This document shows, in pieces, positions 1-64,000 of a DNA stretch of 64,000 nt. Positions within the stretch are counted from its first letter, which is position 1. Each line of letters opens with the position of its first letter. The DNA comes from Burkholderia stabilis (lineage in GTDB: Bacteria; Pseudomonadota; Gammaproteobacteria; Burkholderiales; Burkholderiaceae), in assembly GCF_001742165.1 (NCBI RefSeq), contig NZ_CP016442.1:2790001-2854000 (forward strand), written 5' to 3'. The notes below the pieces were generated by a model. It had not been told where the DNA came from. It saw only the letters and a program-made list of their open reading frames with translations, and searched no databases. A program made the position numbers and the translations under genes.

Positions 1-130
1 CGTCGAGGGTGCGCAGGTGTCGATCCTGTTCCTGCAGATGGCGAGCGATGCGCCGGGCGCCGAATCGGGCGCGCAGGCCGGGACGACCCCCGCTAAGACA
101 AAAGCAAGTGTGCAGACAAAGGCAGCGTAA
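1..130 (+). CDS. Sensor histidine kinase, C-terminal end only (partial)
   Basis: Only the last 42 codons lie in the window, in the frame that stops at the TAA at 128-130. The first residues (GAQVSILF) resemble the final beta strand of a histidine kinase ATPase domain and are followed by a low-complexity Ala/Thr/Lys tail. The stop codon touches the ATG of the response regulator at 131, so the two are almost certainly co-translated and form a two-component pair. The regulator is NtrX-like, so the kinase is probably NtrY-like, but that is inferred from the neighbour and not from this fragment. Confidence 0.6.
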   Translation, partial: VEGAQVSILFLQMASDAPGAESGAQAGTTPAKTKASVQTKAA

Positions 131-832
131 ATGGCAACCATCCTGGTGGTAGATGATGAAATGGGCATCCGGGAATTGCTCTCGGAGATCCTCAGCGATG
201 AAGGACATGTCGTCGAGGCGGCGGAGAACGCGCAGGCCGCGCGGGAATACCGGCTGAATCAGGCGCCCGATCTCGTGCTGCTCGATATCTGGATGCCCGA
301 TACCGACGGCGTGACGTTGCTCAAGGAATGGGCGGCGCAAGGGCTGCTGACGATGCCCGTGATCATGATGTCCGGGCACGCAACGATCGATACGGCCGTC
401 GAGGCAACGAAGATCGGCGCGCTCGACTTCCTCGAGAAACCCATCGCGCTGCAGAAGCTGCTGAAGTCCGTCGAACACGGTCTCGCACGCGGCGCGGCGC
501 CCGTGTCTGCCAACGCGGCGGCGAAGGCCGGCGCCGGACAGGCCGCGGGGCCTGCTTCGGTTGCATCCGCGGCTGCGCTGCCGACGCTCGGCGACGACAT
601 GGCCGCAGCACTCGGCCTCGCGGGGCAGACGGCTGCGATCCCGTTCGACATCCCGTTGCGCGAAGCGCGCGACGCGTTCGAGCGCGCGTACTTCGAATAT
701 CACCTCGCGCGCGAAAACGGCAGCATGACGCGCGTCGCGGAGAAGACGGGCCTCGAGCGCACGCACCTGTATCGCAAGCTCAAGCAGCTCGGCGTCGAAC
801 TCGGCAAGAAGCCGTCCGAAGGCGCTGTATAA
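131..832 (+). CDS. NtrX-like response regulator lacking the AAA+ domain
   Basis: A 233-residue DNA-binding response regulator, expected to be phosphorylated by the kinase encoded immediately upstream. The receiver domain spans about residues 1-120, with the acidic pair DDE at 8-10, the phospho-accepting Asp in LLDIWMPD (about 52) and the conserved Lys in FLEKP (about 104). An Ala/Gly-rich linker (about 120-165) follows. The C-terminus carries a Fis-type helix-turn-helix (TRVAEKTGLERTHLYRKLK). NtrX and NtrC proteins normally have a sigma54-activating AAA+ ATPase of about 240 residues between these parts; it is absent here, so the protein cannot act as a classical sigma54 activator and probably works as a simple activator or repressor. 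The start is the ATG directly abutting the upstream stop codon. Confidence 0.85.
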   Translation: MATILVVDDEMGIRELLSEILSDEGHVVEAAENAQAAREYRLNQAPDLVLLDIWMPDTDGVTLLKEWAAQGLLTMPVIMMSGHATIDTAVEATKIGALDFLEKPIALQKLLKSVEHGLARGAAPVSANAAAKAGAGQAAGPASVASAAALPTLGDDMAAALGLAGQTAAIPFDIPLREARDAFERAYFEYHLARENGSMTRVAEKTGLERTHLYRKLKQLGVELGKKPSEGAV

Positions 833-850
833 AATATTTTGCGAAAACAC

Positions 851-879
851 TTGAGCGAATGAGGGAAGCTCGATATACT
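851..879 (+). promoter_or_regulatory. Sigma70-type promoter of tRNA-Phe
   Basis: A TTGAGC -35 box (851-856), a 17-bp spacer and a TATACT -10 box (874-879) lie 13 bp before the tRNA. The spacing is ideal and the position fits a tRNA promoter. Confidence 0.7.
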
Positions 880-892
880 TTCATTCTTCGTT

Positions 893-968
893 GGCCCGGT
901 AGCTCAGTTGGTAGAGCAGCGGATTGAAAATCCGCGTGTCGATGGTTCGATTCCGTCCCAGGCCACCA
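893..968 (+). tRNA. tRNA-Phe (GAA anticodon)
   Basis: This 76-nt cloverleaf has an encoded CCA end. The D arm (TAGCTCAGTTGGTAGAGCA), an anticodon stem GCGGA/TCCGC around TTGAAAA (anticodon GAA), and a T arm with TTCGATT are all present. The acceptor strands are GGCCCGG and CCAGGCC, which leaves one C-A mismatch at pair 5-68 where a C-G pair is expected; the rest pairs well. It is followed at once by an intrinsic terminator and preceded by a good promoter, so it looks like an active single-gene unit. Confidence 0.95.
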
Positions 969-978
969 GCAGTTCCAA

Positions 979-1009
979 CCCCAAGAATCGGAAGGTTCTT
1001 GGGGTTTTT
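979..1009 (+). terminator. Intrinsic terminator after tRNA-Phe
   Basis: A 9-bp stem (CCCCAAGAA at 979-987 pairing with TTCTTGGGG at 996-1004) is followed by five T residues. It starts 11 nt after the tRNA CCA end. Confidence 0.85.
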
Positions 1010-1305
1010 CGTTTGTGGTGGGCATCGCGTGCGCGGCAGCATTCGCGGGCACGTGATAAAATCCGTGCCCGCTCAATGACTTAGCGTATCGGTTCATGCG
1101 CGCGGCAGGCTGCCGGCACGGCGCCGCCGCGATACGCGGCAACGATGCCGCGCGATGGGCGGTATAAGCGCGCCGCCGCGTTCGCGGCCGACCGCGCTGC
1201 CTATACTGGTCGAGCCGGCGCAGGCCGGCACGCGTCGGGCCGCCCGGCGGCAGCCGGCCCCGGGGCGCAGTGCGACGCGAGCCTACACATTCACGGAGTA
1301 TCACG
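1010..1305. other. Intergenic region before queC
   Basis: No convincing gene is visible. The stretch is GC-rich with many short palindromes. A TATACT box at about 1202-1207 could serve queC but has no good -35 partner. I looked for a preQ1 riboswitch, expected before queuosine genes in some bacteria, and saw none. Confidence 0.4.
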
Positions 1306-2040
1306 GTGATTCGGACAGACGCTAAAGACGGCGCGCTCGTGTTGTTTTCCGGCGGGCAGGACTCGGCCACGTGCGTGGCATGGGCCCTCGAACGCTACCA
1401 GACGGTCGAGACCCTCGGTTTCGATTACGGCCAGCGCCATCGTGTCGAGCTCGAATGTCGGGACGGCGTGCGCGAAGCGCTGAAGCGCGAGTTTCCCGCA
1501 TGGTCGGACCGGCTTGGCGACGATCACATGATCGACCTGTCGGTGCTCGGCGCGATCAGCGATACCGCGATGACGCGCACGATCGAGATCGAGACGACGG
1601 CGAACGGCCTGCCGAACACGTTCGTGCCGGGCCGCAACCTGATGTTCATGACGATCGCCGCTGCGATCGCCTATCGCCGCGGGCTGCGCGTGCTGGTCGG
1701 CGGGATGTGCGAGACCGATTTTTCGGGCTACCCCGACTGCCGCGACGACACGATGAAGGCGCTGCAGGTCGCGCTGAACCTCGGGATGGACACGCGCATC
1801 GTGCTCGAGACGCCGCTGATGTGGCTCGACAAGGCGCAGACCTGGCAGCTCGCCGAGCAGCTCGGCGGCGAAGCGCTCGTCGAGCTGATCCGCGTCGAGA
1901 CGCACACGTGCTACGTGGGCGAGCGCGCGGAACTGCACGACTGGGGCTTCGGCTGCGGCGAATGCCCGGCCTGCAAGCTGCGCAAGCGCGGCTACGAGGC
2001 TTACCTGAAGGGCGAGCGGGTGACCGAAGCGCCGCTGTGA
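1306..2040 (+). CDS. queC: 7-cyano-7-deazaguanine synthase QueC
   Basis: This enzyme converts 7-carboxy-7-deazaguanine to preQ0 using ATP and ammonia, a step toward queuosine in tRNA; it acts in the cytoplasm. The N-terminal PP-loop SGGQDS is about 15 residues in, and a C-terminal zinc site has Cys residues in CGECPACK plus an earlier CYVGE. The GTG at 1306 is chosen because GGAG lies 7 nt upstream (1295-1298); it gives 244 residues, a usual length. An ATG 36 bp earlier is in frame but lacks a ribosome-binding site. The gene leads a queC-queE-queD cluster on the same strand, 75 bp before queE. Confidence 0.93.
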
Positions 2041-2115
2041 CGCGGGTGCGCCGGCAGCGCTTGATGGATAACGGATTCTGATCGACAACGAGCGGCGCGA
2101 GCCGGACGAAGGACG

Positions 2116-2748
2116 ATGACTTACGCGGTCAAGGAAATTTTCTACACGTTGCAGGGCGAGGGCGCGAACGCGGGCCGGCCGGCCGTGTTCTGCCGGTTCG
2201 CCGGCTGCAACCTGTGGTCGGGCCGCGAAGAGGATCGCGCGGAGGCCGTTTGCCGCTTCTGCGATACGGACTTCGTCGGCACCGACGGCGAGAACGGCGG
2301 CAAGTTCAAGGACGCCGAAGCGCTCGTCGCGACGATCGCCGGCCTGTGGCCGGATGGCGAAGCGCACCGCTTCGTCGTCTGCACGGGCGGCGAGCCGATG
2401 CTGCAGCTCGACCAGCCGCTCGTCGACGCGCTGCACGCGGCCGGCTTCGAGATCGCGATCGAGACCAACGGCTCGCTGCCGGTGCTCGAATCGATCGACT
2501 GGATCTGCGTGAGCCCGAAGGCCGACGCGCCGCTCGTCGTCACGAAGGGCAACGAACTGAAGGTCGTGATTCCGCAGGACAACCAGCGGCTCGCCGACTA
2601 CGCGAAGCTCGACTTCGAGTATTTTCTCGTGCAGCCGATGGACGGCCCGTCGCGCGACCTCAATACGAAACTCGCGATCGACTGGTGCAAGCGTCATCCG
2701 CAGTGGCGGCTGTCGATGCAGACCCACAAATATCTGAACATTCCCTGA
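2116..2748 (+). CDS. queE: 7-carboxy-7-deazaguanine synthase QueE (radical SAM)
   Basis: A radical SAM enzyme that contracts the ring of 6-carboxytetrahydropterin to make 7-carboxy-7-deazaguanine. It consumes the QueD product and supplies the QueC substrate. The [4Fe-4S] cluster Cys residues are C31, C46 and C49, giving the CX14CX2C spacing typical of one QueE type in place of the common CX3CX2C. A GGE motif (CTGGEPM) for SAM binding is present. The protein is 210 residues. It sits between queC and queD with only 18 bp before queD, so co-transcription is very likely. Confidence 0.93.
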   Translation: MTYAVKEIFYTLQGEGANAGRPAVFCRFAGCNLWSGREEDRAEAVCRFCDTDFVGTDGENGGKFKDAEALVATIAGLWPDGEAHRFVVCTGGEPMLQLDQPLVDALHAAGFEIAIETNGSLPVLESIDWICVSPKADAPLVVTKGNELKVVIPQDNQRLADYAKLDFEYFLVQPMDGPSRDLNTKLAIDWCKRHPQWRLSMQTHKYLNIP

Positions 2749-2766
2749 GCCACGGCTTTTGACATC

Positions 2767-3219
2767 GTGCTGATTACCCGAAAACTCGAATTCGACGCGG
2801 GCCACCGCATTCCCGATCACCGCAGCCAGTGCCGGAACCTGCATGGTCATCGCTACGTGCTCGAAATCACGCTGCGCGGCGATCTCGTCGATACCGAGGG
2901 GGCGCCCGACCGCGGCATGGTGATGGATTTCGCCGACGTGAAGGCGCTCGCGGTCGAGCACCTCGTCAGCAAGTGGGACCACGCGTTCCTGGTCTATGCG
3001 CGTGACGAGGTCGTGCGCTCGTTCCTCGAGCAGATGGCCGACCACAAGACCGTCGTGATCGACCGGATCCCGACCGTCGAGAACCTCGCGGCGATCGCGT
3101 TCGACCTCCTCGCGAACGTGTACGACGCACACTACGGCGTGAACCTGCGCCTCGAGCGCGTGCGCCTGTACGAAACGCCGAACTGCTGGGCCGACGTCGA
3201 GCGCCAGCCCGGCCGCTGA
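2767..3219 (+). CDS. queD: 6-carboxytetrahydropterin synthase QueD
   Basis: This makes 6-carboxy-5,6,7,8-tetrahydropterin from 7,8-dihydroneopterin triphosphate, the first committed step of 7-deazaguanine synthesis. The zinc ligands H13, H26 and H28 and the catalytic C22 (QCRNLHGHRY) are visible, along with the downstream DHAF and PTVENLA motifs of the PTPS family. It starts with GTG at 2767, is 150 residues long and ends the que cluster. The clustered order queC-queE-queD gives the whole route from dihydroneopterin triphosphate to preQ0. Confidence 0.93.
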   Translation: MLITRKLEFDAGHRIPDHRSQCRNLHGHRYVLEITLRGDLVDTEGAPDRGMVMDFADVKALAVEHLVSKWDHAFLVYARDEVVRSFLEQMADHKTVVIDRIPTVENLAAIAFDLLANVYDAHYGVNLRLERVRLYETPNCWADVERQPGR

Positions 3220-3510
3220 TCCAGCTTTCCCGGCAGCCCCGCCAGCCGGCCGGGCTGCCTGCCACCGCGCCCACGCTCCGCGCCGGCGCGGCTCCCCGCC
3301 GGTTCCCACATTCCGCGTAACGCCGCGCTATGATCGTTGCGTGGCAGCGTAAAACGCATCCGTGCATCGTCGCGCGGCCCGCGTTGTCAGATTGGCCGCC
3401 CAAGGCCGACCAAGGCTCCAGGGCCCGCTCAGGCGCCGCCGCCGTGTTGCGCCTCGCTTCGCCTGTTGCTTGTCCCGTTCGATTGCCGTTCCGTCCCGGA
3501 GGCCGTATCG

Positions 3511-4296
3511 ATGAGCACGCTCACCAATTCCCTCAAACAACGTCTGCACGACGGCGATGAGCCGCTGTACGGCCTGTGGCTGTCGCTCGGCAGCGACTCG
3601 GCCGCGGAAGCGCTCGCGCACGCCGGCTACGACTGGCTGTGCATCGACATGGAGCACGCGCCGAACGACAGCCGCGACGTTGCTTCGCAGTTGCGCGCGA
3701 TCGCCGCCGCGCACCTGCCGAGCGAGCCCGTCGTGCGCGTGCCGGCGCGCGAGCCGTGGCTCGTGAAGCGCGCGCTCGACGCCGGCGCGCGCACGCTGAT
3801 GTTTCCGTGCATCGAGACGCCCGACGACGCCGCACACGCGGTTCGGCTCACACGCTACCCGTCGCCCGAATCGCCGGACGGGCTCCGCGGCGTGGCGGGC
3901 ATGGTGCGCGCGGCGGCGTTCGGCATGCGGCGCGATTACCTGCAGACGGCGAATGCGCAGGTCGCAGTGATCGTGCAGATCGAATCGGCGCGCGGCGTCG
4001 ACGAAGTCGAGCGGATCGCGGCGATACCCGGCGTCGACTGCCTGTTCGTCGGCCCGGCCGATCTCGCGGCGAGCCTCGGGCATCTCGGCGACATTCGTCA
4101 CCCGGACGTCGAAACCGCGATGGCGCGGGTGCTCGCGGCCGGCAAGCAGGCGGGTGTCGCGGTCGGGATTTTCGCGGGCGATACGGCGAGCGCGCGCCAG
4201 TACCGCGGCGCTGGCTACCGGATGATCACGGTATCGGCCGACGTGAGCTGGCTGGTGCGTGCGACGCGGCAGGCGCTGCAGGAGGTACGGTCATGA
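3511..4296 (+). CDS. HpcH/HpaI-family aldolase
   Basis: A 261-residue class II (metal-dependent) aldolase of the HpcH/HpaI family, which usually cleaves 2-keto-3-deoxy or 4-hydroxy-2-oxo acids to pyruvate plus an aldehyde. Family signatures include the early CIDMEHAPND block, VQIESARG with the metal-binding Glu, and FVGPADLAASLG with the Asp. The true substrate cannot be told from sequence; 2-keto-3-deoxy-L-rhamnonate or 4-hydroxy-2-oxoheptanedioate aldolases are the nearest named members. The start at 3511 follows a strong GGAGG at 3498-3502; longer in-frame starts lie in non-coding-looking sequence. Its TGA overlaps the ATG of the next gene (ATGA), so the two are translationally coupled. 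Confidence 0.85.
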   Translation: MSTLTNSLKQRLHDGDEPLYGLWLSLGSDSAAEALAHAGYDWLCIDMEHAPNDSRDVASQLRAIAAAHLPSEPVVRVPAREPWLVKRALDAGARTLMFPCIETPDDAAHAVRLTRYPSPESPDGLRGVAGMVRAAAFGMRRDYLQTANAQVAVIVQIESARGVDEVERIAAIPGVDCLFVGPADLAASLGHLGDIRHPDVETAMARVLAAGKQAGVAVGIFAGDTASARQYRGAGYRMITVSADVSWLVRATRQALQEVRS

Positions 4297-5066
4297 ACGG
4301 TGAAGACGACGCGTCCTTCAGGCGCGCGCACGGTACGCGCAAGCGGTTCGGCGCGCTGCTCGGACTGTGGGCGGTGTGTGTCGCGGCGGCCGCGCAGGGC
4401 GCGCCGCAAGCGAAACCCGATCCGTCGCGCGAGACGCAATCGGCGGTCGCCGATTACAACGCCGGCGACTATCGCGCGGCGCTGGTGCAGTTTCACGACG
4501 CGGCCGAGCGCGGCGACCGCCTCGCGCAATTCAACTACGCGATGATGCTGCTGACCGGCGAAGGCGTGACCGCAAACGTCGACGAAGGGCTGCGCTGGCT
4601 GAAGCGCGCGGCCGACGCGAACATGTCGCATGCGCAGTACGTGTACGGCAGGATGTTCGACGACGGCGAGTTCGTCGCGCGCAATCCGGCCGAAGCGCAT
4701 CGCTGGTTCCTGCGGGCGGCGAAGCAGGGGCACGTGCAGGCCGAGCTGTCGCTCGCGAACCAGTTCCTCGACGGGCGCGGCACGCCGCGCGACAACCGGC
4801 AGGCGTTCGCGTGGTACAAGCAGGCCGCCGACGCGGGCGAGCCGACCGCGCAGTACGTGACCGCGTCGTTCTACGAGCGCGGCGGCGACGGCGTTGCGCA
4901 GAACCTGAACATCGCGCGTGCGTATTACGCGGCGGCGGCCGCGCAGGGCGACGAGACGGCCGGGCTGAAATTCAAGGAATTGAGCGCGCGGCTGAAGGCC
5001 CAGGGGCCGGCGCCGGCCTCGGGCGGCGGCGCGGAGCCGGCGAGCCCGCGCGCAGCGCCGCAGTGA
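4293..5066 (+). CDS. Secreted Sel1-repeat protein
   Basis: A 257-residue protein with an N-terminal hydrophobic segment (about residues 20-36, ending AAAAQGA) that reads as a signal peptide, so it is probably periplasmic. Five or so tandem Sel1-like repeats (about residues 50-225) follow, each with the A-x2-G-x7-A-x4-G pattern (for example AQFNYAMMLLTGEG and AQYVYGRMFDDGEF). These form alpha-alpha superhelices for protein contacts; no catalytic motif is seen. The tail is low-complexity Ala/Pro/Gly. It is coupled to the aldolase by a 4-nt ATGA overlap, though no functional link is obvious. A strong terminator follows. Confidence 0.8.
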   Translation: MNGEDDASFRRAHGTRKRFGALLGLWAVCVAAAAQGAPQAKPDPSRETQSAVADYNAGDYRAALVQFHDAAERGDRLAQFNYAMMLLTGEGVTANVDEGLRWLKRAADANMSHAQYVYGRMFDDGEFVARNPAEAHRWFLRAAKQGHVQAELSLANQFLDGRGTPRDNRQAFAWYKQAADAGEPTAQYVTASFYERGGDGVAQNLNIARAYYAAAAAQGDETAGLKFKELSARLKAQGPAPASGGGAEPASPRAAPQ

Positions 5067-5106
5067 GCGTGCGCGGCGTTGCTTTGCCGCATTCGAAACA
5101 CCCAAT

Positions 5107-5134
5107 AAAAAACGGCGCCGCGGCGCCGTTTTTT
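5107..5134. terminator. Bidirectional intrinsic terminator
   Basis: A perfect 28-nt palindrome of A6-CGGCGCCG-CGGCGCCG-T6 type lies between the Sel1 gene (plus) and rodA (minus), which converge here. A-run and T-run flanks let it stop transcription from both sides. Confidence 0.9.
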
Positions 5135-5157
5135 ATTGCTGCAGCCGTGCCGCGCGG

Positions 5158-6306
5158 TCAACTCTTCATCAACCGCCGCTGTCGCCCGACGCTCATGATC
5201 ATCCCGATCGCGATGCCGAGCGTCGTGAGCGCGGTGCCGCCGTAACTCATGAACGGCAACGGCACGCCGACGACCGGCAGCACGCCACTCACCATCCCGA
5301 TGTTGACGAACGCATAAACGAAGAACGCGAGCGTGAGCGAACCCGCGAGCAGGCGGCCGAACAGCGTCGCGCCCTGCGCGGCGATGTAGAGCCCGCGCGC
5401 GATCAGCGCCATGTACAGCGTCAGCAGCACGAGCCCGCCCGCGAGCCCCCATTCCTCCGAGAACACCGCGAAGATGAAGTCGGTGTGCTTCTCCGGAATG
5501 AATTCGAGGTGCGCCTGCGTGCCTTTCAGGTAGCCCTTGCCGAGCACGCCGCCGGAACCGATCGCGATCACGGCCTGGATCGTGTGGAAGCCCTTACCGA
5601 GCGGATCGGAGGTCGGGTCGAGCAGCGTGCACACACGATGCTTCTGGTAGTCGTGCATCAGCGGCCACTGCACTTCGGGCTGGCAGATGCGCTGCTCGAA
5701 CACGGCGATCGAGCCGACCGCGATCACGCCCGCGACCAGCACCGGCACGATCAGCTTGAACGACAGGCCGGCGAGGTAGATCACGAAGAAGCCGGCCGCG
5801 AACACGAGCAGGCCCGTGCCGAGGTCGGGCTGCTTCGCGATCAGTCCGACCGGCACCAGCAGGATCCCGAACGCGGCGATGAAGTCGTACCAGCGCAGCC
5901 CGCCTTCGCGGCGCTGGTAGTACCACGCGAGCATCAAGGGGGTTGCGATCTTGAGGATCTCCGACGGCTGGATCACGACGCCGACGTTCAGCCAGCGCTT
6001 CGCGCCCTTCTTGGTCATCCCGAACAGCGCGACCGCGACCAGCAGCGCGACCCCGAACGTATAGAGCGGGACCGCGAAGCGCATCAATGTTGTTGGCGGG
6101 ATGTTGGCGATCACCCACATCAGCACGAACGTCAGCAGGATGTTGCGCAGTTGATCCTCGACGCGGCCCGGCATGTCGATCGCCGCGCTGTACAGCGTGA
6201 CGATGCCGACACACAGCAGCAGGAACACGATGAGGGCGAGCGGGCGGTCGAAGCCCGCGAACATCTGCTTGATCTTGTCGAGCCAGGCGCGCTTGTCGAA
6301 TTGCAT
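5158..6306 (-). CDS. rodA: Peptidoglycan glycosyltransferase RodA
   Basis: SEDS-family inner-membrane glycosyltransferase that polymerises lipid II for cell elongation, acting with its transpeptidase partner PBP2. It is 382 residues, with about ten hydrophobic segments, and shows SEDS motifs such as KQPDLGTGLL (with the conserved Asp), WGLAGG and GVPLPFMSYGGT near the C-terminus. It begins 11 bp after the mrdA stop, so it is the last gene of mreBCD-mrdA-rodA. The length matches the family. Confidence 0.95.
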   Translation of the reverse strand: MQFDKRAWLDKIKQMFAGFDRPLALIVFLLLCVGIVTLYSAAIDMPGRVEDQLRNILLTFVLMWVIANIPPTTLMRFAVPLYTFGVALLVAVALFGMTKKGAKRWLNVGVVIQPSEILKIATPLMLAWYYQRREGGLRWYDFIAAFGILLVPVGLIAKQPDLGTGLLVFAAGFFVIYLAGLSFKLIVPVLVAGVIAVGSIAVFEQRICQPEVQWPLMHDYQKHRVCTLLDPTSDPLGKGFHTIQAVIAIGSGGVLGKGYLKGTQAHLEFIPEKHTDFIFAVFSEEWGLAGGLVLLTLYMALIARGLYIAAQGATLFGRLLAGSLTLAFFVYAFVNIGMVSGVLPVVGVPLPFMSYGGTALTTLGIAIGMIMSVGRQRRLMKS

Positions 6307-6317
6307 GCCTTTCTCCG

Positions 6318-8630
6318 TTAATGAGCGGTGCCGGCGTCCGCCGCTTTCGCGGGGGGCGTCGCACGCTGGTTGTCGTCCCGCGGCGCGACAGCGAGCGGTT
6401 GCGCGTCACTGGCGGGGCGGCGCGGCCGGTGCGGGCGCCGGATCGGCGGCAGGCTCGCGGGCATCGGCGCCGCGGCGCTCGCGCTGGCGTTCGCATTCGC
6501 CGGCTGCGCCGCGCCGACGCTGGCGCCGGCAGCACCGGCCGCACCCGACGCGTCGGGCGCCGAGGCGGCCGAGGCCGCATCCGCCGCGCTGGCCGCGTTC
6601 GGCACGACCGGCTGCGGCAGCGCCTTGAAGCCGGCCGCGACGGCGGCGGGCTTGTTCGCGTCGCCGATCACCGGCGCGTTGACGGGTTCGGTCGCCGACG
6701 CCGCGGCCGCCACGGCCGCGGCCTCGTTCTTCGGGTTCTGACGGTCGATCAGGTAGAAGTCGAGCACGCGGCGCGCGATCGGGCCCGCGGCCTGCGCGCC
6801 CCAGCCGCCGTTCTCGACGACCAGCGCGACGGCGATCTGCGGATGGTCGACCGGTGCGTACGCGATGAACAGCGCGTGGTCGCGCAGGTGCTCGGCGAGC
6901 AGGTGACCCTTGTAGTTCGAGCCCTGCAGCGAGAACACCTGTGCGGTACCGGTCTTGCCGGCGGCGAGGTACGGCGCGCCGCGGAACACCTTGTACGCGG
7001 TGCCGGACGGGTTCTCGATCACGTTTTCCATCCCGCGCTTCACGACGTCGATGTCGGCCTGCTTGAGCGGGATCACTTCGCTTTCCTTCGGCACGGTCAG
7101 GCGGCGCCCGCGCGAGATCGGATCCTCGACTTCCTTCACGAGGTGAGGCTTCATCACGACGCCGTTGTTCGCGAGCGTCGCGGTCGCGTGCGCGAGCTGC
7201 AGGATCGTGAACGAGTTGTAGCCCTGGCCGATCCCGAGGCTGATCGTCTCGCCGTCGAACCACTTCTGCTGCGCGGCCTTCTTGAACGCCTTCTTCTTCC
7301 AGTCGGTCGACGGCAGGATCCCGCGCGCTTCGCCCTGGATGTCGATCCCGGTGATCTGGCCGAAGCCGAACGGCTTCATGAAGTTCGCGATCGCGTTCAC
7401 GCCGAGGTCGCGCGCGAGCATGTAGAAGTAGGTGTCGTTCGACACCATGATCGCCTTGTTCATGTCGACCCAGCCCTGGCCCGAGCGCACGTCGTTGCGG
7501 AACGTGTGGCCGCCGAACGTGAAGTAGCCGGGATCCTGGAAACCCCAGCCCGGCGAGCGCTTGCCGAGCGTCAGGCCCGCGAGCGCCATGAACGGCTTGT
7601 ACGTCGAGCCGGGCGGGTAGGTGCCGTGCAGCGGGCGGTTCAGCAGCGGCTTGTCGGTCGAGGTGTTCAGCTCGTCCCAGGTCTGCTGGTCGATGCCGTC
7701 GACGAACGAATTCGGGTCGAAGCTCGGCGACGATACGAACGCGAGCACGTCGCCCGTCTTCGGCTCGATCGCGACGAGCGCGCCGCGCTTGCCGGCGAAC
7801 GCCTGCTCGGCGACCTGCTGCAGCCCGATGTCGAGCGACAGCACGAGGTTGTTGCCGGGCGTCGCCTGCGTGCGCGACAGCGTGCGCACCGGCCGGCCGC
7901 CGGCCGTCACCTCGACTTCCTCGAAGCCCGTCAGCCCGTGCAGCTCGGTTTCGTAGCTCTGCTCGACACCGATCTTGCCGATGTAGTCGGTGCCCTTGTA
8001 GTTGTTCGCGTCGCGTCGCGGATCGTAGTTTTCCTGGTCGCTGTCATTGTCGTCGCTCATCGCGTCGATACGATCCTGGTCGCGCTTCGAGATCCGGCCG
8101 ATGTAGCCGATCACGTGCGCGGCGGTCGTGCCGAGCGGGTATTGGCGGAACAGCCGCGCGCGCACGTCGACGCCGGGGAAGCGGAAGCGCTGCGCGGTGA
8201 AGCGTGCGACTTCCGCGTCGGTGAGCCGTGTGCGGATCGGCAGGCTCTCGAAGTTCTTCGAGTCTTCCTGCAGCTTCTTGAAACGGCGGCGGTCGCGAGC
8301 GTCGATCGGGATGATCTCGGACAGCTTGTCGATCGTGTTGTCGAGCGTGTCGTCGAGCTTCGACGGCGTGATCTCGAGCGTGTAGGCCGAGTAGTTCTTC
8401 GCGAGGATCACGCCGTTGCGGTCGGTGATGATCCCGCGGTTCGGCACGATCGGCGCGACCGAGATGCGGTTTTCCTCGGCCTGCAGCGCGTATTTGCCGT
8501 GCTGCATCAACTGCAGGTAGAAGAAGCGGCTCGCGAGCAGCCCGAAGCAGACGAACACGAACACGCCCGCCGCCGCGACGCGCAGGCGGAACTTCGAGAG
8601 CTGCTGTTGGGTGTCGTTGAATTCGGTCAT
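6318..8630 (-). CDS. mrdA: Penicillin-binding protein 2 (elongasome transpeptidase)
   Basis: Class B PBP that crosslinks peptidoglycan during elongation; partner of RodA and MreC. It has one N-terminal membrane anchor (about 17-40), a PBP dimerisation domain, and the transpeptidase motifs S342-T-Y-K345, S397-N-D399 and K559-T-G561. At 770 residues it is about 130 longer than the E. coli protein; the excess is a C-terminal Ala/Pro-rich low-complexity tail after about residue 640. No good Shine-Dalgarno is seen before the ATG: the sequence upstream is the inverted end of a MITE-like element starting 5 bp away, so this gene's leader has been rebuilt by an insertion. Confidence 0.95.
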   Translation of the reverse strand: MTEFNDTQQQLSKFRLRVAAAGVFVFVCFGLLASRFFYLQLMQHGKYALQAEENRISVAPIVPNRGIITDRNGVILAKNYSAYTLEITPSKLDDTLDNTIDKLSEIIPIDARDRRRFKKLQEDSKNFESLPIRTRLTDAEVARFTAQRFRFPGVDVRARLFRQYPLGTTAAHVIGYIGRISKRDQDRIDAMSDDNDSDQENYDPRRDANNYKGTDYIGKIGVEQSYETELHGLTGFEEVEVTAGGRPVRTLSRTQATPGNNLVLSLDIGLQQVAEQAFAGKRGALVAIEPKTGDVLAFVSSPSFDPNSFVDGIDQQTWDELNTSTDKPLLNRPLHGTYPPGSTYKPFMALAGLTLGKRSPGWGFQDPGYFTFGGHTFRNDVRSGQGWVDMNKAIMVSNDTYFYMLARDLGVNAIANFMKPFGFGQITGIDIQGEARGILPSTDWKKKAFKKAAQQKWFDGETISLGIGQGYNSFTILQLAHATATLANNGVVMKPHLVKEVEDPISRGRRLTVPKESEVIPLKQADIDVVKRGMENVIENPSGTAYKVFRGAPYLAAGKTGTAQVFSLQGSNYKGHLLAEHLRDHALFIAYAPVDHPQIAVALVVENGGWGAQAAGPIARRVLDFYLIDRQNPKNEAAAVAAAASATEPVNAPVIGDANKPAAVAAGFKALPQPVVPNAASAADAASAASAPDASGAAGAAGASVGAAQPANANASASAAAPMPASLPPIRRPHRPRRPASDAQPLAVAPRDDNQRATPPAKAADAGTAH

Positions 8631-8634
8631 GCGA

Positions 8635-8923
8635 CTAGGGTCTATTTACATATGGAACGTGCATGCGTTGCCACGAGAACGGCCGCTCGCGAGGCGCGTG
8701 ACGCCGCGAATACTGGACGTATTCGCAAGGAGCGCAACGCAGCGAGCGGCCGTTCTCGTGGCAACCCCAAACTTAAAATTCATTCCAGGGGAATGCCCGA
8801 AATCGCCCGTATGGCGGCGTCGCTCGTCGCTTGTTTGGCTCGGCCAAACGGCGCTCCTCACTTCTTGCCCTACGAGCGATTTCGGGCATTCGCATGTACG
8901 TTCCATATGTAAATAGACCCTAG
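8635..8923. mobile_element. MITE-like palindromic element between mreD and mrdA
   Basis: A 289-bp non-coding element bounded by 33-bp inverted repeats (8635-8667 and 8891-8923; one mismatch). Its outer ends are CTAG, a palindrome that could be a 4-bp target duplication. Inside are two more perfect inverted repeats, 24 bp (8667-8690 / 8742-8765) around a small hairpin (8706-8712 / 8720-8726), and 16 bp (8791-8806 / 8876-8891) around another (8833-8839 / 8843-8849). It has no transposase and short ORFs through it look like by-products of the palindromes. It occupies most of the 384 bp between mreD and mrdA and would form a long hairpin in the operon mRNA. The family is not one I can name with certainty. 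Confidence 0.75.
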
Positions 8924-9014
8924 GTCTATCCAACCCGCGCGCGGGCGGGCGAGGTGCCGCCCCGGAGCGCAGTGCGCGGACGTGGGGGCGGCGGGTAGTC
9001 AAGGTCGGTCCGGC

Positions 9015-9527
9015 TCAGATGGGGCGCGTATCGTCCGGATCGACCGGGCGGCGTTGCGGCATCAGCAGCAGGTGGCTCGCGATCGGCCACAGCGCGGCCT
9101 CGACGAAGCCGTCGACCAGGTAGCGCCAGCCGGGGAACGCGGCGCCCATTACGAGACGGATCACGAACGGCACGAGCTGCGCGACGACGAGCAGCGGCGT
9201 CACGTACAGCACCTGCACGCCGATCGGCATCCACAGCACGCGGCGGTGGATCGTGATCGCGCCGTACGACAGCAGCGTATAGGCGAGCGCGTGCTCGCCG
9301 AGCAGCCCCGCGTCATGCACGTCCATCAGGATGCCGAGCGCGAACGCGACGCCCATCCCGACCTTGCGCGGCTGGTGGATGTTCCAGAACAGCAGCACGA
9401 GCGCGACGAAGTCGGGCACGCCGGGCAGGCGGCCCCACGGCATCAGGTTCAGCAGGAACGCGGCGGCGAGGCTGAAGACGATGAAGTACGGATTGACCGG
9501 CTGCAGGATGTATTGCGGGCGGTTCAT
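9015..9527 (-). CDS. mreD: Rod shape-determining protein MreD
   Basis: Small inner-membrane protein of the elongasome that works with MreC and the MreB filament to keep rod shape. It is 170 residues with five or six hydrophobic segments and no enzyme motif, as usual. Recognition rests on the NPYFIVFSLAAAFLLNLMPW type N-terminus and its place. Its ATG overlaps the mreC stop by 4 nt (ATGA). A 384-bp gap holding the palindromic element separates it from mrdA; these genes are normally closely spaced. Confidence 0.92.
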   Translation of the reverse strand: MNRPQYILQPVNPYFIVFSLAAAFLLNLMPWGRLPGVPDFVALVLLFWNIHQPRKVGMGVAFALGILMDVHDAGLLGEHALAYTLLSYGAITIHRRVLWMPIGVQVLYVTPLLVVAQLVPFVIRLVMGAAFPGWRYLVDGFVEAALWPIASHLLLMPQRRPVDPDDTRPI

Positions 9528-10585
9528 CGCTGGGCTCCTGGTTGCCCGGCCGCGGGCTTCGCCGGCGCGGTGGCGGGCTTGCCGGCAGGGGCGGGCGCAG
9601 GCTTCGCGGCAGGCTGGGCCGCGGCGGCCGGCTTCGCGTTCGCGTCGGCCTTGTCGGTTTTTTCGCCCTTCGCGGCGGCTTTCGCGCCCTTCTTGCCGCC
9701 CTTCGCGTTCTTGTCGGCGGCCGGATCGGGCTCGGCCGGGCGCGGCGGGATGTCGTTCTGGTAATGCAGCACGAGCATCTGGCGCGCGCCGCGCACGGCG
9801 GCGATCGGCGCGCAGGTCACGCGCGCGAATGCCGTATCGGCGAGCTTGTCGACGCGCGCGACCTTCGCGACCGGCAGGCCGGGCGGATAGACGCCGTCGA
9901 GGCCGCTCGTGACGAGCTCGTCGCCGACGACGAGATCCGCGCTCGTCGGCACGAAGCGCAGGTCGAGCGAATCGCCCTTTGGCGTGCCGTAGATCACGCT
10001 GCGCAGGCCGGTGCGCAGCACCTGCACGGGAATCGCGAGATCGCGGTCGGTGACCAGCGTGACTTCCGACTGCAGCGGGAACACGCGCGTGACCTGGCCA
10101 ATCACGCCGTCTTCGCTGACGACCGGCGAGCCGTCCTGGATGCCTTGCTGCGAACCTTGCCCGATCACGATCTTCTGCGTGAACGGGTCGCTCGTGTCGT
10201 ACTGGATCTCGACCGGCGTCGATTGCGTCGCGATGTGCTGGCGCAGCTCGAGCACCGCGCGCAGATGCCCGTTTTCCTGCGTGAGCACGGCGGCCTGGTT
10301 GGCCTGCGTGGACAACTGGAGGTTGCGCTTGCGGAGGTCGTCGTTCTCGTGGCGCAGCGACGAGCCGGTGACGGCGATGTCGGCCGCGCCCATGAACAGG
10401 TCGCGCGGCACGAGCGCCGCGCGCTGCAGCGGATAGAGCACGGTGCCGAGCACGCCGCGCACGATTTCGAGCGTGCTGAAGCGCGCGTCCGAGATGAGGA
10501 GCGCGATGGCGAGGGCAACGAAGAAGATGAGCCGCGCGAGCGCGGGCGGACCTTGCTTGAAGAGGGGCGGCGGACTGTATTCCAT
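9524..10585 (-). CDS. mreC: Rod shape-determining protein MreC
   Basis: Bitopic inner-membrane protein whose periplasmic part binds and activates PBP2. A transmembrane helix (about residues 18-38) is followed by a coiled coil (about 70-110, SLRHENDDLRKRN) and the two beta-barrel MreC domain (about 120-275). The last 75 residues are a Lys/Ala/Pro-rich low-complexity tail, absent from E. coli MreC. The protein is 353 residues. It lies 126 bp after mreB and overlaps mreD by 4 nt. Confidence 0.94.
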   Translation of the reverse strand: MEYSPPPLFKQGPPALARLIFFVALAIALLISDARFSTLEIVRGVLGTVLYPLQRAALVPRDLFMGAADIAVTGSSLRHENDDLRKRNLQLSTQANQAAVLTQENGHLRAVLELRQHIATQSTPVEIQYDTSDPFTQKIVIGQGSQQGIQDGSPVVSEDGVIGQVTRVFPLQSEVTLVTDRDLAIPVQVLRTGLRSVIYGTPKGDSLDLRFVPTSADLVVGDELVTSGLDGVYPPGLPVAKVARVDKLADTAFARVTCAPIAAVRGARQMLVLHYQNDIPPRPAEPDPAADKNAKGGKKGAKAAAKGEKTDKADANAKPAAAAQPAAKPAPAPAGKPATAPAKPAAGQPGAQR

Positions 10586-10711
10586 GGTCGGCGCCGGGCG
10601 CGTGTGATCGGTTAAATGATGCTCAGACGCGCAAACGGCGCGGCGGTTCGTTCTAAACGAGCGATCCGGCCACGCCGCAGGTGCGTCATGTCAACGAAAC
10701 AGCTTAGACGA

Positions 10712-11755
<1,044 letters not shown>

Positions 11756-12122
11756 TCAGAATCCTGTTTCGCTCTGGGCCGGCCCTGCATAGCGAACGCT
11801 GAGGGCGGCAGCGGAAAAAATAACAGCCTCGGGAAGCGTGGCGGAAGCGGCCGCCGCGGCGCACGAAGCTGCGAGTGATGTCTACCGGGGATCGCACGAA
11901 GCACGCACGGCTTGCCGAAATGGGGCGAAACGATGCGGGAAAAGGCTGCCGGGTTTGGGTCGAACGCGTAATGATACCTTATAATTTCACGGTATTTGAA
12001 TCGAAACGGGTGGTATTTTTGCCGCTTCGTCCCCGATTTTTGAGGGTGGGATCGCACCCTCCAACCCCCCGCCGCCGCGCTGCTTTTGATGCGCTGCGCA
12101 GCCTTGTTTTTCCGGTGATCGC
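11756..12122. other. Divergent promoter region mreB / gatC
   Basis: No gene is seen. The stretch 11970-12040 is AT-rich against the surrounding DNA and holds the likely gatC -10 box. On the minus strand TTCAAA and TATCAT, 18 bp apart (about 11971-12000), could act as an overlapping mreB promoter; this is a weak match. The 12040-12120 part, close to gatC, has a G+C-rich direct run but nothing recognisable. Confidence 0.4.
11955..11985 (+). promoter_or_regulatory. Probable gatCAB promoter
   Basis: A perfect TATAAT -10 box (11980-11985) lies in an AT-rich island. The nearest -35 candidate is TTGGGT at 11955-11960 with a long 19-bp spacer, so the -35 is uncertain. The leader would be about 130 nt. 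Confidence 0.45.
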
Positions 12123-12422
12123 ATGGCCCTGAACCTGACCGATGTGAAACGCATCGCGCACCTGGCGCGACTCGAAATGGCCGACGCCGACGCCGAGCAC
12201 ATGCTCGGCCAGCTCAATGAATTCTTCGGCCTCGTCGAACAGATGCAGGCGGTCGACACTGCCGGCATCGCGCCGCTCGCCCACCCGATCGAACAGATCC
12301 AGGAAGTCGCGCAGCGCCTGCGCGACGACGCCGTGACGGAAGTCGTCAATCGCGACGACAACCAGCGTCCGGCGCCGGCCGTCCAGGACGGCCTCTATCT
12401 CGTGCCGAAGGTGATCGAGTAA
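12123..12422 (+). CDS. gatC: Asp/Glu-tRNA amidotransferase subunit GatC
   Basis: The 99-residue small subunit of the GatCAB amidotransferase, which turns Glu-tRNAGln and/or Asp-tRNAAsn into the amidated forms. It is a belt-like chaperone that wraps GatA and contacts GatB. The protein matches the family in length and in features such as the [11 protein letters not shown] start and the LAHP motif in the middle. It heads gatC-gatA-gatB. Confidence 0.94.
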
Positions 12423-12491
12423 GCATTCGATGACAAGCGCGCCGGCCGGCTTGCGCCGCGCGCCACCCAGAATTCCCAGGAAAACCACTCA

Positions 12492-13982
12492 ATGCACGAA
12501 AAAAGCCTGACCGAACTGCGCGCCGCGCTCGCCGCCAAGGAATGCTCGGCCGTCGAGCTCGCGCAGCACTACCTGAAACGGATCGACGCCGCACGCGGCC
12601 TGAACGCGTTCGTCCACGTCGACGCCGATCTGACCCTCGCGCAGGCGAAGGCCGCCGATGCCGAGCTCGCGCGCGGCGCGGGCGGCGCGCTGACCGGCCT
12701 GCCGATCGCGCACAAGGATGTCTTCGTCACGCGCGGCTGGCGCTCGACCGCCGGCTCGAAGATGCTCGCGAATTACGAGAGCCCGTTCGACGCGACCGTC
12801 GTCGCCCGCCTGCAGGCGGCCGGCATGGTCACGCTCGGCAAGACCAACATGGACGAGTTCGCGATGGGCTCGTCGAACGAGAATTCCGCGTTCGGCGCGG
12901 TGAAGAACCCGTGGGACACCAACGCGGTGCCGGGCGGCAGCTCGGGCGGCAGCTCGGCCGCCGTCGCCGCGCGCATCGCGCCGGCCGCGACCGGCACCGA
13001 CACCGGCGGCTCGATCCGCCAGCCCGCGTCGTTCGCGGGCGTGACGGGCATCAAGCCGACCTACGGCCGCGTGTCGCGCTACGGGATGATCGCGTTCGCG
13101 TCGTCGCTCGATCAGGGCGGCCCGATGGCGCAGAGCGCGTCCGACTGCGCGCTGCTGCTCAACGCGATGGCCGGCTTCGACGAGCGCGACTCGACGAGCC
13201 TCGAGCGCGACGACGAGGATTTCACGCGCCACCTCGGCCAGCCGTGGGCGGCCGGCAACGATGCGGGCAAGCCGCTCGCGGGCCTGCGCATCGGCTTGCC
13301 GAACGAGTATTTCGGCGAAGGCCTCGCCGACGACGTGCGCGCGACGATCGACGCCGCATTGAAGCAGTATGAAGCGCTCGGCGCGACGCTCGTGCCCGTG
13401 TCGCTGCCGAAGACGGAACTGTCGATCCCCGTGTATTACGTGATCGCGCCGGCCGAGGCGTCGTCGAACCTGTCGCGTTTCGACGGCGTGCGCTTCGGCC
13501 ACCGCGCCGCGCAGTACGGCGATCTGCTCGACATGTACAAGAAGTCGCGCGCCGAAGGCTTCGGCCCCGAGGTGAAGCGCCGGATTCTCGTCGGCGCGTA
13601 CGTGCTGTCGCACGGCTACTACGACGCGTACTACCTGCAGGCGCAGAAGATCCGCCGCATCATCGCGAACGATTTCCAGGAAGCGTTCAAGTCCTGCGAC
13701 GTGATCATGGGCCCGGCGTCGCCGACGGTCGCATGGGATCTCGGCGCGAAGGGCGACGATCCGGTGGCGATGTATCTCGCGGATATCTACACGCTGTCGG
13801 TGAGCCTCGCCGGCCTGCCCGGCATGAGCGTGCCGTGCGGCTTCGGCGCGGGCGCGAACGCGAAGCGCCCGGTCGGTCTGCAGATCATCGGCAACTATTT
13901 CAACGAAGCCCGGATGCTGCAGGTCGCCGACGCGTTCCAGCGCGCGACCGATTGGCACAAGCAAGTTCCGGCAGGGGTGTAA
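12492..13982 (+). CDS. gatA: Asp/Glu-tRNA amidotransferase subunit GatA
   Basis: The amidase subunit of GatCAB that releases ammonia from glutamine and passes it to GatB. The amidase-signature catalytic triad is visible: K75 (IAHKD), cis-Ser S150 (GGSSGGSS) and nucleophile S174 ([11 protein letters not shown]). It is 496 residues, as expected. It lies 69 bp after gatC and only 4 bp before gatB. Confidence 0.97.
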
Positions 13983-13986
13983 GCAT

Positions 13987-15462
13987 ATGGCTACTCAATG
14001 GGAAGTCGTCATCGGTCTCGAGACGCACGCGCAACTGTCGACCGTCTCGAAGATTTTCTCGGGCGCATCGACGCAGTTCGGCGCGGAGCCGAACACGCAG
14101 GCGTGCCCGGTCGACCTGGCGCTGCCGGGCGTACTGCCGGTGCTGAACCGCGGCGCGGTCGAGCGCGCGATCCGCTTCGGTCTCGCGATCGGCTCGACCA
14201 TCGCGCCGCGCAGCATCTTCGCGCGCAAGAATTATTTCTACCCCGATCTGCCGAAGGGCTATCAGATCAGCCAGTACGAGATTCCGGTCGTGCAGGGCGG
14301 CCAGATCACGATCCAGGTACCCGCCAACGAAAAGGCCGGCAAGGACGCGTACGAGAAGACGGTCAACCTGACCCGCGCGCACCTCGAGGAAGATGCAGGC
14401 AAGTCGCTGCACGAAGACTTCGCGGGGATGACGGGGATCGACCTGAACCGTGCGGGCACGCCGCTGCTCGAGATCGTCACCGAGCCGGAAATGCGCAGCG
14501 CGGCCGAGGCCGTGGCCTACGCGAAGGCGCTGCACGGGCTGGTCGTGTGGCTCGGCATCTGCGACGGCAACATGCAGGAAGGCTCGTTCCGCTGTGACGC
14601 GAACGTGTCGGTGCGACCGGTCGGCCAGGAGAAGTTCGGCACGCGCGCGGAAATCAAGAACCTGAACTCGTTCCGGTTCCTCGAGGAAGCGATCAACTAT
14701 GAAGTGCGTCGCCAGATCGAGCTGATCGAGGACGGCGGCGAAGTCGTGCAGGAAACGCGCCTCTACGATCCGGACAAGCGCGAGACGCGTTCGATGCGCA
14801 GCAAGGAAGACGCGCACGATTACCGCTACTTCCCCGACCCCGACCTGATGCCGCTCGTGATCGGCCAGGACTGGATCGAGCGCGTGCAGTCCGGGATGCC
14901 CGAGCTGCCGGCCGCGATGCAGCAGCGCTTTGCCGAGCAGTACGGCGTGTCCGCGTACGACGCGGGCGTGCTGACGTCGAGCAAGGCGATGGCCGCGTAT
15001 TTCGAGTCGGTCGTCGCGAAGGCCGGTGCGGCCAACGCGAAGATCGCCGCGAACTGGCTGATGGGCGACGTATCCTCGCAACTGAACCGCGACGGCATCG
15101 AGATCGACGCGATTCCGGTCTCGGCCGCGCAGCTCGCGCTGGTGCTGCAGCGCATCGCCGACGGCACGATCTCGAACAAGATCGCGAAGGAAATCTTCTC
15201 GACGATCTGGGACGAAAAGGCGGACGACGAAGGCGCGGCCGACCGCATCATCGATGCGAAGGGGCTGAAGCAGATCTCCGACACCGGCGCGCTCGAAGCG
15301 ATCATCGACGAGGTGCTCGCCGCGAACGCGAAGTCGGTCGAGGAATTCCGCGCGGGCAAGGAAAAGGCGTTCAACGCGCTGATCGGCCAGGCGATGAAGG
15401 CGACGAAGGGCAAGGCCAATCCGCAGCAGGTCAACGAACTGTTGAAGAAGAAACTCGGCTGA
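13987..15462 (+). CDS. gatB: Asp/Glu-tRNA amidotransferase subunit GatB
   Basis: The kinase and amidotransferase subunit of GatCAB. It phosphorylates the side-chain carboxylate of the mischarged tRNA and replaces it with ammonia. It is 491 residues with the early GLETHAQL motif and zinc/metal region, the [16 protein letters not shown] segment, and a C-terminal YqeY-like helical tail (about 345-491) for tRNA binding. The start is 4 bp after the gatA stop. A long hairpin follows about 30 nt after the stop. Confidence 0.97.
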
Positions 15463-15493
15463 ACATGACCGCGCGCCTGAACCGCGCTTGACG

Positions 15494-15530
15494 ACGGGCC
15501 GCCCCGAATGCGTTCGGGGCGGCCCGTTGC
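15494..15530 (+). terminator. Intrinsic-type terminator after gatB
   Basis: A perfect 15-bp stem (15494-15508 with 15513-15527) with a TGCG loop follows gatB by 31 nt. The T-tract after it is short and interrupted, so it may be leaky; it ends about 50 nt before the ppk2 start. Confidence 0.65.
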
Positions 15531-15580
15531 GTTTGGCGGGTGCGTTATCGTATGCACCACACAGACCAACGGAGGAACGA

Positions 15581-16420
15581 ATGGCGAAACAACCGTCGCT
15601 CGACGATTTCCGCGTGCCGTACTACACGCGCGAGAAGGAAGCCGCCGCATTCAAGCTCGATGCGTTCGACCCGGCCGCGAAGCCGTTCTCGTCCGGTTCG
15701 AAGGACGCCGACCGCGAGCGGCTGTCGGCCGTGTCGACCGAGCTCGACACGCAGCAGGAGCGCCTGCACACGCAGCAGAAGAAGCGCGTGCTGCTCGTGC
15801 TGCAGGGCATGGACACCAGCGGCAAGGACGGCACCGTGCGCGCGGTGTTCCGCGAGGTCGATCCGCTCGGCCTGCGCGTCGTGCCGTTCAAGGCGCCGAC
15901 ACCGATCGAGGCCGCGCACGACTTTCTGTGGCGCGTGCACGCGCAGGTGCCGGCCGCGGGGGAGCTCGCGATCTTCAACCGCAGCCACTACGAAGACGTG
16001 CTCGTGCCGCGTGTGCTCGACACGATCGACGGCAAGGAATGCGAGCGCCGCTACCGGCAGATCCGCGATTTCGAGACGATGCTCGTCGAGAACGGCACGA
16101 CGATCATCAAGTGCTTCCTGCACATCTCGAAGGACGAGCAGCGCGAGCGGCTGCAGGCGCGCATCGACGATCCGACCAAGCACTGGAAGTTCGACATCTC
16201 CGATCTCGACGCGCGCAAGCACTGGGACGCGTACCAGTCTGCCTACCGCGACGCGCTCGTCGCGACGTCGGCCGAGCATGCGCCGTGGTACGTGATCCCG
16301 GCGAACTCGAAGACGCACCGCAACGTGATGATCGCCGAGCTGCTGCTGCGCACGATGACCGACATGAAGCTGGAATTCCCGCCGCCGAAGCCCGAACTCG
16401 AAGGCGTGAAGATCCGCTAG
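15581..16420 (+). CDS. ppk2: Polyphosphate kinase 2 family protein
   Basis: A 279-residue PPK2-family phosphotransferase, which uses inorganic polyphosphate to phosphorylate ADP, GDP or AMP. The Walker A loop GMDTSGKDG is at 76-84, the Walker B region is FNRSHYEDVLV, and a lid with conserved Arg/Lys follows. The one-domain length fits class I or class III; the nucleotide preference cannot be read with certainty from sequence. The start at 15581 follows GGAGG about 5 nt upstream. It stands alone between a gatB terminator and xthA. Confidence 0.88.
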   Translation: MAKQPSLDDFRVPYYTREKEAAAFKLDAFDPAAKPFSSGSKDADRERLSAVSTELDTQQERLHTQQKKRVLLVLQGMDTSGKDGTVRAVFREVDPLGLRVVPFKAPTPIEAAHDFLWRVHAQVPAAGELAIFNRSHYEDVLVPRVLDTIDGKECERRYRQIRDFETMLVENGTTIIKCFLHISKDEQRERLQARIDDPTKHWKFDISDLDARKHWDAYQSAYRDALVATSAEHAPWYVIPANSKTHRNVMIAELLLRTMTDMKLEFPPPKPELEGVKIR

Positions 16421-16469
16421 GCTTCGTCCTGTAAAAAACATCGAACTGAACTGAACAACGGAACCCGAC

Positions 16470-17243
16470 ATGATGCGAGTGATTACCGCCAACCTGAACG
16501 GCATCCGCTCCGCCGCGAAGAAGGGCTTCTTCGACTGGCTCGGCGAACAGAATGCCGATTGCGTGTGCGTGCAGGAAATCAAGGTATCGGCCGACGACCT
16601 GCCGGCCGAATTCGTCGAGCCGCACGGCTTCAAGAGCTATTTCCACCACGCCGAGAAGAAGGGCTACAGCGGCGCGGGCGTGTACAGCCGCCACGAGCCC
16701 GATGACGTGATCATCGGCTTCGGCAGCAGCGAATTCGATTCCGAGGGGCGCTACGTCGAGGCGCGCTACGGCAAGCTGTCGGTGGTGTCGGTGTACGTGC
16801 CGTCCGGCTCGAGCGGCGAAGAGCGCCAGCAGGCGAAGTACCGCTTCATGGACGAATTCATGCCGCATCTCGCGCAGCTCAAGAAGAAGCGCGAGGTGAT
16901 CCTGTGCGGCGACGTGAACATCGTCCACAAGGAAATCGACATCAAGAACTGGAAGAGCAACCAGAAGAACTCGGGTTGCCTGCCGGAAGAGCGCGAGTGG
17001 CTCACGAAGCTGTTCGACGACGTCGGTTACGTCGACGTGTTCCGCACGCTCGACCCGCGCGCCGAGCAGTACACGTGGTGGAGCAACCGCGGCCAGGCGT
17101 ATGCGAAGAACGTCGGGTGGCGGATCGATTACCAGATCGCGACGCCGGGCGTGGCCGGCACCGCGAAAAGCACGTCGATCTTCAAGGACATCAAGTTCAG
17201 CGATCACGCGCCGCTGACGATCGACTACGACTACAAGAAGTGA
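16470..17243 (+). CDS. xthA: Exodeoxyribonuclease III (AP endonuclease)
   Basis: An EEP-family nuclease that nicks abasic sites and trims 3' blocks during base-excision repair. It is 257 residues, with N in ITANLNGIRS, the metal-binding Glu in VCVQEIKVS, GDVNIVHKEID for the Asp/Asn pair, and a C-terminal SDHAPLTIDYD with the catalytic Asp-His. A second ATG 3 bp in (16473) is an equal start candidate. It is convergent with the alcohol dehydrogenase gene, with a strong terminator between. Confidence 0.93.
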   Translation: MMRVITANLNGIRSAAKKGFFDWLGEQNADCVCVQEIKVSADDLPAEFVEPHGFKSYFHHAEKKGYSGAGVYSRHEPDDVIIGFGSSEFDSEGRYVEARYGKLSVVSVYVPSGSSGEERQQAKYRFMDEFMPHLAQLKKKREVILCGDVNIVHKEIDIKNWKSNQKNSGCLPEEREWLTKLFDDVGYVDVFRTLDPRAEQYTWWSNRGQAYAKNVGWRIDYQIATPGVAGTAKSTSIFKDIKFSDHAPLTIDYDYKK

Positions 17244-17295
17244 TGTCCGGGGCTGAGTATCGGGCGCGCTAGCGCCGCCGGATCGCCGAATGCAG

Positions 17296-17331
17296 AACGG
17301 GCCGCATGTCGAACATGCGGCCCGTTTTGTT
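17296..17331. terminator. Intrinsic terminator between xthA and adh
   Basis: A perfect 14-bp stem (17296-17309 with 17313-17326) with a CGA loop and a T-rich tail serves xthA on plus; on minus, the opposite side is less T-rich. Confidence 0.8.
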
Positions 17332-17343
17332 TCGGCGCGGCGC

Positions 17344-18396
17344 TTACTGCTTGATCGACGCCATATCCACCACGAACCGGTACTTCACGTCGCTCTTCAG
17401 CATCCGTTCGTAGGCCGCGTTGATCTGCTGCATCGGAATCGTTTCGATATCCGACGTGATCCCGTGCTCCGCGCAGAAGTCGAGCATTTCCTGCGTTTCC
17501 GCGATCCCGCCGATCAGCGAGCCCGCGAGGCGGCGGCGCTTGAAGATCAGGTTGAACACCTGCGGCGACGGGTGATCGTGCTCCGGTGCGCCGACGAGCG
17601 TCATCGTGCCGTCGCGCTTCAGCAGGTGCAGGAACGGGTTCAGGTCGTGCTGCGCGGCGACCGTGTTCAGGATGAAGTCGAAGCTGTTCAGGTGCGCATT
17701 CATCTGCGCTTCGTCCTTCGAGATCACGACTTCGTGCGCGCCGACGCGCTTGCCGTCCTCGATCTTCGACGGCGACGTCGTGAACAGCACGACGTGCGCG
17801 CCCATCGCGCGCGCCAGCTTCACGCCCATGTGGCCGAGGCCGCCGAGGCCCACGATGCCGACCTTCTTGCCGGGGCCGACGTTCCACTGCCGCAGCGGCG
17901 AGTAGGTCGTGATGCCCGCGCACAGCAGCGGTGCGGCGCCGGCCGGGTCGAGCGTCTCGGGCACGCGCAGCACGAACGCCTCGTCGACGACCAACTGCGT
18001 CGAATAACCGCCGTACGTGACGTCGCCCGTCACGCGATCCTGGCCGTTGTAGGTGCCGACGAAGCCGTTCTCGCAATATTGCTCGAGGCCGTCCGCGCAG
18101 CTCGGGCAGGTGCGGCACGAATCGACGAGGCAGCCGACGCCGACCAGCTCGCCGACCTTGAAGCGCGACACCTGCGGGCCGGTCGCGGTCACGCGGCCGA
18201 CGATTTCATGGCCCGGCACGACCGGATAGATCGTGTTGCGCCATTCGTTGCGGGCCTGGTGCAGATCCGAGTGACAGACGCCGCAGTAGAGGACGTCGAT
18301 CTGGACGTCGAGATCGCGCAGCGCGCGACGCTGGAATTCGAACGGGGCGAGCGGCGACTGCGAATCGGTCGCCGCGTAAGCGTAGGTGGTGCTCAT
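17344..18396 (-). CDS. Zinc-dependent NAD(P) alcohol dehydrogenase (YahK/CAD-like)
   Basis: A medium-chain dehydrogenase that reduces aldehydes or oxidises alcohols. The catalytic zinc ligands C38 and H63, the structural zinc Cys set C94, C97, C100 and C108, and the Rossmann motif GLGGLG are all seen. The sequence type (YCGVCHSD, then a fingerprint of the cinnamyl-alcohol dehydrogenase group) points to the YahK/CAD-like branch, generally NADPH-linked with broad aldehyde range. The ATG at 18396 is chosen because AAGGAG is 6 nt upstream; it gives 350 residues. It is transcribed away from an AraC regulator, the layout seen for aldehyde-responsive yqhC-yqhD pairs. Confidence 0.9.
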   Translation of the reverse strand: MSTTYAYAATDSQSPLAPFEFQRRALRDLDVQIDVLYCGVCHSDLHQARNEWRNTIYPVVPGHEIVGRVTATGPQVSRFKVGELVGVGCLVDSCRTCPSCADGLEQYCENGFVGTYNGQDRVTGDVTYGGYSTQLVVDEAFVLRVPETLDPAGAAPLLCAGITTYSPLRQWNVGPGKKVGIVGLGGLGHMGVKLARAMGAHVVLFTTSPSKIEDGKRVGAHEVVISKDEAQMNAHLNSFDFILNTVAAQHDLNPFLHLLKRDGTMTLVGAPEHDHPSPQVFNLIFKRRRLAGSLIGGIAETQEMLDFCAEHGITSDIETIPMQQINAAYERMLKSDVKYRFVVDMASIKQ

Positions 18397-18625
18397 GCAG
18401 GGGGCTCCTTGTCCGGGAAAAACGTCCGGCGAAACAGACTGTCGTCGCACCCTGTGGTGATGCGGCGAGGCAGGACGTCATCGTAAGGAGTGCGGCGTTG
18501 CGGCGAAATACACGAAGGTCTGGAAGATTTGCCTATTCCTCTCGAATTGCACGCGAACGGCCGTCAAAATGCCTTCAAGGTGCTACATTGCGAGCCAGAT
18601 TCTCTTGCCGGACAGGACCACGCCG

Positions 18626-19600
18626 ATGAGCTTCCAGCCCCTTTTCGCCGACGCGGGCGAGCGCGTGCAGCGCCGCATGATCGAACTGCACACGCGCCTC
18701 GCGCCGAACGAGGGCGACACGCTCGCGGCGCTCGACGGCGTGCGCTTCATCCGCGTGAGCCGTCCCGCGCCGCGCATGCCGGTGCTGTACGAGCCGAGCA
18801 TCATCGTCGTGTGTCAGGGGCGCAAGCTCGGTTATCTCGGCGACCGCTCGTTCGTCTACGACGCGCAGCAATATCTCGTGCTGTCGGTGCCGCTGCCGTT
18901 CGAATGTGAGACCTTCGCGAGCATGGACGAGCCGTTTCTCGCGATCTCGATCCGCATCGATCTCGCGGTGATCGCCGAGCTCGCGATCCTGCTCGACGAA
19001 ACGCTCGGCGCGGCCGTCAGCGAGCCGCACGGCGTCTATTCGACGCCGCTCGACGCGCCGCTGGCCGACGCGGTCGTGCGCTTGCTCGAGGCGCTCGCGT
19101 CGCCGCACGACACGCGCGTGCTCGGGCCCGCGATCATGCGCGAGATCGCGTACCGCGTGCTGACAGGCGCGCAGGGCGACGCGATCCGCGCGGCGCTCGT
19201 CCAGCAGCATCACTTCGGCCGCATCGCGAAGGCGCTGCGGCGCATCCACCTCGAACTCAAGGCCGACCTCGACGTCGAGACGCTCGCGCGCGAAGCCGGG
19301 ATGAGCCTTGCGGTATTCCACGCGCAGTTCAAGCACGTGACGGCGACGTCGCCGATGCAGTACGTGAAGGCCGCGCGGCTGCACCAGGCGCGGCTGATGA
19401 TGGTGCAGGACGGAATCGGCGCCGGCGCGGCCGCCGCGCGCGTCGGTTATGCGAGCGCGTCGCAGTTCAGCCGCGAGTTCAAGCGGCTGTTCGGCCGCAG
19501 CCCGGGTGACGAAGTGCGCTGGATGCGCGAGAGCGGCAGCCGGACGATCGGCGGGCGCGCCGCGATCGACCTGTCCGCCGAATCGGACGTCGACGCCTAG
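18626..19600 (+). CDS. AraC-family transcriptional regulator
   Basis: A 324-residue regulator. The N-terminal half is of the AraC_N type seen in YqhC-like proteins (residues about 20-180), and the C-terminal 100 residues hold two helix-turn-helix motifs (for example ETLAREAGMSLAVFHAQFK and GAGAAAARVGYASASQFSREFK, ending RLFGRSP). It is divergent from the alcohol dehydrogenase, with 229 bp between the starts, so it probably controls that gene, perhaps in response to aldehydes. The ATG at 18626 is preferred over an upstream ATG in the same frame that has no coding look. Its stop codon overlaps that of the convergent M48-like gene. Confidence 0.85.
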   Translation: MSFQPLFADAGERVQRRMIELHTRLAPNEGDTLAALDGVRFIRVSRPAPRMPVLYEPSIIVVCQGRKLGYLGDRSFVYDAQQYLVLSVPLPFECETFASMDEPFLAISIRIDLAVIAELAILLDETLGAAVSEPHGVYSTPLDAPLADAVVRLLEALASPHDTRVLGPAIMREIAYRVLTGAQGDAIRAALVQQHHFGRIAKALRRIHLELKADLDVETLAREAGMSLAVFHAQFKHVTATSPMQYVKAARLHQARLMMVQDGIGAGAAAARVGYASASQFSREFKRLFGRSPGDEVRWMRESGSRTIGGRAAIDLSAESDVDA

Positions 19601-20655
19601 CGCCGCACGACCTTGCGCCGTTGCGCGCTGATGCCCGCGTAGTCGGGCAGCGTGTCGACGCGTTTGCCGATCGCCTTCGCGTACAGCGGCATCAGGTCCG
19701 GCAGGCGGTTCAACAGATCCTGGCGCCGGGCCGTGCTGTACGGATGCGTATAGATGAAGCCGGTCGTCTTGTTCGCGCGCGTCGCGACCGCGAGCTTGTC
19801 CCACAGCGTGATCGCCGCGCGCGGATCGAAGCCCGCGCGGGCGGCGATGTCGCCGCCGATCACGTCGGCTTCGGTCTCGTCGGTCGGGTCGTAGTGGAGC
19901 GCTTGCAGCCGCTCGCCGATGTTCAGTGCCTGCGGCAGCGGATCGCCGACGCCGAACAGCGGCGGCAGCGTGGCCGCGCGCAGCGACGTTTGCGAGGTCG
20001 CGCTGAAGTTGCTGCGCGCGTGTTCGCGCAGCGCGTGCGCGATGCCGTGCGCGAGCAGCACGCCGAACTCGTCGTCGTTCAGGCGGATGCGGTCGAGCAT
20101 GCCGCCGTACACGAGCACCTTGCCGCCCGGCAGGCAGGTCAGGCGGATGTCGCGCGAGCGGATCGCGTTGACGTCCCACGTCCAGTTCTTGACGCGGTCG
20201 TTCCATTTCACCGAATACGGCGCGAGCTTCGCGACGATCGCGCGCAGGCGCTTCACGCGCGGCTGGCTCGCGGGCAGCAGGCGGTTGCTGTCGGCGGCCG
20301 CCTGCACGATCTGCGCGTATTCGTTCGCGGTGAGCTGCTCGAGCAGCTGTGACGGGATCAGCGTGCGGAAGGCGATCTCGTTGCCGTAGCGAACCTGCGG
20401 CGGTGCCGGCGTATAGGCCTTCGTCGACGCGGCGGAGCCGGTCGGCTGCGCGGCTTCGGCGGCGGCCGGCGGAACGGCTGCGGCGGGCGCCGAAGGCGCA
20501 GCCGGCGCCGCGGCCGGCGCGGAGCCTGCCGTGCTCGCGCCGGTGTCGGTCGCGTGCGCGAGCCCCGCGGCGAGTGCCGCGACGCCGACGCTCAACGAAG
20601 CCGCAGCGCGCGCGAGGCGGTGCAGGCGGTTACTGCGCACGGCTGGCCTCGCCAT
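19597..20655 (-). CDS. M48-like secreted metalloprotease homologue with altered HExxH
   Basis: A 352-residue exported protein of the M48 (HtpX/BepA/LoiP-like) fold. It has a signal peptide (about residues 1-35, ending GLAHA), an Ala/Pro-rich linker (36-80) and a protease-like domain. The zinc motif expected as HExxH reads H203-G-I-A-H207, so the catalytic Glu is replaced by Gly, while a third-ligand candidate (E262 in ETEAD) and the ALREH flank remain. It may bind zinc without peptidase activity, or act as a chaperone or regulator. Its start lies inside the 3' end of the ampG-like gene (26-nt overlap), so both are co-translated. The ATG at 20655 is chosen because the upstream extension is Arg/Ser-rich and non-coding in look. 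Confidence 0.82.
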   Translation of the reverse strand: MARPAVRSNRLHRLARAAASLSVGVAALAAGLAHATDTGASTAGSAPAAAPAAPSAPAAAVPPAAAEAAQPTGSAASTKAYTPAPPQVRYGNEIAFRTLIPSQLLEQLTANEYAQIVQAAADSNRLLPASQPRVKRLRAIVAKLAPYSVKWNDRVKNWTWDVNAIRSRDIRLTCLPGGKVLVYGGMLDRIRLNDDEFGVLLAHGIAHALREHARSNFSATSQTSLRAATLPPLFGVGDPLPQALNIGERLQALHYDPTDETEADVIGGDIAARAGFDPRAAITLWDKLAVATRANKTTGFIYTHPYSTARRQDLLNRLPDLMPLYAKAIGKRVDTLPDYAGISAQRRKVVRR

Positions 20656-22051
20656 TGCGTGCGGTACCGTTCCACGGCGCGATCTTGAACAGCAGCAGCA
20701 TGCCGGGAATCGCGAGCGCGGTGCACACGATGAAGTAGTCGAACCAGCCGATCTTCGCGACGATGAAGCCGCTCGCGGCCGACGCGAGCGTGCGCGGCAC
20801 CGATGCAAGGCTCGTGAACAGCGCGAACTGCGTGGCCGTATAACGCGGGTCGGTCGTGCTCGCGATGTACGCGACGAACGCGGCCATCGTCAGGCCGGTC
20901 GTGAAGGTTTCGACACCGTAGACGAGCGCGAGCGCGACCGTCATCGGGCTGAATTGCGGCGTGACGGCAATGCCGAACACCGACAGCGCCGACGCGATCG
21001 CGTGGCTCGTCGATACGGTGAAGTCGTAGAGCACCGCGAGGGCCGGCGAGCCGGGGCCGAGCTGCGCGAGCCACGCGAAGCCGAGCGTCGACACCATCTG
21101 CAGCGCGCCGAAGATCCACAGCCCGCGGCCGATACCGATCTTCACGAGCCACACGCCGCCGATGATGCCGCCGGCGACGCTCGCGACGAGCGCGGTGGTT
21201 TTCGCGACGATGCCGATCTCGGTGCGCGAGAAGCCGATGTCGAGGAAGAACGACGTCGACAGCGTGGTGGCCATCGTGTCGCCGATCTTGAACAGGAAGA
21301 TGAATGCGATGACGAGCAGCGCGCCGGCCCAGCCGTCACGCTGGATGAATTCGCGGAACGGCAGCACGATCGCGTCGCGCAGGTTGCGCGGCGGCGCGCC
21401 GATCACTTCGGGTTCGCGCACGACGAGCGTCATCAGGATGCCCGGCAGCATGAACGCGCCGGTGAGCGCGAACACGACGTCCCACGGCAGGTGGTCGGAC
21501 AGGATCAGCGCGAGCGAGCCGGGGATCAGCGCGGCGAGCTTGTACGCATTCACGTGAATCGCGTTGCCGAGGCCCTGCTCGGTATCGCGCAGCAGTTCGC
21601 GGCGATACGCGTCGATCACGATGTCGGAGCTTGCGCCGAAGAACGCGACGAGCGTCGTGAGCGCGGCGACCGTCCAGATGGAATCGCGCGGCGACACGAA
21701 GCCGAGCGCGGCGATCGCGCCCGCGACCAGCACCTGCGTGAGCAGCATCCAGCCGCGCCGGCGGCCCGGCCGCCAGCCGGGCAGGCGCGGGAGGTAGCGG
21801 TCCATCAGCGGCGCCCACAGGAACTTCCACGTGTACGGGAACTGGATCAGCGCGAACAGGCCGATTTCCTTCAGGTTCACGCCCTCGGAGCGCAGCCATG
21901 CCTGCACGAGATAGACGAGCGTGAAGAGGGGCAGACCCGACGTGAAGCCGAGGAACACGCAGATCAGCATGTGCGTGTTCAGATAGGCTCGCCAGCCGGG
22001 GTGATCCTCGTGAGCGGTGAGTGCGGGCGCCTCGTGTGGCGTTTTCGACAT
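20630..22051 (-). CDS. ampG: AmpG-family MFS permease
   Basis: A 473-residue inner-membrane transporter with 12 or more hydrophobic segments. Family hallmarks are the early LGFTSGLPLFTL and FLWAPLMDRYLPR, and SSDIVIDAYRRELL in the middle. AmpG imports GlcNAc-anhydroMur-peptides for cell wall recycling and so feeds ampC beta-lactamase induction; this role is known for the family, and the exact muropeptide range here is inferred. It precedes and overlaps the M48-like gene; 97 bp separate it from metW. Confidence 0.85.
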   Translation of the reverse strand: MSKTPHEAPALTAHEDHPGWRAYLNTHMLICVFLGFTSGLPLFTLVYLVQAWLRSEGVNLKEIGLFALIQFPYTWKFLWAPLMDRYLPRLPGWRPGRRRGWMLLTQVLVAGAIAALGFVSPRDSIWTVAALTTLVAFFGASSDIVIDAYRRELLRDTEQGLGNAIHVNAYKLAALIPGSLALILSDHLPWDVVFALTGAFMLPGILMTLVVREPEVIGAPPRNLRDAIVLPFREFIQRDGWAGALLVIAFIFLFKIGDTMATTLSTSFFLDIGFSRTEIGIVAKTTALVASVAGGIIGGVWLVKIGIGRGLWIFGALQMVSTLGFAWLAQLGPGSPALAVLYDFTVSTSHAIASALSVFGIAVTPQFSPMTVALALVYGVETFTTGLTMAAFVAYIASTTDPRYTATQFALFTSLASVPRTLASAASGFIVAKIGWFDYFIVCTALAIPGMLLLFKIAPWNGTARNGEASRAQ

Positions 22052-22148
22052 GGACAGAAACTGGGTAGCGTTGACTGATGGCGGCGGCAGCGCGCGGCGG
22101 GAGGGGGCAGCGCGGGCCGGGCCCGGCGTTCGTCAACGGCCCCCCGGC

Positions 22149-22757
22149 TCAGCTGCGCTTGACGCGGTAGACAGCAAGACTACCACGCCAGTTCGCTCCC
22201 CATCGAATCGGCTGGCCCTCGTGCAGCACGACGCGGTCGAGGATCGTGACGCCGACTTCGGGCGCGAGCGCCTCGAAATCCTTGATCGTCAGCACCCGCA
22301 CGTTCGGCGTGTTGTGCCACTGGTACGGCAGCGATTTCGACACGGGCATCCGGCCGTGCAGCACCGACAGCCGGTGCGACCAGTAGCCGAAGTTCGGGAA
22401 CGACACGATGCACTCGCGGCCGACGCGCGCCGTTTCGCGCAGGATCGCGGCCGTCTGGTGGATCGTCTGCAGCGTTTGCGACAGGATCGCGATGTCGAAG
22501 CTGTGATCCTCGAACAGGCGCAGGCCGTCCTCGAGATTCTGCTGGATCACGTTGATGCCGTTCTTCGTGCTCGCGAGCACGCCCGCGTCATTCAGCTCGA
22601 TGCCGTAGCCGGTGACGTCCAGCTCCTCCATCAGCAGCGCGAGCAGCGAGCCGTCGCCGCAGCCGAGGTCGAGCACGGTCGAGCGCGGCTCGACCCAGCG
22701 CGCGATCGTGCGGAAGTCCGCGCGCGCGGACAGGGAATTCAGCGCTTGCTGGTTCAT
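22149..22757 (-). CDS. metW: Methionine biosynthesis protein MetW
   Basis: A 202-residue SAM-methyltransferase-fold protein (motif [13 protein letters not shown] at about 29-40). In beta- and gamma-proteobacteria MetW partners MetX and is needed for full acyltransferase activity. Its ATG overlaps the metX TGA by 4 nt, so the two are translationally coupled. The short C-terminus ends in a family-typical SLAVYRVKR. Confidence 0.93.
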
Positions 22758-23899
22758 GCACCCACCTCGTTGGCGATTCGTTCGTAATACGCGCGGATCA
22801 GGTTGTGATAGCGCGCGTCGTCGAGCAGGAACGCGTCGTGGCCGTGCGGCGCGTCGATTTCCGCGTAGCTGACCGTGCGTTTGTTGTCGAGCAGCGCCTT
22901 CACGATCTCGCGCGAACGCGCGGGCGCGAAACGCCAGTCGGTCGAGAAACTCGCGATCAGGTATTTCGCCTGCGTTTGCGCGAGCGCGGCCGTCAGGTTG
23001 CCGTCGAACGCCTTGGCCGGGTCGAAGTAGTCGAGCGCGCGTGTGATCAGCAGGTAGGTATTCGCGTCGAAGTAGTCGGCGAACTTGTCGCCCTGGTAGC
23101 GCAGGTACGACTCGACTTCGAACTCGACGTCGAAGCTGAAGTTGTACGCATCGAGCGCGCCGTCGGCGCGGCGCAGCGCGCGGCCGAATTTCTCGGCCAT
23201 GTCGTCGTCGGACAGATACGTGATGTGGCCGATCATCCGCGCGACACGCAGGCCGCGCTTCGGCTTCACGCCGTGCGCGTAGTAGTCGCCGCCGTGGAAG
23301 TCGGGGTCGGACAGGATCGCCGAGCGCGCGACCTCGTTGAACGCGATGTTCTGCGCGGACAGCTTCGGCGTCGACGCGATGTCGATGCAGTGCGCGACGC
23401 GCTCCGGATACATCAGGCTCCACGCGAGCGCCTGCATTCCGCCGAGGCTGCCGCCCATCACGGCGGCGAAGCGCTCGATGCCGAACGCGTCGGCGACGCG
23501 CGCCTGCGCGTGCACCCAGTCCTCGACGGTGACGACCGGATAGCGCGCGCCGTACGGCTTGCCGGTCGACGGATCGGTGCTCATCGGGCCGGTCGAGCCG
23601 AAACACGAGCCGAGGTTGTTCACGCCGATCACGAAGAAGCGGTTGGTGTCGAGCGGCTTGCCGGGCCCGACCATGTTGTCCCACCAGCCGGTGCTGCGCG
23701 GATCGTCCGCGTAGACGCCGGCGACGTGATGCGACGCATTGAGCGCGTGGCAGACGAGCACCGCGTTCGAGCGCGCGGCGTTGAGTTCGCCGTACGTCTC
23801 GACGACGAGCTGATAGTTGCCGATCACACTGCCGCTTTGCAAGCGCAGCGGTTCGGCGAAGTGCATGGTCTGTGGAGCGACGATGCCGATCGATTCCAT
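22754..23899 (-). CDS. metX: Homoserine O-acyltransferase MetX
   Basis: An alpha/beta-hydrolase-fold enzyme that acylates homoserine at the start of methionine synthesis. The nucleophile elbow GGSLGGMQ places the catalytic Ser at 151; the His is in HGHDAFLL near the C-terminus, with an Asp in between (FSTDWRFAP). The protein is 381 residues. Proteobacterial MetX partnered with MetW is often a succinyl rather than acetyl transferase, and I cannot decide this from sequence. The leader carries a SAM-II-like riboswitch (23971-24056), fitting feedback control by SAM. Confidence 0.94.
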
Positions 23900-23970
23900 T
23901 CGTTCCGCCTTATGACTGGGCAGCTAAATGGTGTCGGCGATGCGCGGAGTCGGAGATGCGCGGCTGACGA

Positions 23971-24056
23971 CCTCTTTAGCCGCATTTGTAGTGAACCGCC
24001 GGGACGAAGCCCCGGCCGGTTCGCGCGCCCGCAATCGAGTCAGCAAATCGGCGCGT
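23971..24056 (-). promoter_or_regulatory. SAM-II-like riboswitch before metX
   Basis: On the minus-strand RNA, P1 forms from CGCGCC (24055-24050) and GGGCGCG (24030-24024). Its loop holds GATTTGCTGACTCGATTGC, matching the known SAM-II loop in GATTT and ATTGC. A 13-bp-class hairpin (23993-24022) is inserted, followed by AAATGCGGCTAAAGAGG, matching the 3' conserved AAATG-GCTAAA-AGG block. CTC in the loop can pair with GAG after GCTAAA, as in the SAM-II pseudoknot. Downstream, TTTAGC (23933-23938) could pair with GCTAAA and act as the anti-aptamer before the metX start at 23899. Confidence 0.72.
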
Positions 24057-24174
24057 TTCCGACATGCCGCCAAGGGTGGCGGCAGTCGGGAAAGTATAGC
24101 GGAATTCCGCAGGGCACGGATTTCACGGCGGATTCGACGGCCGGGCAGCTTCGGCCCGCCGCCGCGCCGCCACG

Positions 24175-27150
24175 TTACCAGCGGTATTTCGCGGCGAGCT
24201 GCCCGCTGACCACCGAGTAGTCGGAGAAATTGCCTTCCACGCCGACGCTGGCCGACACCGCGAACCGCCGGGACATTTCGCCGGTCGCGCCGACCCGGAG
24301 CGCCGCACGATCGCGCGGGACGCTGAACGAGAAGGCGTTGCGGTCGAGCGTCAGCGACCGCGAGCCGGGCCCGTGCCACCAGTTCGCTTCGATGAACGGC
24401 CGAAGCGCGCGCCCGTGGGCCATCGCCGTCACGCCGTGCACGCGCACGCCGACGCGGGTCAGCACATCGGTCGAGCCCTGTGCGTCGAGGCGCCCGCCCG
24501 GTGCGTCGTGCGCGGCCGCGCGGTAGTCCGACACGATGAGTTGCGCCTCGGGCTCGACGAAGAAGCGCGTGTCGCCGCTGCTGAGGAGCGGGAACGAATG
24601 GCCGGCCTCGAGCGAGCCCGTGACGGTGCGCGACCGATACGAATCGCCGGCGAGACTGCCGCCGACATGGTTCGCGTACGCGCCGAACATCACCCACGCA
24701 TCGACGTACGGGCCGGACAGGCTGTCGCGATTGCCGTACCACGTGCCGTACAGGCCCGCGTTGTAGCCCGCGACGCTGCCGCGCGCGGTGGCGTTCGCGA
24801 TGCGTTGCTCGGCCGCATTCCATAGCGGGCGCGTCGACCAGCTCGTGCGGCTGCCATACATACCCATCGCGCCGATGCGGAAGTGGCCACCGCGGCCGTC
24901 GTCGAACCGGAGCAGGTCCGCGCCCGCGTGGATCAGGCGGCCGGTGCCCGATACGCTGCGCGTACCGCCCGACTGCGACGTGAACTGGCCCTCGGCGCGC
25001 ATCCAGACCGCGCCGTCGAGCGGGCCTGCTGCGGCGTCTTCGGTGCGCAGCGTCCGGTCTTCACGTTGATGCAGCGAGTGGATCGCCATCGTCGCGGCCG
25101 CATCGGCGTTGGCGAGATACGCATCGGGTTCGGGGGCGACCGCGCGCGGCGGCGGCCCGATTTCCGGCTTGGTTTCCGGCTTGACTGACGGATCGGGATC
25201 GCCCGGGCCGGGCTGGACCGGTGGTACCGGCGGTTCGGGTTGCGCGGCGGACACGAGATACCAGTCGTCCGCCTGACCGCCTTGCCCGCCGCGCGCGAGC
25301 ATGTAGTCGTAGCCGCCCGCAGACAGTGTGCCGAAGCCCTGGCGGTAGCCGTCGGATGCGGCATCGAGTGCAAATGCCGCGGCGTCCGTCGTGCCGCCGT
25401 TGCGGGTTTCGACGAGCGGGATGCCGATCGTCGTCTGTGCGCCCTCGCCGCCGGTGCGTTTCACGATGATCCCCGTATTGCCGGACGCGTGGCCGCCGTC
25501 GATCACGAGGCGGTCGGCGGGCGACGCATCGTCGCCGAGCACCGCGTGCATCACCAGCTTGCCGTTGTTTGCCGCGTAGTCGCCCTGCACGGCGAGCGTG
25601 CGCGGCACGCCGGCATTCGGCTCGGCGAACGCGATCGTCGAGCCGTTCAGTGCGACGGAGCCGACGGTCGAATCGGCGGTGACGGTCCAGCGGCTGTTCG
25701 TGTCGAGCGACAGCGCGCGCACGGCATGCGTGGCGCCGGCCCACGTCGACGCGCCGGACAGTGCGACGTCGGTCACGGCAGGCGTCGCGCTGCCGTCGTC
25801 GGCCGGGCGGTTCACGATGTCGCCTTGGGCGTGCGCGCCGGATTCGAGCGTCAGGCGTACCGGAGCGCCTGACTGCGCGCGTACCGACAGCAGCGTGCCG
25901 TTGCCACCGGCGGCGCGCGCGCCGTTTCGCAGCGCGATGACGGCATCGCCGGCTTCGATGGCGCTGTATCGCTCGCTCAGGAGCACGCCGTGGTCGACGT
26001 TCAGCGTACCGCCGAGGACGCGCGCGGCATGCGCGCCGTCGCCGGTTGCGTGCGCGCGGGTGCGCAGCACGTCGATCGTGCCGCCGGCGCCGGCATGGAG
26101 TGCGTCGGCGTCCTTGCCATGCGTTTCGACGGCCAGATCGGTGAGCGCGGCCACCGAATCCGTGCCGGTGGAGACGACGCCGAGCGAACGTTCGCCGTGC
26201 GTGGCGACGCCGCCTCCGGTCATCGCGATCCTGCCGCCGAGCCGGGCAATTGCGCCGATTGCGCGCTCACCGGTCGTCGTCACCTGCGTGTCGATCGCGT
26301 TCACGGATGGCGTGCCGGTGTATTCCTTCGATGCGTACAGGCCGTGCGAGCTGTGCCCGTTGGTCAGTACCTGCGTGCGCGCGAGTTCGACATGGCCTTC
26401 GCGCGTGTCCACGCCGAGCGCGGCGTAACCGTCGGTTTGCAGGCGCGAATCGTCGAATGTCGCGGTGGAGGCGCCCGGCATGAACAGGATCGACGCATGG
26501 TCGCCCGTCGTGCGGATCGCGGCGCGTTCGACGCGCGCGTGCAGGCCGTCATCGCCCATGTAGACGCCATTGGCGAAATCGCCTCCCGTGAGGATCTGCG
26601 TATCGGCCAGGTTGACGACGGCGCCGCCCGGCGAATGGTGCAGGGCGATGCCATGCGCCTCGCGCCCGCGCGTCACGATCAGGCTGTCGACGATGTCGGC
26701 GTGGCTGCCGGCGCCCTCGACAAAGACGCCGTGTGCGCTGTCATGATCGGTGTCGATGGTGACCTGGTCGGCGCTTACGCTGCCGCCGGAGCGGGCGTCG
26801 ATGCCGGTGGCGAAAATGCCGCGGGTGCGGATTTCGGTGTTGCGCAGTTCGATGTGCGAGCCGCTGCCTGTGGCGGCGGCGCCGCTCGAACCGTGCCCGA
26901 ACGAGAAGAGGCGCGTCTTGCCGGTGGCGATCAGGCTGCCGCCGTTGAGCGCGGAGAATACCGGGCGGTTGTCGCCGGACGTCGAATAGTCGCCGGGGGC
27001 GACCTCCAAAACCACGCCATCGGCCTGCCGCCCGCCTTCCGTGCGGACCTCGGCTGCCGACGGCCAGGGCGCCACCGCGCCGGCGAATGCCACGGAGTAC
27101 GCGAGTTGCCGGCAGTGGCGCGCCCGGAACATCAGGAATGTGTACTTCAC
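24175..27150 (-). CDS. Autotransporter with beta-helix passenger
   Basis: A type Va-secreted outer-membrane autotransporter. From the GTG at 27150 it has 991 residues: a signal peptide (about 1-33, ending PWPSAAE), a passenger (about 35-650) of degenerate repeats such as AHGVFVEGAGSH and AHGIALHHSPGG that would form a right-handed beta helix, a Pro-rich linker (about 665-700) and a beta-barrel translocator ending in KYRW with the terminal aromatic. No protease triad or named adhesin motif is seen, so the passenger function is unknown. The GTG is chosen over an ATG at 27195 because GAGG lies 7 nt upstream and it gives a clean signal peptide. A perfect 12-bp inverted repeat surrounds this start. 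Confidence 0.85.
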   Translation of the reverse strand: MKYTFLMFRARHCRQLAYSVAFAGAVAPWPSAAEVRTEGGRQADGVVLEVAPGDYSTSGDNRPVFSALNGGSLIATGKTRLFSFGHGSSGAAATGSGSHIELRNTEIRTRGIFATGIDARSGGSVSADQVTIDTDHDSAHGVFVEGAGSHADIVDSLIVTRGREAHGIALHHSPGGAVVNLADTQILTGGDFANGVYMGDDGLHARVERAAIRTTGDHASILFMPGASTATFDDSRLQTDGYAALGVDTREGHVELARTQVLTNGHSSHGLYASKEYTGTPSVNAIDTQVTTTGERAIGAIARLGGRIAMTGGGVATHGERSLGVVSTGTDSVAALTDLAVETHGKDADALHAGAGGTIDVLRTRAHATGDGAHAARVLGGTLNVDHGVLLSERYSAIEAGDAVIALRNGARAAGGNGTLLSVRAQSGAPVRLTLESGAHAQGDIVNRPADDGSATPAVTDVALSGASTWAGATHAVRALSLDTNSRWTVTADSTVGSVALNGSTIAFAEPNAGVPRTLAVQGDYAANNGKLVMHAVLGDDASPADRLVIDGGHASGNTGIIVKRTGGEGAQTTIGIPLVETRNGGTTDAAAFALDAASDGYRQGFGTLSAGGYDYMLARGGQGGQADDWYLVSAAQPEPPVPPVQPGPGDPDPSVKPETKPEIGPPPRAVAPEPDAYLANADAAATMAIHSLHQREDRTLRTEDAAAGPLDGAVWMRAEGQFTSQSGGTRSVSGTGRLIHAGADLLRFDDGRGGHFRIGAMGMYGSRTSWSTRPLWNAAEQRIANATARGSVAGYNAGLYGTWYGNRDSLSGPYVDAWVMFGAYANHVGGSLAGDSYRSRTVTGSLEAGHSFPLLSSGDTRFFVEPEAQLIVSDYRAAAHDAPGGRLDAQGSTDVLTRVGVRVHGVTAMAHGRALRPFIEANWWHGPGSRSLTLDRNAFSFSVPRDRAALRVGATGEMSRRFAVSASVGVEGNFSDYSVVSGQLAAKYRW

Positions 27151-27181
27151 CCAATCACCTCGATTTGCTTGATTGGGTGAA
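27146..27181 (-). promoter_or_regulatory. Hairpin enclosing the autotransporter start
   Basis: A perfect 12-bp inverted repeat, TTCACCCAATCA (27146-27157) and TGATTGGGTGAA (27170-27181), spans the ribosome-binding site and the GTG start. In mRNA the GAGG would be in the loop and the GTG in the stem. It could block translation or be an operator for a repressor. Confidence 0.55.
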
Positions 27182-27945
27182 AAAATAGCCTGCACTGACT
27201 AAATGCGATATTGGATAAGTTCGAATTTCATGCGCGTTGCGGCGAATGCCGTCCGATACGCAGCCGTCGGCCGTGCCGGCGCGGCGCGCGGAGTTGCGAG
27301 GCCGGCGACGCTGCGCTTACTGGAGGATCAGCCGCAGATGCGCGTCGGCCTGCTCGCCCGGCGATTTCTGGAATCCGCCTTTCGCGAAGCGGTGCCACCT
27401 GCCGATCACGTAGCTGACGAGCAGGCTCGCACGCGCGGCCGGATCGTAGTCGGCCGGCAGCGCGAACGGCGCCGTGCCGTCGGGCGCGTTCGCCTCCGTG
27501 CGCGCGACCCGCAGGCACTGCTTGACGGTTGCTTCGATGCGATCGATGAGCTGGTTCACGCGTTCGGTGAGCCGCTCGTCCTCGCCGACCAGCGCCTCGC
27601 CGGTCAGCACGCGCGTCATGCCGGGGTTCTTCGCGGCGAAATTGAGCATCGTCAGCGCGATCGTGCGCGCCTGCAGCACGCCGTTCGGCTCCTTTTCGAC
27701 GATCTGGTTGACGAGCCCGAACAGCGCCTGTTCGATGAACTCGATCAGCCCTTCGTACATCTTCGCCTTGCTGGGGAAATGCCGGTAGAGCGCGGCTTCC
27801 GACACGTCGAGCCGGGCCGCGAGCGCGGCAGTCGTGATTTTCTCGGGTTTCGGCACCTCGAGCATCGTCGCGAGCATCTGCAGGATCATCACGCGGCGCT
27901 CGCCCGGCTTCGGGCGCGGGCGCGGCGGTGTGGCCTGGCTTTCCG

Positions 27946-30206
<2,261 letters not shown>

Positions 30207-30243
30207 CTAGAGGCGCCGCCCGCTAAACGGGTAAACTGCCCGG

Positions 30244-31665
30244 ATGCAACGAATCACCACCACCGGACGCGTCAACCTCAGTCACCTGTTCTGGCTCCGC
30301 AATCTCGCGATCATCGGCCAGCTCGTGACGATCGGCGTCGTGCAGACCTATTTCGGCGTGCATCTGCCGTTACCGGCGATGCTGATGGTCATCGCGCTCG
30401 AAATCGTTTTCAACGCGCTGACCTGGGTGCGCGTGCTGCGCGCGCGGCCCGAGACCAATTTCGAGCTGCTCGGCCAGCTGTGGGTCGACCTCGGCGCGTT
30501 GTCGGCGCTGCTGTTCCTGTCGGGCGGCACGACCAACCCGTTCGTGTCGCTGTACCTGCCGTCGCTCGCGATCGCGGCGGCCGTGCTGCCGTGGCACCTG
30601 ATGATCTGGCTCGCGGCGTTCGCGGTCGCATGCTACGCGGCGCTCGGCTTCGATTCGGTGCCGCTCAACATGGACAATCCCGCGAACCTGTTCGACTACT
30701 ACCGCACCGGGATGTGGGCGAACTTCATGGTCAGCGTCGGGCTGATCGCGTGGTTCGTCGCGCGCATGTCGAACGCGCTGCGCCAGCGCGATGCGGCGCT
30801 CGGCGAGGCGCAGCAGCACCTGCTGCGCGACGAGCGGGCGGTCGCGCTCGGCGTGCAGGCCGCCACCGTCGCACACGAGATGGGCACGCCGCTGTCGACG
30901 ATCGCGATGCTCGCCGAGGAACTGCGCGACGCGGCGCGCGCCGATCCGGGGCTCGCCCGCTACGAGGCCGACCTGAAGGTGCTCGAAGAACAGATGACGC
31001 TTTGCACGTCGGCGCTCGCGCGCCTGCGCAGCCGCGCGAGCGCGCCCGCGAGCCGCCAGCCGGTGGACGACTGGCTCGACACGTTCGTCGAGCACTGGCG
31101 CCTGCGGCATCCGCACGTGCAGTTCGAGCTGCTCGGCGCGCGTCCGGCGGGCGTCGCACTCGACGACACGGTCGCGGCCGGCCAGATCCTGACGATCCTG
31201 CTCGACAACGCCGCGCGCGCGAGCCCGCAGCGCGTGACGCTGGCCGCGAAGGTCGCGCACGATCGTCCGGCCGACGAAATCGAATTCGAGGTATGCGACG
31301 ATGGGCCCGGCATTCCGGCCGCGTTGCGTGAATCGCTCGGCGCGATGCCGGTCGACAGTACGCAGGGCGGACACGGGGTCGGCCTGTATCTCGCGTTCAG
31401 CGCAGCCGCGCGGCTGGGCGGCGAGATCGAATTGTCCGATGTCACGCCGCGCGCGGCAGGCGGCAACGGGCGGGCCGGCAGTGCAGCGACGAACGGCCAG
31501 GCCGCTGCTGTGTCGGGCCAGCGCGCGGGCGAACGCATGGCCGAACGAACGACGCTCGCGCCGGACGGCCGCGCGGCCGGAGCAGCTACCGGGCGCGGCA
31601 CGCGGGCCGTGCTGCGCCTGCCGGTCGTGCGCGTCGCGGCGCCGGCCGCCTCAACCAACACGTAG
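30244..31665 (+). CDS. regB: Redox sensor histidine kinase RegB/PrrB family
   Basis: A 473-residue inner-membrane kinase that senses the ubiquinone pool. About six transmembrane helices (residues 15-175) include the quinone-site motif GGTTNPF (94-100), which is characteristic of RegB. The H box has H211 (VAHEMGTPLS), and C254 is near the redox-active Cys position of the family. The ATPase part shows N (LLDNAARAS) and G (DDGPGIP) boxes. Between the last strands, about residues 402-451 form a Gly/Ala/Arg-rich insertion not usual in the family. It is 13 bp before regA on the same strand, so this is one operon. Confidence 0.9.
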   Translation: MQRITTTGRVNLSHLFWLRNLAIIGQLVTIGVVQTYFGVHLPLPAMLMVIALEIVFNALTWVRVLRARPETNFELLGQLWVDLGALSALLFLSGGTTNPFVSLYLPSLAIAAAVLPWHLMIWLAAFAVACYAALGFDSVPLNMDNPANLFDYYRTGMWANFMVSVGLIAWFVARMSNALRQRDAALGEAQQHLLRDERAVALGVQAATVAHEMGTPLSTIAMLAEELRDAARADPGLARYEADLKVLEEQMTLCTSALARLRSRASAPASRQPVDDWLDTFVEHWRLRHPHVQFELLGARPAGVALDDTVAAGQILTILLDNAARASPQRVTLAAKVAHDRPADEIEFEVCDDGPGIPAALRESLGAMPVDSTQGGHGVGLYLAFSAAARLGGEIELSDVTPRAAGGNGRAGSAATNGQAAAVSGQRAGERMAERTTLAPDGRAAGAATGRGTRAVLRLPVVRVAAPAASTNT

Positions 31666-31678
31666 ACGGAGAAACCAC

Positions 31679-32221
31679 ATGAGCGAGAACAATTTCCTGG
31701 TGATCGACGACAACGAGGTGTTCGCGGGCACGCTCGCGCGCGGCCTCGAGCGCCGCGGTTACGCGGTCCAGCAGGCGCACGACAAGGAGACGGCGCTCAG
31801 GCTCGCCGCCGGCGGCAAGTTCCAGTTCATCACCGTCGACCTGCATCTCGGCGAGGATTCGGGCCTGAGCCTGATCGCGCCGCTGTGCGACCTGCAGCCC
31901 GATGCGCGAATCCTGGTGCTGACCGGTTACGCGAGCATCGCGACCGCCGTGCAAGCGGTGAAGGAAGGCGCCGACAACTATCTCGCGAAGCCCGCGAACG
32001 TCGAGTCGATCCTGGCCGCGCTGCAGACCAACGCGACCGAAGTGCAGGCCGACGAGGCGCTCGAGAACCCGGTCGTGCTGTCGGTCGACCGGCTCGAATG
32101 GGAGCACATCCAGCGCGTGCTGGCCGAGAACAACAACAACATCTCGGCGACCGCGCGCGCGTTGAACATGCACCGCCGCACGCTGCAGCGCAAGCTCGCG
32201 AAGAAGCCGGTGCGGCAGTAA
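31679..32221 (+). CDS. regA: Response regulator RegA/PrrA family
   Basis: The 180-residue partner of RegB. The receiver domain (DDNE at 10-13, the phospho-Asp in TVDLHLGEDSG at about 57, and Lys in YLAKPAN) is joined to a Fis-type helix-turn-helix whose NISATARALNMHRRTLQRKL is nearly diagnostic for RegA. In other proteobacteria it controls respiration, redox and energy genes. It ends 80 nt before a strong terminator shared with hslU. Confidence 0.93.
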   Translation: MSENNFLVIDDNEVFAGTLARGLERRGYAVQQAHDKETALRLAAGGKFQFITVDLHLGEDSGLSLIAPLCDLQPDARILVLTGYASIATAVQAVKEGADNYLAKPANVESILAALQTNATEVQADEALENPVVLSVDRLEWEHIQRVLAENNNNISATARALNMHRRTLQRKLAKKPVRQ

Positions 32222-32302
32222 GCGGGGGCGCGCCGCGCACCTTCGGTGCGCGATCACGCCTGCGGGCCGGCGACGCACGGTGGCCAGCCCTGCGCACCAA
32301 CG

Positions 32303-32335
32303 AAAACGGGCGGCCCCGAAAGGGCCGCCCGTTTT
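32303..32335. terminator. Bidirectional terminator regA / hslU
   Basis: A perfect 14-bp stem (32303-32316 with 32322-32335) with a CGAAA loop has AAAA/TTTT at the stem base. It separates regA (plus) and hslU (minus), which converge here. Confidence 0.85.
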
Positions 32336-32359
32336 GCGTCGGACATCGCGCGCGTTACG

Positions 32360-33703
32360 TTACAGCACGTAGCGCGACAGATCCTCGTCCTGCGACACTT
32401 CGCCGAGCGCCCGGTCGACGTATTTCGCGTCGATCGTCACGCGCTCGCCGGCGTGGTTGCCGGCCGCGAACGACACTTCCTCGAGCAGTTTCTCGATCAC
32501 CGTGTACAGCCGGCGCGCGCCGATGTTCTCGGTCTTCTCGTTGACCGCAAACGCGATCTCCGCAAGACGGCGGATGCCGTCGTCGGCGAATTCGAGCTGC
32601 ACGTCTTCGGTCGCGAGCAGTGCCTGGTATTGCTTCACGAGGCTCGCGTCGGTCGCATCGAGGATCGCCTCGAAGTCTTCGACCGACAGCGAGTCGAGCT
32701 CGACGCGGATCGGGAAGCGGCCCTGCAGTTCGGGAATCAGGTCGCTCGGCTTCGCGAGGTGGAACGCGCCGCTCGCGATGAACAGGATGTGATCGGTCTT
32801 GACCATCCCGTACTTCGTGTTGACCGTCGTGCCTTCGACGAGCGGCAGCAGGTCGCGTTGCACGCCCTGGCGCGACACTTCGCCGCCGCTGCCTTCGTTG
32901 TTGCGCGACGTGATCTTGTCGATCTCGTCGAGGAACACGATGCCGTTCTGCTCGACGTTCTGCACGGCCTTCGTCTTTACTTCCTCTTCGTTCAGCATCT
33001 TCGCCGCTTCCTCGTCGGTCAGCAGCTTCAGCGCTTCCTTGATCTTCACCTTGCGGCGCTGCTTCTTGCCGCTGCCGAGGTTCGAGAACATCGAGCGGAT
33101 CTGCTCGGTCATCTCTTCCATCCCTGGCGGCGCCATGATGTCCATGCCGGCCGACGGCTGTTCGAGGTCGAGCTCGACTTCCTTGTCGTCGAGCTGGCCT
33201 TCGCGCAGGCGCTTGCGGAACGTCTGGCGCGTCGCGTTGTTGTCGTCGTTCGCGTGTTCGGCGTTGCCGCCGAAACCGACCGCACGCGGCTGCGGCAGCA
33301 GGATGTCGAGGATGCGGTCTTCCGCCTGGTCGGTCGCCTTGCTGCGCACCTTGCGCATCTCGGTTTCGCGCGTCTGCTTGACCGAGGTCTCCATGAGGTC
33401 GCGCACGATGCTGTCGACGTCGCGGCCCACGTAGCCGACTTCGGTGAACTTGGTCGCTTCGATCTTGATGAACGGCGCATCCGCGAGCTTCGCGAGGCGG
33501 CGCGCGATTTCGGTCTTGCCGACGCCCGTCGGCCCGATCATCAGGATGTTCTTCGGCGTGATTTCCTGGCGCAGCGGGTCGGCGACCTGCTGACGGCGCC
33601 AGCGGTTGCGCAGCGCGACCGCAACCGCTTTCTTCGCCTTCGCCTGGCCGATGATGTGCTTGTCGAGTTCCGAGACGATCTCGGCAGGGGTCATGGTGCT
33701 CAT
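32360..33703 (-). CDS. hslU: ATP-dependent protease ATPase HslU
   Basis: The AAA+ unfoldase of the HslVU (ClpYQ) protease. Walker A is GPTGVGKTE, followed by a charged I-domain (about residues 110-240, acidic and His/Asn-rich), Walker [11 protein letters not shown] and the C-terminal EDLSRYVL tail that docks in HslV. It is 447 residues from the ATG at 33703; a second ATG three codons on is possible. It follows hslV by 10 bp. Confidence 0.96.
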
Positions 33704-33713
33704 GGTGCGGTCC

Positions 33714-34250
33714 TTACTCGATCGTTTCGATGATGCGGTTGTGGTTCGTGTAGATGCACATGTCGCCGGCGATCTCGAGCGACTTCTCGACGATTTCGCG
33801 CGGCGACAGCTCGGTGTTTTCCGCGAGCGCGCGGGCCGCGGCCTGCGCATACGCGCCACCCGAGCCGATCGCGCAGATGCCGCCTTCCGGATCGAGCACG
33901 TCGCCGTTGCCGGTAATCACGAGCGTCGTGGTTGCATCGGCCGTGATCAGCATCGCTTCGAGGCGGCGCAGCATCCGGTCGGTGCGCCAGTCCTTCGCGA
34001 GCTCGACGGCCGCGCGGGTCAGGTTGCCCTGGTGCTTCTCGAGCTTCGCCTCGAAGCGGTCGAGTAGCGAGAACGCATCGGCGGTGCCGCCCGCGAATCC
34101 GACCAGTACCTGGTTGTTGTAGATCCGCCGCACTTTCCGCGCGCCACCCTTCATGACGATGTTGCCGAGGGTTACCTGGCCGTCGCCGCCGAGCGCGACC
34201 TTGTCGCCGCGCCGGACCGAAACGATGGTCGTGCCGTGAAATTGCTCCAT
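33714..34250 (-). CDS. hslV: ATP-dependent protease subunit HslV
   Basis: The peptidase of HslVU, a proteasome-like threonine protease. The mature N-terminus is a Thr of the TTIVSVRR motif after a short MEQFHG propeptide, which is removed in the active enzyme. The proteasome-like GGDGQVT and GSGGAYAQ motifs are present. It is 178 residues and upstream of hslU in one operon, with a sigma32-like promoter about 100 bp upstream. Confidence 0.96.
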
Positions 34251-34501
34251 CTGCGTTCCTTGAGAAAAACGGGGAAGAGTCGGGCGGCGCGAGGCGCCGC
34301 CGCGTGAATCGCAGTGCGCCGGGGAGCGGCCCGGCGCGCGTCCGTTTCATTTTAGGGCGGGCGCCGGGATATCAAGAGGCGGGAGGCAAATCGGCGGGCC
34401 AGCGCACGTTCGCCGTTTTGGAAACATCGCTTGAGGCGCTGGCCGCCGCAAGGGCACGTTGTTAACGGGAGCAGGTGCGGGAACCGGTGCCGGAAAAACA
34501 A
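34251..34501. other. Intergenic region hslV / dksA
   Basis: No gene is visible in this stretch. It contains the hslVU promoter at 34349-34376 and a GC-rich spacer; the dksA terminator lies just to its right. Confidence 0.5.
34349..34376 (-). promoter_or_regulatory. Sigma32-like promoter of hslVU
   Basis: On minus, CTTGATA (-35, at 34376-34370) and CCCTAAAAT (-10, at 34357-34349) are 12 bp apart. This resembles the heat-shock sigma32 pattern CTTGAAA and CCCCAT, suitable for hslVU. The -10 match is partial. Confidence 0.45.
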
Positions 34502-34527
34502 AAAGCGCGCGGCAGGCCGCGCGCTTT
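34502..34527 (-). terminator. Intrinsic terminator after dksA
   Basis: A 12-bp stem (AAAGCGCGCGGC at 34502-34513 with its complement at 34516-34527) with a very short loop. On minus it is followed by a T-rich run (CTTTTTGTTTTT type), starting 36 nt after the dksA stop. Confidence 0.75.
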
Positions 34528-34562
34528 CGGGAAGCAGCGTGTCGGAGCGGAACGCCGCTCGA

Positions 34563-34979
34563 TCAGTCGCCGAACAGCTTCTGGCGCAGCTCGCGGCGCT
34601 CTTGCGCCTCGAGCGACAGCGTGGCCGTCGGGCGCGCGAGCAGGCGCGGAATGCCGATCGGTTCGCCGGTTTCCTCGCACCAGCCGTAATCGCCGGAATC
34701 GATGCGGGCGAGCGACTGCTGAACCTTCTTGAGGAGCTTGCGTTCGCGATCGCGCGTACGCAGTTCGAGCGCGTGCTCTTCCTCGATCGTCGCGCGATCG
34801 GCGGGATCGGGCACGATCACCGTCTCGCGGAGGTTCTCGGTCGTCTGGCCTGCATTCTTGAGGATGTCCGCCTGCAACTGTTCGAGCCGATTTTTGAAGA
34901 AGGCGAGCTGATCCTCATTCATGTAATCCTTGTCGCTCATCTTCAGGATTTCGGCTTCGGTCAAGAGTTTCTTCGTCAT
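34563..34979 (-). CDS. dksA: RNA polymerase-binding regulator DksA (one-Cys type)
   Basis: DksA binds in the secondary channel of RNA polymerase and, with ppGpp, represses rRNA and activates amino acid promoters. It is 138 residues with a coiled coil (about 30-105) whose tip carries DPADRA with the key Asp and Ala. In the C4 zinc finger of E. coli DksA four Cys bind zinc; here the region reads CEETGEPIGIPR...SLEAQ, so only one Cys is left. This is a known variation in some DksA proteins thought to dispense with zinc. It is divergent from nothing; a COG0523 GTPase gene lies 494 bp upstream on the same strand. Confidence 0.93.
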   Translation of the reverse strand: MTKKLLTEAEILKMSDKDYMNEDQLAFFKNRLEQLQADILKNAGQTTENLRETVIVPDPADRATIEEEHALELRTRDRERKLLKKVQQSLARIDSGDYGWCEETGEPIGIPRLLARPTATLSLEAQERRELRQKLFGD

Positions 34980-35473
34980 CTGCTTGCTTCTTCAATGTGC
35001 GGCAAATCAAGAGATATTGCCTGCACTTTGGGATTACCCGCAACCGCGCTTGCAATCATTTGCGATTTGCCGCCGCGGGGCCGAAAGCCTCTGGAAAACC
35101 GGTTCTCAAATACCAGGACAGACCTGGCGCGGATTTGCGCGCGCGGCGAACCGGTATGCTGCGCGGCAGATCGCATCGGCCGCGGCCGGGTGGCGGATTG
35201 GCGATCCGGCGCGGTTGCGATGCCCGGAAACTGGTTCAGCAAGAACCGGGCCTGTTTGTTGCCGTACTCCAGCGGGCACGTATTGTAACTGAATCGCAAG
35301 CGGGCGCCGTATCGGGTCGATCCCCGTCGGCTGCGCCAATATCTAGAAAATATAACGCGCAAATCGCGAAAAAGCGATGACGGCGAAACCCTCCCCGCAC
35401 GCCGCCGCCGGGGCCGCCGCGAAAGCGGCGGCGCGGGCGGGGCGCAAAAGGGCGCAAACGGCGCCCGCGCGCG
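34980..35473. other. Intergenic region between COG0523 gene and dksA
   Basis: No gene is supported; ORFs here look like chance. An AT-richer part (about 34985-35060) just before dksA should hold its promoter, without clear boxes. An 8-bp GCCGCCGC/GCGGCGGC stem with a GAAA loop (35413-35432) lies downstream of the GTPase gene and might aid termination, but has no T-tract. Confidence 0.4.
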
Positions 35474-36559
35474 TCAGGCGAGGCAGGCGTCGAGGCCGTC
35501 GGTGATCAGGTCCTGCGGCAGATCGACGCCGATGAACACCATCTTGTTGGTCTTCTTCTCGACCGGCAGCCACTTCGCGGCGAGGTCGCTGCCCATCATC
35601 TGGTGCACGCCCTGGAACACGACCTTGCGGTCGACGCCCTTCATGTACAGCACGCCCTTGTAGCGCAGCATCCGCTCGCCGTAGATCTGCAGGATGCCGC
35701 CGAGGAAGTCTTCCAGCTTGTTCGGGTCGAACGGGCGGTCGTTGCGGTACACGAACGACTTGATCTTGTCGTCGTGATGCGCGTGGTGGTGATTGTGGTG
35801 GCCGTGACCGTGCTCGTGATCGTGCGCGCATTGACCGTGATCGTGGTCGCAATCGGCGTGATCGTGATCATGGTCGTGATCGTGGTGGTGATGCGCGTGA
35901 TCGTCTTCGGCGAGGAAGTCGGGGTCGATCTCGAGCTTTGCGTTCAGGTTGAAGCCGCGCAGGTCGAAGATCTCCTTGATGTCGGCTTCGCCGAAATTCA
36001 CGATCCTGATCGTCGCCTTCGGGTTCATGTGCATCAGGCGGTGCTTGAGGCCGGCGACGGTCTGGTCGTCGACGAGATCCGACTTCGTGATGAACAGGCG
36101 GTCGGCGAAACCGACCTGGCGCTGCACGACTTCGTGTTCGTCGAGCTGCGCGTTCGCGTGCTTCGCGTCGACGAGCGTGATGACCGCGTCGAGCAGGAAG
36201 TCGTCGGCGATTTCGCTGTCGATGAAGAAGGTTTGCGCGACGGGGCCCGGGTTAGCGAGGCCGGTCGTCTCGATCACGATGCGGTCGAAGTCGAGCTTGC
36301 CTTCGCGCTTCTTCGCGGCGAGATCGCCGAGCGCGCGTGCGAGGTCGCCGCGGATCGTGCAGCAGATGCAGCCGTTGCTCATCTGGATGATCTGCTCGGT
36401 CGTGTCCTGCACGAGAATTTCGTTGTCGATGTTCTCTTCGCCGAACTCGTTCTCGATCACGGCGATCTTCATGCCGTGCTGTTCGTTCAGGATGCGCTTG
36501 AGCAGCGTCGTCTTGCCGCTGCCGAGGAAGCCGGTAAGGATGGTGACGGGAGTGGCCAT
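35474..36559 (-). CDS. COG0523 (CobW/YjiA-like) metal-handling GTPase
   Basis: A 361-residue G3E-family GTPase that is thought to deliver zinc or another metal to target proteins. Walker A is GFLGSGKTT (10-18), the metal motif GCICC has C64, C66 and C67, a GTP-specific SKxD-like motif is TKSD, and a His/Asp-rich segment (about 230-270) can bind metal. The CobW C-terminal domain follows. COG0523 genes beside dksA are known in the zinc-limitation (Zur) setting in other bacteria, but no clear Zur box was seen here. The ATG at 36559 starts directly at the MATPVTILTG family beginning. Confidence 0.87.
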   Translation of the reverse strand: MATPVTILTGFLGSGKTTLLKRILNEQHGMKIAVIENEFGEENIDNEILVQDTTEQIIQMSNGCICCTIRGDLARALGDLAAKKREGKLDFDRIVIETTGLANPGPVAQTFFIDSEIADDFLLDAVITLVDAKHANAQLDEHEVVQRQVGFADRLFITKSDLVDDQTVAGLKHRLMHMNPKATIRIVNFGEADIKEIFDLRGFNLNAKLEIDPDFLAEDDHAHHHHDHDHDHDHADCDHDHGQCAHDHEHGHGHHNHHHAHHDDKIKSFVYRNDRPFDPNKLEDFLGGILQIYGERMLRYKGVLYMKGVDRKVVFQGVHQMMGSDLAAKWLPVEKKTNKMVFIGVDLPQDLITDGLDACLA

Positions 36560-36752
36560 GTCGGTCGCCTGTGGTTCGTGAATCGGGGTCAAAACCAGGA
36601 TGTGCGTCGCGCCCTCGCGCTGCGAGCCGGGGCGCACAACCATTCATTGAAACATACCTGTCAAGCCCCCGCCCGTCGTCCGGACGACAGGCGCGAGCGC
36701 TGGCCCGCCAGGCAGGGCCGGCGGACAGGGCTGTCCGCCAAGATCGGGGCGA

Positions 36753-37967
36753 TCAGACGATTTGCAACAGCAGCCCCTTCAGATATTCGCCTTCCGGGAA
36801 CGCGGCGAGCAGCGGGTGATCGACGCCCGCGCCGAGCCGCTTCAGGATGCGCGCGTCGACCTTCGCATCGGCAGCCGCGCCCGCGACGATCTTCTGGAAC
36901 AGGTCCATGTCGATCGCGCCCGAGCACGAGTACGTGAACAGCAGGCCGCCCGGACGCAGCAGCTTGAAGCCGCTCAGGTTGATGTCCTTGTACGCGCGCG
37001 CCGCGCGATCGACGCTGTCGCGGGTCGGCGCGAACTTCGGCGGATCGAGCACGATCAGGTCGAAGCGCTCGCCTTCGTCGACGAGGCGGCGCAGCGTCTT
37101 GAACGCGTCGGCGTCGAGCCAGGTCGCGCGTTCGGCATCGAAGCCGTTGGCGACGACGTTCTGCTGCGCGAGCGCGAGCGCATCGCCCGACGAGTCGATC
37201 GACACGACGCGTTTCGCGCCGCCCTTGAGCGCCGCGAGCGAGAAGCCGCCCGTGTAGCAGAAGCAGTTCAGCACGTCGCGGTCGGCCGCATATTGCGCGA
37301 CGAGCGCGCGGTTGTCGCGCTGGTCGACGTAGAAGCCGGTCTTGTGCCCGTTCGGCACGTCGACGTGGTAACGCACGCCGTTTTCGTTCGCGATCAGCGT
37401 TGCGGGCGGCGCATCGCCGGCCAGCACGCCGGTCGTCTGTTCGAGCCCTTCCTTGTCGCGGATCGACACGTCCGAGCGTTCGTACACGTTCGGGCAGCCC
37501 GTCGCGCCGGTGAGCGCCGCGACGATCGCGTCCTTCCATGCTTCGACGCCCGCCGCCATGAACTGGCAGACGAGCTGGCCGCGCGGCGCGGCGCCGGCTT
37601 CCGCGGTGTCCGCGACGTAGTAGTCGACGATCAGCCCCGGCAGCCCGTCGGCCTCGCCGAACACGAGCCGCACCGCGCCCGTGCCCGACACCATCGTCGT
37701 GCGGTGCGCGACCGCGCGCTGCACGCGGCGCTTGAAGAATGCGTGGTCGATCGGCTCGTTCTCGTCGAAGCTCCATATGCGCACGCGGATCTGCGACTGC
37801 GGGCTGTACGCGCCGCGCGCGAGGAAGCGGCCGTCGTGCGCGCGCACGATCACGGTCGTGCCGGGCGCGGGCTTGCCGTCGACGCGGTCGATCGCATTGG
37901 CGTAGACCCACGGATGGCGGCGCAGCAGCGACTTTTCCTTGGACGGCTTGAGTGTGACGGTTTGCAT
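36753..37967 (-). CDS. rlmI: 23S rRNA m5C methyltransferase RlmI-like
   Basis: A 404-residue SAM-dependent methyltransferase with an N-terminal PUA domain (about 1-80), a central linking domain and a Rossmann methyltransferase domain. Motif I is FCYTGGFSLAALKGG and the catalytic-region motif is LDPPKFA. RlmI methylates C1962 in 23S rRNA in E. coli; the same substrate is inferred. It lies 75 bp after the xerC stop, on minus. Confidence 0.88.
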   Translation of the reverse strand: MQTVTLKPSKEKSLLRRHPWVYANAIDRVDGKPAPGTTVIVRAHDGRFLARGAYSPQSQIRVRIWSFDENEPIDHAFFKRRVQRAVAHRTTMVSGTGAVRLVFGEADGLPGLIVDYYVADTAEAGAAPRGQLVCQFMAAGVEAWKDAIVAALTGATGCPNVYERSDVSIRDKEGLEQTTGVLAGDAPPATLIANENGVRYHVDVPNGHKTGFYVDQRDNRALVAQYAADRDVLNCFCYTGGFSLAALKGGAKRVVSIDSSGDALALAQQNVVANGFDAERATWLDADAFKTLRRLVDEGERFDLIVLDPPKFAPTRDSVDRAARAYKDINLSGFKLLRPGGLLFTYSCSGAIDMDLFQKIVAGAAADAKVDARILKRLGAGVDHPLLAAFPEGEYLKGLLLQIV

Positions 37968-38042
37968 GATGAGATCGAAGTGGGCCGCGCCCGCAGCCGG
38001 CCGTTGCCGGCGCCGCGCGCGGCGGGTAACACGGGAAGCGCG

Positions 38043-38963
38043 TCAGTCGCGCTTTTTCGCGCGCGGATGCGCGCTGTCGTAAATCTTCGCGAGGTGCTGG
38101 AAGTCGAGCGACGTATAGACCTGCGTCGCGGCGACGCTCGCGTGGCCGAGCAGCTCCTGCACCGCGCGCAGGTCGCCGCTCGACTGCAGCACGTGCGTTG
38201 CGAACGAATGGCGCAGTACGTGCGGATGGACGTTGGCGGGGATGCCGGCGGCGAGTGCGGCGCGCTTCACGCGGTCGCGCACGACGCCCGGCGCCATCCG
38301 GTTGCCACGCACGGACAGGAAGAGCGGATGCGGATCGTGCTTCACGAATTCGCCGCGCACCGCGAGCCATGCGTTCAGCGCTTCGATCGCCTTGCGGCCG
38401 ACCGGCACCTTGCGCTCCTTGTTGCCCTTGCCGCGCACGGTGACTTCGGCTTCGGCCAGATCGAGCCAGCCGGCCGAGCGGTAGCCGTCGGCCTGGGTGT
38501 ACATGACGTCGAGCCCGATCAGCTCGGCCAGGCGCAGCCCGGACGAATAGAACAGCTCGAGGATCGCGTGATCGCGGATGCCTTCGGTCGTGTCGGCGAC
38601 CGGTGCGTCCATCAACGCGGATGCGTCGTCGACCGACAGCGCCTTCGGCAGCGTTTTCGGCCGCTTGGGCGCGCGCACCGCGGCGACCGGGTTCGCGGGC
38701 ATCTCGATGCGCTGCGCGAGCCAGCGGTAGAACGCGCGCCACGCCGACAGGCGGTGCGAGATCGACCGTGCGGACAGCCCGCCCGCATGCGCGCGCGCGA
38801 CCGCGCCGCGCATGTCGGCGGCCGTCAGCGCGTCGAGCGGCCGGCCGGCCGCGAGCTTTTTCAGCTCGTCGAGTTCGTGCGTGTACGCGCGCAGCGTGTG
38901 TTCCGACAGCTGCCTGACGTGCTTCAGGTTCGACAGGTAGGCGGCGATCGGATCGTCTGTCAT
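38043..38963 (-). CDS. xerC: Tyrosine recombinase XerC
   Basis: The dimer-resolving recombinase that, with XerD, acts at dif. It is 306 residues. The catalytic residues are R144 (SGLRLAEL), K179, H248, R251 (HVLRHSF), H274 (LLGHAS) and the nucleophile Y283. The N-terminal SAM-like core-binding domain spans about 1-95. It starts 13 bp after DUF484; the order dapF-DUF484-xerC is typical of proteobacteria. Confidence 0.93.
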   Translation of the reverse strand: MTDDPIAAYLSNLKHVRQLSEHTLRAYTHELDELKKLAAGRPLDALTAADMRGAVARAHAGGLSARSISHRLSAWRAFYRWLAQRIEMPANPVAAVRAPKRPKTLPKALSVDDASALMDAPVADTTEGIRDHAILELFYSSGLRLAELIGLDVMYTQADGYRSAGWLDLAEAEVTVRGKGNKERKVPVGRKAIEALNAWLAVRGEFVKHDPHPLFLSVRGNRMAPGVVRDRVKRAALAAGIPANVHPHVLRHSFATHVLQSSGDLRAVQELLGHASVAATQVYTSLDFQHLAKIYDSAHPRAKKRD

Positions 38964-38976
38964 CGCGTTCGGCGGA

Positions 38977-39702
38977 TCAGTGCGGCAGCAGGCGCGTGAG
39001 CGCCGCGCTGGCGAGCGTCGCGATCTGCGCGAGGAAATCGGTGGCCATCCCGTCGTGGAAGCGGCGCGGATCGGGCGAGCCGAGCACGAGCAGGCCGAAG
39101 GCGGGTGCGTCGGTGCCGGCGAGCGGCGCGCGCAGCGCGAGCAGCGCGACCGAGGCGGCCGGGCCGTCGCCGGCCGGTGCGGCTTCGGCGCCTTCCGCCG
39201 CACTCGCGGCCGACGCGGCGAGCGCGGGCGTGAGCCACTGCGCGGCCTCGAAGCCCGTGTTCGCGCCGCAGTACGGCGTCGACAGGCCGTTCGTGAAGAG
39301 GCGCACTTCCTCGCCGACCTGGCGCGCGAAATCGGCCTGCGCGTAGGTGTCGGCAACGTCCCACACGCGCAGCGCGGTTTGCGGCACGTCGAACACGTCG
39401 GCGATGCCGTCGGCGATCGTGCGCGGCAGCGCGTACGGATCGCGTTCCGCGATCACGCGCGCGGTCCAGCGGCTGAACTTCGCGGACAGGCTGTCGTTCT
39501 CGTGGCCGTAGCGCACGAGCTCGGCGAGCCGGCGCTCGAGATGCTTGTTCTTGTCGCGCAACATCTCCATCTGCCGCTCCTGCAGCGAGATCGCGGCCTT
39601 GCCGTGCGGGTTCGCGAGACGGATCGTCGCGAGCAGTTCGGCGTGCTGCGCGAAGAATTCGGGGTTGGCGAGCAGGTAGTCGGCGACTTCGCGATCGTTC
39701 AT
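38977..39702 (-). CDS. DUF484 family protein
   Basis: A 241-residue protein of the GAF-like DUF484 family, whose role is not known. The N-terminal MNDREVADYLLANPEFF and a coiled coil (about 35-65) are typical. Next to dapF and xerC, it is in the common gene order. An Ala-rich patch (about 163-185) is a local insertion. It is 37 bp after the dapF stop. Confidence 0.85.
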   Translation of the reverse strand: MNDREVADYLLANPEFFAQHAELLATIRLANPHGKAAISLQERQMEMLRDKNKHLERRLAELVRYGHENDSLSAKFSRWTARVIAERDPYALPRTIADGIADVFDVPQTALRVWDVADTYAQADFARQVGEEVRLFTNGLSTPYCGANTGFEAAQWLTPALAASAASAAEGAEAAPAGDGPAASVALLALRAPLAGTDAPAFGLLVLGSPDPRRFHDGMATDFLAQIATLASAALTRLLPH

Positions 39703-39739
39703 GTGGCTGGAGCGTTCAGTTATCAGGGACGTTGCAGGG

Positions 39740-40609
39740 TCAGGCGTTCAGGTCGATCTCGCCTTCGAACACGGTCGTGGCGGGGCCGGCCATCATCAGC
39801 GCGGCGGCTTCGTCGCGCGCGCCGTCCCAGCCGATCGTCAGCGTGCCGCCGTGCGTGTGCACGGTCACGGGCGAATCGAGCAGGCCGCGCCGGATGCCGG
39901 CCGCCACCGCCGCGCACGCGCCCGTGCCGCATGCGAGCGTCTCGCCCGCGCCGCGCTCGTACACGCGCAGGTTCACTTCGCTGCGCGACACGATCTGCAT
40001 GAAGCCGGCGTTTACGCGCTGCGCAAAGCGCGCGTGGCGCTCGATCAGCGGGCCTTCCTCCAGCACGGGATACGCTTCGGCGTCGTCGACGATCTGCACC
40101 GCGTGCGGATTGCCCATCGACACCGTCGAGATCCAGCGCGTCGCACCGCCGACGTCGAGCGGCCACAGCGTGTCGCGGCCTTCGGTGCGGCCGTCGAGAC
40201 CCGACGCGTCGAATGGCACCTGCGCCGGCTCGAACACGGGCGCGCCCATGTCGACGACGACTTCGCCGTTGTCCTGCAGCGTCAGCGTGATCAGGCCCTT
40301 CATGACCTGCACGCGCACGCTGCGCTTGTCGGTCAGGCCGCGGTCGCTGACGAATTTCACGAAGCAGCGCGCGCCGTTGCCGCAGTGCTCGACCTCGCCG
40401 CCGTCGCAATTGAAGATCCGGTACTTGAAATCCACGCCGTCGACGGTCGGTTTTTCGACGAGCAGCAACTGGTCGGCGCCGATGCCGAAGTGCCGGTTGG
40501 CGAGCGCGCGCACCTGCGCCTCGGTGAGCGGCGGCAACGCGCGCGAATAGCCGTCGAGCACGACGAAGTCGTTGCCCGCGCCGTGCATCTTGGTGAACGA
40601 GAGTTTCAC
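39740..40609 (-). CDS. dapF: Diaminopimelate epimerase DapF
   Basis: Epimerises LL- to meso-diaminopimelate for lysine and peptidoglycan. The catalytic Cys pair is C76 (EHCGNGARC) and C227 ([10 protein letters not shown]). Its 289 residues match the family. The GTG at 40609 starts at the canonical [13 protein letters not shown]; the in-frame upstream extension looks non-coding. It is divergent from higB, and the closest upstream minus gene is lpxL, after the higBA pair. Confidence 0.95.
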
Positions 40610-40939
40610 TGGGTCCGGAATTCCATGGCGAACAAGGCGGTCGGCACGATGCGAACGGCCCGCCGCCACGCCGGGCGGCCTCGTTCGTCGTGCTGATCTC
40701 AACCGCAAATGATACATGCAGCCGACAGGGGCGTCCTGCGCGGGCGGGGCGTTTCACGTCGCCGGTGAGGGCGAGGCGGGCCGTATCTGTCGATTGGTCG
40801 ACTGGTCGCGACAGAAGCGAGCGGACAAATTGATGCGGTGTGGCGGGCGTTGCCGCAGCGAAGGCGGGGTTGGCGATGCACGCCCGATACATGGCGAAAG
40901 CACGGGACGAGCCGGACGCACGTTTTCGTTCGGGTCAAA
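40610..40939. other. Intergenic region dapF / higB
   Basis: No gene is supported. The G+C content falls toward the higBA side. The higBA promoter begins at 40940; I see no clear dapF promoter. Confidence 0.4.
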
Positions 40940-40980
40940 TTGACAAGGAAATCAAGCGGTTCGTATAGTTTGGCTATACG
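40940..40980 (+). promoter_or_regulatory. higBA promoter with overlapping operator
   Basis: A perfect TTGACA -35 box (40940-40945), an 18-bp spacer and a TATAGT -10 box (40964-40969). A 7-bp inverted repeat, CGTATAG (40962-40968) and CTATACG (40974-40980), overlaps the -10, as expected for HigA autorepression. It is 47 bp before the higB start. Confidence 0.75.
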
Positions 40981-41026
40981 CTTCACGGCCATGCTGTCGA
41001 CTTCGCGAGTCGAGTGTGGGAGGTCC

Positions 41027-41305
41027 ATGATCAAGTCATGGCAGCACAAGGGGCTGGAAGCGTTTTTCATGAACGGGAGCAAGGCGGGCATCCTGCCGGG
41101 CCATGCTCCAAGGCTGCGGCGCCAGCTTGCCCGTCTCGACGTGGCGTGCCGGCCGCTCGACATGAACGTGCCGGGCTGGCGTTTTCACGGCCTTGCCGGT
41201 GGGCTGGACGGTTACTACGCGGTCAACGTGAGCGATAATTGGCGCTTGACGTTCAGGTTCGAGGGCTCCGATGTCGTCCTGGTCAATTACCAGGACTACC
41301 ACTGA
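41027..41305 (+). CDS. higB: HigB-type toxin (RelE superfamily)
   Basis: A 92-residue HigB family toxin, a ribosome-associated mRNA endonuclease in characterised relatives. The features match: [10 protein letters not shown] near the start, [15 protein letters not shown] in the middle, and [11 protein letters not shown] then NYQDYH at the end. The toxin is encoded before the antitoxin, as in the typical higBA order, and 13 bp separate the two. The ATG at 41027 follows GGGAGG at about 41018-41023. Confidence 0.88.
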
Positions 41306-41318
41306 GGTGATTCAAGCC

Positions 41319-41621
41319 ATGACAGGCATCTTCAATCCGCCCCATCCGGGCGAAGCGCTGCGCGATGACGTGCTGCCTGCGCTCGGTCTCTCCGTCACCG
41401 AGGCCGCCGCACAGCTCGGCGTGACGCGCGCGGCGCTGTCGCGGATCCTGCACGGCCATGCCGGCATCTCGCCGGAAATGGCGCTGCGTCTCGAGGCGTG
41501 GCTGGGCGAGGACAATGGCGGGCGGGCCGATCTATGGCTCGCGCAGCAGGTTGCGTTCGATCTGTGGCGCGCGCGCGCGAAAGGCGCGCCGAAGGTGGCG
41601 AGAGCGCAGGCGCGCACCTGA
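41319..41621 (+). CDS. higA: HigA antitoxin (XRE-family HTH)
   Basis: The 100-residue antitoxin paired with HigB. An XRE helix-turn-helix (about 22-60: [19 protein letters not shown]) would bind the operator overlapping the -10 box, giving autorepression by the HigBA complex. The beginning [17 protein letters not shown] is typical of HigA. It ends 29 bp before the convergent lpxL stop. Confidence 0.88.
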
Positions 41622-41650
41622 CGGCGCGCCCGCGGGCTCGCATGGCGGGG

Positions 41651-42535
41651 TCAGTACAGGCTCGGCTCGCCGGGCGGGCGCGTCTTGAAGCGCTTGTGGA
41701 CCCAGTAGTACTGCTCGGGCATCAGCGGGATCTGTTCCTCGAGGAATTCGTTCATCCGCCGCGCGTCGAGATCGTCGTCGCCGGTCGGGTAGTGATCCCA
41801 CGGCTTGAATACCTTCAGCCGGTAGCCCTTGTAGTTCGGCAGCACCTCGCCGATGAACGGCACGACCTGCGCGCGGCCCGTCTTCGCGAGCCGGCCGACG
41901 GCCGTCAGCGTGCAGGCGGGCACGCCGAAGAACGGGACGAACGTCGAGTTGCGCAGCCCGTAGTCCATGTCGGCACCGAGCATCACCGGCTTGCGGTCGC
42001 GCAACCAGCGCAGCACGACGCGCGCGCTGTCCGCGCGGCCGACCATCTCGGCGTCGAAGCGCCCGCGCGCCTTCTTCGCCTCTTCCTCGAGCACCGCGTT
42101 CGAGAACGGCTGGTAAAGCGACCCGCAGCGGCGCTGCAGCGAACGGTTGAGCCAGATCGAACCGGCTTCGATGCCGACGAAATGCAGGCCGAGGAACAGC
42201 GTCGGCGGCAGGTCGGGATCGGTGAGGTCGACCGCGCTGTCGACCTGGATCAGCTTCTCGAGCTTTTTCTCCGAACCGAACCACTGCACGCTGCGCTCGA
42301 CGTAGCTGCGGATCGCATGGCGGAAATGCTGCCCTGCCACTTCCTCGCGCCGCGCGTCGCTCCAGTCCGGGAAGCAGAGTTTCAGATTGGTGTGTACGAT
42401 GCCCTTTCGCCGGCTGGGGATCTGGTACAGCAGCCAGCCGAGACCATCGCCGAACCGTGCGGTCAAGCCGTACGGCAGCAGGGCGAGCAGTTTCAGCAAG
42501 CCGATGGCGAGGTGCGTGGCTAGACGTCCTAGCAT
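41651..42535 (-). CDS. lpxL: Lipid A acyltransferase LpxL/HtrB family
   Basis: A 294-residue inner-membrane acyltransferase that adds a secondary acyl chain to lipid A. The HX4E catalytic motif is in GLHFVGIEAG, and an N-terminal membrane anchor is at about 8-24. The family has LpxL, LpxM and LpxP types; which chain it adds cannot be told, and Burkholderia may carry another paralogue elsewhere. The ATG at 42535 gives the MLGRLATHLAIG start. It is divergent from metK, with a 265-bp gap. Confidence 0.87.
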   Translation of the reverse strand: MLGRLATHLAIGLLKLLALLPYGLTARFGDGLGWLLYQIPSRRKGIVHTNLKLCFPDWSDARREEVAGQHFRHAIRSYVERSVQWFGSEKKLEKLIQVDSAVDLTDPDLPPTLFLGLHFVGIEAGSIWLNRSLQRRCGSLYQPFSNAVLEEEAKKARGRFDAEMVGRADSARVVLRWLRDRKPVMLGADMDYGLRNSTFVPFFGVPACTLTAVGRLAKTGRAQVVPFIGEVLPNYKGYRLKVFKPWDHYPTGDDDLDARRMNEFLEEQIPLMPEQYYWVHKRFKTRPPGEPSLY

Positions 42536-42617
42536 GCGAAACCTCCATGGGACCGGCTGGCCGGCATGTCGAGAACAGGTTGGGAAAACAGCGGAAGATG
42601 CAGCACGGGCGGCGCTC

Positions 42618-42645
42618 TGTGACAATTCAGGAAAGCCGCTATAAT
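42618..42645 (+). promoter_or_regulatory. metK promoter
   Basis: A perfect TATAAT -10 box (42640-42645). A -35 in TGTGACA (about 42618-42624) is partial, with short spacing. The expected transcript start is about 42649-42652, right at the structured leader. Confidence 0.6.
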
Positions 42646-42648
42646 ACG

Positions 42649-42736
42649 GGCTTCGCCGAGTTAACTGACAACTTGCGGGGCGAAGCCGGCTGGTGCCACA
42701 CGCACTGCCCGGTCCTGGTAATCCGCTAAAGCGTCG
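42649..42736 (+). promoter_or_regulatory. SAM-II-like leader RNA before metK
   Basis: P1 forms from GGCTTCGCC (42649-42657) and GGCGAAGCC (42679-42687). Its loop carries CTGAC (42665-42669) and CTTGCGG, near-identical to the CTGAC-TC-GATTGCGG of the metX leader. A branched hairpin (about 42686-42712) is inserted at the same place, followed by AATCCGCTAAAGCGTCG (42720-42736) sharing GCTAAAG and GTCG with the metX leader. TGAC in the loop can pair with GTCG, giving the SAM-II pseudoknot geometry. The aptamer begins at the transcript start; it is 64 nt from the metK GTG. Confidence 0.55.
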
Positions 42737-42800
42737 CCGCTTCAGGCCCAACGAAGCTGGCTACGTGAAACCAACCGTAACCACACAGGAGCCTGAAAAA

Positions 42801-43988
<1,188 letters not shown>

Positions 43989-44007
43989 GCGTCCTTCGCC
44001 CAAAACG

Positions 44008-44036
44008 AAAAACCCCGGCATGCCGGGGTTTTTTTT
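44008..44036 (+). terminator. Intrinsic terminator after metK
   Basis: A perfect 13-bp stem (44008-44020 with 44021-44033, with the A/T ends) and eight T residues follow metK by about 20 nt. Confidence 0.9.
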
Positions 44037-44098
44037 ATGGGTTCGGATCGCCGGCGCAACGGCGGCGATCATGGCGGGCAGCGCCCGCCGGGGCTGCT

Positions 44099-44440
44099 TC
44101 AGCGTGCGCCGAACCCGAACCAGCCGTTGCTGGCCGCGAGGCGGCGCGGGCGGTTGACGCGGCGTTGCGGGCCGCGCGAGCGACGCAGCGCGAGCGCGCG
44201 CAGCGACGACGGCTTCTGCAGCAGCGAGCGCAGACCGGCACGGCGTACGAACGCCTGCGCGCTCATCATCGAGAAAAACGCGTGGAACCACGCGCGGATG
44301 CCGTCCAGCCGGCTGTGCGCGGGCGCGCGCTCGGCCAGCGCCTGCGTGCGTGCGCCGTGATGGCGCAGCGAGCGGGCAGGAGCGGACGGCACGACGCGAT
44401 TCGCAGCGCGGCTGAGACGTGAAGTCAGACGGAATGGCAT
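44099..44440 (-). CDS. Hypothetical small basic protein, doubtful
   Basis: A 113-residue ORF from the ATG at 44440. It is very rich in Arg, Ala and Ser and has no recognised domain. Only a short hydrophobic piece (IRAWFHAFFSMMSAQAF) stands out. There is no clear ribosome-binding site. It could be a lineage-specific protein or a chance ORF in GC-rich DNA; I list it because its placement after the metK terminator leaves 750 bp otherwise empty. Confidence 0.3.
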   Translation of the reverse strand: MPFRLTSRLSRAANRVVPSAPARSLRHHGARTQALAERAPAHSRLDGIRAWFHAFFSMMSAQAFVRRAGLRSLLQKPSSLRALALRRSRGPQRRVNRPRRLAASNGWFGFGAR

Positions 44441-44792
44441 GTGAACGATGCTTCGCTTGTATGGATGGCGCCCTGAAGAGCGCACTGGTATGAACGGCCT
44501 CGGATGGCGCAACGCATCTTACCGAATGTCGTTGCGCGCCGCGCCCGCCAGAATTGACAGGCCGCGACAGGCTACAGGGGATTCATGACGGGCAAAAGTC
44601 GCGATAAACCCTTGTGCCACAAGGCGTGTGCCGCATACCGCCTGTCGGTGAGGCCAGTGCCGCGCCGAACAGTTCCCTTGAGCCGGATCAAATAGCCGAT
44701 TGGCATGCCCCTGCGCACGACAATGGTGCTGTTCGCGGCATCCGGCGCCGATTTACAATCGTCACATTCACACAATAAACGTCTGGCATCCC
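44441..44792. other. Intergenic region before the PhyH-like gene
   Basis: No gene is seen. The right part (about 44740-44790) is more AT-rich (ACATTCACACAATAAACG type) and should hold the promoter of the PhyH-like gene; no clear -35 could be set. Confidence 0.4.
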
Positions 44793-45566
44793 ATGTCGTC
44801 TCCATTGCAGTCGGAATCGATCCGCGCGCAAGTCGCGGAATTGCGCGAACGCGGTTTCGTCGTCGCGCGTGGCCTCGTCGGCGAGCAGCAATGCGCGGCC
44901 CTCAAGCAGATCGCGGAGCGCCAGTTGCTGGAAGCCGCCGAGCCGATCGAGTTCGAGGCGGACCTGCGCTACCCGGGCGCGCCCGAGTCGAAGCATGCGC
45001 CGGGCGGGCACACGGTGCGACGGCTGCTCGATGCGTACACGCGCGATCCGGCGTTCGCCGAGCGTGCGATCGCACCCGAAATCGGCGCGTGGATGCGCGA
45101 GTACTTCGGTGAAGAGCCCGTGCTGTCGCGTGCGCATCACAACTGCATGATGACGAAGCATCCTGCGTACGGCAGCCTGACCGGCTGGCATCGCGACTTC
45201 CGCTACTGGTCGTTCGAGCGTCCGGACATGGTGTCGGTGTGGCTCGCACTCGGCCCGGAAACGAACGAGAACGGTGCGCTGTGGCTCGTGCCCGGCTCGC
45301 ATACGGCCGAATTCGGGCCCGAAGCGTTCGACGATGCGAAGTTCTTCCGCGGCGACCTGCCGGAGAACCGCAAGATGATCGACGCGGCCACGTGCCCGTC
45401 GCTCCAGACAGGCGACGTCGTGTTCTTCCACAGCAACACGCTGCATTCGGCCGGGCAGAACCGCTCCGACCAGGTGAAGTTCTCGCTCGTGTACACCTAT
45501 CACGGCGCGAGCAACCGGCCGATTCCGGGCACGCGTTCGGCAGTGAAGCCGGAAGTGCAGTTCTAG
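44793..45566 (+). CDS. Phytanoyl-CoA dioxygenase (PhyH) family protein
   Basis: A 257-residue Fe(II)/2-oxoglutarate oxygenase of the PhyH type. The iron triad is H133, D135 (GWHRDFRYW) and H218 (NTLHSAGQ), with R224 placed to bind 2-oxoglutarate. The substrate is unknown; the family ranges from phytanoyl-CoA to ectoine and halogenated compounds. The ATG at 44793 starts MSSPLQSESIRAQV. It is a single gene closed by a terminator. Confidence 0.83.
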   Translation: MSSPLQSESIRAQVAELRERGFVVARGLVGEQQCAALKQIAERQLLEAAEPIEFEADLRYPGAPESKHAPGGHTVRRLLDAYTRDPAFAERAIAPEIGAWMREYFGEEPVLSRAHHNCMMTKHPAYGSLTGWHRDFRYWSFERPDMVSVWLALGPETNENGALWLVPGSHTAEFGPEAFDDAKFFRGDLPENRKMIDAATCPSLQTGDVVFFHSNTLHSAGQNRSDQVKFSLVYTYHGASNRPIPGTRSAVKPEVQF

Positions 45567-45630
45567 GCGAGTGGCGAGGCGGAATCGATTGGCCCGTGCG
45601 ATGCCGATGCGCATCGCGGGCAAATGAAGC

Positions 45631-45660
45631 AACGGGCGGCCTGGCCGCCCGTTTCGTTTT
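45631..45660. terminator. Intrinsic terminator after PhyH-like gene
   Basis: A 10-bp stem (AACGGGCGGC, 45631-45640, with its complement 45644-45653), loop CTG, and a T-rich tail. It also lies beyond the convergent DUF3185 gene. Confidence 0.75.
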
Positions 45661-45705
45661 GCGCGGCCCGCGCGTGCGACGCGGGCCGTTCGTGCGGCGC
45701 GCGTT

Positions 45706-45912
45706 CTAGCGCTTGCCGCCGGGCATCGCGAGGCCGATCAGGCCGACGAACGATGCGACGGCGCCGCCCACGATCAGCAGGATCGTCTTCGTGGCGGGCG
45801 AACCGGTGAAGAAGCGCGACACGTTGTCGTTGATCGAATGGAACGACTGGCCGCCGAAATACAGCAGCACGACGCCGCCGACGAGCAGCGCAACCGAGAT
45901 GACCCGGGACAT
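45706..45912 (-). CDS. DUF3185 family small membrane protein
   Basis: A 68-residue protein with two transmembrane helices (about 4-21 and 42-62) joined by a polar loop that contains SFHSINDNVSRFFTGSP, the DUF3185 signature. The function is unknown. It is a single gene between two terminators; its promoter would be shared with the divergent aldo/keto reductase. Confidence 0.8.
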   Translation of the reverse strand: MSRVISVALLVGGVVLLYFGGQSFHSINDNVSRFFTGSPATKTILLIVGGAVASFVGLIGLAMPGGKR

Positions 45913-46097
45913 ACCAACCTCGCTGAAACGATGATTCGAGACGCCGCAGTGTAGGCGACGGCCGCGGTCGCGTCCATCGCCGTGCGCGCATCGGTCGCCT
46001 TCGTTACCATAGCCGTCGTGCGTTTCCTTCGCCGCCGTCGCGCGCTGTGCGCGGCCGGCGCGCGCCCCTCCCTCCGACGTCCTGACGGGAAATACTC

Positions 46098-47141
46098 ATG
46101 GCCTACGAAGCAGCTTCCGAACGTTATGCCGACATGCAATACCGCACCTGCGGCAAATCCGGGCTCAAATTGCCCGCCCTGTCGCTCGGCCTGTGGCACA
46201 ACTTCGGCGACTCGACGCCGATCTCGACACAGCGCGAGATCCTGCGCACCGCGTTCGATCTCGGCATCAACCACTTCGATCTCGCGAACAACTACGGGCC
46301 GCCGTACGGCAGTGCCGAAACCAACTTCGGCCGGTTGTTGAAAGAGGATTTCCGGCCGTACCGCGACGAGCTGCTGATCTCGACGAAGGCCGGCTGGGAC
46401 ATGTGGCCGGGGCCGTACGGCAGCGGCGGCGGGTCGCGCAAGTACGTGCTCGCGAGCCTCGACCAGAGCCTGCAGCGCATGGGGCTCGACTACGTCGACA
46501 TCTTCTACTCGCACCGCTTCGACGCACACACGCCGCTCGAGGAAACGGCGGGCGCGCTCGCGTCGGCCGTGCAGCAGGGCAAGGCGCTCTACATCGGCAT
46601 CTCGTCGTATTCGGCGGCGAAGGCGCGCGAGATGGCCGGGTTGCTCGCACAGTACAAGGTGCCGCTGCTGATCCATCAGCCGTCGTACAACCTGCTGAAC
46701 CGCTGGATCGAGAGCGAGCTGCTCGGCACGCTCGACGACGTCGGCGCGGGCAGTATCGCGTTCACGCCGCTCGCGCAGGGTTTGCTCACGTCGAAATACC
46801 TGAACGGCGTGCCGGCCGACGCACGCGTGAACAAGCCGGGCGGCGGTTCGCTGAAGCAGGATCACCTGAGCGCGGACAACCTCGACCATGTGCGCAAGCT
46901 CAACGCGATCGCCGAGCGGCGCGGGCAGAGCCTCGCGCAGATGGCGCTTGCATGGGTATTGCGCGAAGGCCGCGTGACGTCCGCGCTGATCGGCGCGAGC
47001 CGTGCGGAACAGGTGCGTGAAAACGTCGGCGCGTTGAAGAACCTCGAATTCTCGGCGGAGGAACTCGCGGAGATCGATCGTTACGCGACGGAAGGCGGCA
47101 TCAATCTTTGGGAAAAGCCGTCCACCGATCAGGCGATCTGA
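46098..47141 (+). CDS. Aldo/keto reductase (YghZ-like)
   Basis: A 347-residue NADPH-dependent reductase of the YghZ / glyceraldehyde-3-phosphate reductase type, which detoxifies aldehydes such as methylglyoxal in E. coli. The catalytic tetrad is visible as D and Y in DLANNYGPPYG, K in ISTKAGW and H in FYSHRFD. C-terminal SALIGASRAEQVREN is the NADPH phosphate-binding element. It stands alone. Confidence 0.88.
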   Translation: MAYEAASERYADMQYRTCGKSGLKLPALSLGLWHNFGDSTPISTQREILRTAFDLGINHFDLANNYGPPYGSAETNFGRLLKEDFRPYRDELLISTKAGWDMWPGPYGSGGGSRKYVLASLDQSLQRMGLDYVDIFYSHRFDAHTPLEETAGALASAVQQGKALYIGISSYSAAKAREMAGLLAQYKVPLLIHQPSYNLLNRWIESELLGTLDDVGAGSIAFTPLAQGLLTSKYLNGVPADARVNKPGGGSLKQDHLSADNLDHVRKLNAIAERRGQSLAQMALAWVLREGRVTSALIGASRAEQVRENVGALKNLEFSAEELAEIDRYATEGGINLWEKPSTDQAI

Positions 47142-47149
47142 TCGGCAGT

Positions 47150-47183
47150 CGATACGGCATGCGAAGCATGGCGTGCCGTATCG
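47150..47183 (+). terminator. Hairpin after the aldo/keto reductase gene
   Basis: A perfect 10-bp stem (47150-47159 with 47174-47183). It has no T-tract, so it may be a Rho-dependent or 3'-stabilising structure rather than an intrinsic terminator. Confidence 0.4.
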
Positions 47184-47249
47184 CCGGCTTGCAGGCAGCG
47201 CGACGCATCGCTGCGGTGCAGCGATGCGCGTCGGATGCGGGTTGCGCCG

Positions 47250-47435
47250 CTAGATCAGCGCAGGCAGGCCTTCGACGAGCAATACCGCGACGCCGACGCC
47301 GAGGATGACGCCCAGCACGCGCAGCAGGTTGTGACGGAATTCGGTTGCGCATGGCACCGCGCCGAGAAATAGCGCTCCGGCCAGCGCCATCGGGATCAAC
47401 AGGATGAAGTCGCCGATCGTGAAGTAGGTCGTCAT
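47250..47435 (-). CDS. Small hypothetical membrane protein
   Basis: A 61-residue protein with two hydrophobic helices (about 8-27 and 38-57) separated by VPCATEFRHNLLR. The function is unknown. The ATG at 47435 has a good GGAGA site 6 nt upstream. It is convergent with the aldo/keto reductase. Confidence 0.6.
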   Translation of the reverse strand: MTTYFTIGDFILLIPMALAGALFLGAVPCATEFRHNLLRVLGVILGVGVAVLLVEGLPALI

Positions 47436-47737
47436 GCGTGTCTCCAGGATTGACCGAAGCCTGCGCGTCTGCGCGTGCTCCAGCCCCATGCCGGGTGTTT
47501 CTAGTCTTGGTCCGACCCGATTGCGAGCGGGGTCGTCACTTCGAGTATAGGCAACCGGTGGCGCTTTTCGCTATCCGAACCATTAAAAATCAGCGGAAAG
47601 CCCGGGGAATCACGCGTTTTTCCTGCAAGTGAGACGAATGCCTTGCACGTATCTTTCTCGTTCCTTTCGTTTTTCGCGGAATCGTCGTATGTGTCCGATG
47701 CGGGCCGCCGCACCCGCAGGGGCGGCGGCCCGCGCGC

Positions 47738-48619
47738 TCATGCGCGGTCGGGTTGCGCGCGTACGGCCGGTGCGCGGAACACGAGCGCGAGCCCGGCGAT
47801 GATAGCGCCCATGCCGGCAAGCGCGAGCGGTTCGGGCCGGTTGCCGAGCCAGACCGCATCCATCAGCGTCGTGACGACGGGCACGAGATAGAACAGGCTC
47901 GTCACGTTGACGAGATCGCCGCGCTGCATCAACCGGTAGAACAGCAGTTGCGCGATCACCGAAATCACGATGCCGAGCCACAGGAGCGGCACGACGAACG
48001 CCCAGCTCATGTCGAACGAAACCGGCCGGAACGGCAAGATCGCCACGCACAGCGCGAGCCCGATCGCGTTCTGCAGCGGCAGCACGTCGGCGGGCGCCGC
48101 GCGCATGCGCTTTTGCATCATCGAGCCGGCGGTCAGCGCGACGAGCGCCGTGAGCGCACACACGATGCCCGCGACCGGCAGGCTGGCGCCGCCCACGCCG
48201 CGGCACACGATGAGCGCGAGGCCGGCCAGAGACAGCGCGAGCCCCGCGATGCGCACGGGCTGCCAGCGCCGCTCGACGATCGCGAGCGTGAGGATCGGCT
48301 GCACGCCGAGGATCGTCGCGAGCACGCCCGGCGCGATCCCGCGCTCGAGCGCAAGCAGGTAGAAGATCGAATAGCCGCCCATCATCAGCAAGCCGGTCAG
48401 CGCGGCCATGCGCCGCTCGCCGCGCGGCGGCAGCCAGCGTCTGCGCATGAAGGCCAGCGCGAGCAGCACAAGCGATGCAAGCGCGAAACGCGCGGTGAGA
48501 AAGACGAACGCGGAGGCGTGACGCAGACCGAGTTCAGCGAAGATCGCGCCGCTGCTCCACAGCAGCACGAAGAGCGACGTCGCTCCATGCGCGGCAAGCG
48601 CGCGTTTGAACGAAACCAT
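47738..48619 (-). CDS. EamA/DMT-family transporter
   Basis: A 293-residue inner-membrane protein with about ten transmembrane helices in two EamA repeats (about 10-135 and 150-285). It would export a small metabolite or amino acid; the substrate cannot be told. The ATG at 48619 follows an AGG-rich site; a second in-frame ATG 36 bp upstream is possible. It begins 47 nt downstream of a GC-rich 859-bp stretch lacking a clear gene. Confidence 0.83.
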   Translation of the reverse strand: MVSFKRALAAHGATSLFVLLWSSGAIFAELGLRHASAFVFLTARFALASLVLLALAFMRRRWLPPRGERRMAALTGLLMMGGYSIFYLLALERGIAPGVLATILGVQPILTLAIVERRWQPVRIAGLALSLAGLALIVCRGVGGASLPVAGIVCALTALVALTAGSMMQKRMRAAPADVLPLQNAIGLALCVAILPFRPVSFDMSWAFVVPLLWLGIVISVIAQLLFYRLMQRGDLVNVTSLFYLVPVVTTLMDAVWLGNRPEPLALAGMGAIIAGLALVFRAPAVRAQPDRA

Positions 48620-49478
48620 GTGAATCCACCTGTCGAACGGATCGAAATGTTCCATCCGCGCGCGCAGCAAAACGCCGTGCGTTACGACGCACCAACGGAC
48701 ACTGACGGGCGAATGGAAGACGAAACGGAAGCCGGCTGGTCAGCCGGCGCGTGCCGCCGGCGGGGGCGGCGCGGCGCCGACGAGCGGCGGTGCGACAGGA
48801 GGCGGGAGGACCGACGGATGCGCGCACGCCTGCGGCCGCGAGTCGAACTGCGGCCGGGATTTTGCGAGGGCGGACGTGAGCGGATGCATCGTGTCGGAGT
48901 GCGGTTGAACGCGAATGAGCGTCAAAGGTAACGCAACGCCGGCAGCCAGGCAACAGATGGTTTTTTCGCGTGATGGGCGGCTCGTTGCCGAGCGGCGCGG
49001 CGTCGCGAGGGAGTACGTCGGCGCATGCGATGCATGCACGCCATTCGCTGCGCGAGCGGCATTCGAGGGTTGAGCGAGGTGTTCGACGCAGGAAGAGGCG
49101 GCGACAGCACGCGACACGGGCGACATGTTGCCGGCAGGCACGGGCCGCGCGAAATCTCCGGGCGGCCGCGCCTCCCGCAGGCGACCCGCTTGCCGTGCCG
49201 ATCACGTACCCGCAGCGGCGCCGGGCGGATTCGGCGGGCAGTCACATTCGACAGGGTATGATGGGGGTAACCGCGCGTGCAAGCGCACGCCCGGCGCAGT
49301 GGTTGATTGGAGACATTCGACGAATTCGCGGCACTTCGCCTGCTTCTTCTTCTTTTCGCGCTTCGATAAACCGTGAACAATGGGATCACGCGCAACGCTC
49401 CGGTGAGGGCGGCGCGGATCGTGCATTTGCCGGCTCGCCAGCGGGCCGGGTTTCAAGTTTCAAGAGTGGGGAACCATC
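48620..49478. other. Long intergenic region with one doubtful ORF
   Basis: No gene is well supported in these 859 bp. On minus, an ORF at 48740-49141 has a stretch (REKTICCLAAGVALPLTL) that looks like a signal peptide, yet no start codon and ribosome site lie just before it; a frameshifted or decayed exported protein is possible. The 49255-49370 part is more AT-rich and may hold the promoter for the 49479 gene. Confidence 0.35.
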
Positions 49479-49691
49479 ATGCATGTCGGGTCGATTGTCT
49501 GCACTACCCATATCGCGGTGCCGAAGGGCGCGCGCGGCATCGTCCAGCGCGTCCTGGGCGACATGGCCATGGTGACCTGGTACGCGGGCGTACCGGGCGA
49601 GTCGAAAGAACTCAACACCGAGCCGTTCTTTCTCGAGGATCTGATCGACACCGGCGAATCCGTGCTGCCGGCAGGCGCGGCGCTTCACTGA
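49479..49691 (+). CDS. Small hypothetical protein
   Basis: A 70-residue acidic protein. It begins MHVGSIVCTTHIAVPKGARG and its beta-rich N-terminus has the look of a KOW/SH3-like fold (GARGIVQRVLGDMAMVTW); no family is recognised. A weak GGGG-type ribosome site is 8 nt upstream. It lies 58 bp before the kinase gene on the same strand and may be in its operon. Confidence 0.6.
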   Translation: MHVGSIVCTTHIAVPKGARGIVQRVLGDMAMVTWYAGVPGESKELNTEPFFLEDLIDTGESVLPAGAALH

Positions 49692-49749
49692 GCGCACGCG
49701 TCGCACCGGGCGCTCGTCTTTCGGCCCGGCTGGCGGCACAATGCGGGGC

Positions 49750-50775
49750 ATGACAGACGCTACTTCCGCCCCCGCTTCTCCCGCCGGCCCGCCGTTTGCC
49801 GGCCTCACGCCCGAGTGCGTGCTCGACGCGCTCGACAGCGTGCTGATGCCGGCCGGCCTGCGCACCGACGGGCGCCTGCTCGCCCTCAACAGCTACGAAA
49901 ACCGCGTCTACCAGGTCGGCATCGAAGACGGCCCGCCGGTCGTCGCGAAGTTCTATCGCCCGGCGCGCTGGTCGGACGAAGCGATCCTCGAAGAGCACGC
50001 ATTCGTCGCCGAACTCGCCGCGCGCGAGATTCCGGCGGTGCCCGCGCGCGCGTTCGACGACGGCCGCACGCTGCACGCGTTCGACGGCTTTCGCTTCTCG
50101 ATCTTCGAGCGGCGCGGCGGCCGCGCACCCGATCTCGATCGCAGCGACACGCTCGAATGGCTCGGCCGCTTCATCGGCCGGATCCATGCGGTCGGCGCGA
50201 CGCAGCCGTATGTCGCGCGTCCCGTGCTCGACATCCGCACATTCGGCTACGAGCCGCGCGACTTCCTGCTCGCGCACGATTTCATTCCGGATGATGTACG
50301 GCCAGCCTACGAAACGGCGGTGACGCTCGCGCTCGAAGGCGTCGAGGCCGCGTTCGAGCGCGCGGGCGAAATCCGCCTGCTGCGCACCCACGGCGATTGC
50401 CATCCGAGCAACGTGCTGTGGACCGATGCCGGCCCGCATTTCGTCGACTTCGACGACAGCCGGATGGCGCCCGCGATCCAGGATCTGTGGCTGCTGCTGC
50501 CGGGCGATCGCGAAGGCGCGTCGCGCGCGCTCGCGGATCTGCTTGCCGGTTACGAGGATTTCTGCGAATTCGAGCCGCGCGAGCTGCATCTCGTCGAAGC
50601 GCTGCGCACGCTTCGGCTGATCCACTACGCGGCATGGCTCGCACGGCGCTGGGACGATCCCGCGTTTCCGGCCGCATTTCCGTGGTTCAACACGCATCGC
50701 TACTGGGAAGCGCGCGTGCTCGAACTGCGCGAACAGATCGGCGCGATGCAGGAAGGGCCGCTCTGGCCCGTGTGA
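49750..50775 (+). CDS. srkA: Stress-response serine/threonine kinase SrkA/YihE-like
   Basis: A 341-residue APH-fold kinase. The Brenner motif is in THGDCHPSNVLW (catalytic Asp), followed by the DFDDS motif, and the N-terminal PVVAKFYRP carries the ATP-binding Lys. YihE (SrkA) counters stress-induced death in E. coli; that role is inferred. Two start ATGs, 49741 and 49750, are possible, and the second is used here. It is convergent with the aldehyde dehydrogenase. Confidence 0.85.
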   Translation: MTDATSAPASPAGPPFAGLTPECVLDALDSVLMPAGLRTDGRLLALNSYENRVYQVGIEDGPPVVAKFYRPARWSDEAILEEHAFVAELAAREIPAVPARAFDDGRTLHAFDGFRFSIFERRGGRAPDLDRSDTLEWLGRFIGRIHAVGATQPYVARPVLDIRTFGYEPRDFLLAHDFIPDDVRPAYETAVTLALEGVEAAFERAGEIRLLRTHGDCHPSNVLWTDAGPHFVDFDDSRMAPAIQDLWLLLPGDREGASRALADLLAGYEDFCEFEPRELHLVEALRTLRLIHYAAWLARRWDDPAFPAAFPWFNTHRYWEARVLELREQIGAMQEGPLWPV

Positions 50776-50856
50776 CGGCGCGCGCGGCACCTGCGCCGCG
50801 CGGCATGCTGCAGCGGGCCGCGGCGCGATGCGCGCGGCCCGTCCGGTTCTTCCGGC

Positions 50857-52299
50857 TCAGAACTTCAACATCAGCTTGATCAGCGCGCCGAAGCGCTTGC
50901 CGTACGGCGGCGCGAGCAGGTTGCGTGCATTCAGGCGCGCCTGCGTGAGCACGGGCTTCATCTTCGAGAACGTCACGAAGCCGTCGTAGCCGTGATACGC
51001 GCCCATGCCGCTCGCGCCGACACCGCCGAACGGCAGGCTGCCGCACGCGATGTGCATCAGCGTTTCGTTGATCGACACGCCGCCCGAGATCGTTTCGCGC
51101 ATCACGCGGTCGATCGTGCCGCCATCCTCGTCGAACAGGTAGAGCGCCAGCGGACGCGGGCGCGCATTCACGTATGCGATCGCCTCGTCGAGCCGTTCGT
51201 ACGGCACGAGCGGCAGCAGCGGCCCGAAGATTTCCTCCTGCATCAGCTGCGACGCAGCCGGCACCTGCGTGACCGCGCACGGCACGAAGCGGCGCGATGC
51301 AGGGTCGGACTGTGCGTCGGACAGCGGATGCAATTGCGCGCCGGCCGCCTGCGCGTCGCTCGCGAGTTGCTGCAGCCGCGCGTAATGGCGCGGTGACACG
51401 ATCGTCGTGTAATCGCCGTTGGCCGACAGGTCGGGATACATCTTCGCGAACCGCGCCCGCGCGCGCTCGATGAACGCGGCTTCCATGCCGCGCGGCAGCA
51501 GGACGTAGTCGGGCGCGATGCAGGTCTGACCGGCGTTCAGCGTCTTGCCCGCGACGATCGCGTCGACCGCTGCGTCGAAGCGCGCGTTCGGCCCGACGAT
51601 CGCCGGCGATTTGCCGCCGAGCTCGAGCGTGACCGGCGTGAGGTTGTCGGCGGCCGCGCGCATCACGTGGCGGCCGACGTGCGTCGAGCCGGTGAACAGC
51701 AGATGATCGAACGGCAGCCCGCTGAACGCGGCGCCGACCTCCGCGTCGCCGTTCACGACCGCGACGTGGTCGCGCGCGAAGGTCTTCGCGATCAGCTGCT
51801 CGAACAGTGCCGACGTGCGCGGCGTCAGCTCGGACATCTTGACGATCGCGCGGTTGCCGGCGGCGAGCGCACAGATCAGCGGGCCGGCCGCGAGCAGCAC
51901 CGGATAGTTCCACGGCACGACGATGCCGACCACGCCGAGCGGCTGCGGAATCACCTTCGCGCGCGCCGGGCGCAGCCACTTGTTCATCGGCTTGCGGATC
52001 GGCTTCATCCAGCGCTTGCCGTGCTTGAGCGCGTCGTCGATCTCTTCCTTCGCCATCCAGATTTCCGATAGCAGCACTTCCTGCTTCGCACGATGGCCGA
52101 AGTCGGCGCTGATCGCTTCGGCGAGCGCGTCCGCATGGTCGATCAGCATCGTGCGCAGCGCGCGCAGGTGCTGCACGCGCGTTTCCCATGCCGGATAGGG
52201 CGCGCGCAGGTAGGCAGCACGCTGGTCGCGCAGCAGCGACGTCAGCGCATCGACCGACGGTACTGCTTGCGGGGCCAGTTCGGGCAGGTCGTTCTTCAT
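50857..52299 (-). CDS. Coniferyl aldehyde dehydrogenase-type ALDH
   Basis: A 480-residue NAD(P)-linked aldehyde dehydrogenase of the coniferyl aldehyde (CalB) type. The general base Glu is in LELGGKSPAI and the catalytic Cys in NAGQTCIAPDY; NYPVLLAAGP and TGSTHVGRHV fit the cofactor fold. The last 40 residues form an amphipathic tail (PPYGKRFGALIKLMLKF) seen in this subgroup. It is divergent from the GMC oxidoreductase, a common coupling of alcohol and aldehyde oxidation. Confidence 0.85.
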   Translation of the reverse strand: MKNDLPELAPQAVPSVDALTSLLRDQRAAYLRAPYPAWETRVQHLRALRTMLIDHADALAEAISADFGHRAKQEVLLSEIWMAKEEIDDALKHGKRWMKPIRKPMNKWLRPARAKVIPQPLGVVGIVVPWNYPVLLAAGPLICALAAGNRAIVKMSELTPRTSALFEQLIAKTFARDHVAVVNGDAEVGAAFSGLPFDHLLFTGSTHVGRHVMRAAADNLTPVTLELGGKSPAIVGPNARFDAAVDAIVAGKTLNAGQTCIAPDYVLLPRGMEAAFIERARARFAKMYPDLSANGDYTTIVSPRHYARLQQLASDAQAAGAQLHPLSDAQSDPASRRFVPCAVTQVPAASQLMQEEIFGPLLPLVPYERLDEAIAYVNARPRPLALYLFDEDGGTIDRVMRETISGGVSINETLMHIACGSLPFGGVGASGMGAYHGYDGFVTFSKMKPVLTQARLNARNLLAPPYGKRFGALIKLMLKF

Positions 52300-53020
52300 G
52301 TCGTCTCCTCCAGTTGGGCCTGGCTGGTCGGCCGGCCGTCACGCCGCACGCGCGCGCTCGGCGAGCGCGGCGACGCGGATCGGGGTGGTGCGCGTCGCAC
52401 GGCGCGGGGCCGGATGCGACGTGCGCTCGAAAACCGGTTGCTGCGTGCGGCGGGCGTCGCATCCGCGCGACGGTATCCGCATCCGAAAGCCGTGTTGCTG
52501 CGCATGCGCGGGCGGTGCGATGCGACCGTTGCCGGGCACGTGCTGCCGCCGCGCGCTCGCTTGCCGGCGCACCGAAGCGGGGCGGCGCGGCGCGCACGCC
52601 GATACGGGCCGCTGCGCGCCGTGCCGCTGCGGCGACACGCCGTCCAAACGGTCGGCGACGACACGTACCGTTCGATTTCGATCGGCCGCGCGCATGACGC
52701 TGCAGGTTCCCGCGCGGGCGGCCGTTTGAAATGAAATACGGGCTGCGCGCGTCGCATCCGGATGACCCGGTCGGCACATGGCCTGCAGAACGTCGCGCTG
52801 CATCGTCGTCACGCCCGTTTCGCGACGGATCGGCTTCTCGCGGCCGGCGCATCGCGCAAAGCGAATCGATACATCTTAAATTTAGTTCACGCGGGCGTTT
52901 AGAGGAATCGCTCTTGAATCCGCGCGCCGCGCGCGTGACGGCCATTCCTACAATGCCCGAACATTACAGGCGGAAGCCGGGCCGCGCCGGGCGCCGTTCA
53001 TGACACGAAGGAGACGTGAC
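52300..53020. other. Intergenic region between ALDH and GMC genes
   Basis: No gene is supported in 721 bp; ORFs on both strands are Arg/Ala/Pro-rich with no domain. An AT-rich island at about 52855-52920 (AATCGATACATCTTAAATTT type) is likely to carry the promoter of the GMC gene and perhaps the ALDH. No regulator gene sits here. Confidence 0.4.
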
Positions 53021-54658
53021 ATGCAATACGACTACATCATCGTTGGCGGCGGATCGGGCGGGTCGAGCCTGGCAGGACGCCTCGCCGATGCATGCCCCGA
53101 CGCGACCATCGCGCTGATCGAGGCCGGCTCGCACTCGGAGCGCAACCTGCTCGTCAACATGCCGGTCGGCATCGCGGCGCTGGTGCCGTTCAAGCTCGGC
53201 ACCAACTACGGTTACGAGACGGTGCCGCAGCCGGGCCTCGGCGGGCGGCGCGGCTACCAGCCGCGCGGGCGCGGGATGGGCGGCTCGAGCGCGATCAACG
53301 CGATGATCTATACGCGCGGCCACCCGGGCGACTACGACGAATGGGCACAGCTCGGCGCGACGGGCTGGGGCTGGCAGGACGTGCTGCCGTACTTCCGCCG
53401 CGCGGAAGGCAACGCGCGCGGCGCCGATGCGTGGCACGGCGCGGACGGCCCGCTGTCGGTGTCGGATCTGCGCTTTCGCAATCCGTTCTCCGAACGATTC
53501 ATCCAGGCCGCGCACGCCGCGGGTTATCCGCTGAACGACGACTTCAACGGCGCGACGCAGGAAGGCGTCGGCTTCTATCAGGTCACACACCGCGACGGCT
53601 CGCGCTGCAGCGTCGCGCGCGCTTACATCTACGGCCGCAACCGGCCGAACCTGCACGTGATCACCGATGCGACGGTGCTGCGCGTCGGCTTCGACGGCAA
53701 GCGCGCGGTCGGCGTCGCGGTATCGCGCAACGGGCGCGTCGAGACGCTCGGCGCACGCGCGGAAGTGATCCTGTCGGCCGGCGCGTTCAATTCGCCGCAA
53801 CTGCTGATGTGTTCGGGGATCGGCCCGGCGGAGCAATTGCGCCGGCACGGGATCGCGGTGGTGCAGGACGCACCGGACGTCGGCACCAACCTGATCGACC
53901 ACATCGACTTCATCATCAACACGCGCGTGAATTCGTCGGAGCTGGTCGGCGTGTGCCTGCGCGGGATCGCGAAGATGACGCCCGCGCTCGCGCGCTATTT
54001 CTCGAGCCGCACCGGGATGATGACGAGCAACGTCGCGGAGGCCGGCGGCTTCATCAAGAGCGATCCGTCGCTCGATCGTCCCGACCTGCAGCTGCATTTC
54101 TGCACGGCGCTCGTCGACGACCACAACCGCAAGATGCACTGGGGGTTCGGCTATTCGCTGCACGTATGCGCGCTGCGGCCGTACAGCCGTGGCACGGTGG
54201 CGCTCGCGAGCGGCGATGCGCGCGAGGCGCCGCTGATCGATCCGCGCTTCTTCAGTGATACGCGCGATCTCGACCTGCTCGTGCGCGGCACGCAGGCGAT
54301 GCGCCGGATCCTGTCGCAGGCGCCGCTCGCGTCGCAGGGCGGGCGCGAGCTGTACACGCGGGCGGACCAGAGCGAAGCCGAGCTGCGCGCGACGATCGTC
54401 GCGCATGCCGACACGATCTATCACCCGGTCGGCACGTGCCGGATGGGTTCCGATGCCCGCGCGGTCGTCGATCCGCAATTGCGCGTGCGCGGCGTCGAAG
54501 GATTGCGCGTGGTGGATGCGTCGGTGATGCCGACGCTCGTCGGCGGGAACACGAATGCGCCGTCGGTGATGATCGGCGAACGCGCGGCGGATTTCATCGT
54601 CGCGGCGCGCAAGGGCGGTGTGCCGCGCGGCGAGGCGGCCGCGGTGCACGGCCGCTGA
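53021..54658 (+). CDS. GMC-family FAD oxidoreductase (AlkJ/BetA-like)
   Basis: A 545-residue flavoprotein dehydrogenase. The FAD motif YIIVGGGSGGSSLAGRL is at the N-terminus, GMGGSSAINAM follows at about 88-98, and the C-terminus has the catalytic His in YHPVGTCRMG. Such enzymes oxidise alcohols or choline to aldehydes, passing electrons to quinone. The substrate is unknown; choline dehydrogenase is one option but no betaine genes are here. The ATG at 53021 has AAGGAG 9 nt upstream. It is divergent from the aldehyde dehydrogenase and so may feed it. Confidence 0.87.
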   Translation: MQYDYIIVGGGSGGSSLAGRLADACPDATIALIEAGSHSERNLLVNMPVGIAALVPFKLGTNYGYETVPQPGLGGRRGYQPRGRGMGGSSAINAMIYTRGHPGDYDEWAQLGATGWGWQDVLPYFRRAEGNARGADAWHGADGPLSVSDLRFRNPFSERFIQAAHAAGYPLNDDFNGATQEGVGFYQVTHRDGSRCSVARAYIYGRNRPNLHVITDATVLRVGFDGKRAVGVAVSRNGRVETLGARAEVILSAGAFNSPQLLMCSGIGPAEQLRRHGIAVVQDAPDVGTNLIDHIDFIINTRVNSSELVGVCLRGIAKMTPALARYFSSRTGMMTSNVAEAGGFIKSDPSLDRPDLQLHFCTALVDDHNRKMHWGFGYSLHVCALRPYSRGTVALASGDAREAPLIDPRFFSDTRDLDLLVRGTQAMRRILSQAPLASQGGRELYTRADQSEAELRATIVAHADTIYHPVGTCRMGSDARAVVDPQLRVRGVEGLRVVDASVMPTLVGGNTNAPSVMIGERAADFIVAARKGGVPRGEAAAVHGR

Positions 54659-54685
54659 GCGGCGCGCGCACCCGGGCAGCCATGC

Positions 54686-56059
54686 TCAGGCGAACGTATC
54701 GACGAGGCCCGCGCGGCTCACGCGCGTGGCGGCCGGTGCGGATTGCGCAGCGTCGGCCGGTGCATCGACGGCTGACGATCCGCCGTTCCCGCGCCGCGGC
54801 GACTGGCCGCCGGCGAAGGTCTGTTGCGGGTTCTGCTGCTGTTGTTGCGATGCGAAACCGCCGTCGCTGACGGTCGCGCTGCCGAGCCCGAGCCCGCCTG
54901 CTTCCATCGCTTCACGCAGCTTCGGCAGCGCGGCTTCGACCGCGTCGCGCACCTGCGCGTGCTGCGACACGAACAACGCGTGCGCGTGATTGTCGGCGAC
55001 GCGCAGCACGACCTGCAGCGGCCCGAGATCGGGCGGGTTGAGCGTCAGCTCGGCGCTCTGCTGGTGCGCATTCGACAGGAACACGACCTTCTGGCTCAGC
55101 GCGTCCGTCCAGTCGGGAGTGCCGACGTGCGGGGCGAGCACGTGTGCGTTGGCGGCGGCGATCGCGCCGGCGGCCGGCGACAGCTGCAGGTTCGCCTGCG
55201 CCGCAGCCGCGGCCGTTGCGCCGGCCGCGAGCGTCGCGCTGGCGGCCGGATCGGTCGCGTCGCTGGCTGCCGCGAGCGCATGCTGCGCGCCGGACTGTGC
55301 ATTCGCGGCGGCCTGCAGTGCCTGCGCGGTGGCCTGCGCCGGCTGCTGCGTGGCGATCGCGCCTTTCGCGTCGGCGAGCGTGCGGTCGAACGTCGGCACC
55401 TTCGGCATCAGCGGCGCGGTGGCGGCGTTGCCCGATGCAGCCGATGCCGATGCCGGTGCTGCAGCGGCCGACGCCGTCGAGCCGGTCGCGGGCATCGCGA
55501 TCGCGCCCGCGCCGTCCGTCAGCCTGGCGAGCGCCGCTTGCAGCGCGTCACGGCCGGACGCCGTAGCGGCCGGCTGGGCGGCCACATCCTTCGCCGCGTG
55601 ATCCGCCAGCGTGGCCGTCGCGTCGGGCTGGCCGGACACGGCCGTCTTTTGCGCGGCGGCAGCGGCGGCGGCGGCATCAGGTGTCGCCGCGTTGTCCGCG
55701 CGCGCCTGCAGTTGCGCCTGCACGGCCGCGGCGGCCGCGAGCGCGGCGGCGTCGGGGTTGGCGGTGGCGGTCGTGTCGTCGGTCGACTTGTCGTCGTTCG
55801 TGTCGGACGGCTTCGCGGCGGCGGCCGGCGTCGACGCAGCCTGCATCGTCGACGCATCCGGCGCGGCGGTATTCGTCGCGTCGCGACGCGTGACGACGCT
55901 TTGCTTCAGCGTCTGCGCGAACGGCACGGCGGCCGGGGTGGTTGAAGCGGTCGACGCGTCGTTGCCGGCGGCGGCGCCGGACGAACCCGAGCCGCGGACG
56001 GCCTTGATTGCGGCGCCGGCGGTGTCGAGCAGTGCGCCGAGCAGGGGCAGGGGAGGCAT
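54686..56059 (-). CDS. fliK: Flagellar hook-length control protein FliK
   Basis: A 457-residue secreted molecular ruler and substrate-switch protein. The first two thirds (1-310) are Ala/Thr/Asp-rich low complexity, as in FliK; the C-terminal FliK domain (about 325-420) has the VVLRVADNHAHALFVSQHAQVRD type core, LNPPDLGPL and a Gln-rich stretch. It ends fliF-G-H-I-J-K on minus. The ATG at 56059 has a GGAGG-type site. It is convergent, 27 bp from the GMC gene stop. Confidence 0.93.
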   Translation of the reverse strand: MPPLPLLGALLDTAGAAIKAVRGSGSSGAAAGNDASTASTTPAAVPFAQTLKQSVVTRRDATNTAAPDASTMQAASTPAAAAKPSDTNDDKSTDDTTATANPDAAALAAAAAVQAQLQARADNAATPDAAAAAAAAQKTAVSGQPDATATLADHAAKDVAAQPAATASGRDALQAALARLTDGAGAIAMPATGSTASAAAAPASASAASGNAATAPLMPKVPTFDRTLADAKGAIATQQPAQATAQALQAAANAQSGAQHALAAASDATDPAASATLAAGATAAAAAQANLQLSPAAGAIAAANAHVLAPHVGTPDWTDALSQKVVFLSNAHQQSAELTLNPPDLGPLQVVLRVADNHAHALFVSQHAQVRDAVEAALPKLREAMEAGGLGLGSATVSDGGFASQQQQQNPQQTFAGGQSPRRGNGGSSAVDAPADAAQSAPAATRVSRAGLVDTFA

Positions 56060-56090
56060 GACGGTTCTCTCGTTCGAATGCGGTGGTCGG

Positions 56091-56549
56091 TTACGACGAG
56101 CGGGCCGCGTCGGCCCGCATGCGCAGGATCTTCGCGGCGTGTTCGTCGGCATCGCGCTGTTCGCGCCGCGCGTCGCGCTGCGCTTCCTGCGCGACGCCGC
56201 GCGCCTGCAGGATTTCATACGAGCCGACGGTGCGTTTCTTCTGTTGCCAGTTCGGGCGCGCCTCGTCGATGCGGACTTCGGCCGCGGCCAGCACATTGCG
56301 CTGTTGCAGGATCGCGGCGTCGAGCGTGTCGATGAATGCCTGGAAATTGCGCCAGTTGCCGGCCGGCATCCCGTTCTGCGCGGATTGCGAGAAGCGGGCG
56401 TGGTATTCGTCGCGATAGTGCAGCAGCGCGTCGAGCTGTTCGGCGGCCGCGGTGCGGTCGCGTTGCGCGGTGCCGAGCTGCTTCGCGGCCATGTCGAGGT
56501 CTTCCTGCGCGCGGTCGAGCAGCAGCTGAAGGGGAAAGCCGTGAGCCAT
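56091..56549 (-). CDS. fliJ: Flagellar export chaperone/ATPase stalk FliJ
   Basis: A 152-residue coiled-coil protein that acts with the FliI ATPase in flagellar export. It starts MAHGFPLQLLLDRAQEDLDMAAKQL and is largely helical with heptad-like Leu/Ala spacing (about 10-135), including QKKRTVGSYEIL. It lies 5 bp after the fliI stop and 31 bp before fliK. Confidence 0.92.
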   Translation of the reverse strand: MAHGFPLQLLLDRAQEDLDMAAKQLGTAQRDRTAAAEQLDALLHYRDEYHARFSQSAQNGMPAGNWRNFQAFIDTLDAAILQQRNVLAAAEVRIDEARPNWQQKKRTVGSYEILQARGVAQEAQRDARREQRDADEHAAKILRMRADAARSS

Positions 56550-56554
56550 CTGGA

Positions 56555-58111
56555 TCAGCCTCCGTAAGCGTCGAACAGCGCATCGAGCCCGGCGAGGCTC
56601 GATGCGAATGGCGCGCATTCGCGAAAGCCCTGCTGCAGGAACGATTCGATGCGCGGATAGAGCGCGATCGCGCGGTCGAGCTGTGCGTCGCGGCCGGGCG
56701 CGTACGCGCCGACCGCGATCAGGTCGCGATTGCGCTGGTAGCGCGACAGCATCTGCTTGAACTGCCGCACGTGGTCGAGATGCGTTTCGTCGATCAGCGC
56801 GGTCATCGCGCGGCTGATCGACGCCTCGATGTCGATCGCCGGATAGTGGCCGGCTTCGGCGAGCGTGCGCGACAGCACGATGTGGCCGTCGAGGATCGCG
56901 CGTGCCGAATCGGCGATCGGGTCCTGCTGGTCGTCGCCTTCGGTCAGCACCGTGTAGAACGCGGTGATCGAGCCGCCGCCTTCGGGCCCGTTGCCGGTGC
57001 GCTCGACGAGCGCGGGCAGCTTCGCGAACACCGACGGCGGATAGCCCTTCGTCGCGGGCGGCTCGCCGATCGCCAGCGCGATCTCGCGCTGCGCCATCGC
57101 GTAGCGCGTCAGCGAATCCATCAGCAGCAGCACGTGCTTGCCCTGGTCGCGGAAATACTCGGCGAGCGACGTCGCGTAGGCCGCGCCCTGCATCCGCAGC
57201 AGCGGCGACACGTCGGCCGGCGCGGCGACGACGACCGAGCGCGCGAGCCCGTCCTCACCGAGGATCTGTTCGATGAATTCCTTCACTTCGCGACCGCGTT
57301 CGCCGATCAGCCCGATCACGATCACTTCGGCGCTCGTGTAGCGCGCCATCGTGCCGAGCAGCACCGACTTGCCGACGCCGGAGCCCGCGAACAGGCCCAT
57401 CCGCTGGCCGCGGCCGACGGTGAGCAGCGCGTTGATCGCACGCACGCCGACGTCGAGCACGTGGTGGATCGGCTCGCGTTCGAGCGGGTTGATCGACGGC
57501 GCGGACAGCGGCGCGTCGACCTTCGACGCGAGCGGGCCGAGGCCGTCGAGCGGGCGGCCCGATGCGTCGACCACACGCCCGAGCATTTCCCAGCCGACCG
57601 GCAGGCGCTTCGCGCCCGCGAGCGGATCGGCGACGGGCGCGCTTTCGCGCGGCCACACGCGCGCGCCGGGCAGCACGCCGGCGACGTCGGTGGTCGGCAT
57701 CAGGAACAGGCGGTCGCCGGCGAAGCCGACGACTTCCGCTTCCGCGTGCGACAGCGTGCTGCCGGGCGGCAATTCGATCGTGCATTCGGCGCCGACCGAC
57801 AGGCGCAACCCGATCGCTTCGAGCACGAGGCCCGCCGCGCGCGTGAGGCGCCCGCACGGCCGCAGCGGCAGCGCACGGTGGCTGCGCGACGCGAGGCCGT
57901 TCAGGTGCGTGCGCCAAAGCGCGAGATGCGGGTTGTGCGGCGCGCGCGGCGTGATGTCGGGGGCGGCCGAAGCGGCGCCCGTGCCCGCGCCGGCATGTGC
58001 CGTCGTGTCGTGCGCGGCCTCAGAGGCGGCGGGGCCGAACGACGCGAGCGCGAGTTCGCGTTCGAGCGGCGTCATACCGTCGTGCGCGAGCGATTCGGGC
58101 GGCCGCGTCAC
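56555..58111 (-). CDS. fliI: Flagellum-specific ATPase FliI
   Basis: A 518-residue hexameric ATPase that energises flagellar protein export. Walker A is [11 protein letters not shown], Walker [13 protein letters not shown], and an [13 protein letters not shown] block follows. The start is the GTG at 58111, which overlaps the fliH TGA (GTGA); the next in-frame ATG at 58075 is an alternative. The N-terminal part of about 60 residues is longer and more Ala-rich than in E. coli. Confidence 0.94.
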
Positions 58112-58791
58112 CACGTGCTCACCTTGCCGATCGCGGCGGCGACGCGCTGCCAGCGCGTGGGCAGCGTCGCGTCCACCTCGCCGGTCGCGGCGTGCGCGCG
58201 GCAGCCGCCGCGCTCGATCGACGCGTCGGTGCGCACGTTCCAGCCGAGCGTATCGAGGTCGTCCTGCAGGTAGGCTTCGACGACGGGCAGGTCGGCCGGA
58301 TTCACCGCGAGATGCGGTGCGCCGGCGAGCGCGGGTTCGGCCGCGAGCACGTCGCGCACGGCCGCGACGAGCGCGGCCGGGTCGTGCTTCACGTGCTGGC
58401 GCACGACCTGCTGCGCGATGTCGAGTGCGAGTTGCGCGATGTCGGATGCAAGGTCGTGTTCGACGGTCGACACGGCCTCGCGGAAGGACGCGGCGAGCGC
58501 GGCAAGCTGCGCGGCCTGTTCGCGCGCGTCGGCCTGGCCGGCTTCGAAACCCTGTTCGCGGCCCTGCTCGAAACCGGCCTGGTAGCCGAGCGCCTGGCCT
58601 TCGACGTGGCCGGCCGCATGGCCTTCGGCATGCGCGGCGTCGCGTACGCGCTGCAGTTCCTCGGCGAGCGCGGCGGCGGCGGCGGCCGCGTCGTCGGGCG
58701 GAGGCGGCGGCGGGGGCGGGTCGAACGACGCCATTTCCCACCGCTGGTACGCGGTGAGGGTGCCCGCGCGATCGCTCGCCGAATCAGACAT
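58108..58791 (-). CDS. fliH: Flagellar assembly protein FliH
   Basis: A 227-residue stator of the export ATPase. After a Pro/Ala-rich segment (24-40, with eight Pro in a row) comes a GxxxG run (about 57-88: [18 protein letters not shown] type), typical of FliH stalk helices, and a C-terminal domain that binds FliI. Its stop overlaps fliI and its start overlaps fliG by 8 nt. Confidence 0.92.
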
Positions 58792-59779
58792 ACGCGTCTT
58801 CCGCCTTGCCGCCGATCACGATCTGGCCGCTCTCGGCGAGGTTGCGCACGATCTGCAGGATGCGGCGCTGCTGCGTCTCGACTTCGGATACGCGCACCGG
58901 GCCGCGCGCGTCGAGATCCTCGGCGAGCAGTTCGGCCGCACGCTGCGACATGTTCGCGAGGAACTTCTGGCGCAGCGCGGGCGGTGCGCCCTTCAGCGCG
59001 ATGATGAGCGTTTCCGATTCGACTTCCTTCAGCACCATCTGGATCGCGCGATCCTCGAGCTCCAGCAGGTTCTCGAACACGAACATCTGGTCGACGATCT
59101 TCTGCGCGAGGTCGGCGTCGTACTGGCGCACGCTTTCGAGCACGCCTTCCTCATGCACGCTCGTCATGAAGTTCAGGATCTCGGCCGCGGTGCGGATGCC
59201 GCCCATCGGGCTGCGCTTCAGGTTGTCGCTGCCGGACAGCAGGCCCGTCAGCACGTCGTCGAGCTCGCGCAGCGCGGCCGGCTGGATGCCGTCGAGCGTC
59301 GCGATCCGCAGCATCACGTCGTTGCGCAGCCGCTCGACGAAGCACGACGCGATCTCGGACGCCTGGTCGCGGTCGAGGTGCACGAGGATCGTCGCGATGA
59401 TCTGCGGATGCTCGTTCTTGATCAGTTCGGCCACGGCGCCCGAGTCCATCCACTTCAGGCCCTCGATGCCGCTCGTGTCGCTGCCCTGCAGGATGCGGTC
59501 GATCAGCACGCCGGCCTTGTCCTCGCCGAGCGCCTTCGTCAGCACCGAGCGGATGTAGTCGCTCGAATCGAGCGACAGCGCGGTGTGCTGCTCGGCTTCC
59601 TTCACGAAGTCCTGCAGCACGTCCTCGACCTGCTCGCGCGTGACGTTCTTCAGCGCGGCCATCGCGGCGCCGATCTTCTGCACCTCGCGCGGCGCGAGGA
59701 ACTTGAATACCTGCGCGGCCTCTTCCTCGCCGATCGACATCAGCAGGAGCGCGCTCTTGGTCAAGCCTTCAGCGTTCAT
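58784..59779 (-). CDS. fliG: Flagellar motor switch protein FliG
   Basis: A 331-residue rotor protein that takes torque from MotA. The N-terminal domain binds FliF, ARM repeats form the middle, and the C-terminal domain has the charged torque helix (SQRAAELLAEDLDARGPVR). Its length is the family norm. The start overlaps the fliF stop by 11 nt. Confidence 0.95.
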   Translation of the reverse strand: MNAEGLTKSALLLMSIGEEEAAQVFKFLAPREVQKIGAAMAALKNVTREQVEDVLQDFVKEAEQHTALSLDSSDYIRSVLTKALGEDKAGVLIDRILQGSDTSGIEGLKWMDSGAVAELIKNEHPQIIATILVHLDRDQASEIASCFVERLRNDVMLRIATLDGIQPAALRELDDVLTGLLSGSDNLKRSPMGGIRTAAEILNFMTSVHEEGVLESVRQYDADLAQKIVDQMFVFENLLELEDRAIQMVLKEVESETLIIALKGAPPALRQKFLANMSQRAAELLAEDLDARGPVRVSEVETQQRRILQIVRNLAESGQIVIGGKAEDAYV

Positions 59780-61532
59780 CGGACACCCAGTTCTTCACGA
59801 CGGTGGCGACGATCTTCGGATCCTGGCGGGCGATCGTGCGCGCGTAGTCGAGGTTGCGTTCGTAGCGGTTCTTCTCGTTCTCGAAGCCGAGCAGCATCGG
59901 GTCGGGCTCCTCGGTCTTGACCGGCGCAGGCAACCCGTCGAGCGCGACCGGATCGTCCGGCGCCGCGAGCGCCGGCGCAGCCGGCTCGGCTGGCGGGAAC
60001 GCGCGGCGCATCGCCGGGCGCACGAACATGAAGTAGAGCGCCGCCGCGGCCGCCGCGATGCCGAGCCACTTCGCGGCTTCCTTCGCCATCGCGATCATGT
60101 CGGGCTGGCGCCACCACGGCAGGTCGGCGTACGGGTCGCTCACGGTCGAGAACGCGCTGTTCACGACGTTTACCGAGTCGCCACGCTTCTCGTCGTAGCC
60201 CATCGCATCCTTCACGAGCTGCTCGACCTGCGCGAGCTTCGCGGGCGGCAGCGGCTGCATCGTCACGTGGCCCTTCGCGTCGGCGACCGGCTGGTAGTTG
60301 ACGACGACCGCGACCGACAGCCGCTTCACGCTGCCCATCGGCTGCTCGAGGTGGCGGATCGTCTTGTCGAGCTCGTAGTTGGTCGTCTGGTCCTTGCGGT
60401 CGCTCACGGGCGTCGTCTGCGGCGCGTTCTGGCCGTTGCCGGCGACGACCGGCGCGGAGGCCGGCTGCGGCGGCGTGTTCGACAGCGCGCCCGGCACGCC
60501 CGACGCGCCGCCCTGCGCGAGTTCGGTCGCGCTGCTGGTCTGCTGGCTGCGGATCGCGGCCTGCTGCGGCACGCCGTTCGGGCCGTAGCTTTCCGACGTC
60601 TGTTCGATCTTCGAGAAGTCGAGGTCCGCGCTGACCTGCGAGCGTGCGTTACCGGTGCCGAAGATCGGCGCGAGGATCGCGTCGATGCGCTTCTGCGTGT
60701 TGTGCTCGACCTGCTGCACGTACTTGAGCTGGCTCGCGTCGAGGCCGGACGCCGATGCGGACTGGGTCAGCAGGTTGCCGTCCTGGTCGACGATCGTCAC
60801 GTTCTTCGCGGGCATGTCGGGTACGCCGGACGACACCATCCGCGTGATCGCCTGGACCTGGCCCTCGTCGAGCACGCGGCCCGGGTAGAGGTCGACGAAC
60901 ACCGACGCGCTCGGCGCTTCCTTGTCGCGCACGAAGACCGACGGCTTCGGGATCGCCAGATGCACGCGCGCGCTGCGCACCGCGTTGATCGATTCGATGG
61001 TGCGCTGCAGCTCGCCTTCGAGCGCGCGCTGGTAGTTCACCTGTTCGGCGAACTGGCTGATGCCGAATTTCTGGTTGTCCATCAGCTCGAAGCCGACCGA
61101 GCCGCCCTTGGGCAGGCCCATCGCGGCGAGCTTCAGGCGCGTTTCATGCACCTGGCTCGACGGCACGAGGATCGCGCCGCCGGCATCGGCGAACTTGTAG
61201 GGAACGTTTGCCTGCTGGAGCGCGGTAATGATCGCGCCGCCGTCGCGGTCCGACAGGTTGCTGTACAGCACGCGGTAGTCGGGCGTGCGGCTCCACAGCA
61301 CGAGCGCGGTGATCGCGGCGATGGCGAGCGCGACGGCGATCACGAACGGCAGCTTCGGGTTGCCCTTCATCCGCGAGATGCCGGGAATGCGTTCCGCGAA
61401 GCCGCCAAGCCCGAAGTCCGCGCCTGCGCCACCCGCGCCCGGCAACGCGGCGGCCGCGGCGGCGCCTGGCGCCGGGCTGGCGAGGCCCGCGCGGGCGTCG
61501 GGATTGATCAGCGAGTTGGCCTGCGAATCCAT
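59769..61532 (-). CDS. fliF: Flagellar MS-ring protein FliF
   Basis: A 587-residue MS-ring protein of the flagellar base. A first transmembrane helix (about 60-80) and a second (about 490-510) flank a periplasmic RBM region with RSARVHLAIPKPSVF and GRVLDEGQVQAI motifs; the C-terminal acidic tail binds FliG. It is the first gene of the minus operon. The ATG at 61532 is preceded by GGAG. Confidence 0.95.
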   Translation of the reverse strand: MDSQANSLINPDARAGLASPAPGAAAAAALPGAGGAGADFGLGGFAERIPGISRMKGNPKLPFVIAVALAIAAITALVLWSRTPDYRVLYSNLSDRDGGAIITALQQANVPYKFADAGGAILVPSSQVHETRLKLAAMGLPKGGSVGFELMDNQKFGISQFAEQVNYQRALEGELQRTIESINAVRSARVHLAIPKPSVFVRDKEAPSASVFVDLYPGRVLDEGQVQAITRMVSSGVPDMPAKNVTIVDQDGNLLTQSASASGLDASQLKYVQQVEHNTQKRIDAILAPIFGTGNARSQVSADLDFSKIEQTSESYGPNGVPQQAAIRSQQTSSATELAQGGASGVPGALSNTPPQPASAPVVAGNGQNAPQTTPVSDRKDQTTNYELDKTIRHLEQPMGSVKRLSVAVVVNYQPVADAKGHVTMQPLPPAKLAQVEQLVKDAMGYDEKRGDSVNVVNSAFSTVSDPYADLPWWRQPDMIAMAKEAAKWLGIAAAAAALYFMFVRPAMRRAFPPAEPAAPALAAPDDPVALDGLPAPVKTEEPDPMLLGFENEKNRYERNLDYARTIARQDPKIVATVVKNWVSDER

Positions 61533-61782
61533 GCGTCGAGTTTCTCCGGAGCGGGACGACTGAGCTCGCTCGGACGAGCGGGCGGACAATGACACGATGC
61601 GATTATCGTGATCCGGGGCGGACTCCGATCGACCGAAAAGAGCGGGGTTTCCCCCGTACTTTCTCGGCTTTGCCGCGCGGCGCGCTGCTATCCTTTTTCG
61701 CGATCCGGCATGGTGCGCGTGGTGCGGCCCCGGCGGAAACGCCCGGTGCGCCCGGGTCTCTTCTCTCAAGTCTGGGGACAGC
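61533..61782. other. Divergent promoter region fliF / fliE
   Basis: No gene is seen. Both flagellar operons start here. The sequence CGATGCGATTATCGTGATCC (about 61593-61612) is more AT-rich, but I could not place a definite promoter or a FlhDC box by eye. Confidence 0.4.
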
Positions 61783-62127
61783 ATGACTGCGAACGTCAGC
61801 GGAATCGGTTCGGTGTTGCAACAGATGCAGTCGATGGCCGCACAGGCGTCCGGCGGCGTCGGGAGCCCGGCGGCGGCGCTGGCCGGCTCGGGCGCGGCGA
61901 CGGCCGGCACGTTCGCGAGCGCGATGAAGGCGTCGCTCGACAAGATCAGCGGCGACCAGCAGCACGCGCTCGGCGAGGCCAAGGCGTTCGAGGTCGGCGC
62001 GCCGAACGTGTCGCTGAACGACGTGATGGTCGACATGCAGAAAGCCAACATCGGCTTCCAGTTCGGGCTTCAGGTCCGCAACAAGTTGGTGAGCGCTTAC
62101 AACGAAATCGCGCAGATGTCCGTCTGA
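61783..62127 (+). CDS. fliE: Flagellar hook-basal body protein FliE
   Basis: A 114-residue basal-body adaptor that links the MS ring and the rod. The C-terminal [34 protein letters not shown] region is the conserved FliE signature. The N-terminus is Ser/Ala-rich. It is divergent from fliF. The ATG at 61783 is preceded by a weak AAGTCTGGGGA site. Confidence 0.93.
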
Positions 62128-62220
62128 CGCGACGGGCATCCGGCAACGGGCATCCGGGAACGACCTTCCGGGCGTCCGTACGGAGCCGGCATCCCGCGCC
62201 CGCCGGCGGCCCCGCGTGCC

Positions 62221-62247
62221 TAAAGCTTTTCAAATCCCTTCCGATAA
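62221..62247 (+). promoter_or_regulatory. Sigma28 (FliA) promoter of fliST
   Basis: TAAAGCTT (62221-62228), an 11-bp spacer and TCCGATAA (62240-62247). These match the FliA consensus TAAAGTTT-N11-GCCGATAA at 14 of 16 positions with exact spacing. It lies 74 bp before fliS, consistent with late-class expression. Confidence 0.8.
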
Positions 62248-62320
62248 CTCTGGAGAAGGCCGCGCCGTGCGACGCACGGCGGCGGCTCCCGTATAGCCAA
62301 GGCATAACAAGGAGATGCGC

Positions 62321-62755
62321 ATGTTTTCCCCAGGACACGCTGGAGCCAATGCCTATGCGCGTGTCGGCGTCGAGACGGGGGTGATGGGCGCCTCCCCGCA
62401 CCGGTTGATCGCGATGCTGTACCAGGGCGCGCGGCAGGCGATTGCGCTGGCGCGCATGCATCTGCAGCAGGGCAACGTGGCCGCGCGCGGCGAAGCGATC
62501 GGCAAGGCGATCCGGATCGTCGAGAGCGGGCTGCAGGCGTCGCTGAACCGCGACGCGGGCGGCGAGATCGCCGGCCGCCTCGACGCGCTGTATGCGTACA
62601 TCGGCCGACGCCTGCTGGAAGCGAACGTGCAGGGCAGCGACGCGATGCTGGTCGAGGTCGACGGGCTGCTCGCGACGCTGGAGGAAGCATGGACGGGCAT
62701 TGCCCCGGAAGTCGCGCGCATGGCCGCGCAACAGGCAGCGGAAGCTTCACGATGA
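62321..62755 (+). CDS. fliS: Flagellar chaperone FliS
   Basis: A 144-residue helical chaperone that holds flagellin before export. Motifs ASPHRLIAMLYQGA and VESGLQASLN fit the family. The ATG at 62321 is 6 nt after AAGGAG; another ATG at 62315 directly abuts that site, so it is unlikely to be the start. A FliA promoter lies 74 bp upstream. Its stop overlaps fliT (ATGA). Confidence 0.9.
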   Translation: MFSPGHAGANAYARVGVETGVMGASPHRLIAMLYQGARQAIALARMHLQQGNVAARGEAIGKAIRIVESGLQASLNRDAGGEIAGRLDALYAYIGRRLLEANVQGSDAMLVEVDGLLATLEEAWTGIAPEVARMAAQQAAEASR

Positions 62756-63084
62756 ATCACAAGGCCGAATACTTCGCGCGTTACGAGGCGCTTGCAGCCG
62801 TGTCGGGCCGGATGCTGTGCGCCGCGCGCGGCGCCGACTGGAGCGCGTTGCCGGGGTTGCAGGCCGAATTCCTGCAGCTCGTCGACGGGTTGAAGGAGGC
62901 CGATCCGGGCGTCGCGCTCGACGAATCGGATCTCGGCCGCAAGCTCGACCTGATCCGCCGCATCCTCGCCGACGACGCCGCGATCCGCGATCTCGCGAGC
63001 CCGGAAGTGGCGCGGCTGTCCGCGCTGTTCGAGGCGCGGCGCTCGACCAGGGTTTTGACCGATCTCTACCGCGCGCGCGGGTAG
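62752..63084 (+). CDS. fliT: FliT-like flagellar chaperone
   Basis: A 110-residue small helical protein in the fliT place directly after fliS, with a 4-nt ATGA overlap. Typical FliT proteins are short, helical chaperones for the cap FliD and repressors of FlhDC; the sequence match by eye is moderate (RRILADDAAIRDLASPE), so the call is mostly by position. Confidence 0.75.
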   Translation: MNHKAEYFARYEALAAVSGRMLCAARGADWSALPGLQAEFLQLVDGLKEADPGVALDESDLGRKLDLIRRILADDAAIRDLASPEVARLSALFEARRSTRVLTDLYRARG

Positions 63085-63208
63085 GGCCTGTTTTCCGGAG
63101 AGACGGACGCGTTGCCGCACGTGGCAGGCGCGTGGGCGGCACGGGCAGCACCGGCGAGCCGTTCCTCCGGATTCGCAACGATGTGGCTGAGGTGAGCAGG
63201 CTCCGATC

Positions 63209-64000
63209 ATGACCGGTATCGACTCCGTTGCGGCCGCGCTGCTGGCGAGCCGCCTCGACAGCCTGCTGACCGGCACCGTATCGGCGCCCGCCGGCGGCGG
63301 CGCGACCTCGCAGGTCGGCACGCCGGGCGCCGGCGCATCGCCCGCGCCTTCGGCCGGCGGCCCGCCTGCCGCGCCGCCGGCTTCCACGCAAACCGCGCTG
63401 TCCGATGTCGGGCGCGTGCTCGACGCGATCTCGCGCGCCGGCGGCGACGCGACGCCGCCCGTTGCCGGGCGTGCGCCGCTGCTGGTCGATCCCACCGTGC
63501 TGCTGACCGATACGGCCGTGCCGGCACGCGCGCCTGCTCCGGCCGATCCGGCTGCGGCTTCCACGTCTGCTTCCGCTGCGGCATCGTCCGCCGCGGCGGC
63601 GCGCGAGGCGGCAGCGCCGCCGGCGGTCGCGGCGCTGCGTGCGGCGCTCGCGCAGGCCGTGAGCGAGAGCGGCCTCTTCTACGAATCCCATCTGGCGCAG
63701 TGGCTGGCCGGCCAGCGTCCGCTCGCGGCGCTGATGCGCGAGCCGCAGGCGCGTCTGGCGGCCGCGCTCGCGCAGGCTGATCCGGATGCCGCGCAGCCCG
63801 GCGCGACCGACGTGCTCGACGAACTGCTCGCGCAGCGTCCGCCGTTGCCGGCCGCGACGCGGGCGACCGCGCAACCGGGCATGCCGGCTCAGGCCGGCGC
63901 GCCGGCTCGCGACGCCGCGCAGGCTTTGCCGGCGGGCGCCCGGCAGGGCGCGTCGCTGCCGGCCGACGCCGCCGATCCGCTCGATGCGCGCGCCGACGCG
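63209..64000 (+). CDS. Second FliK-like protein (partial, 3' end beyond window)
   Basis: Open frame from the ATG at 63209 to the window end, at least 264 codons without a stop. It is rich in Ala, Pro and Thr. A conserved-looking block SGLFYESHLAQWLAGQRP is found in FliK-family proteins encoded downstream of fliT in Burkholderia relatives. It may be an export-linked hook-length control homologue; the C-terminal FliK domain, if present, is outside the window. It is 124 bp from fliT. Confidence 0.65.
   Translation, partial: MTGIDSVAAALLASRLDSLLTGTVSAPAGGGATSQVGTPGAGASPAPSAGGPPAAPPASTQTALSDVGRVLDAISRAGGDATPPVAGRAPLLVDPTVLLTDTAVPARAPAPADPAAASTSASAAASSAAAAREAAAPPAVAALRAALAQAVSESGLFYESHLAQWLAGQRPLAALMREPQARLAAALAQADPDAAQPGATDVLDELLAQRPPLPAATRATAQPGMPAQAGAPARDAAQALPAGARQGASLPADAADPLDARADA

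Follow-up and report, generated by a model that had tools for sequence, protein, structure and literature searches.

The element between mreD and mrdA

The window analysed here is a stretch of 64,000 nucleotides from the Burkholderia stabilis genome (contig NZ_CP016442.1, positions 2,790,001 to 2,854,000). The spacer between the minus-strand genes mreD and mrdA is occupied by a MITE built of nested inverted repeats, with the following features:

6318..8630, minus strand: mrdA (PBP2-like; name taken from an earlier note on this DNA), start codon at 8630, from the list of open reading frames
8636..8637, no strand: TA target duplication on the mrdA side, from the empty-site comparison and the flanks
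8638..8920, plus strand: MITE core, 283 bp, GGGTC...GACCC, from repeat analysis, the empty-site comparison and the flanks
8638..8666, plus strand: terminal inverted repeat on the mrdA side, 29 bp of the core, from the inverted repeats and the alignment
8667..8765, plus strand: hairpin 1, perfect 24-bp arms 8667-8690 and 8742-8765, loop 8691-8741
8791..8891, plus strand: hairpin 2, perfect 16-bp arms 8791-8806 and 8876-8891, loop 8807-8875
8892..8920, minus strand: terminal inverted repeat on the mreD side, from the inverted repeats and the alignment
8921..8922, no strand: TA target duplication on the mreD side, from the empty-site comparison and the flanks
9015..9527, minus strand: mreD, upstream of the spacer, from the list of open reading frames

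The inverted ends, taken as 33 nt (8635-8667 and 8891-8923), are 97% complementary, in agreement with the single mismatch that the earlier note had described, and both of the perfect internal repeats that it reported are present, the 16-nt one being the core of a 30-nt repeat (8786-8815 and 8867-8896) that is 87% complementary. The CTAG that the note placed at the tips of the element is also there, but it belongs to the target, with the duplicated TA inside it, and not to the element, whose core is 8638-8920. Between position 8635 and the mrdA ATG (8630-8628, minus strand) there are 4 nt (8631-8634) and not 5 as had been stated. Folded as RNA, positions 8625-8935 reach -192.4 kcal/mol; 100 shuffled sequences average -105.95 (sd 5.18), and none was as stable. 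With a z of -16.7 the fold lies far beyond chance. Open reading frames cross the element; searches with two of them, 8611-8916 (plus strand) and 8646-9002 (minus strand), gave no Pfam or NCBIfam match at E ≤ 0.1, consistent with the earlier view that it encodes no protein. The element is thus short (283 bp), with inverted ends of 29-33 bp and no transposase, as in a MITE. A scan against Rfam 15 gave four weak microRNA matches, all far under their gathering scores.

A repeat family dispersed through Burkholderia

The B. stabilis genome (G000; 8.53 Mb in three contigs) has two full copies, the one at mrdA and a second on contig 2 that is 91% identical, together with diverged partial copies. All 37 of the same-genus genomes searched gave a match to the family (E ≤ 1e-3, some weak only), while none of the 24 searched from elsewhere in the order did so. 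Eight records of a plasmid collection also match, from Burkholderia (six), Paraburkholderia (one) and Caballeronia (one). No match to the element was seen in the phage records searched, nor any exact match to one 23-mer in the viral contigs. Among the matches listed from the open-access literature, none describes a Burkholderia MITE of this kind.

From the best-scoring hits, which are not a random draw, 82 distinct full-length copies were excised after removal of overlapping hits (L006-L008) and partial copies; leaving out two members of a sister family (L003 and L036) gave 80 main-family copies for alignment. The window copy is flanked by TA, as are 52 of these 80 on both sides, with a further 13 having TA on one side and 15 on neither. 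The 82 copies occupy 55 sites, 15 of which are filled in more than one genome, and at 14 of these 15 the orientation is uniform, which disfavours independent insertion at every shared site. Dispersed copies with the same ends, the flanking TA and the existence of empty sites, including that of all 29 relatives fetched at the mrdA locus, support a real, mobile MITE family. The mobility suggested in the earlier note is therefore supported, and the outcome that it named as contrary, a single copy with no empty site, was not what was found.

A number of individual copies are of interest in themselves. L003 (G000 C1:386881-387097), L036 and L037 belong to the sister family, with other ends (GGGCCTGTTC...) and an interior that is 74-78% identical. 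L166, at 403025-403312 of the Paraburkholderia sprentiae plasmid pl1WSM5005, lies between two genes on the same strand; a RuBisCO-like gene starts 18 nt beyond it, an arrangement resembling that at mrdA. Hairpin 2 varies among L075, L076, L077 and L139 in its number of 27-nt inner arms: with two of them (inverted), one or none, the core is about 340, 310 or 283 bp long.

Empty and filled sites before mrdA

A match to mreD was found in 60 genomes; the junction was read at 30 of the loci, plus L009 for genome G014. In all 29 of the relatives fetched the mreD-mrdA spacer is 94-121 nt long and lacks the element, and in 27 of them a TA lies within 9 nt of the mrdA ATG. The junction is filled in 2 of the 65 genomes of the genus, G000 and G014 (judged to be Burkholderia sp. 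Bp9143), as determined by an exact junction pattern scan that tolerates no mismatches and that diverged ends would escape. A related copy, with ends GGGGCTGTTTTCCCATGAAAC or near to it, is found about 8 bp past the mreB stop, at the mreB-mreC junction, in 3 of the 30 loci having both anchors (L041, L042 and L047); L009 ended short of that junction.

The two filled genomes sit apart on a tree of the flanks (mreD and the start of mrdA). G014 groups with G063 and G064 (support 0.92) and G000 with G011 and G036 (node support 0.42 and 0.22), and all four of these neighbours are empty at the junction. The two mrdA elements are 96.8% identical and in the same orientation, with 9 differing columns overall, one of them a gap; 0 of 68 arm pairs differ, as against 8 of the 144 remaining positions. 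The tree disfavours vertical inheritance of the insertion by both genomes, though on the G000 side the support is only 0.42 and 0.22. Two insertions from a common source, or a single insertion followed by local exchange, fit better than descent, and a short tract may have been exchanged between the two lineages.

Ends shared with an IS5-family insertion sequence

The outer 14 bp of the MITE family consensus, GGGTCTGTTTACAT (GGGTCTATTTACAT in the window copy), are common to a rare IS5-family insertion sequence (IS). A search for an exact 15-mer, which occurs in 11 of 120 genomes of the bacterial family, turned up an IS 824-826 bp long in G006 and G185. Its ends are GGGTCTGTTTACATT and GG(G/T)TCTGTTCACATT with TA on both sides, and in the first open part of the transposase there are matches to PF13340 and NF033580, of the IS5 family, the latter presumably corresponding to the IS427 group. 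The IS thus has both the outer 14 bp and the TA flanks of the MITE family, differing from it in carrying a transposase. Among related transposase loci, 3 of 11 show the ends with TA. By sequence the MITE ends are of the IS5 type, making the IS5-family IS a candidate partner for mobilisation.

Matches to the IS transposase (E ≤ 1e-30) are present in 10 of 65 genomes of the genus, including G014 (61% identity, one stop), with none at this threshold in G000. The B. stabilis genome has eight IS5-like matches, whose ends differ in the five best (L142-L146) and were not resolved in the remaining three. In G014 two contigs, at L101 (C31:1-77) and at C84:63-77, break just within an IS5-type IS end that carries the outer 14 bp of the MITE, so that this genome probably has several copies of the IS.

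In the complete, copy-rich genomes G024, G023, G020 and G034 no transposase-bearing pair of ends was found other than MITEs entered by an IS110-family IS. The latter account for two 1.4-kb end pairs in G024, which were considered as autonomous copies and rejected. In both of these (L068, C1:361851-363275, and L069, C2:3506368-3507792) the IS110-family IS lies inside the hairpin-2 loop at the identical element position, 223/224, suggesting that the loop is a target of this IS. Single ends also occur in G020, G023 and G024; they yielded no paired ends enclosing a transposon and have the appearance of decayed copies.

Paired changes in the arms

In the alignment of the 80 copies, positions of the end repeats occur as several types of Watson-Crick pair with few mismatches; pair 11, for example, is AT in 53 copies, GC in 15, CG in 9, TA in 2 and AC in 1. 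The closest pair of copies at each of 14 shared sites was compared, giving 952 pair comparisons, the flipped copies L079 and L080 being excluded (which removed one of the 15 sites) and pair 24 omitted from the end-repeat counts both here and in the mismatch tally. There were 19 two-sided and 14 one-sided arm changes. The rate of change in the loops (121/2017) predicts about 114 single arm changes, against the 33 changes seen, and random pairing of loop positions gives 4.1 two-sided changes (maximum 12 in 200 draws) against the 19 observed. Pooling the 43 possible comparisons of copies at a shared site, though they are not independent of one another, gives 82 two-sided and 103 one-sided changes where about 595 changes are expected and random pairs give 36.9 two-sided (maximum 63). 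When one arm changes, its partner at the same site tends to change with it, and this keeps the arms matched.

The hairpin-1 loop is inverted in 2 of the 80 copies (L079 and L080), two others having loops too short to judge, and at the sites of these two copies the loop is forward in other genomes. In L137 the whole element is reversed relative to L133 at the same site. To judge from the sequences, the inverted loop and the paired arm changes resemble template-switch mutation. Arm homogenisation and spacer inversion are given as results of template switching in two papers (PMC8604942; PMC8794818), which concern yeast coding DNA and RNA genes; both features are seen also in the MITE family, here as a pattern obtained from a bacterial MITE by comparison. 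It would seem that template switching, or recombination between the arms, is the likeliest cause of the matching.

A possible though doubtful reason for the arms remaining paired is that the element has an RNA function under selection, rather than correction at the level of the DNA. It would be in keeping with arm changes being rarer than loop changes and often paired, and since they are fewer than correction alone predicts, selection may act too. Pair 24 also has 33 G-T mismatches to 1 C-A, a skew that might stem from a strand-specific constraint on the RNA or from a single old source copy. Outside this pair, however, mismatches do not favour G-T over C-A (11 to 15 in the end repeats, 5 to 12 in hairpin 1 and 3 to 3 in hairpin 2), and inversion of the loop and of the whole element is the mark of a mutational process. 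That the differences at a site come from replacement by other copies, through ectopic conversion or re-insertion, with the pairing made elsewhere, is unlikely: length classes do vary between genomes at one site, but the orientation is the same at 14 of the 15 shared sites. Moreover the second B. stabilis copy, L002, differs from the same-site L029 of G003 by four two-sided arm changes and one one-sided, and the only other full copy in its genome today is that at mrdA, which could not supply the L002 arms.

Predicted effect on the mrdA start

The mrdA start sequence was recovered in all 31 leaders (29 empty and 2 filled), and none has a Shine-Dalgarno 4-mer (GGAG, GAGG or AGGA) at -20 to -4. 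Within the window such a motif precedes mreB, mreD and rodA, with none before mreC. The earlier note was right that mrdA has no Shine-Dalgarno sequence, but its proposal that the element had displaced one is rejected, as the empty relatives are equally without it and the absence was therefore not caused by the insertion.

With a leader of 400 nt, the mean predicted probability that positions -20 to -1 are unpaired is 0.07 in G000 and 0.05 in G014, compared with 0.24-0.68 (median 0.47) in the 29 empty relatives. The contrast is smaller for -10 to +3 (0.22 and 0.17 in the filled genomes; lowest empty value 0.22) and disappears at +1 to +15 (0.65 and 0.56; empty median 0.60). The fold prediction thus favours blocked initiation of mrdA. 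When only 120 nt of leader are folded, containing just the mrdA-side part of the element, the openness of -20 to -1 is 0.59 (G000) and 0.58 (G014), which suggests that the start would become accessible once the long stem was cut.

It is somewhat unlikely that the MITE is instead a neutral passenger, with mrdA expression maintained by coupling to mreD, by unfolding by the ribosome or by a start site located past the element. As none of the 31 leaders has a Shine-Dalgarno motif, initiation at mrdA already relies on something else, and most copies at shared sites look to have been tolerated over long times, but the region -20 to -1 is predicted to be far more closed than in any empty relative. 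A scan for promoter-like sites of the sigma-70 type, the only type sought, found none at the window copy. Attenuation, in which some transcripts would end at the element before reaching mrdA, is made possible by its very stable fold and by one terminator-like site within it on the mrdA strand (8795-8781), but is highly improbable given that this site is weak (6 pairs, 3 of them G-C, tail AATTTTAAGT), that the number of sites is near chance (2 found, 0.6 expected from shuffles, sd 0.9) and that no run of T follows the outer stem.

Discussion

It is rather probable, taking the comparisons together, that the spacer between mreD and mrdA received, at a TA, a MITE whose ends are of the IS5 type, that the arms in this family are kept matched through template switching or arm recombination, and that the output of mrdA depends on processing of the insert. 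In an mre-mrdA-rodA message the element would fold as a single nested hairpin, the base of which would end 4-7 nt before the mrdA AUG and cover the start region. That region would be freed if the long stem were cut, for which RNase III is the likeliest enzyme, and mrdA output would then hang on this cleavage.

The CREE/NEMIS elements of Neisseria, whose insertions also make a TA duplication, are likewise short and gene-less, carry inverted ends and occur in numerous copies close to genes. The family described here, likened to them by description, differs in its two nested hairpins and in ends (GGGTCTGTTTACAT) common to an IS5-family IS, and in the window copy no promoter-like site of the sigma-70 type was found. 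Both RNase III cutting within messages and inversion are reported for Correia elements in two papers (PMC2649163; PMC10969869).

A broader proposal, tentative and rather unlikely as a whole, is that of a self-mending hairpin MITE. Its arms would be rematched at replication, with occasional flips of the loop or of the whole element, so that every copy would stay a lasting RNA processing switch; on two branches, and at one and the same TA, the acquisition of such a hairpin would have made expression of the essential mrdA dependent on its being cut.

New here are the matched-pair arm changes at fixed sites and the loop inversion in 2 of 80 copies. The insertion is limited in species and lies directly before an essential gene, the empty relatives providing natural controls. 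Copies at the same site allow pairing of the arms that is driven by mutation to be separated from that driven by selection, an issue for which RNA genes are the usual material. They also caution that in repeats of this sort an RNA function does not necessarily follow from paired changes.
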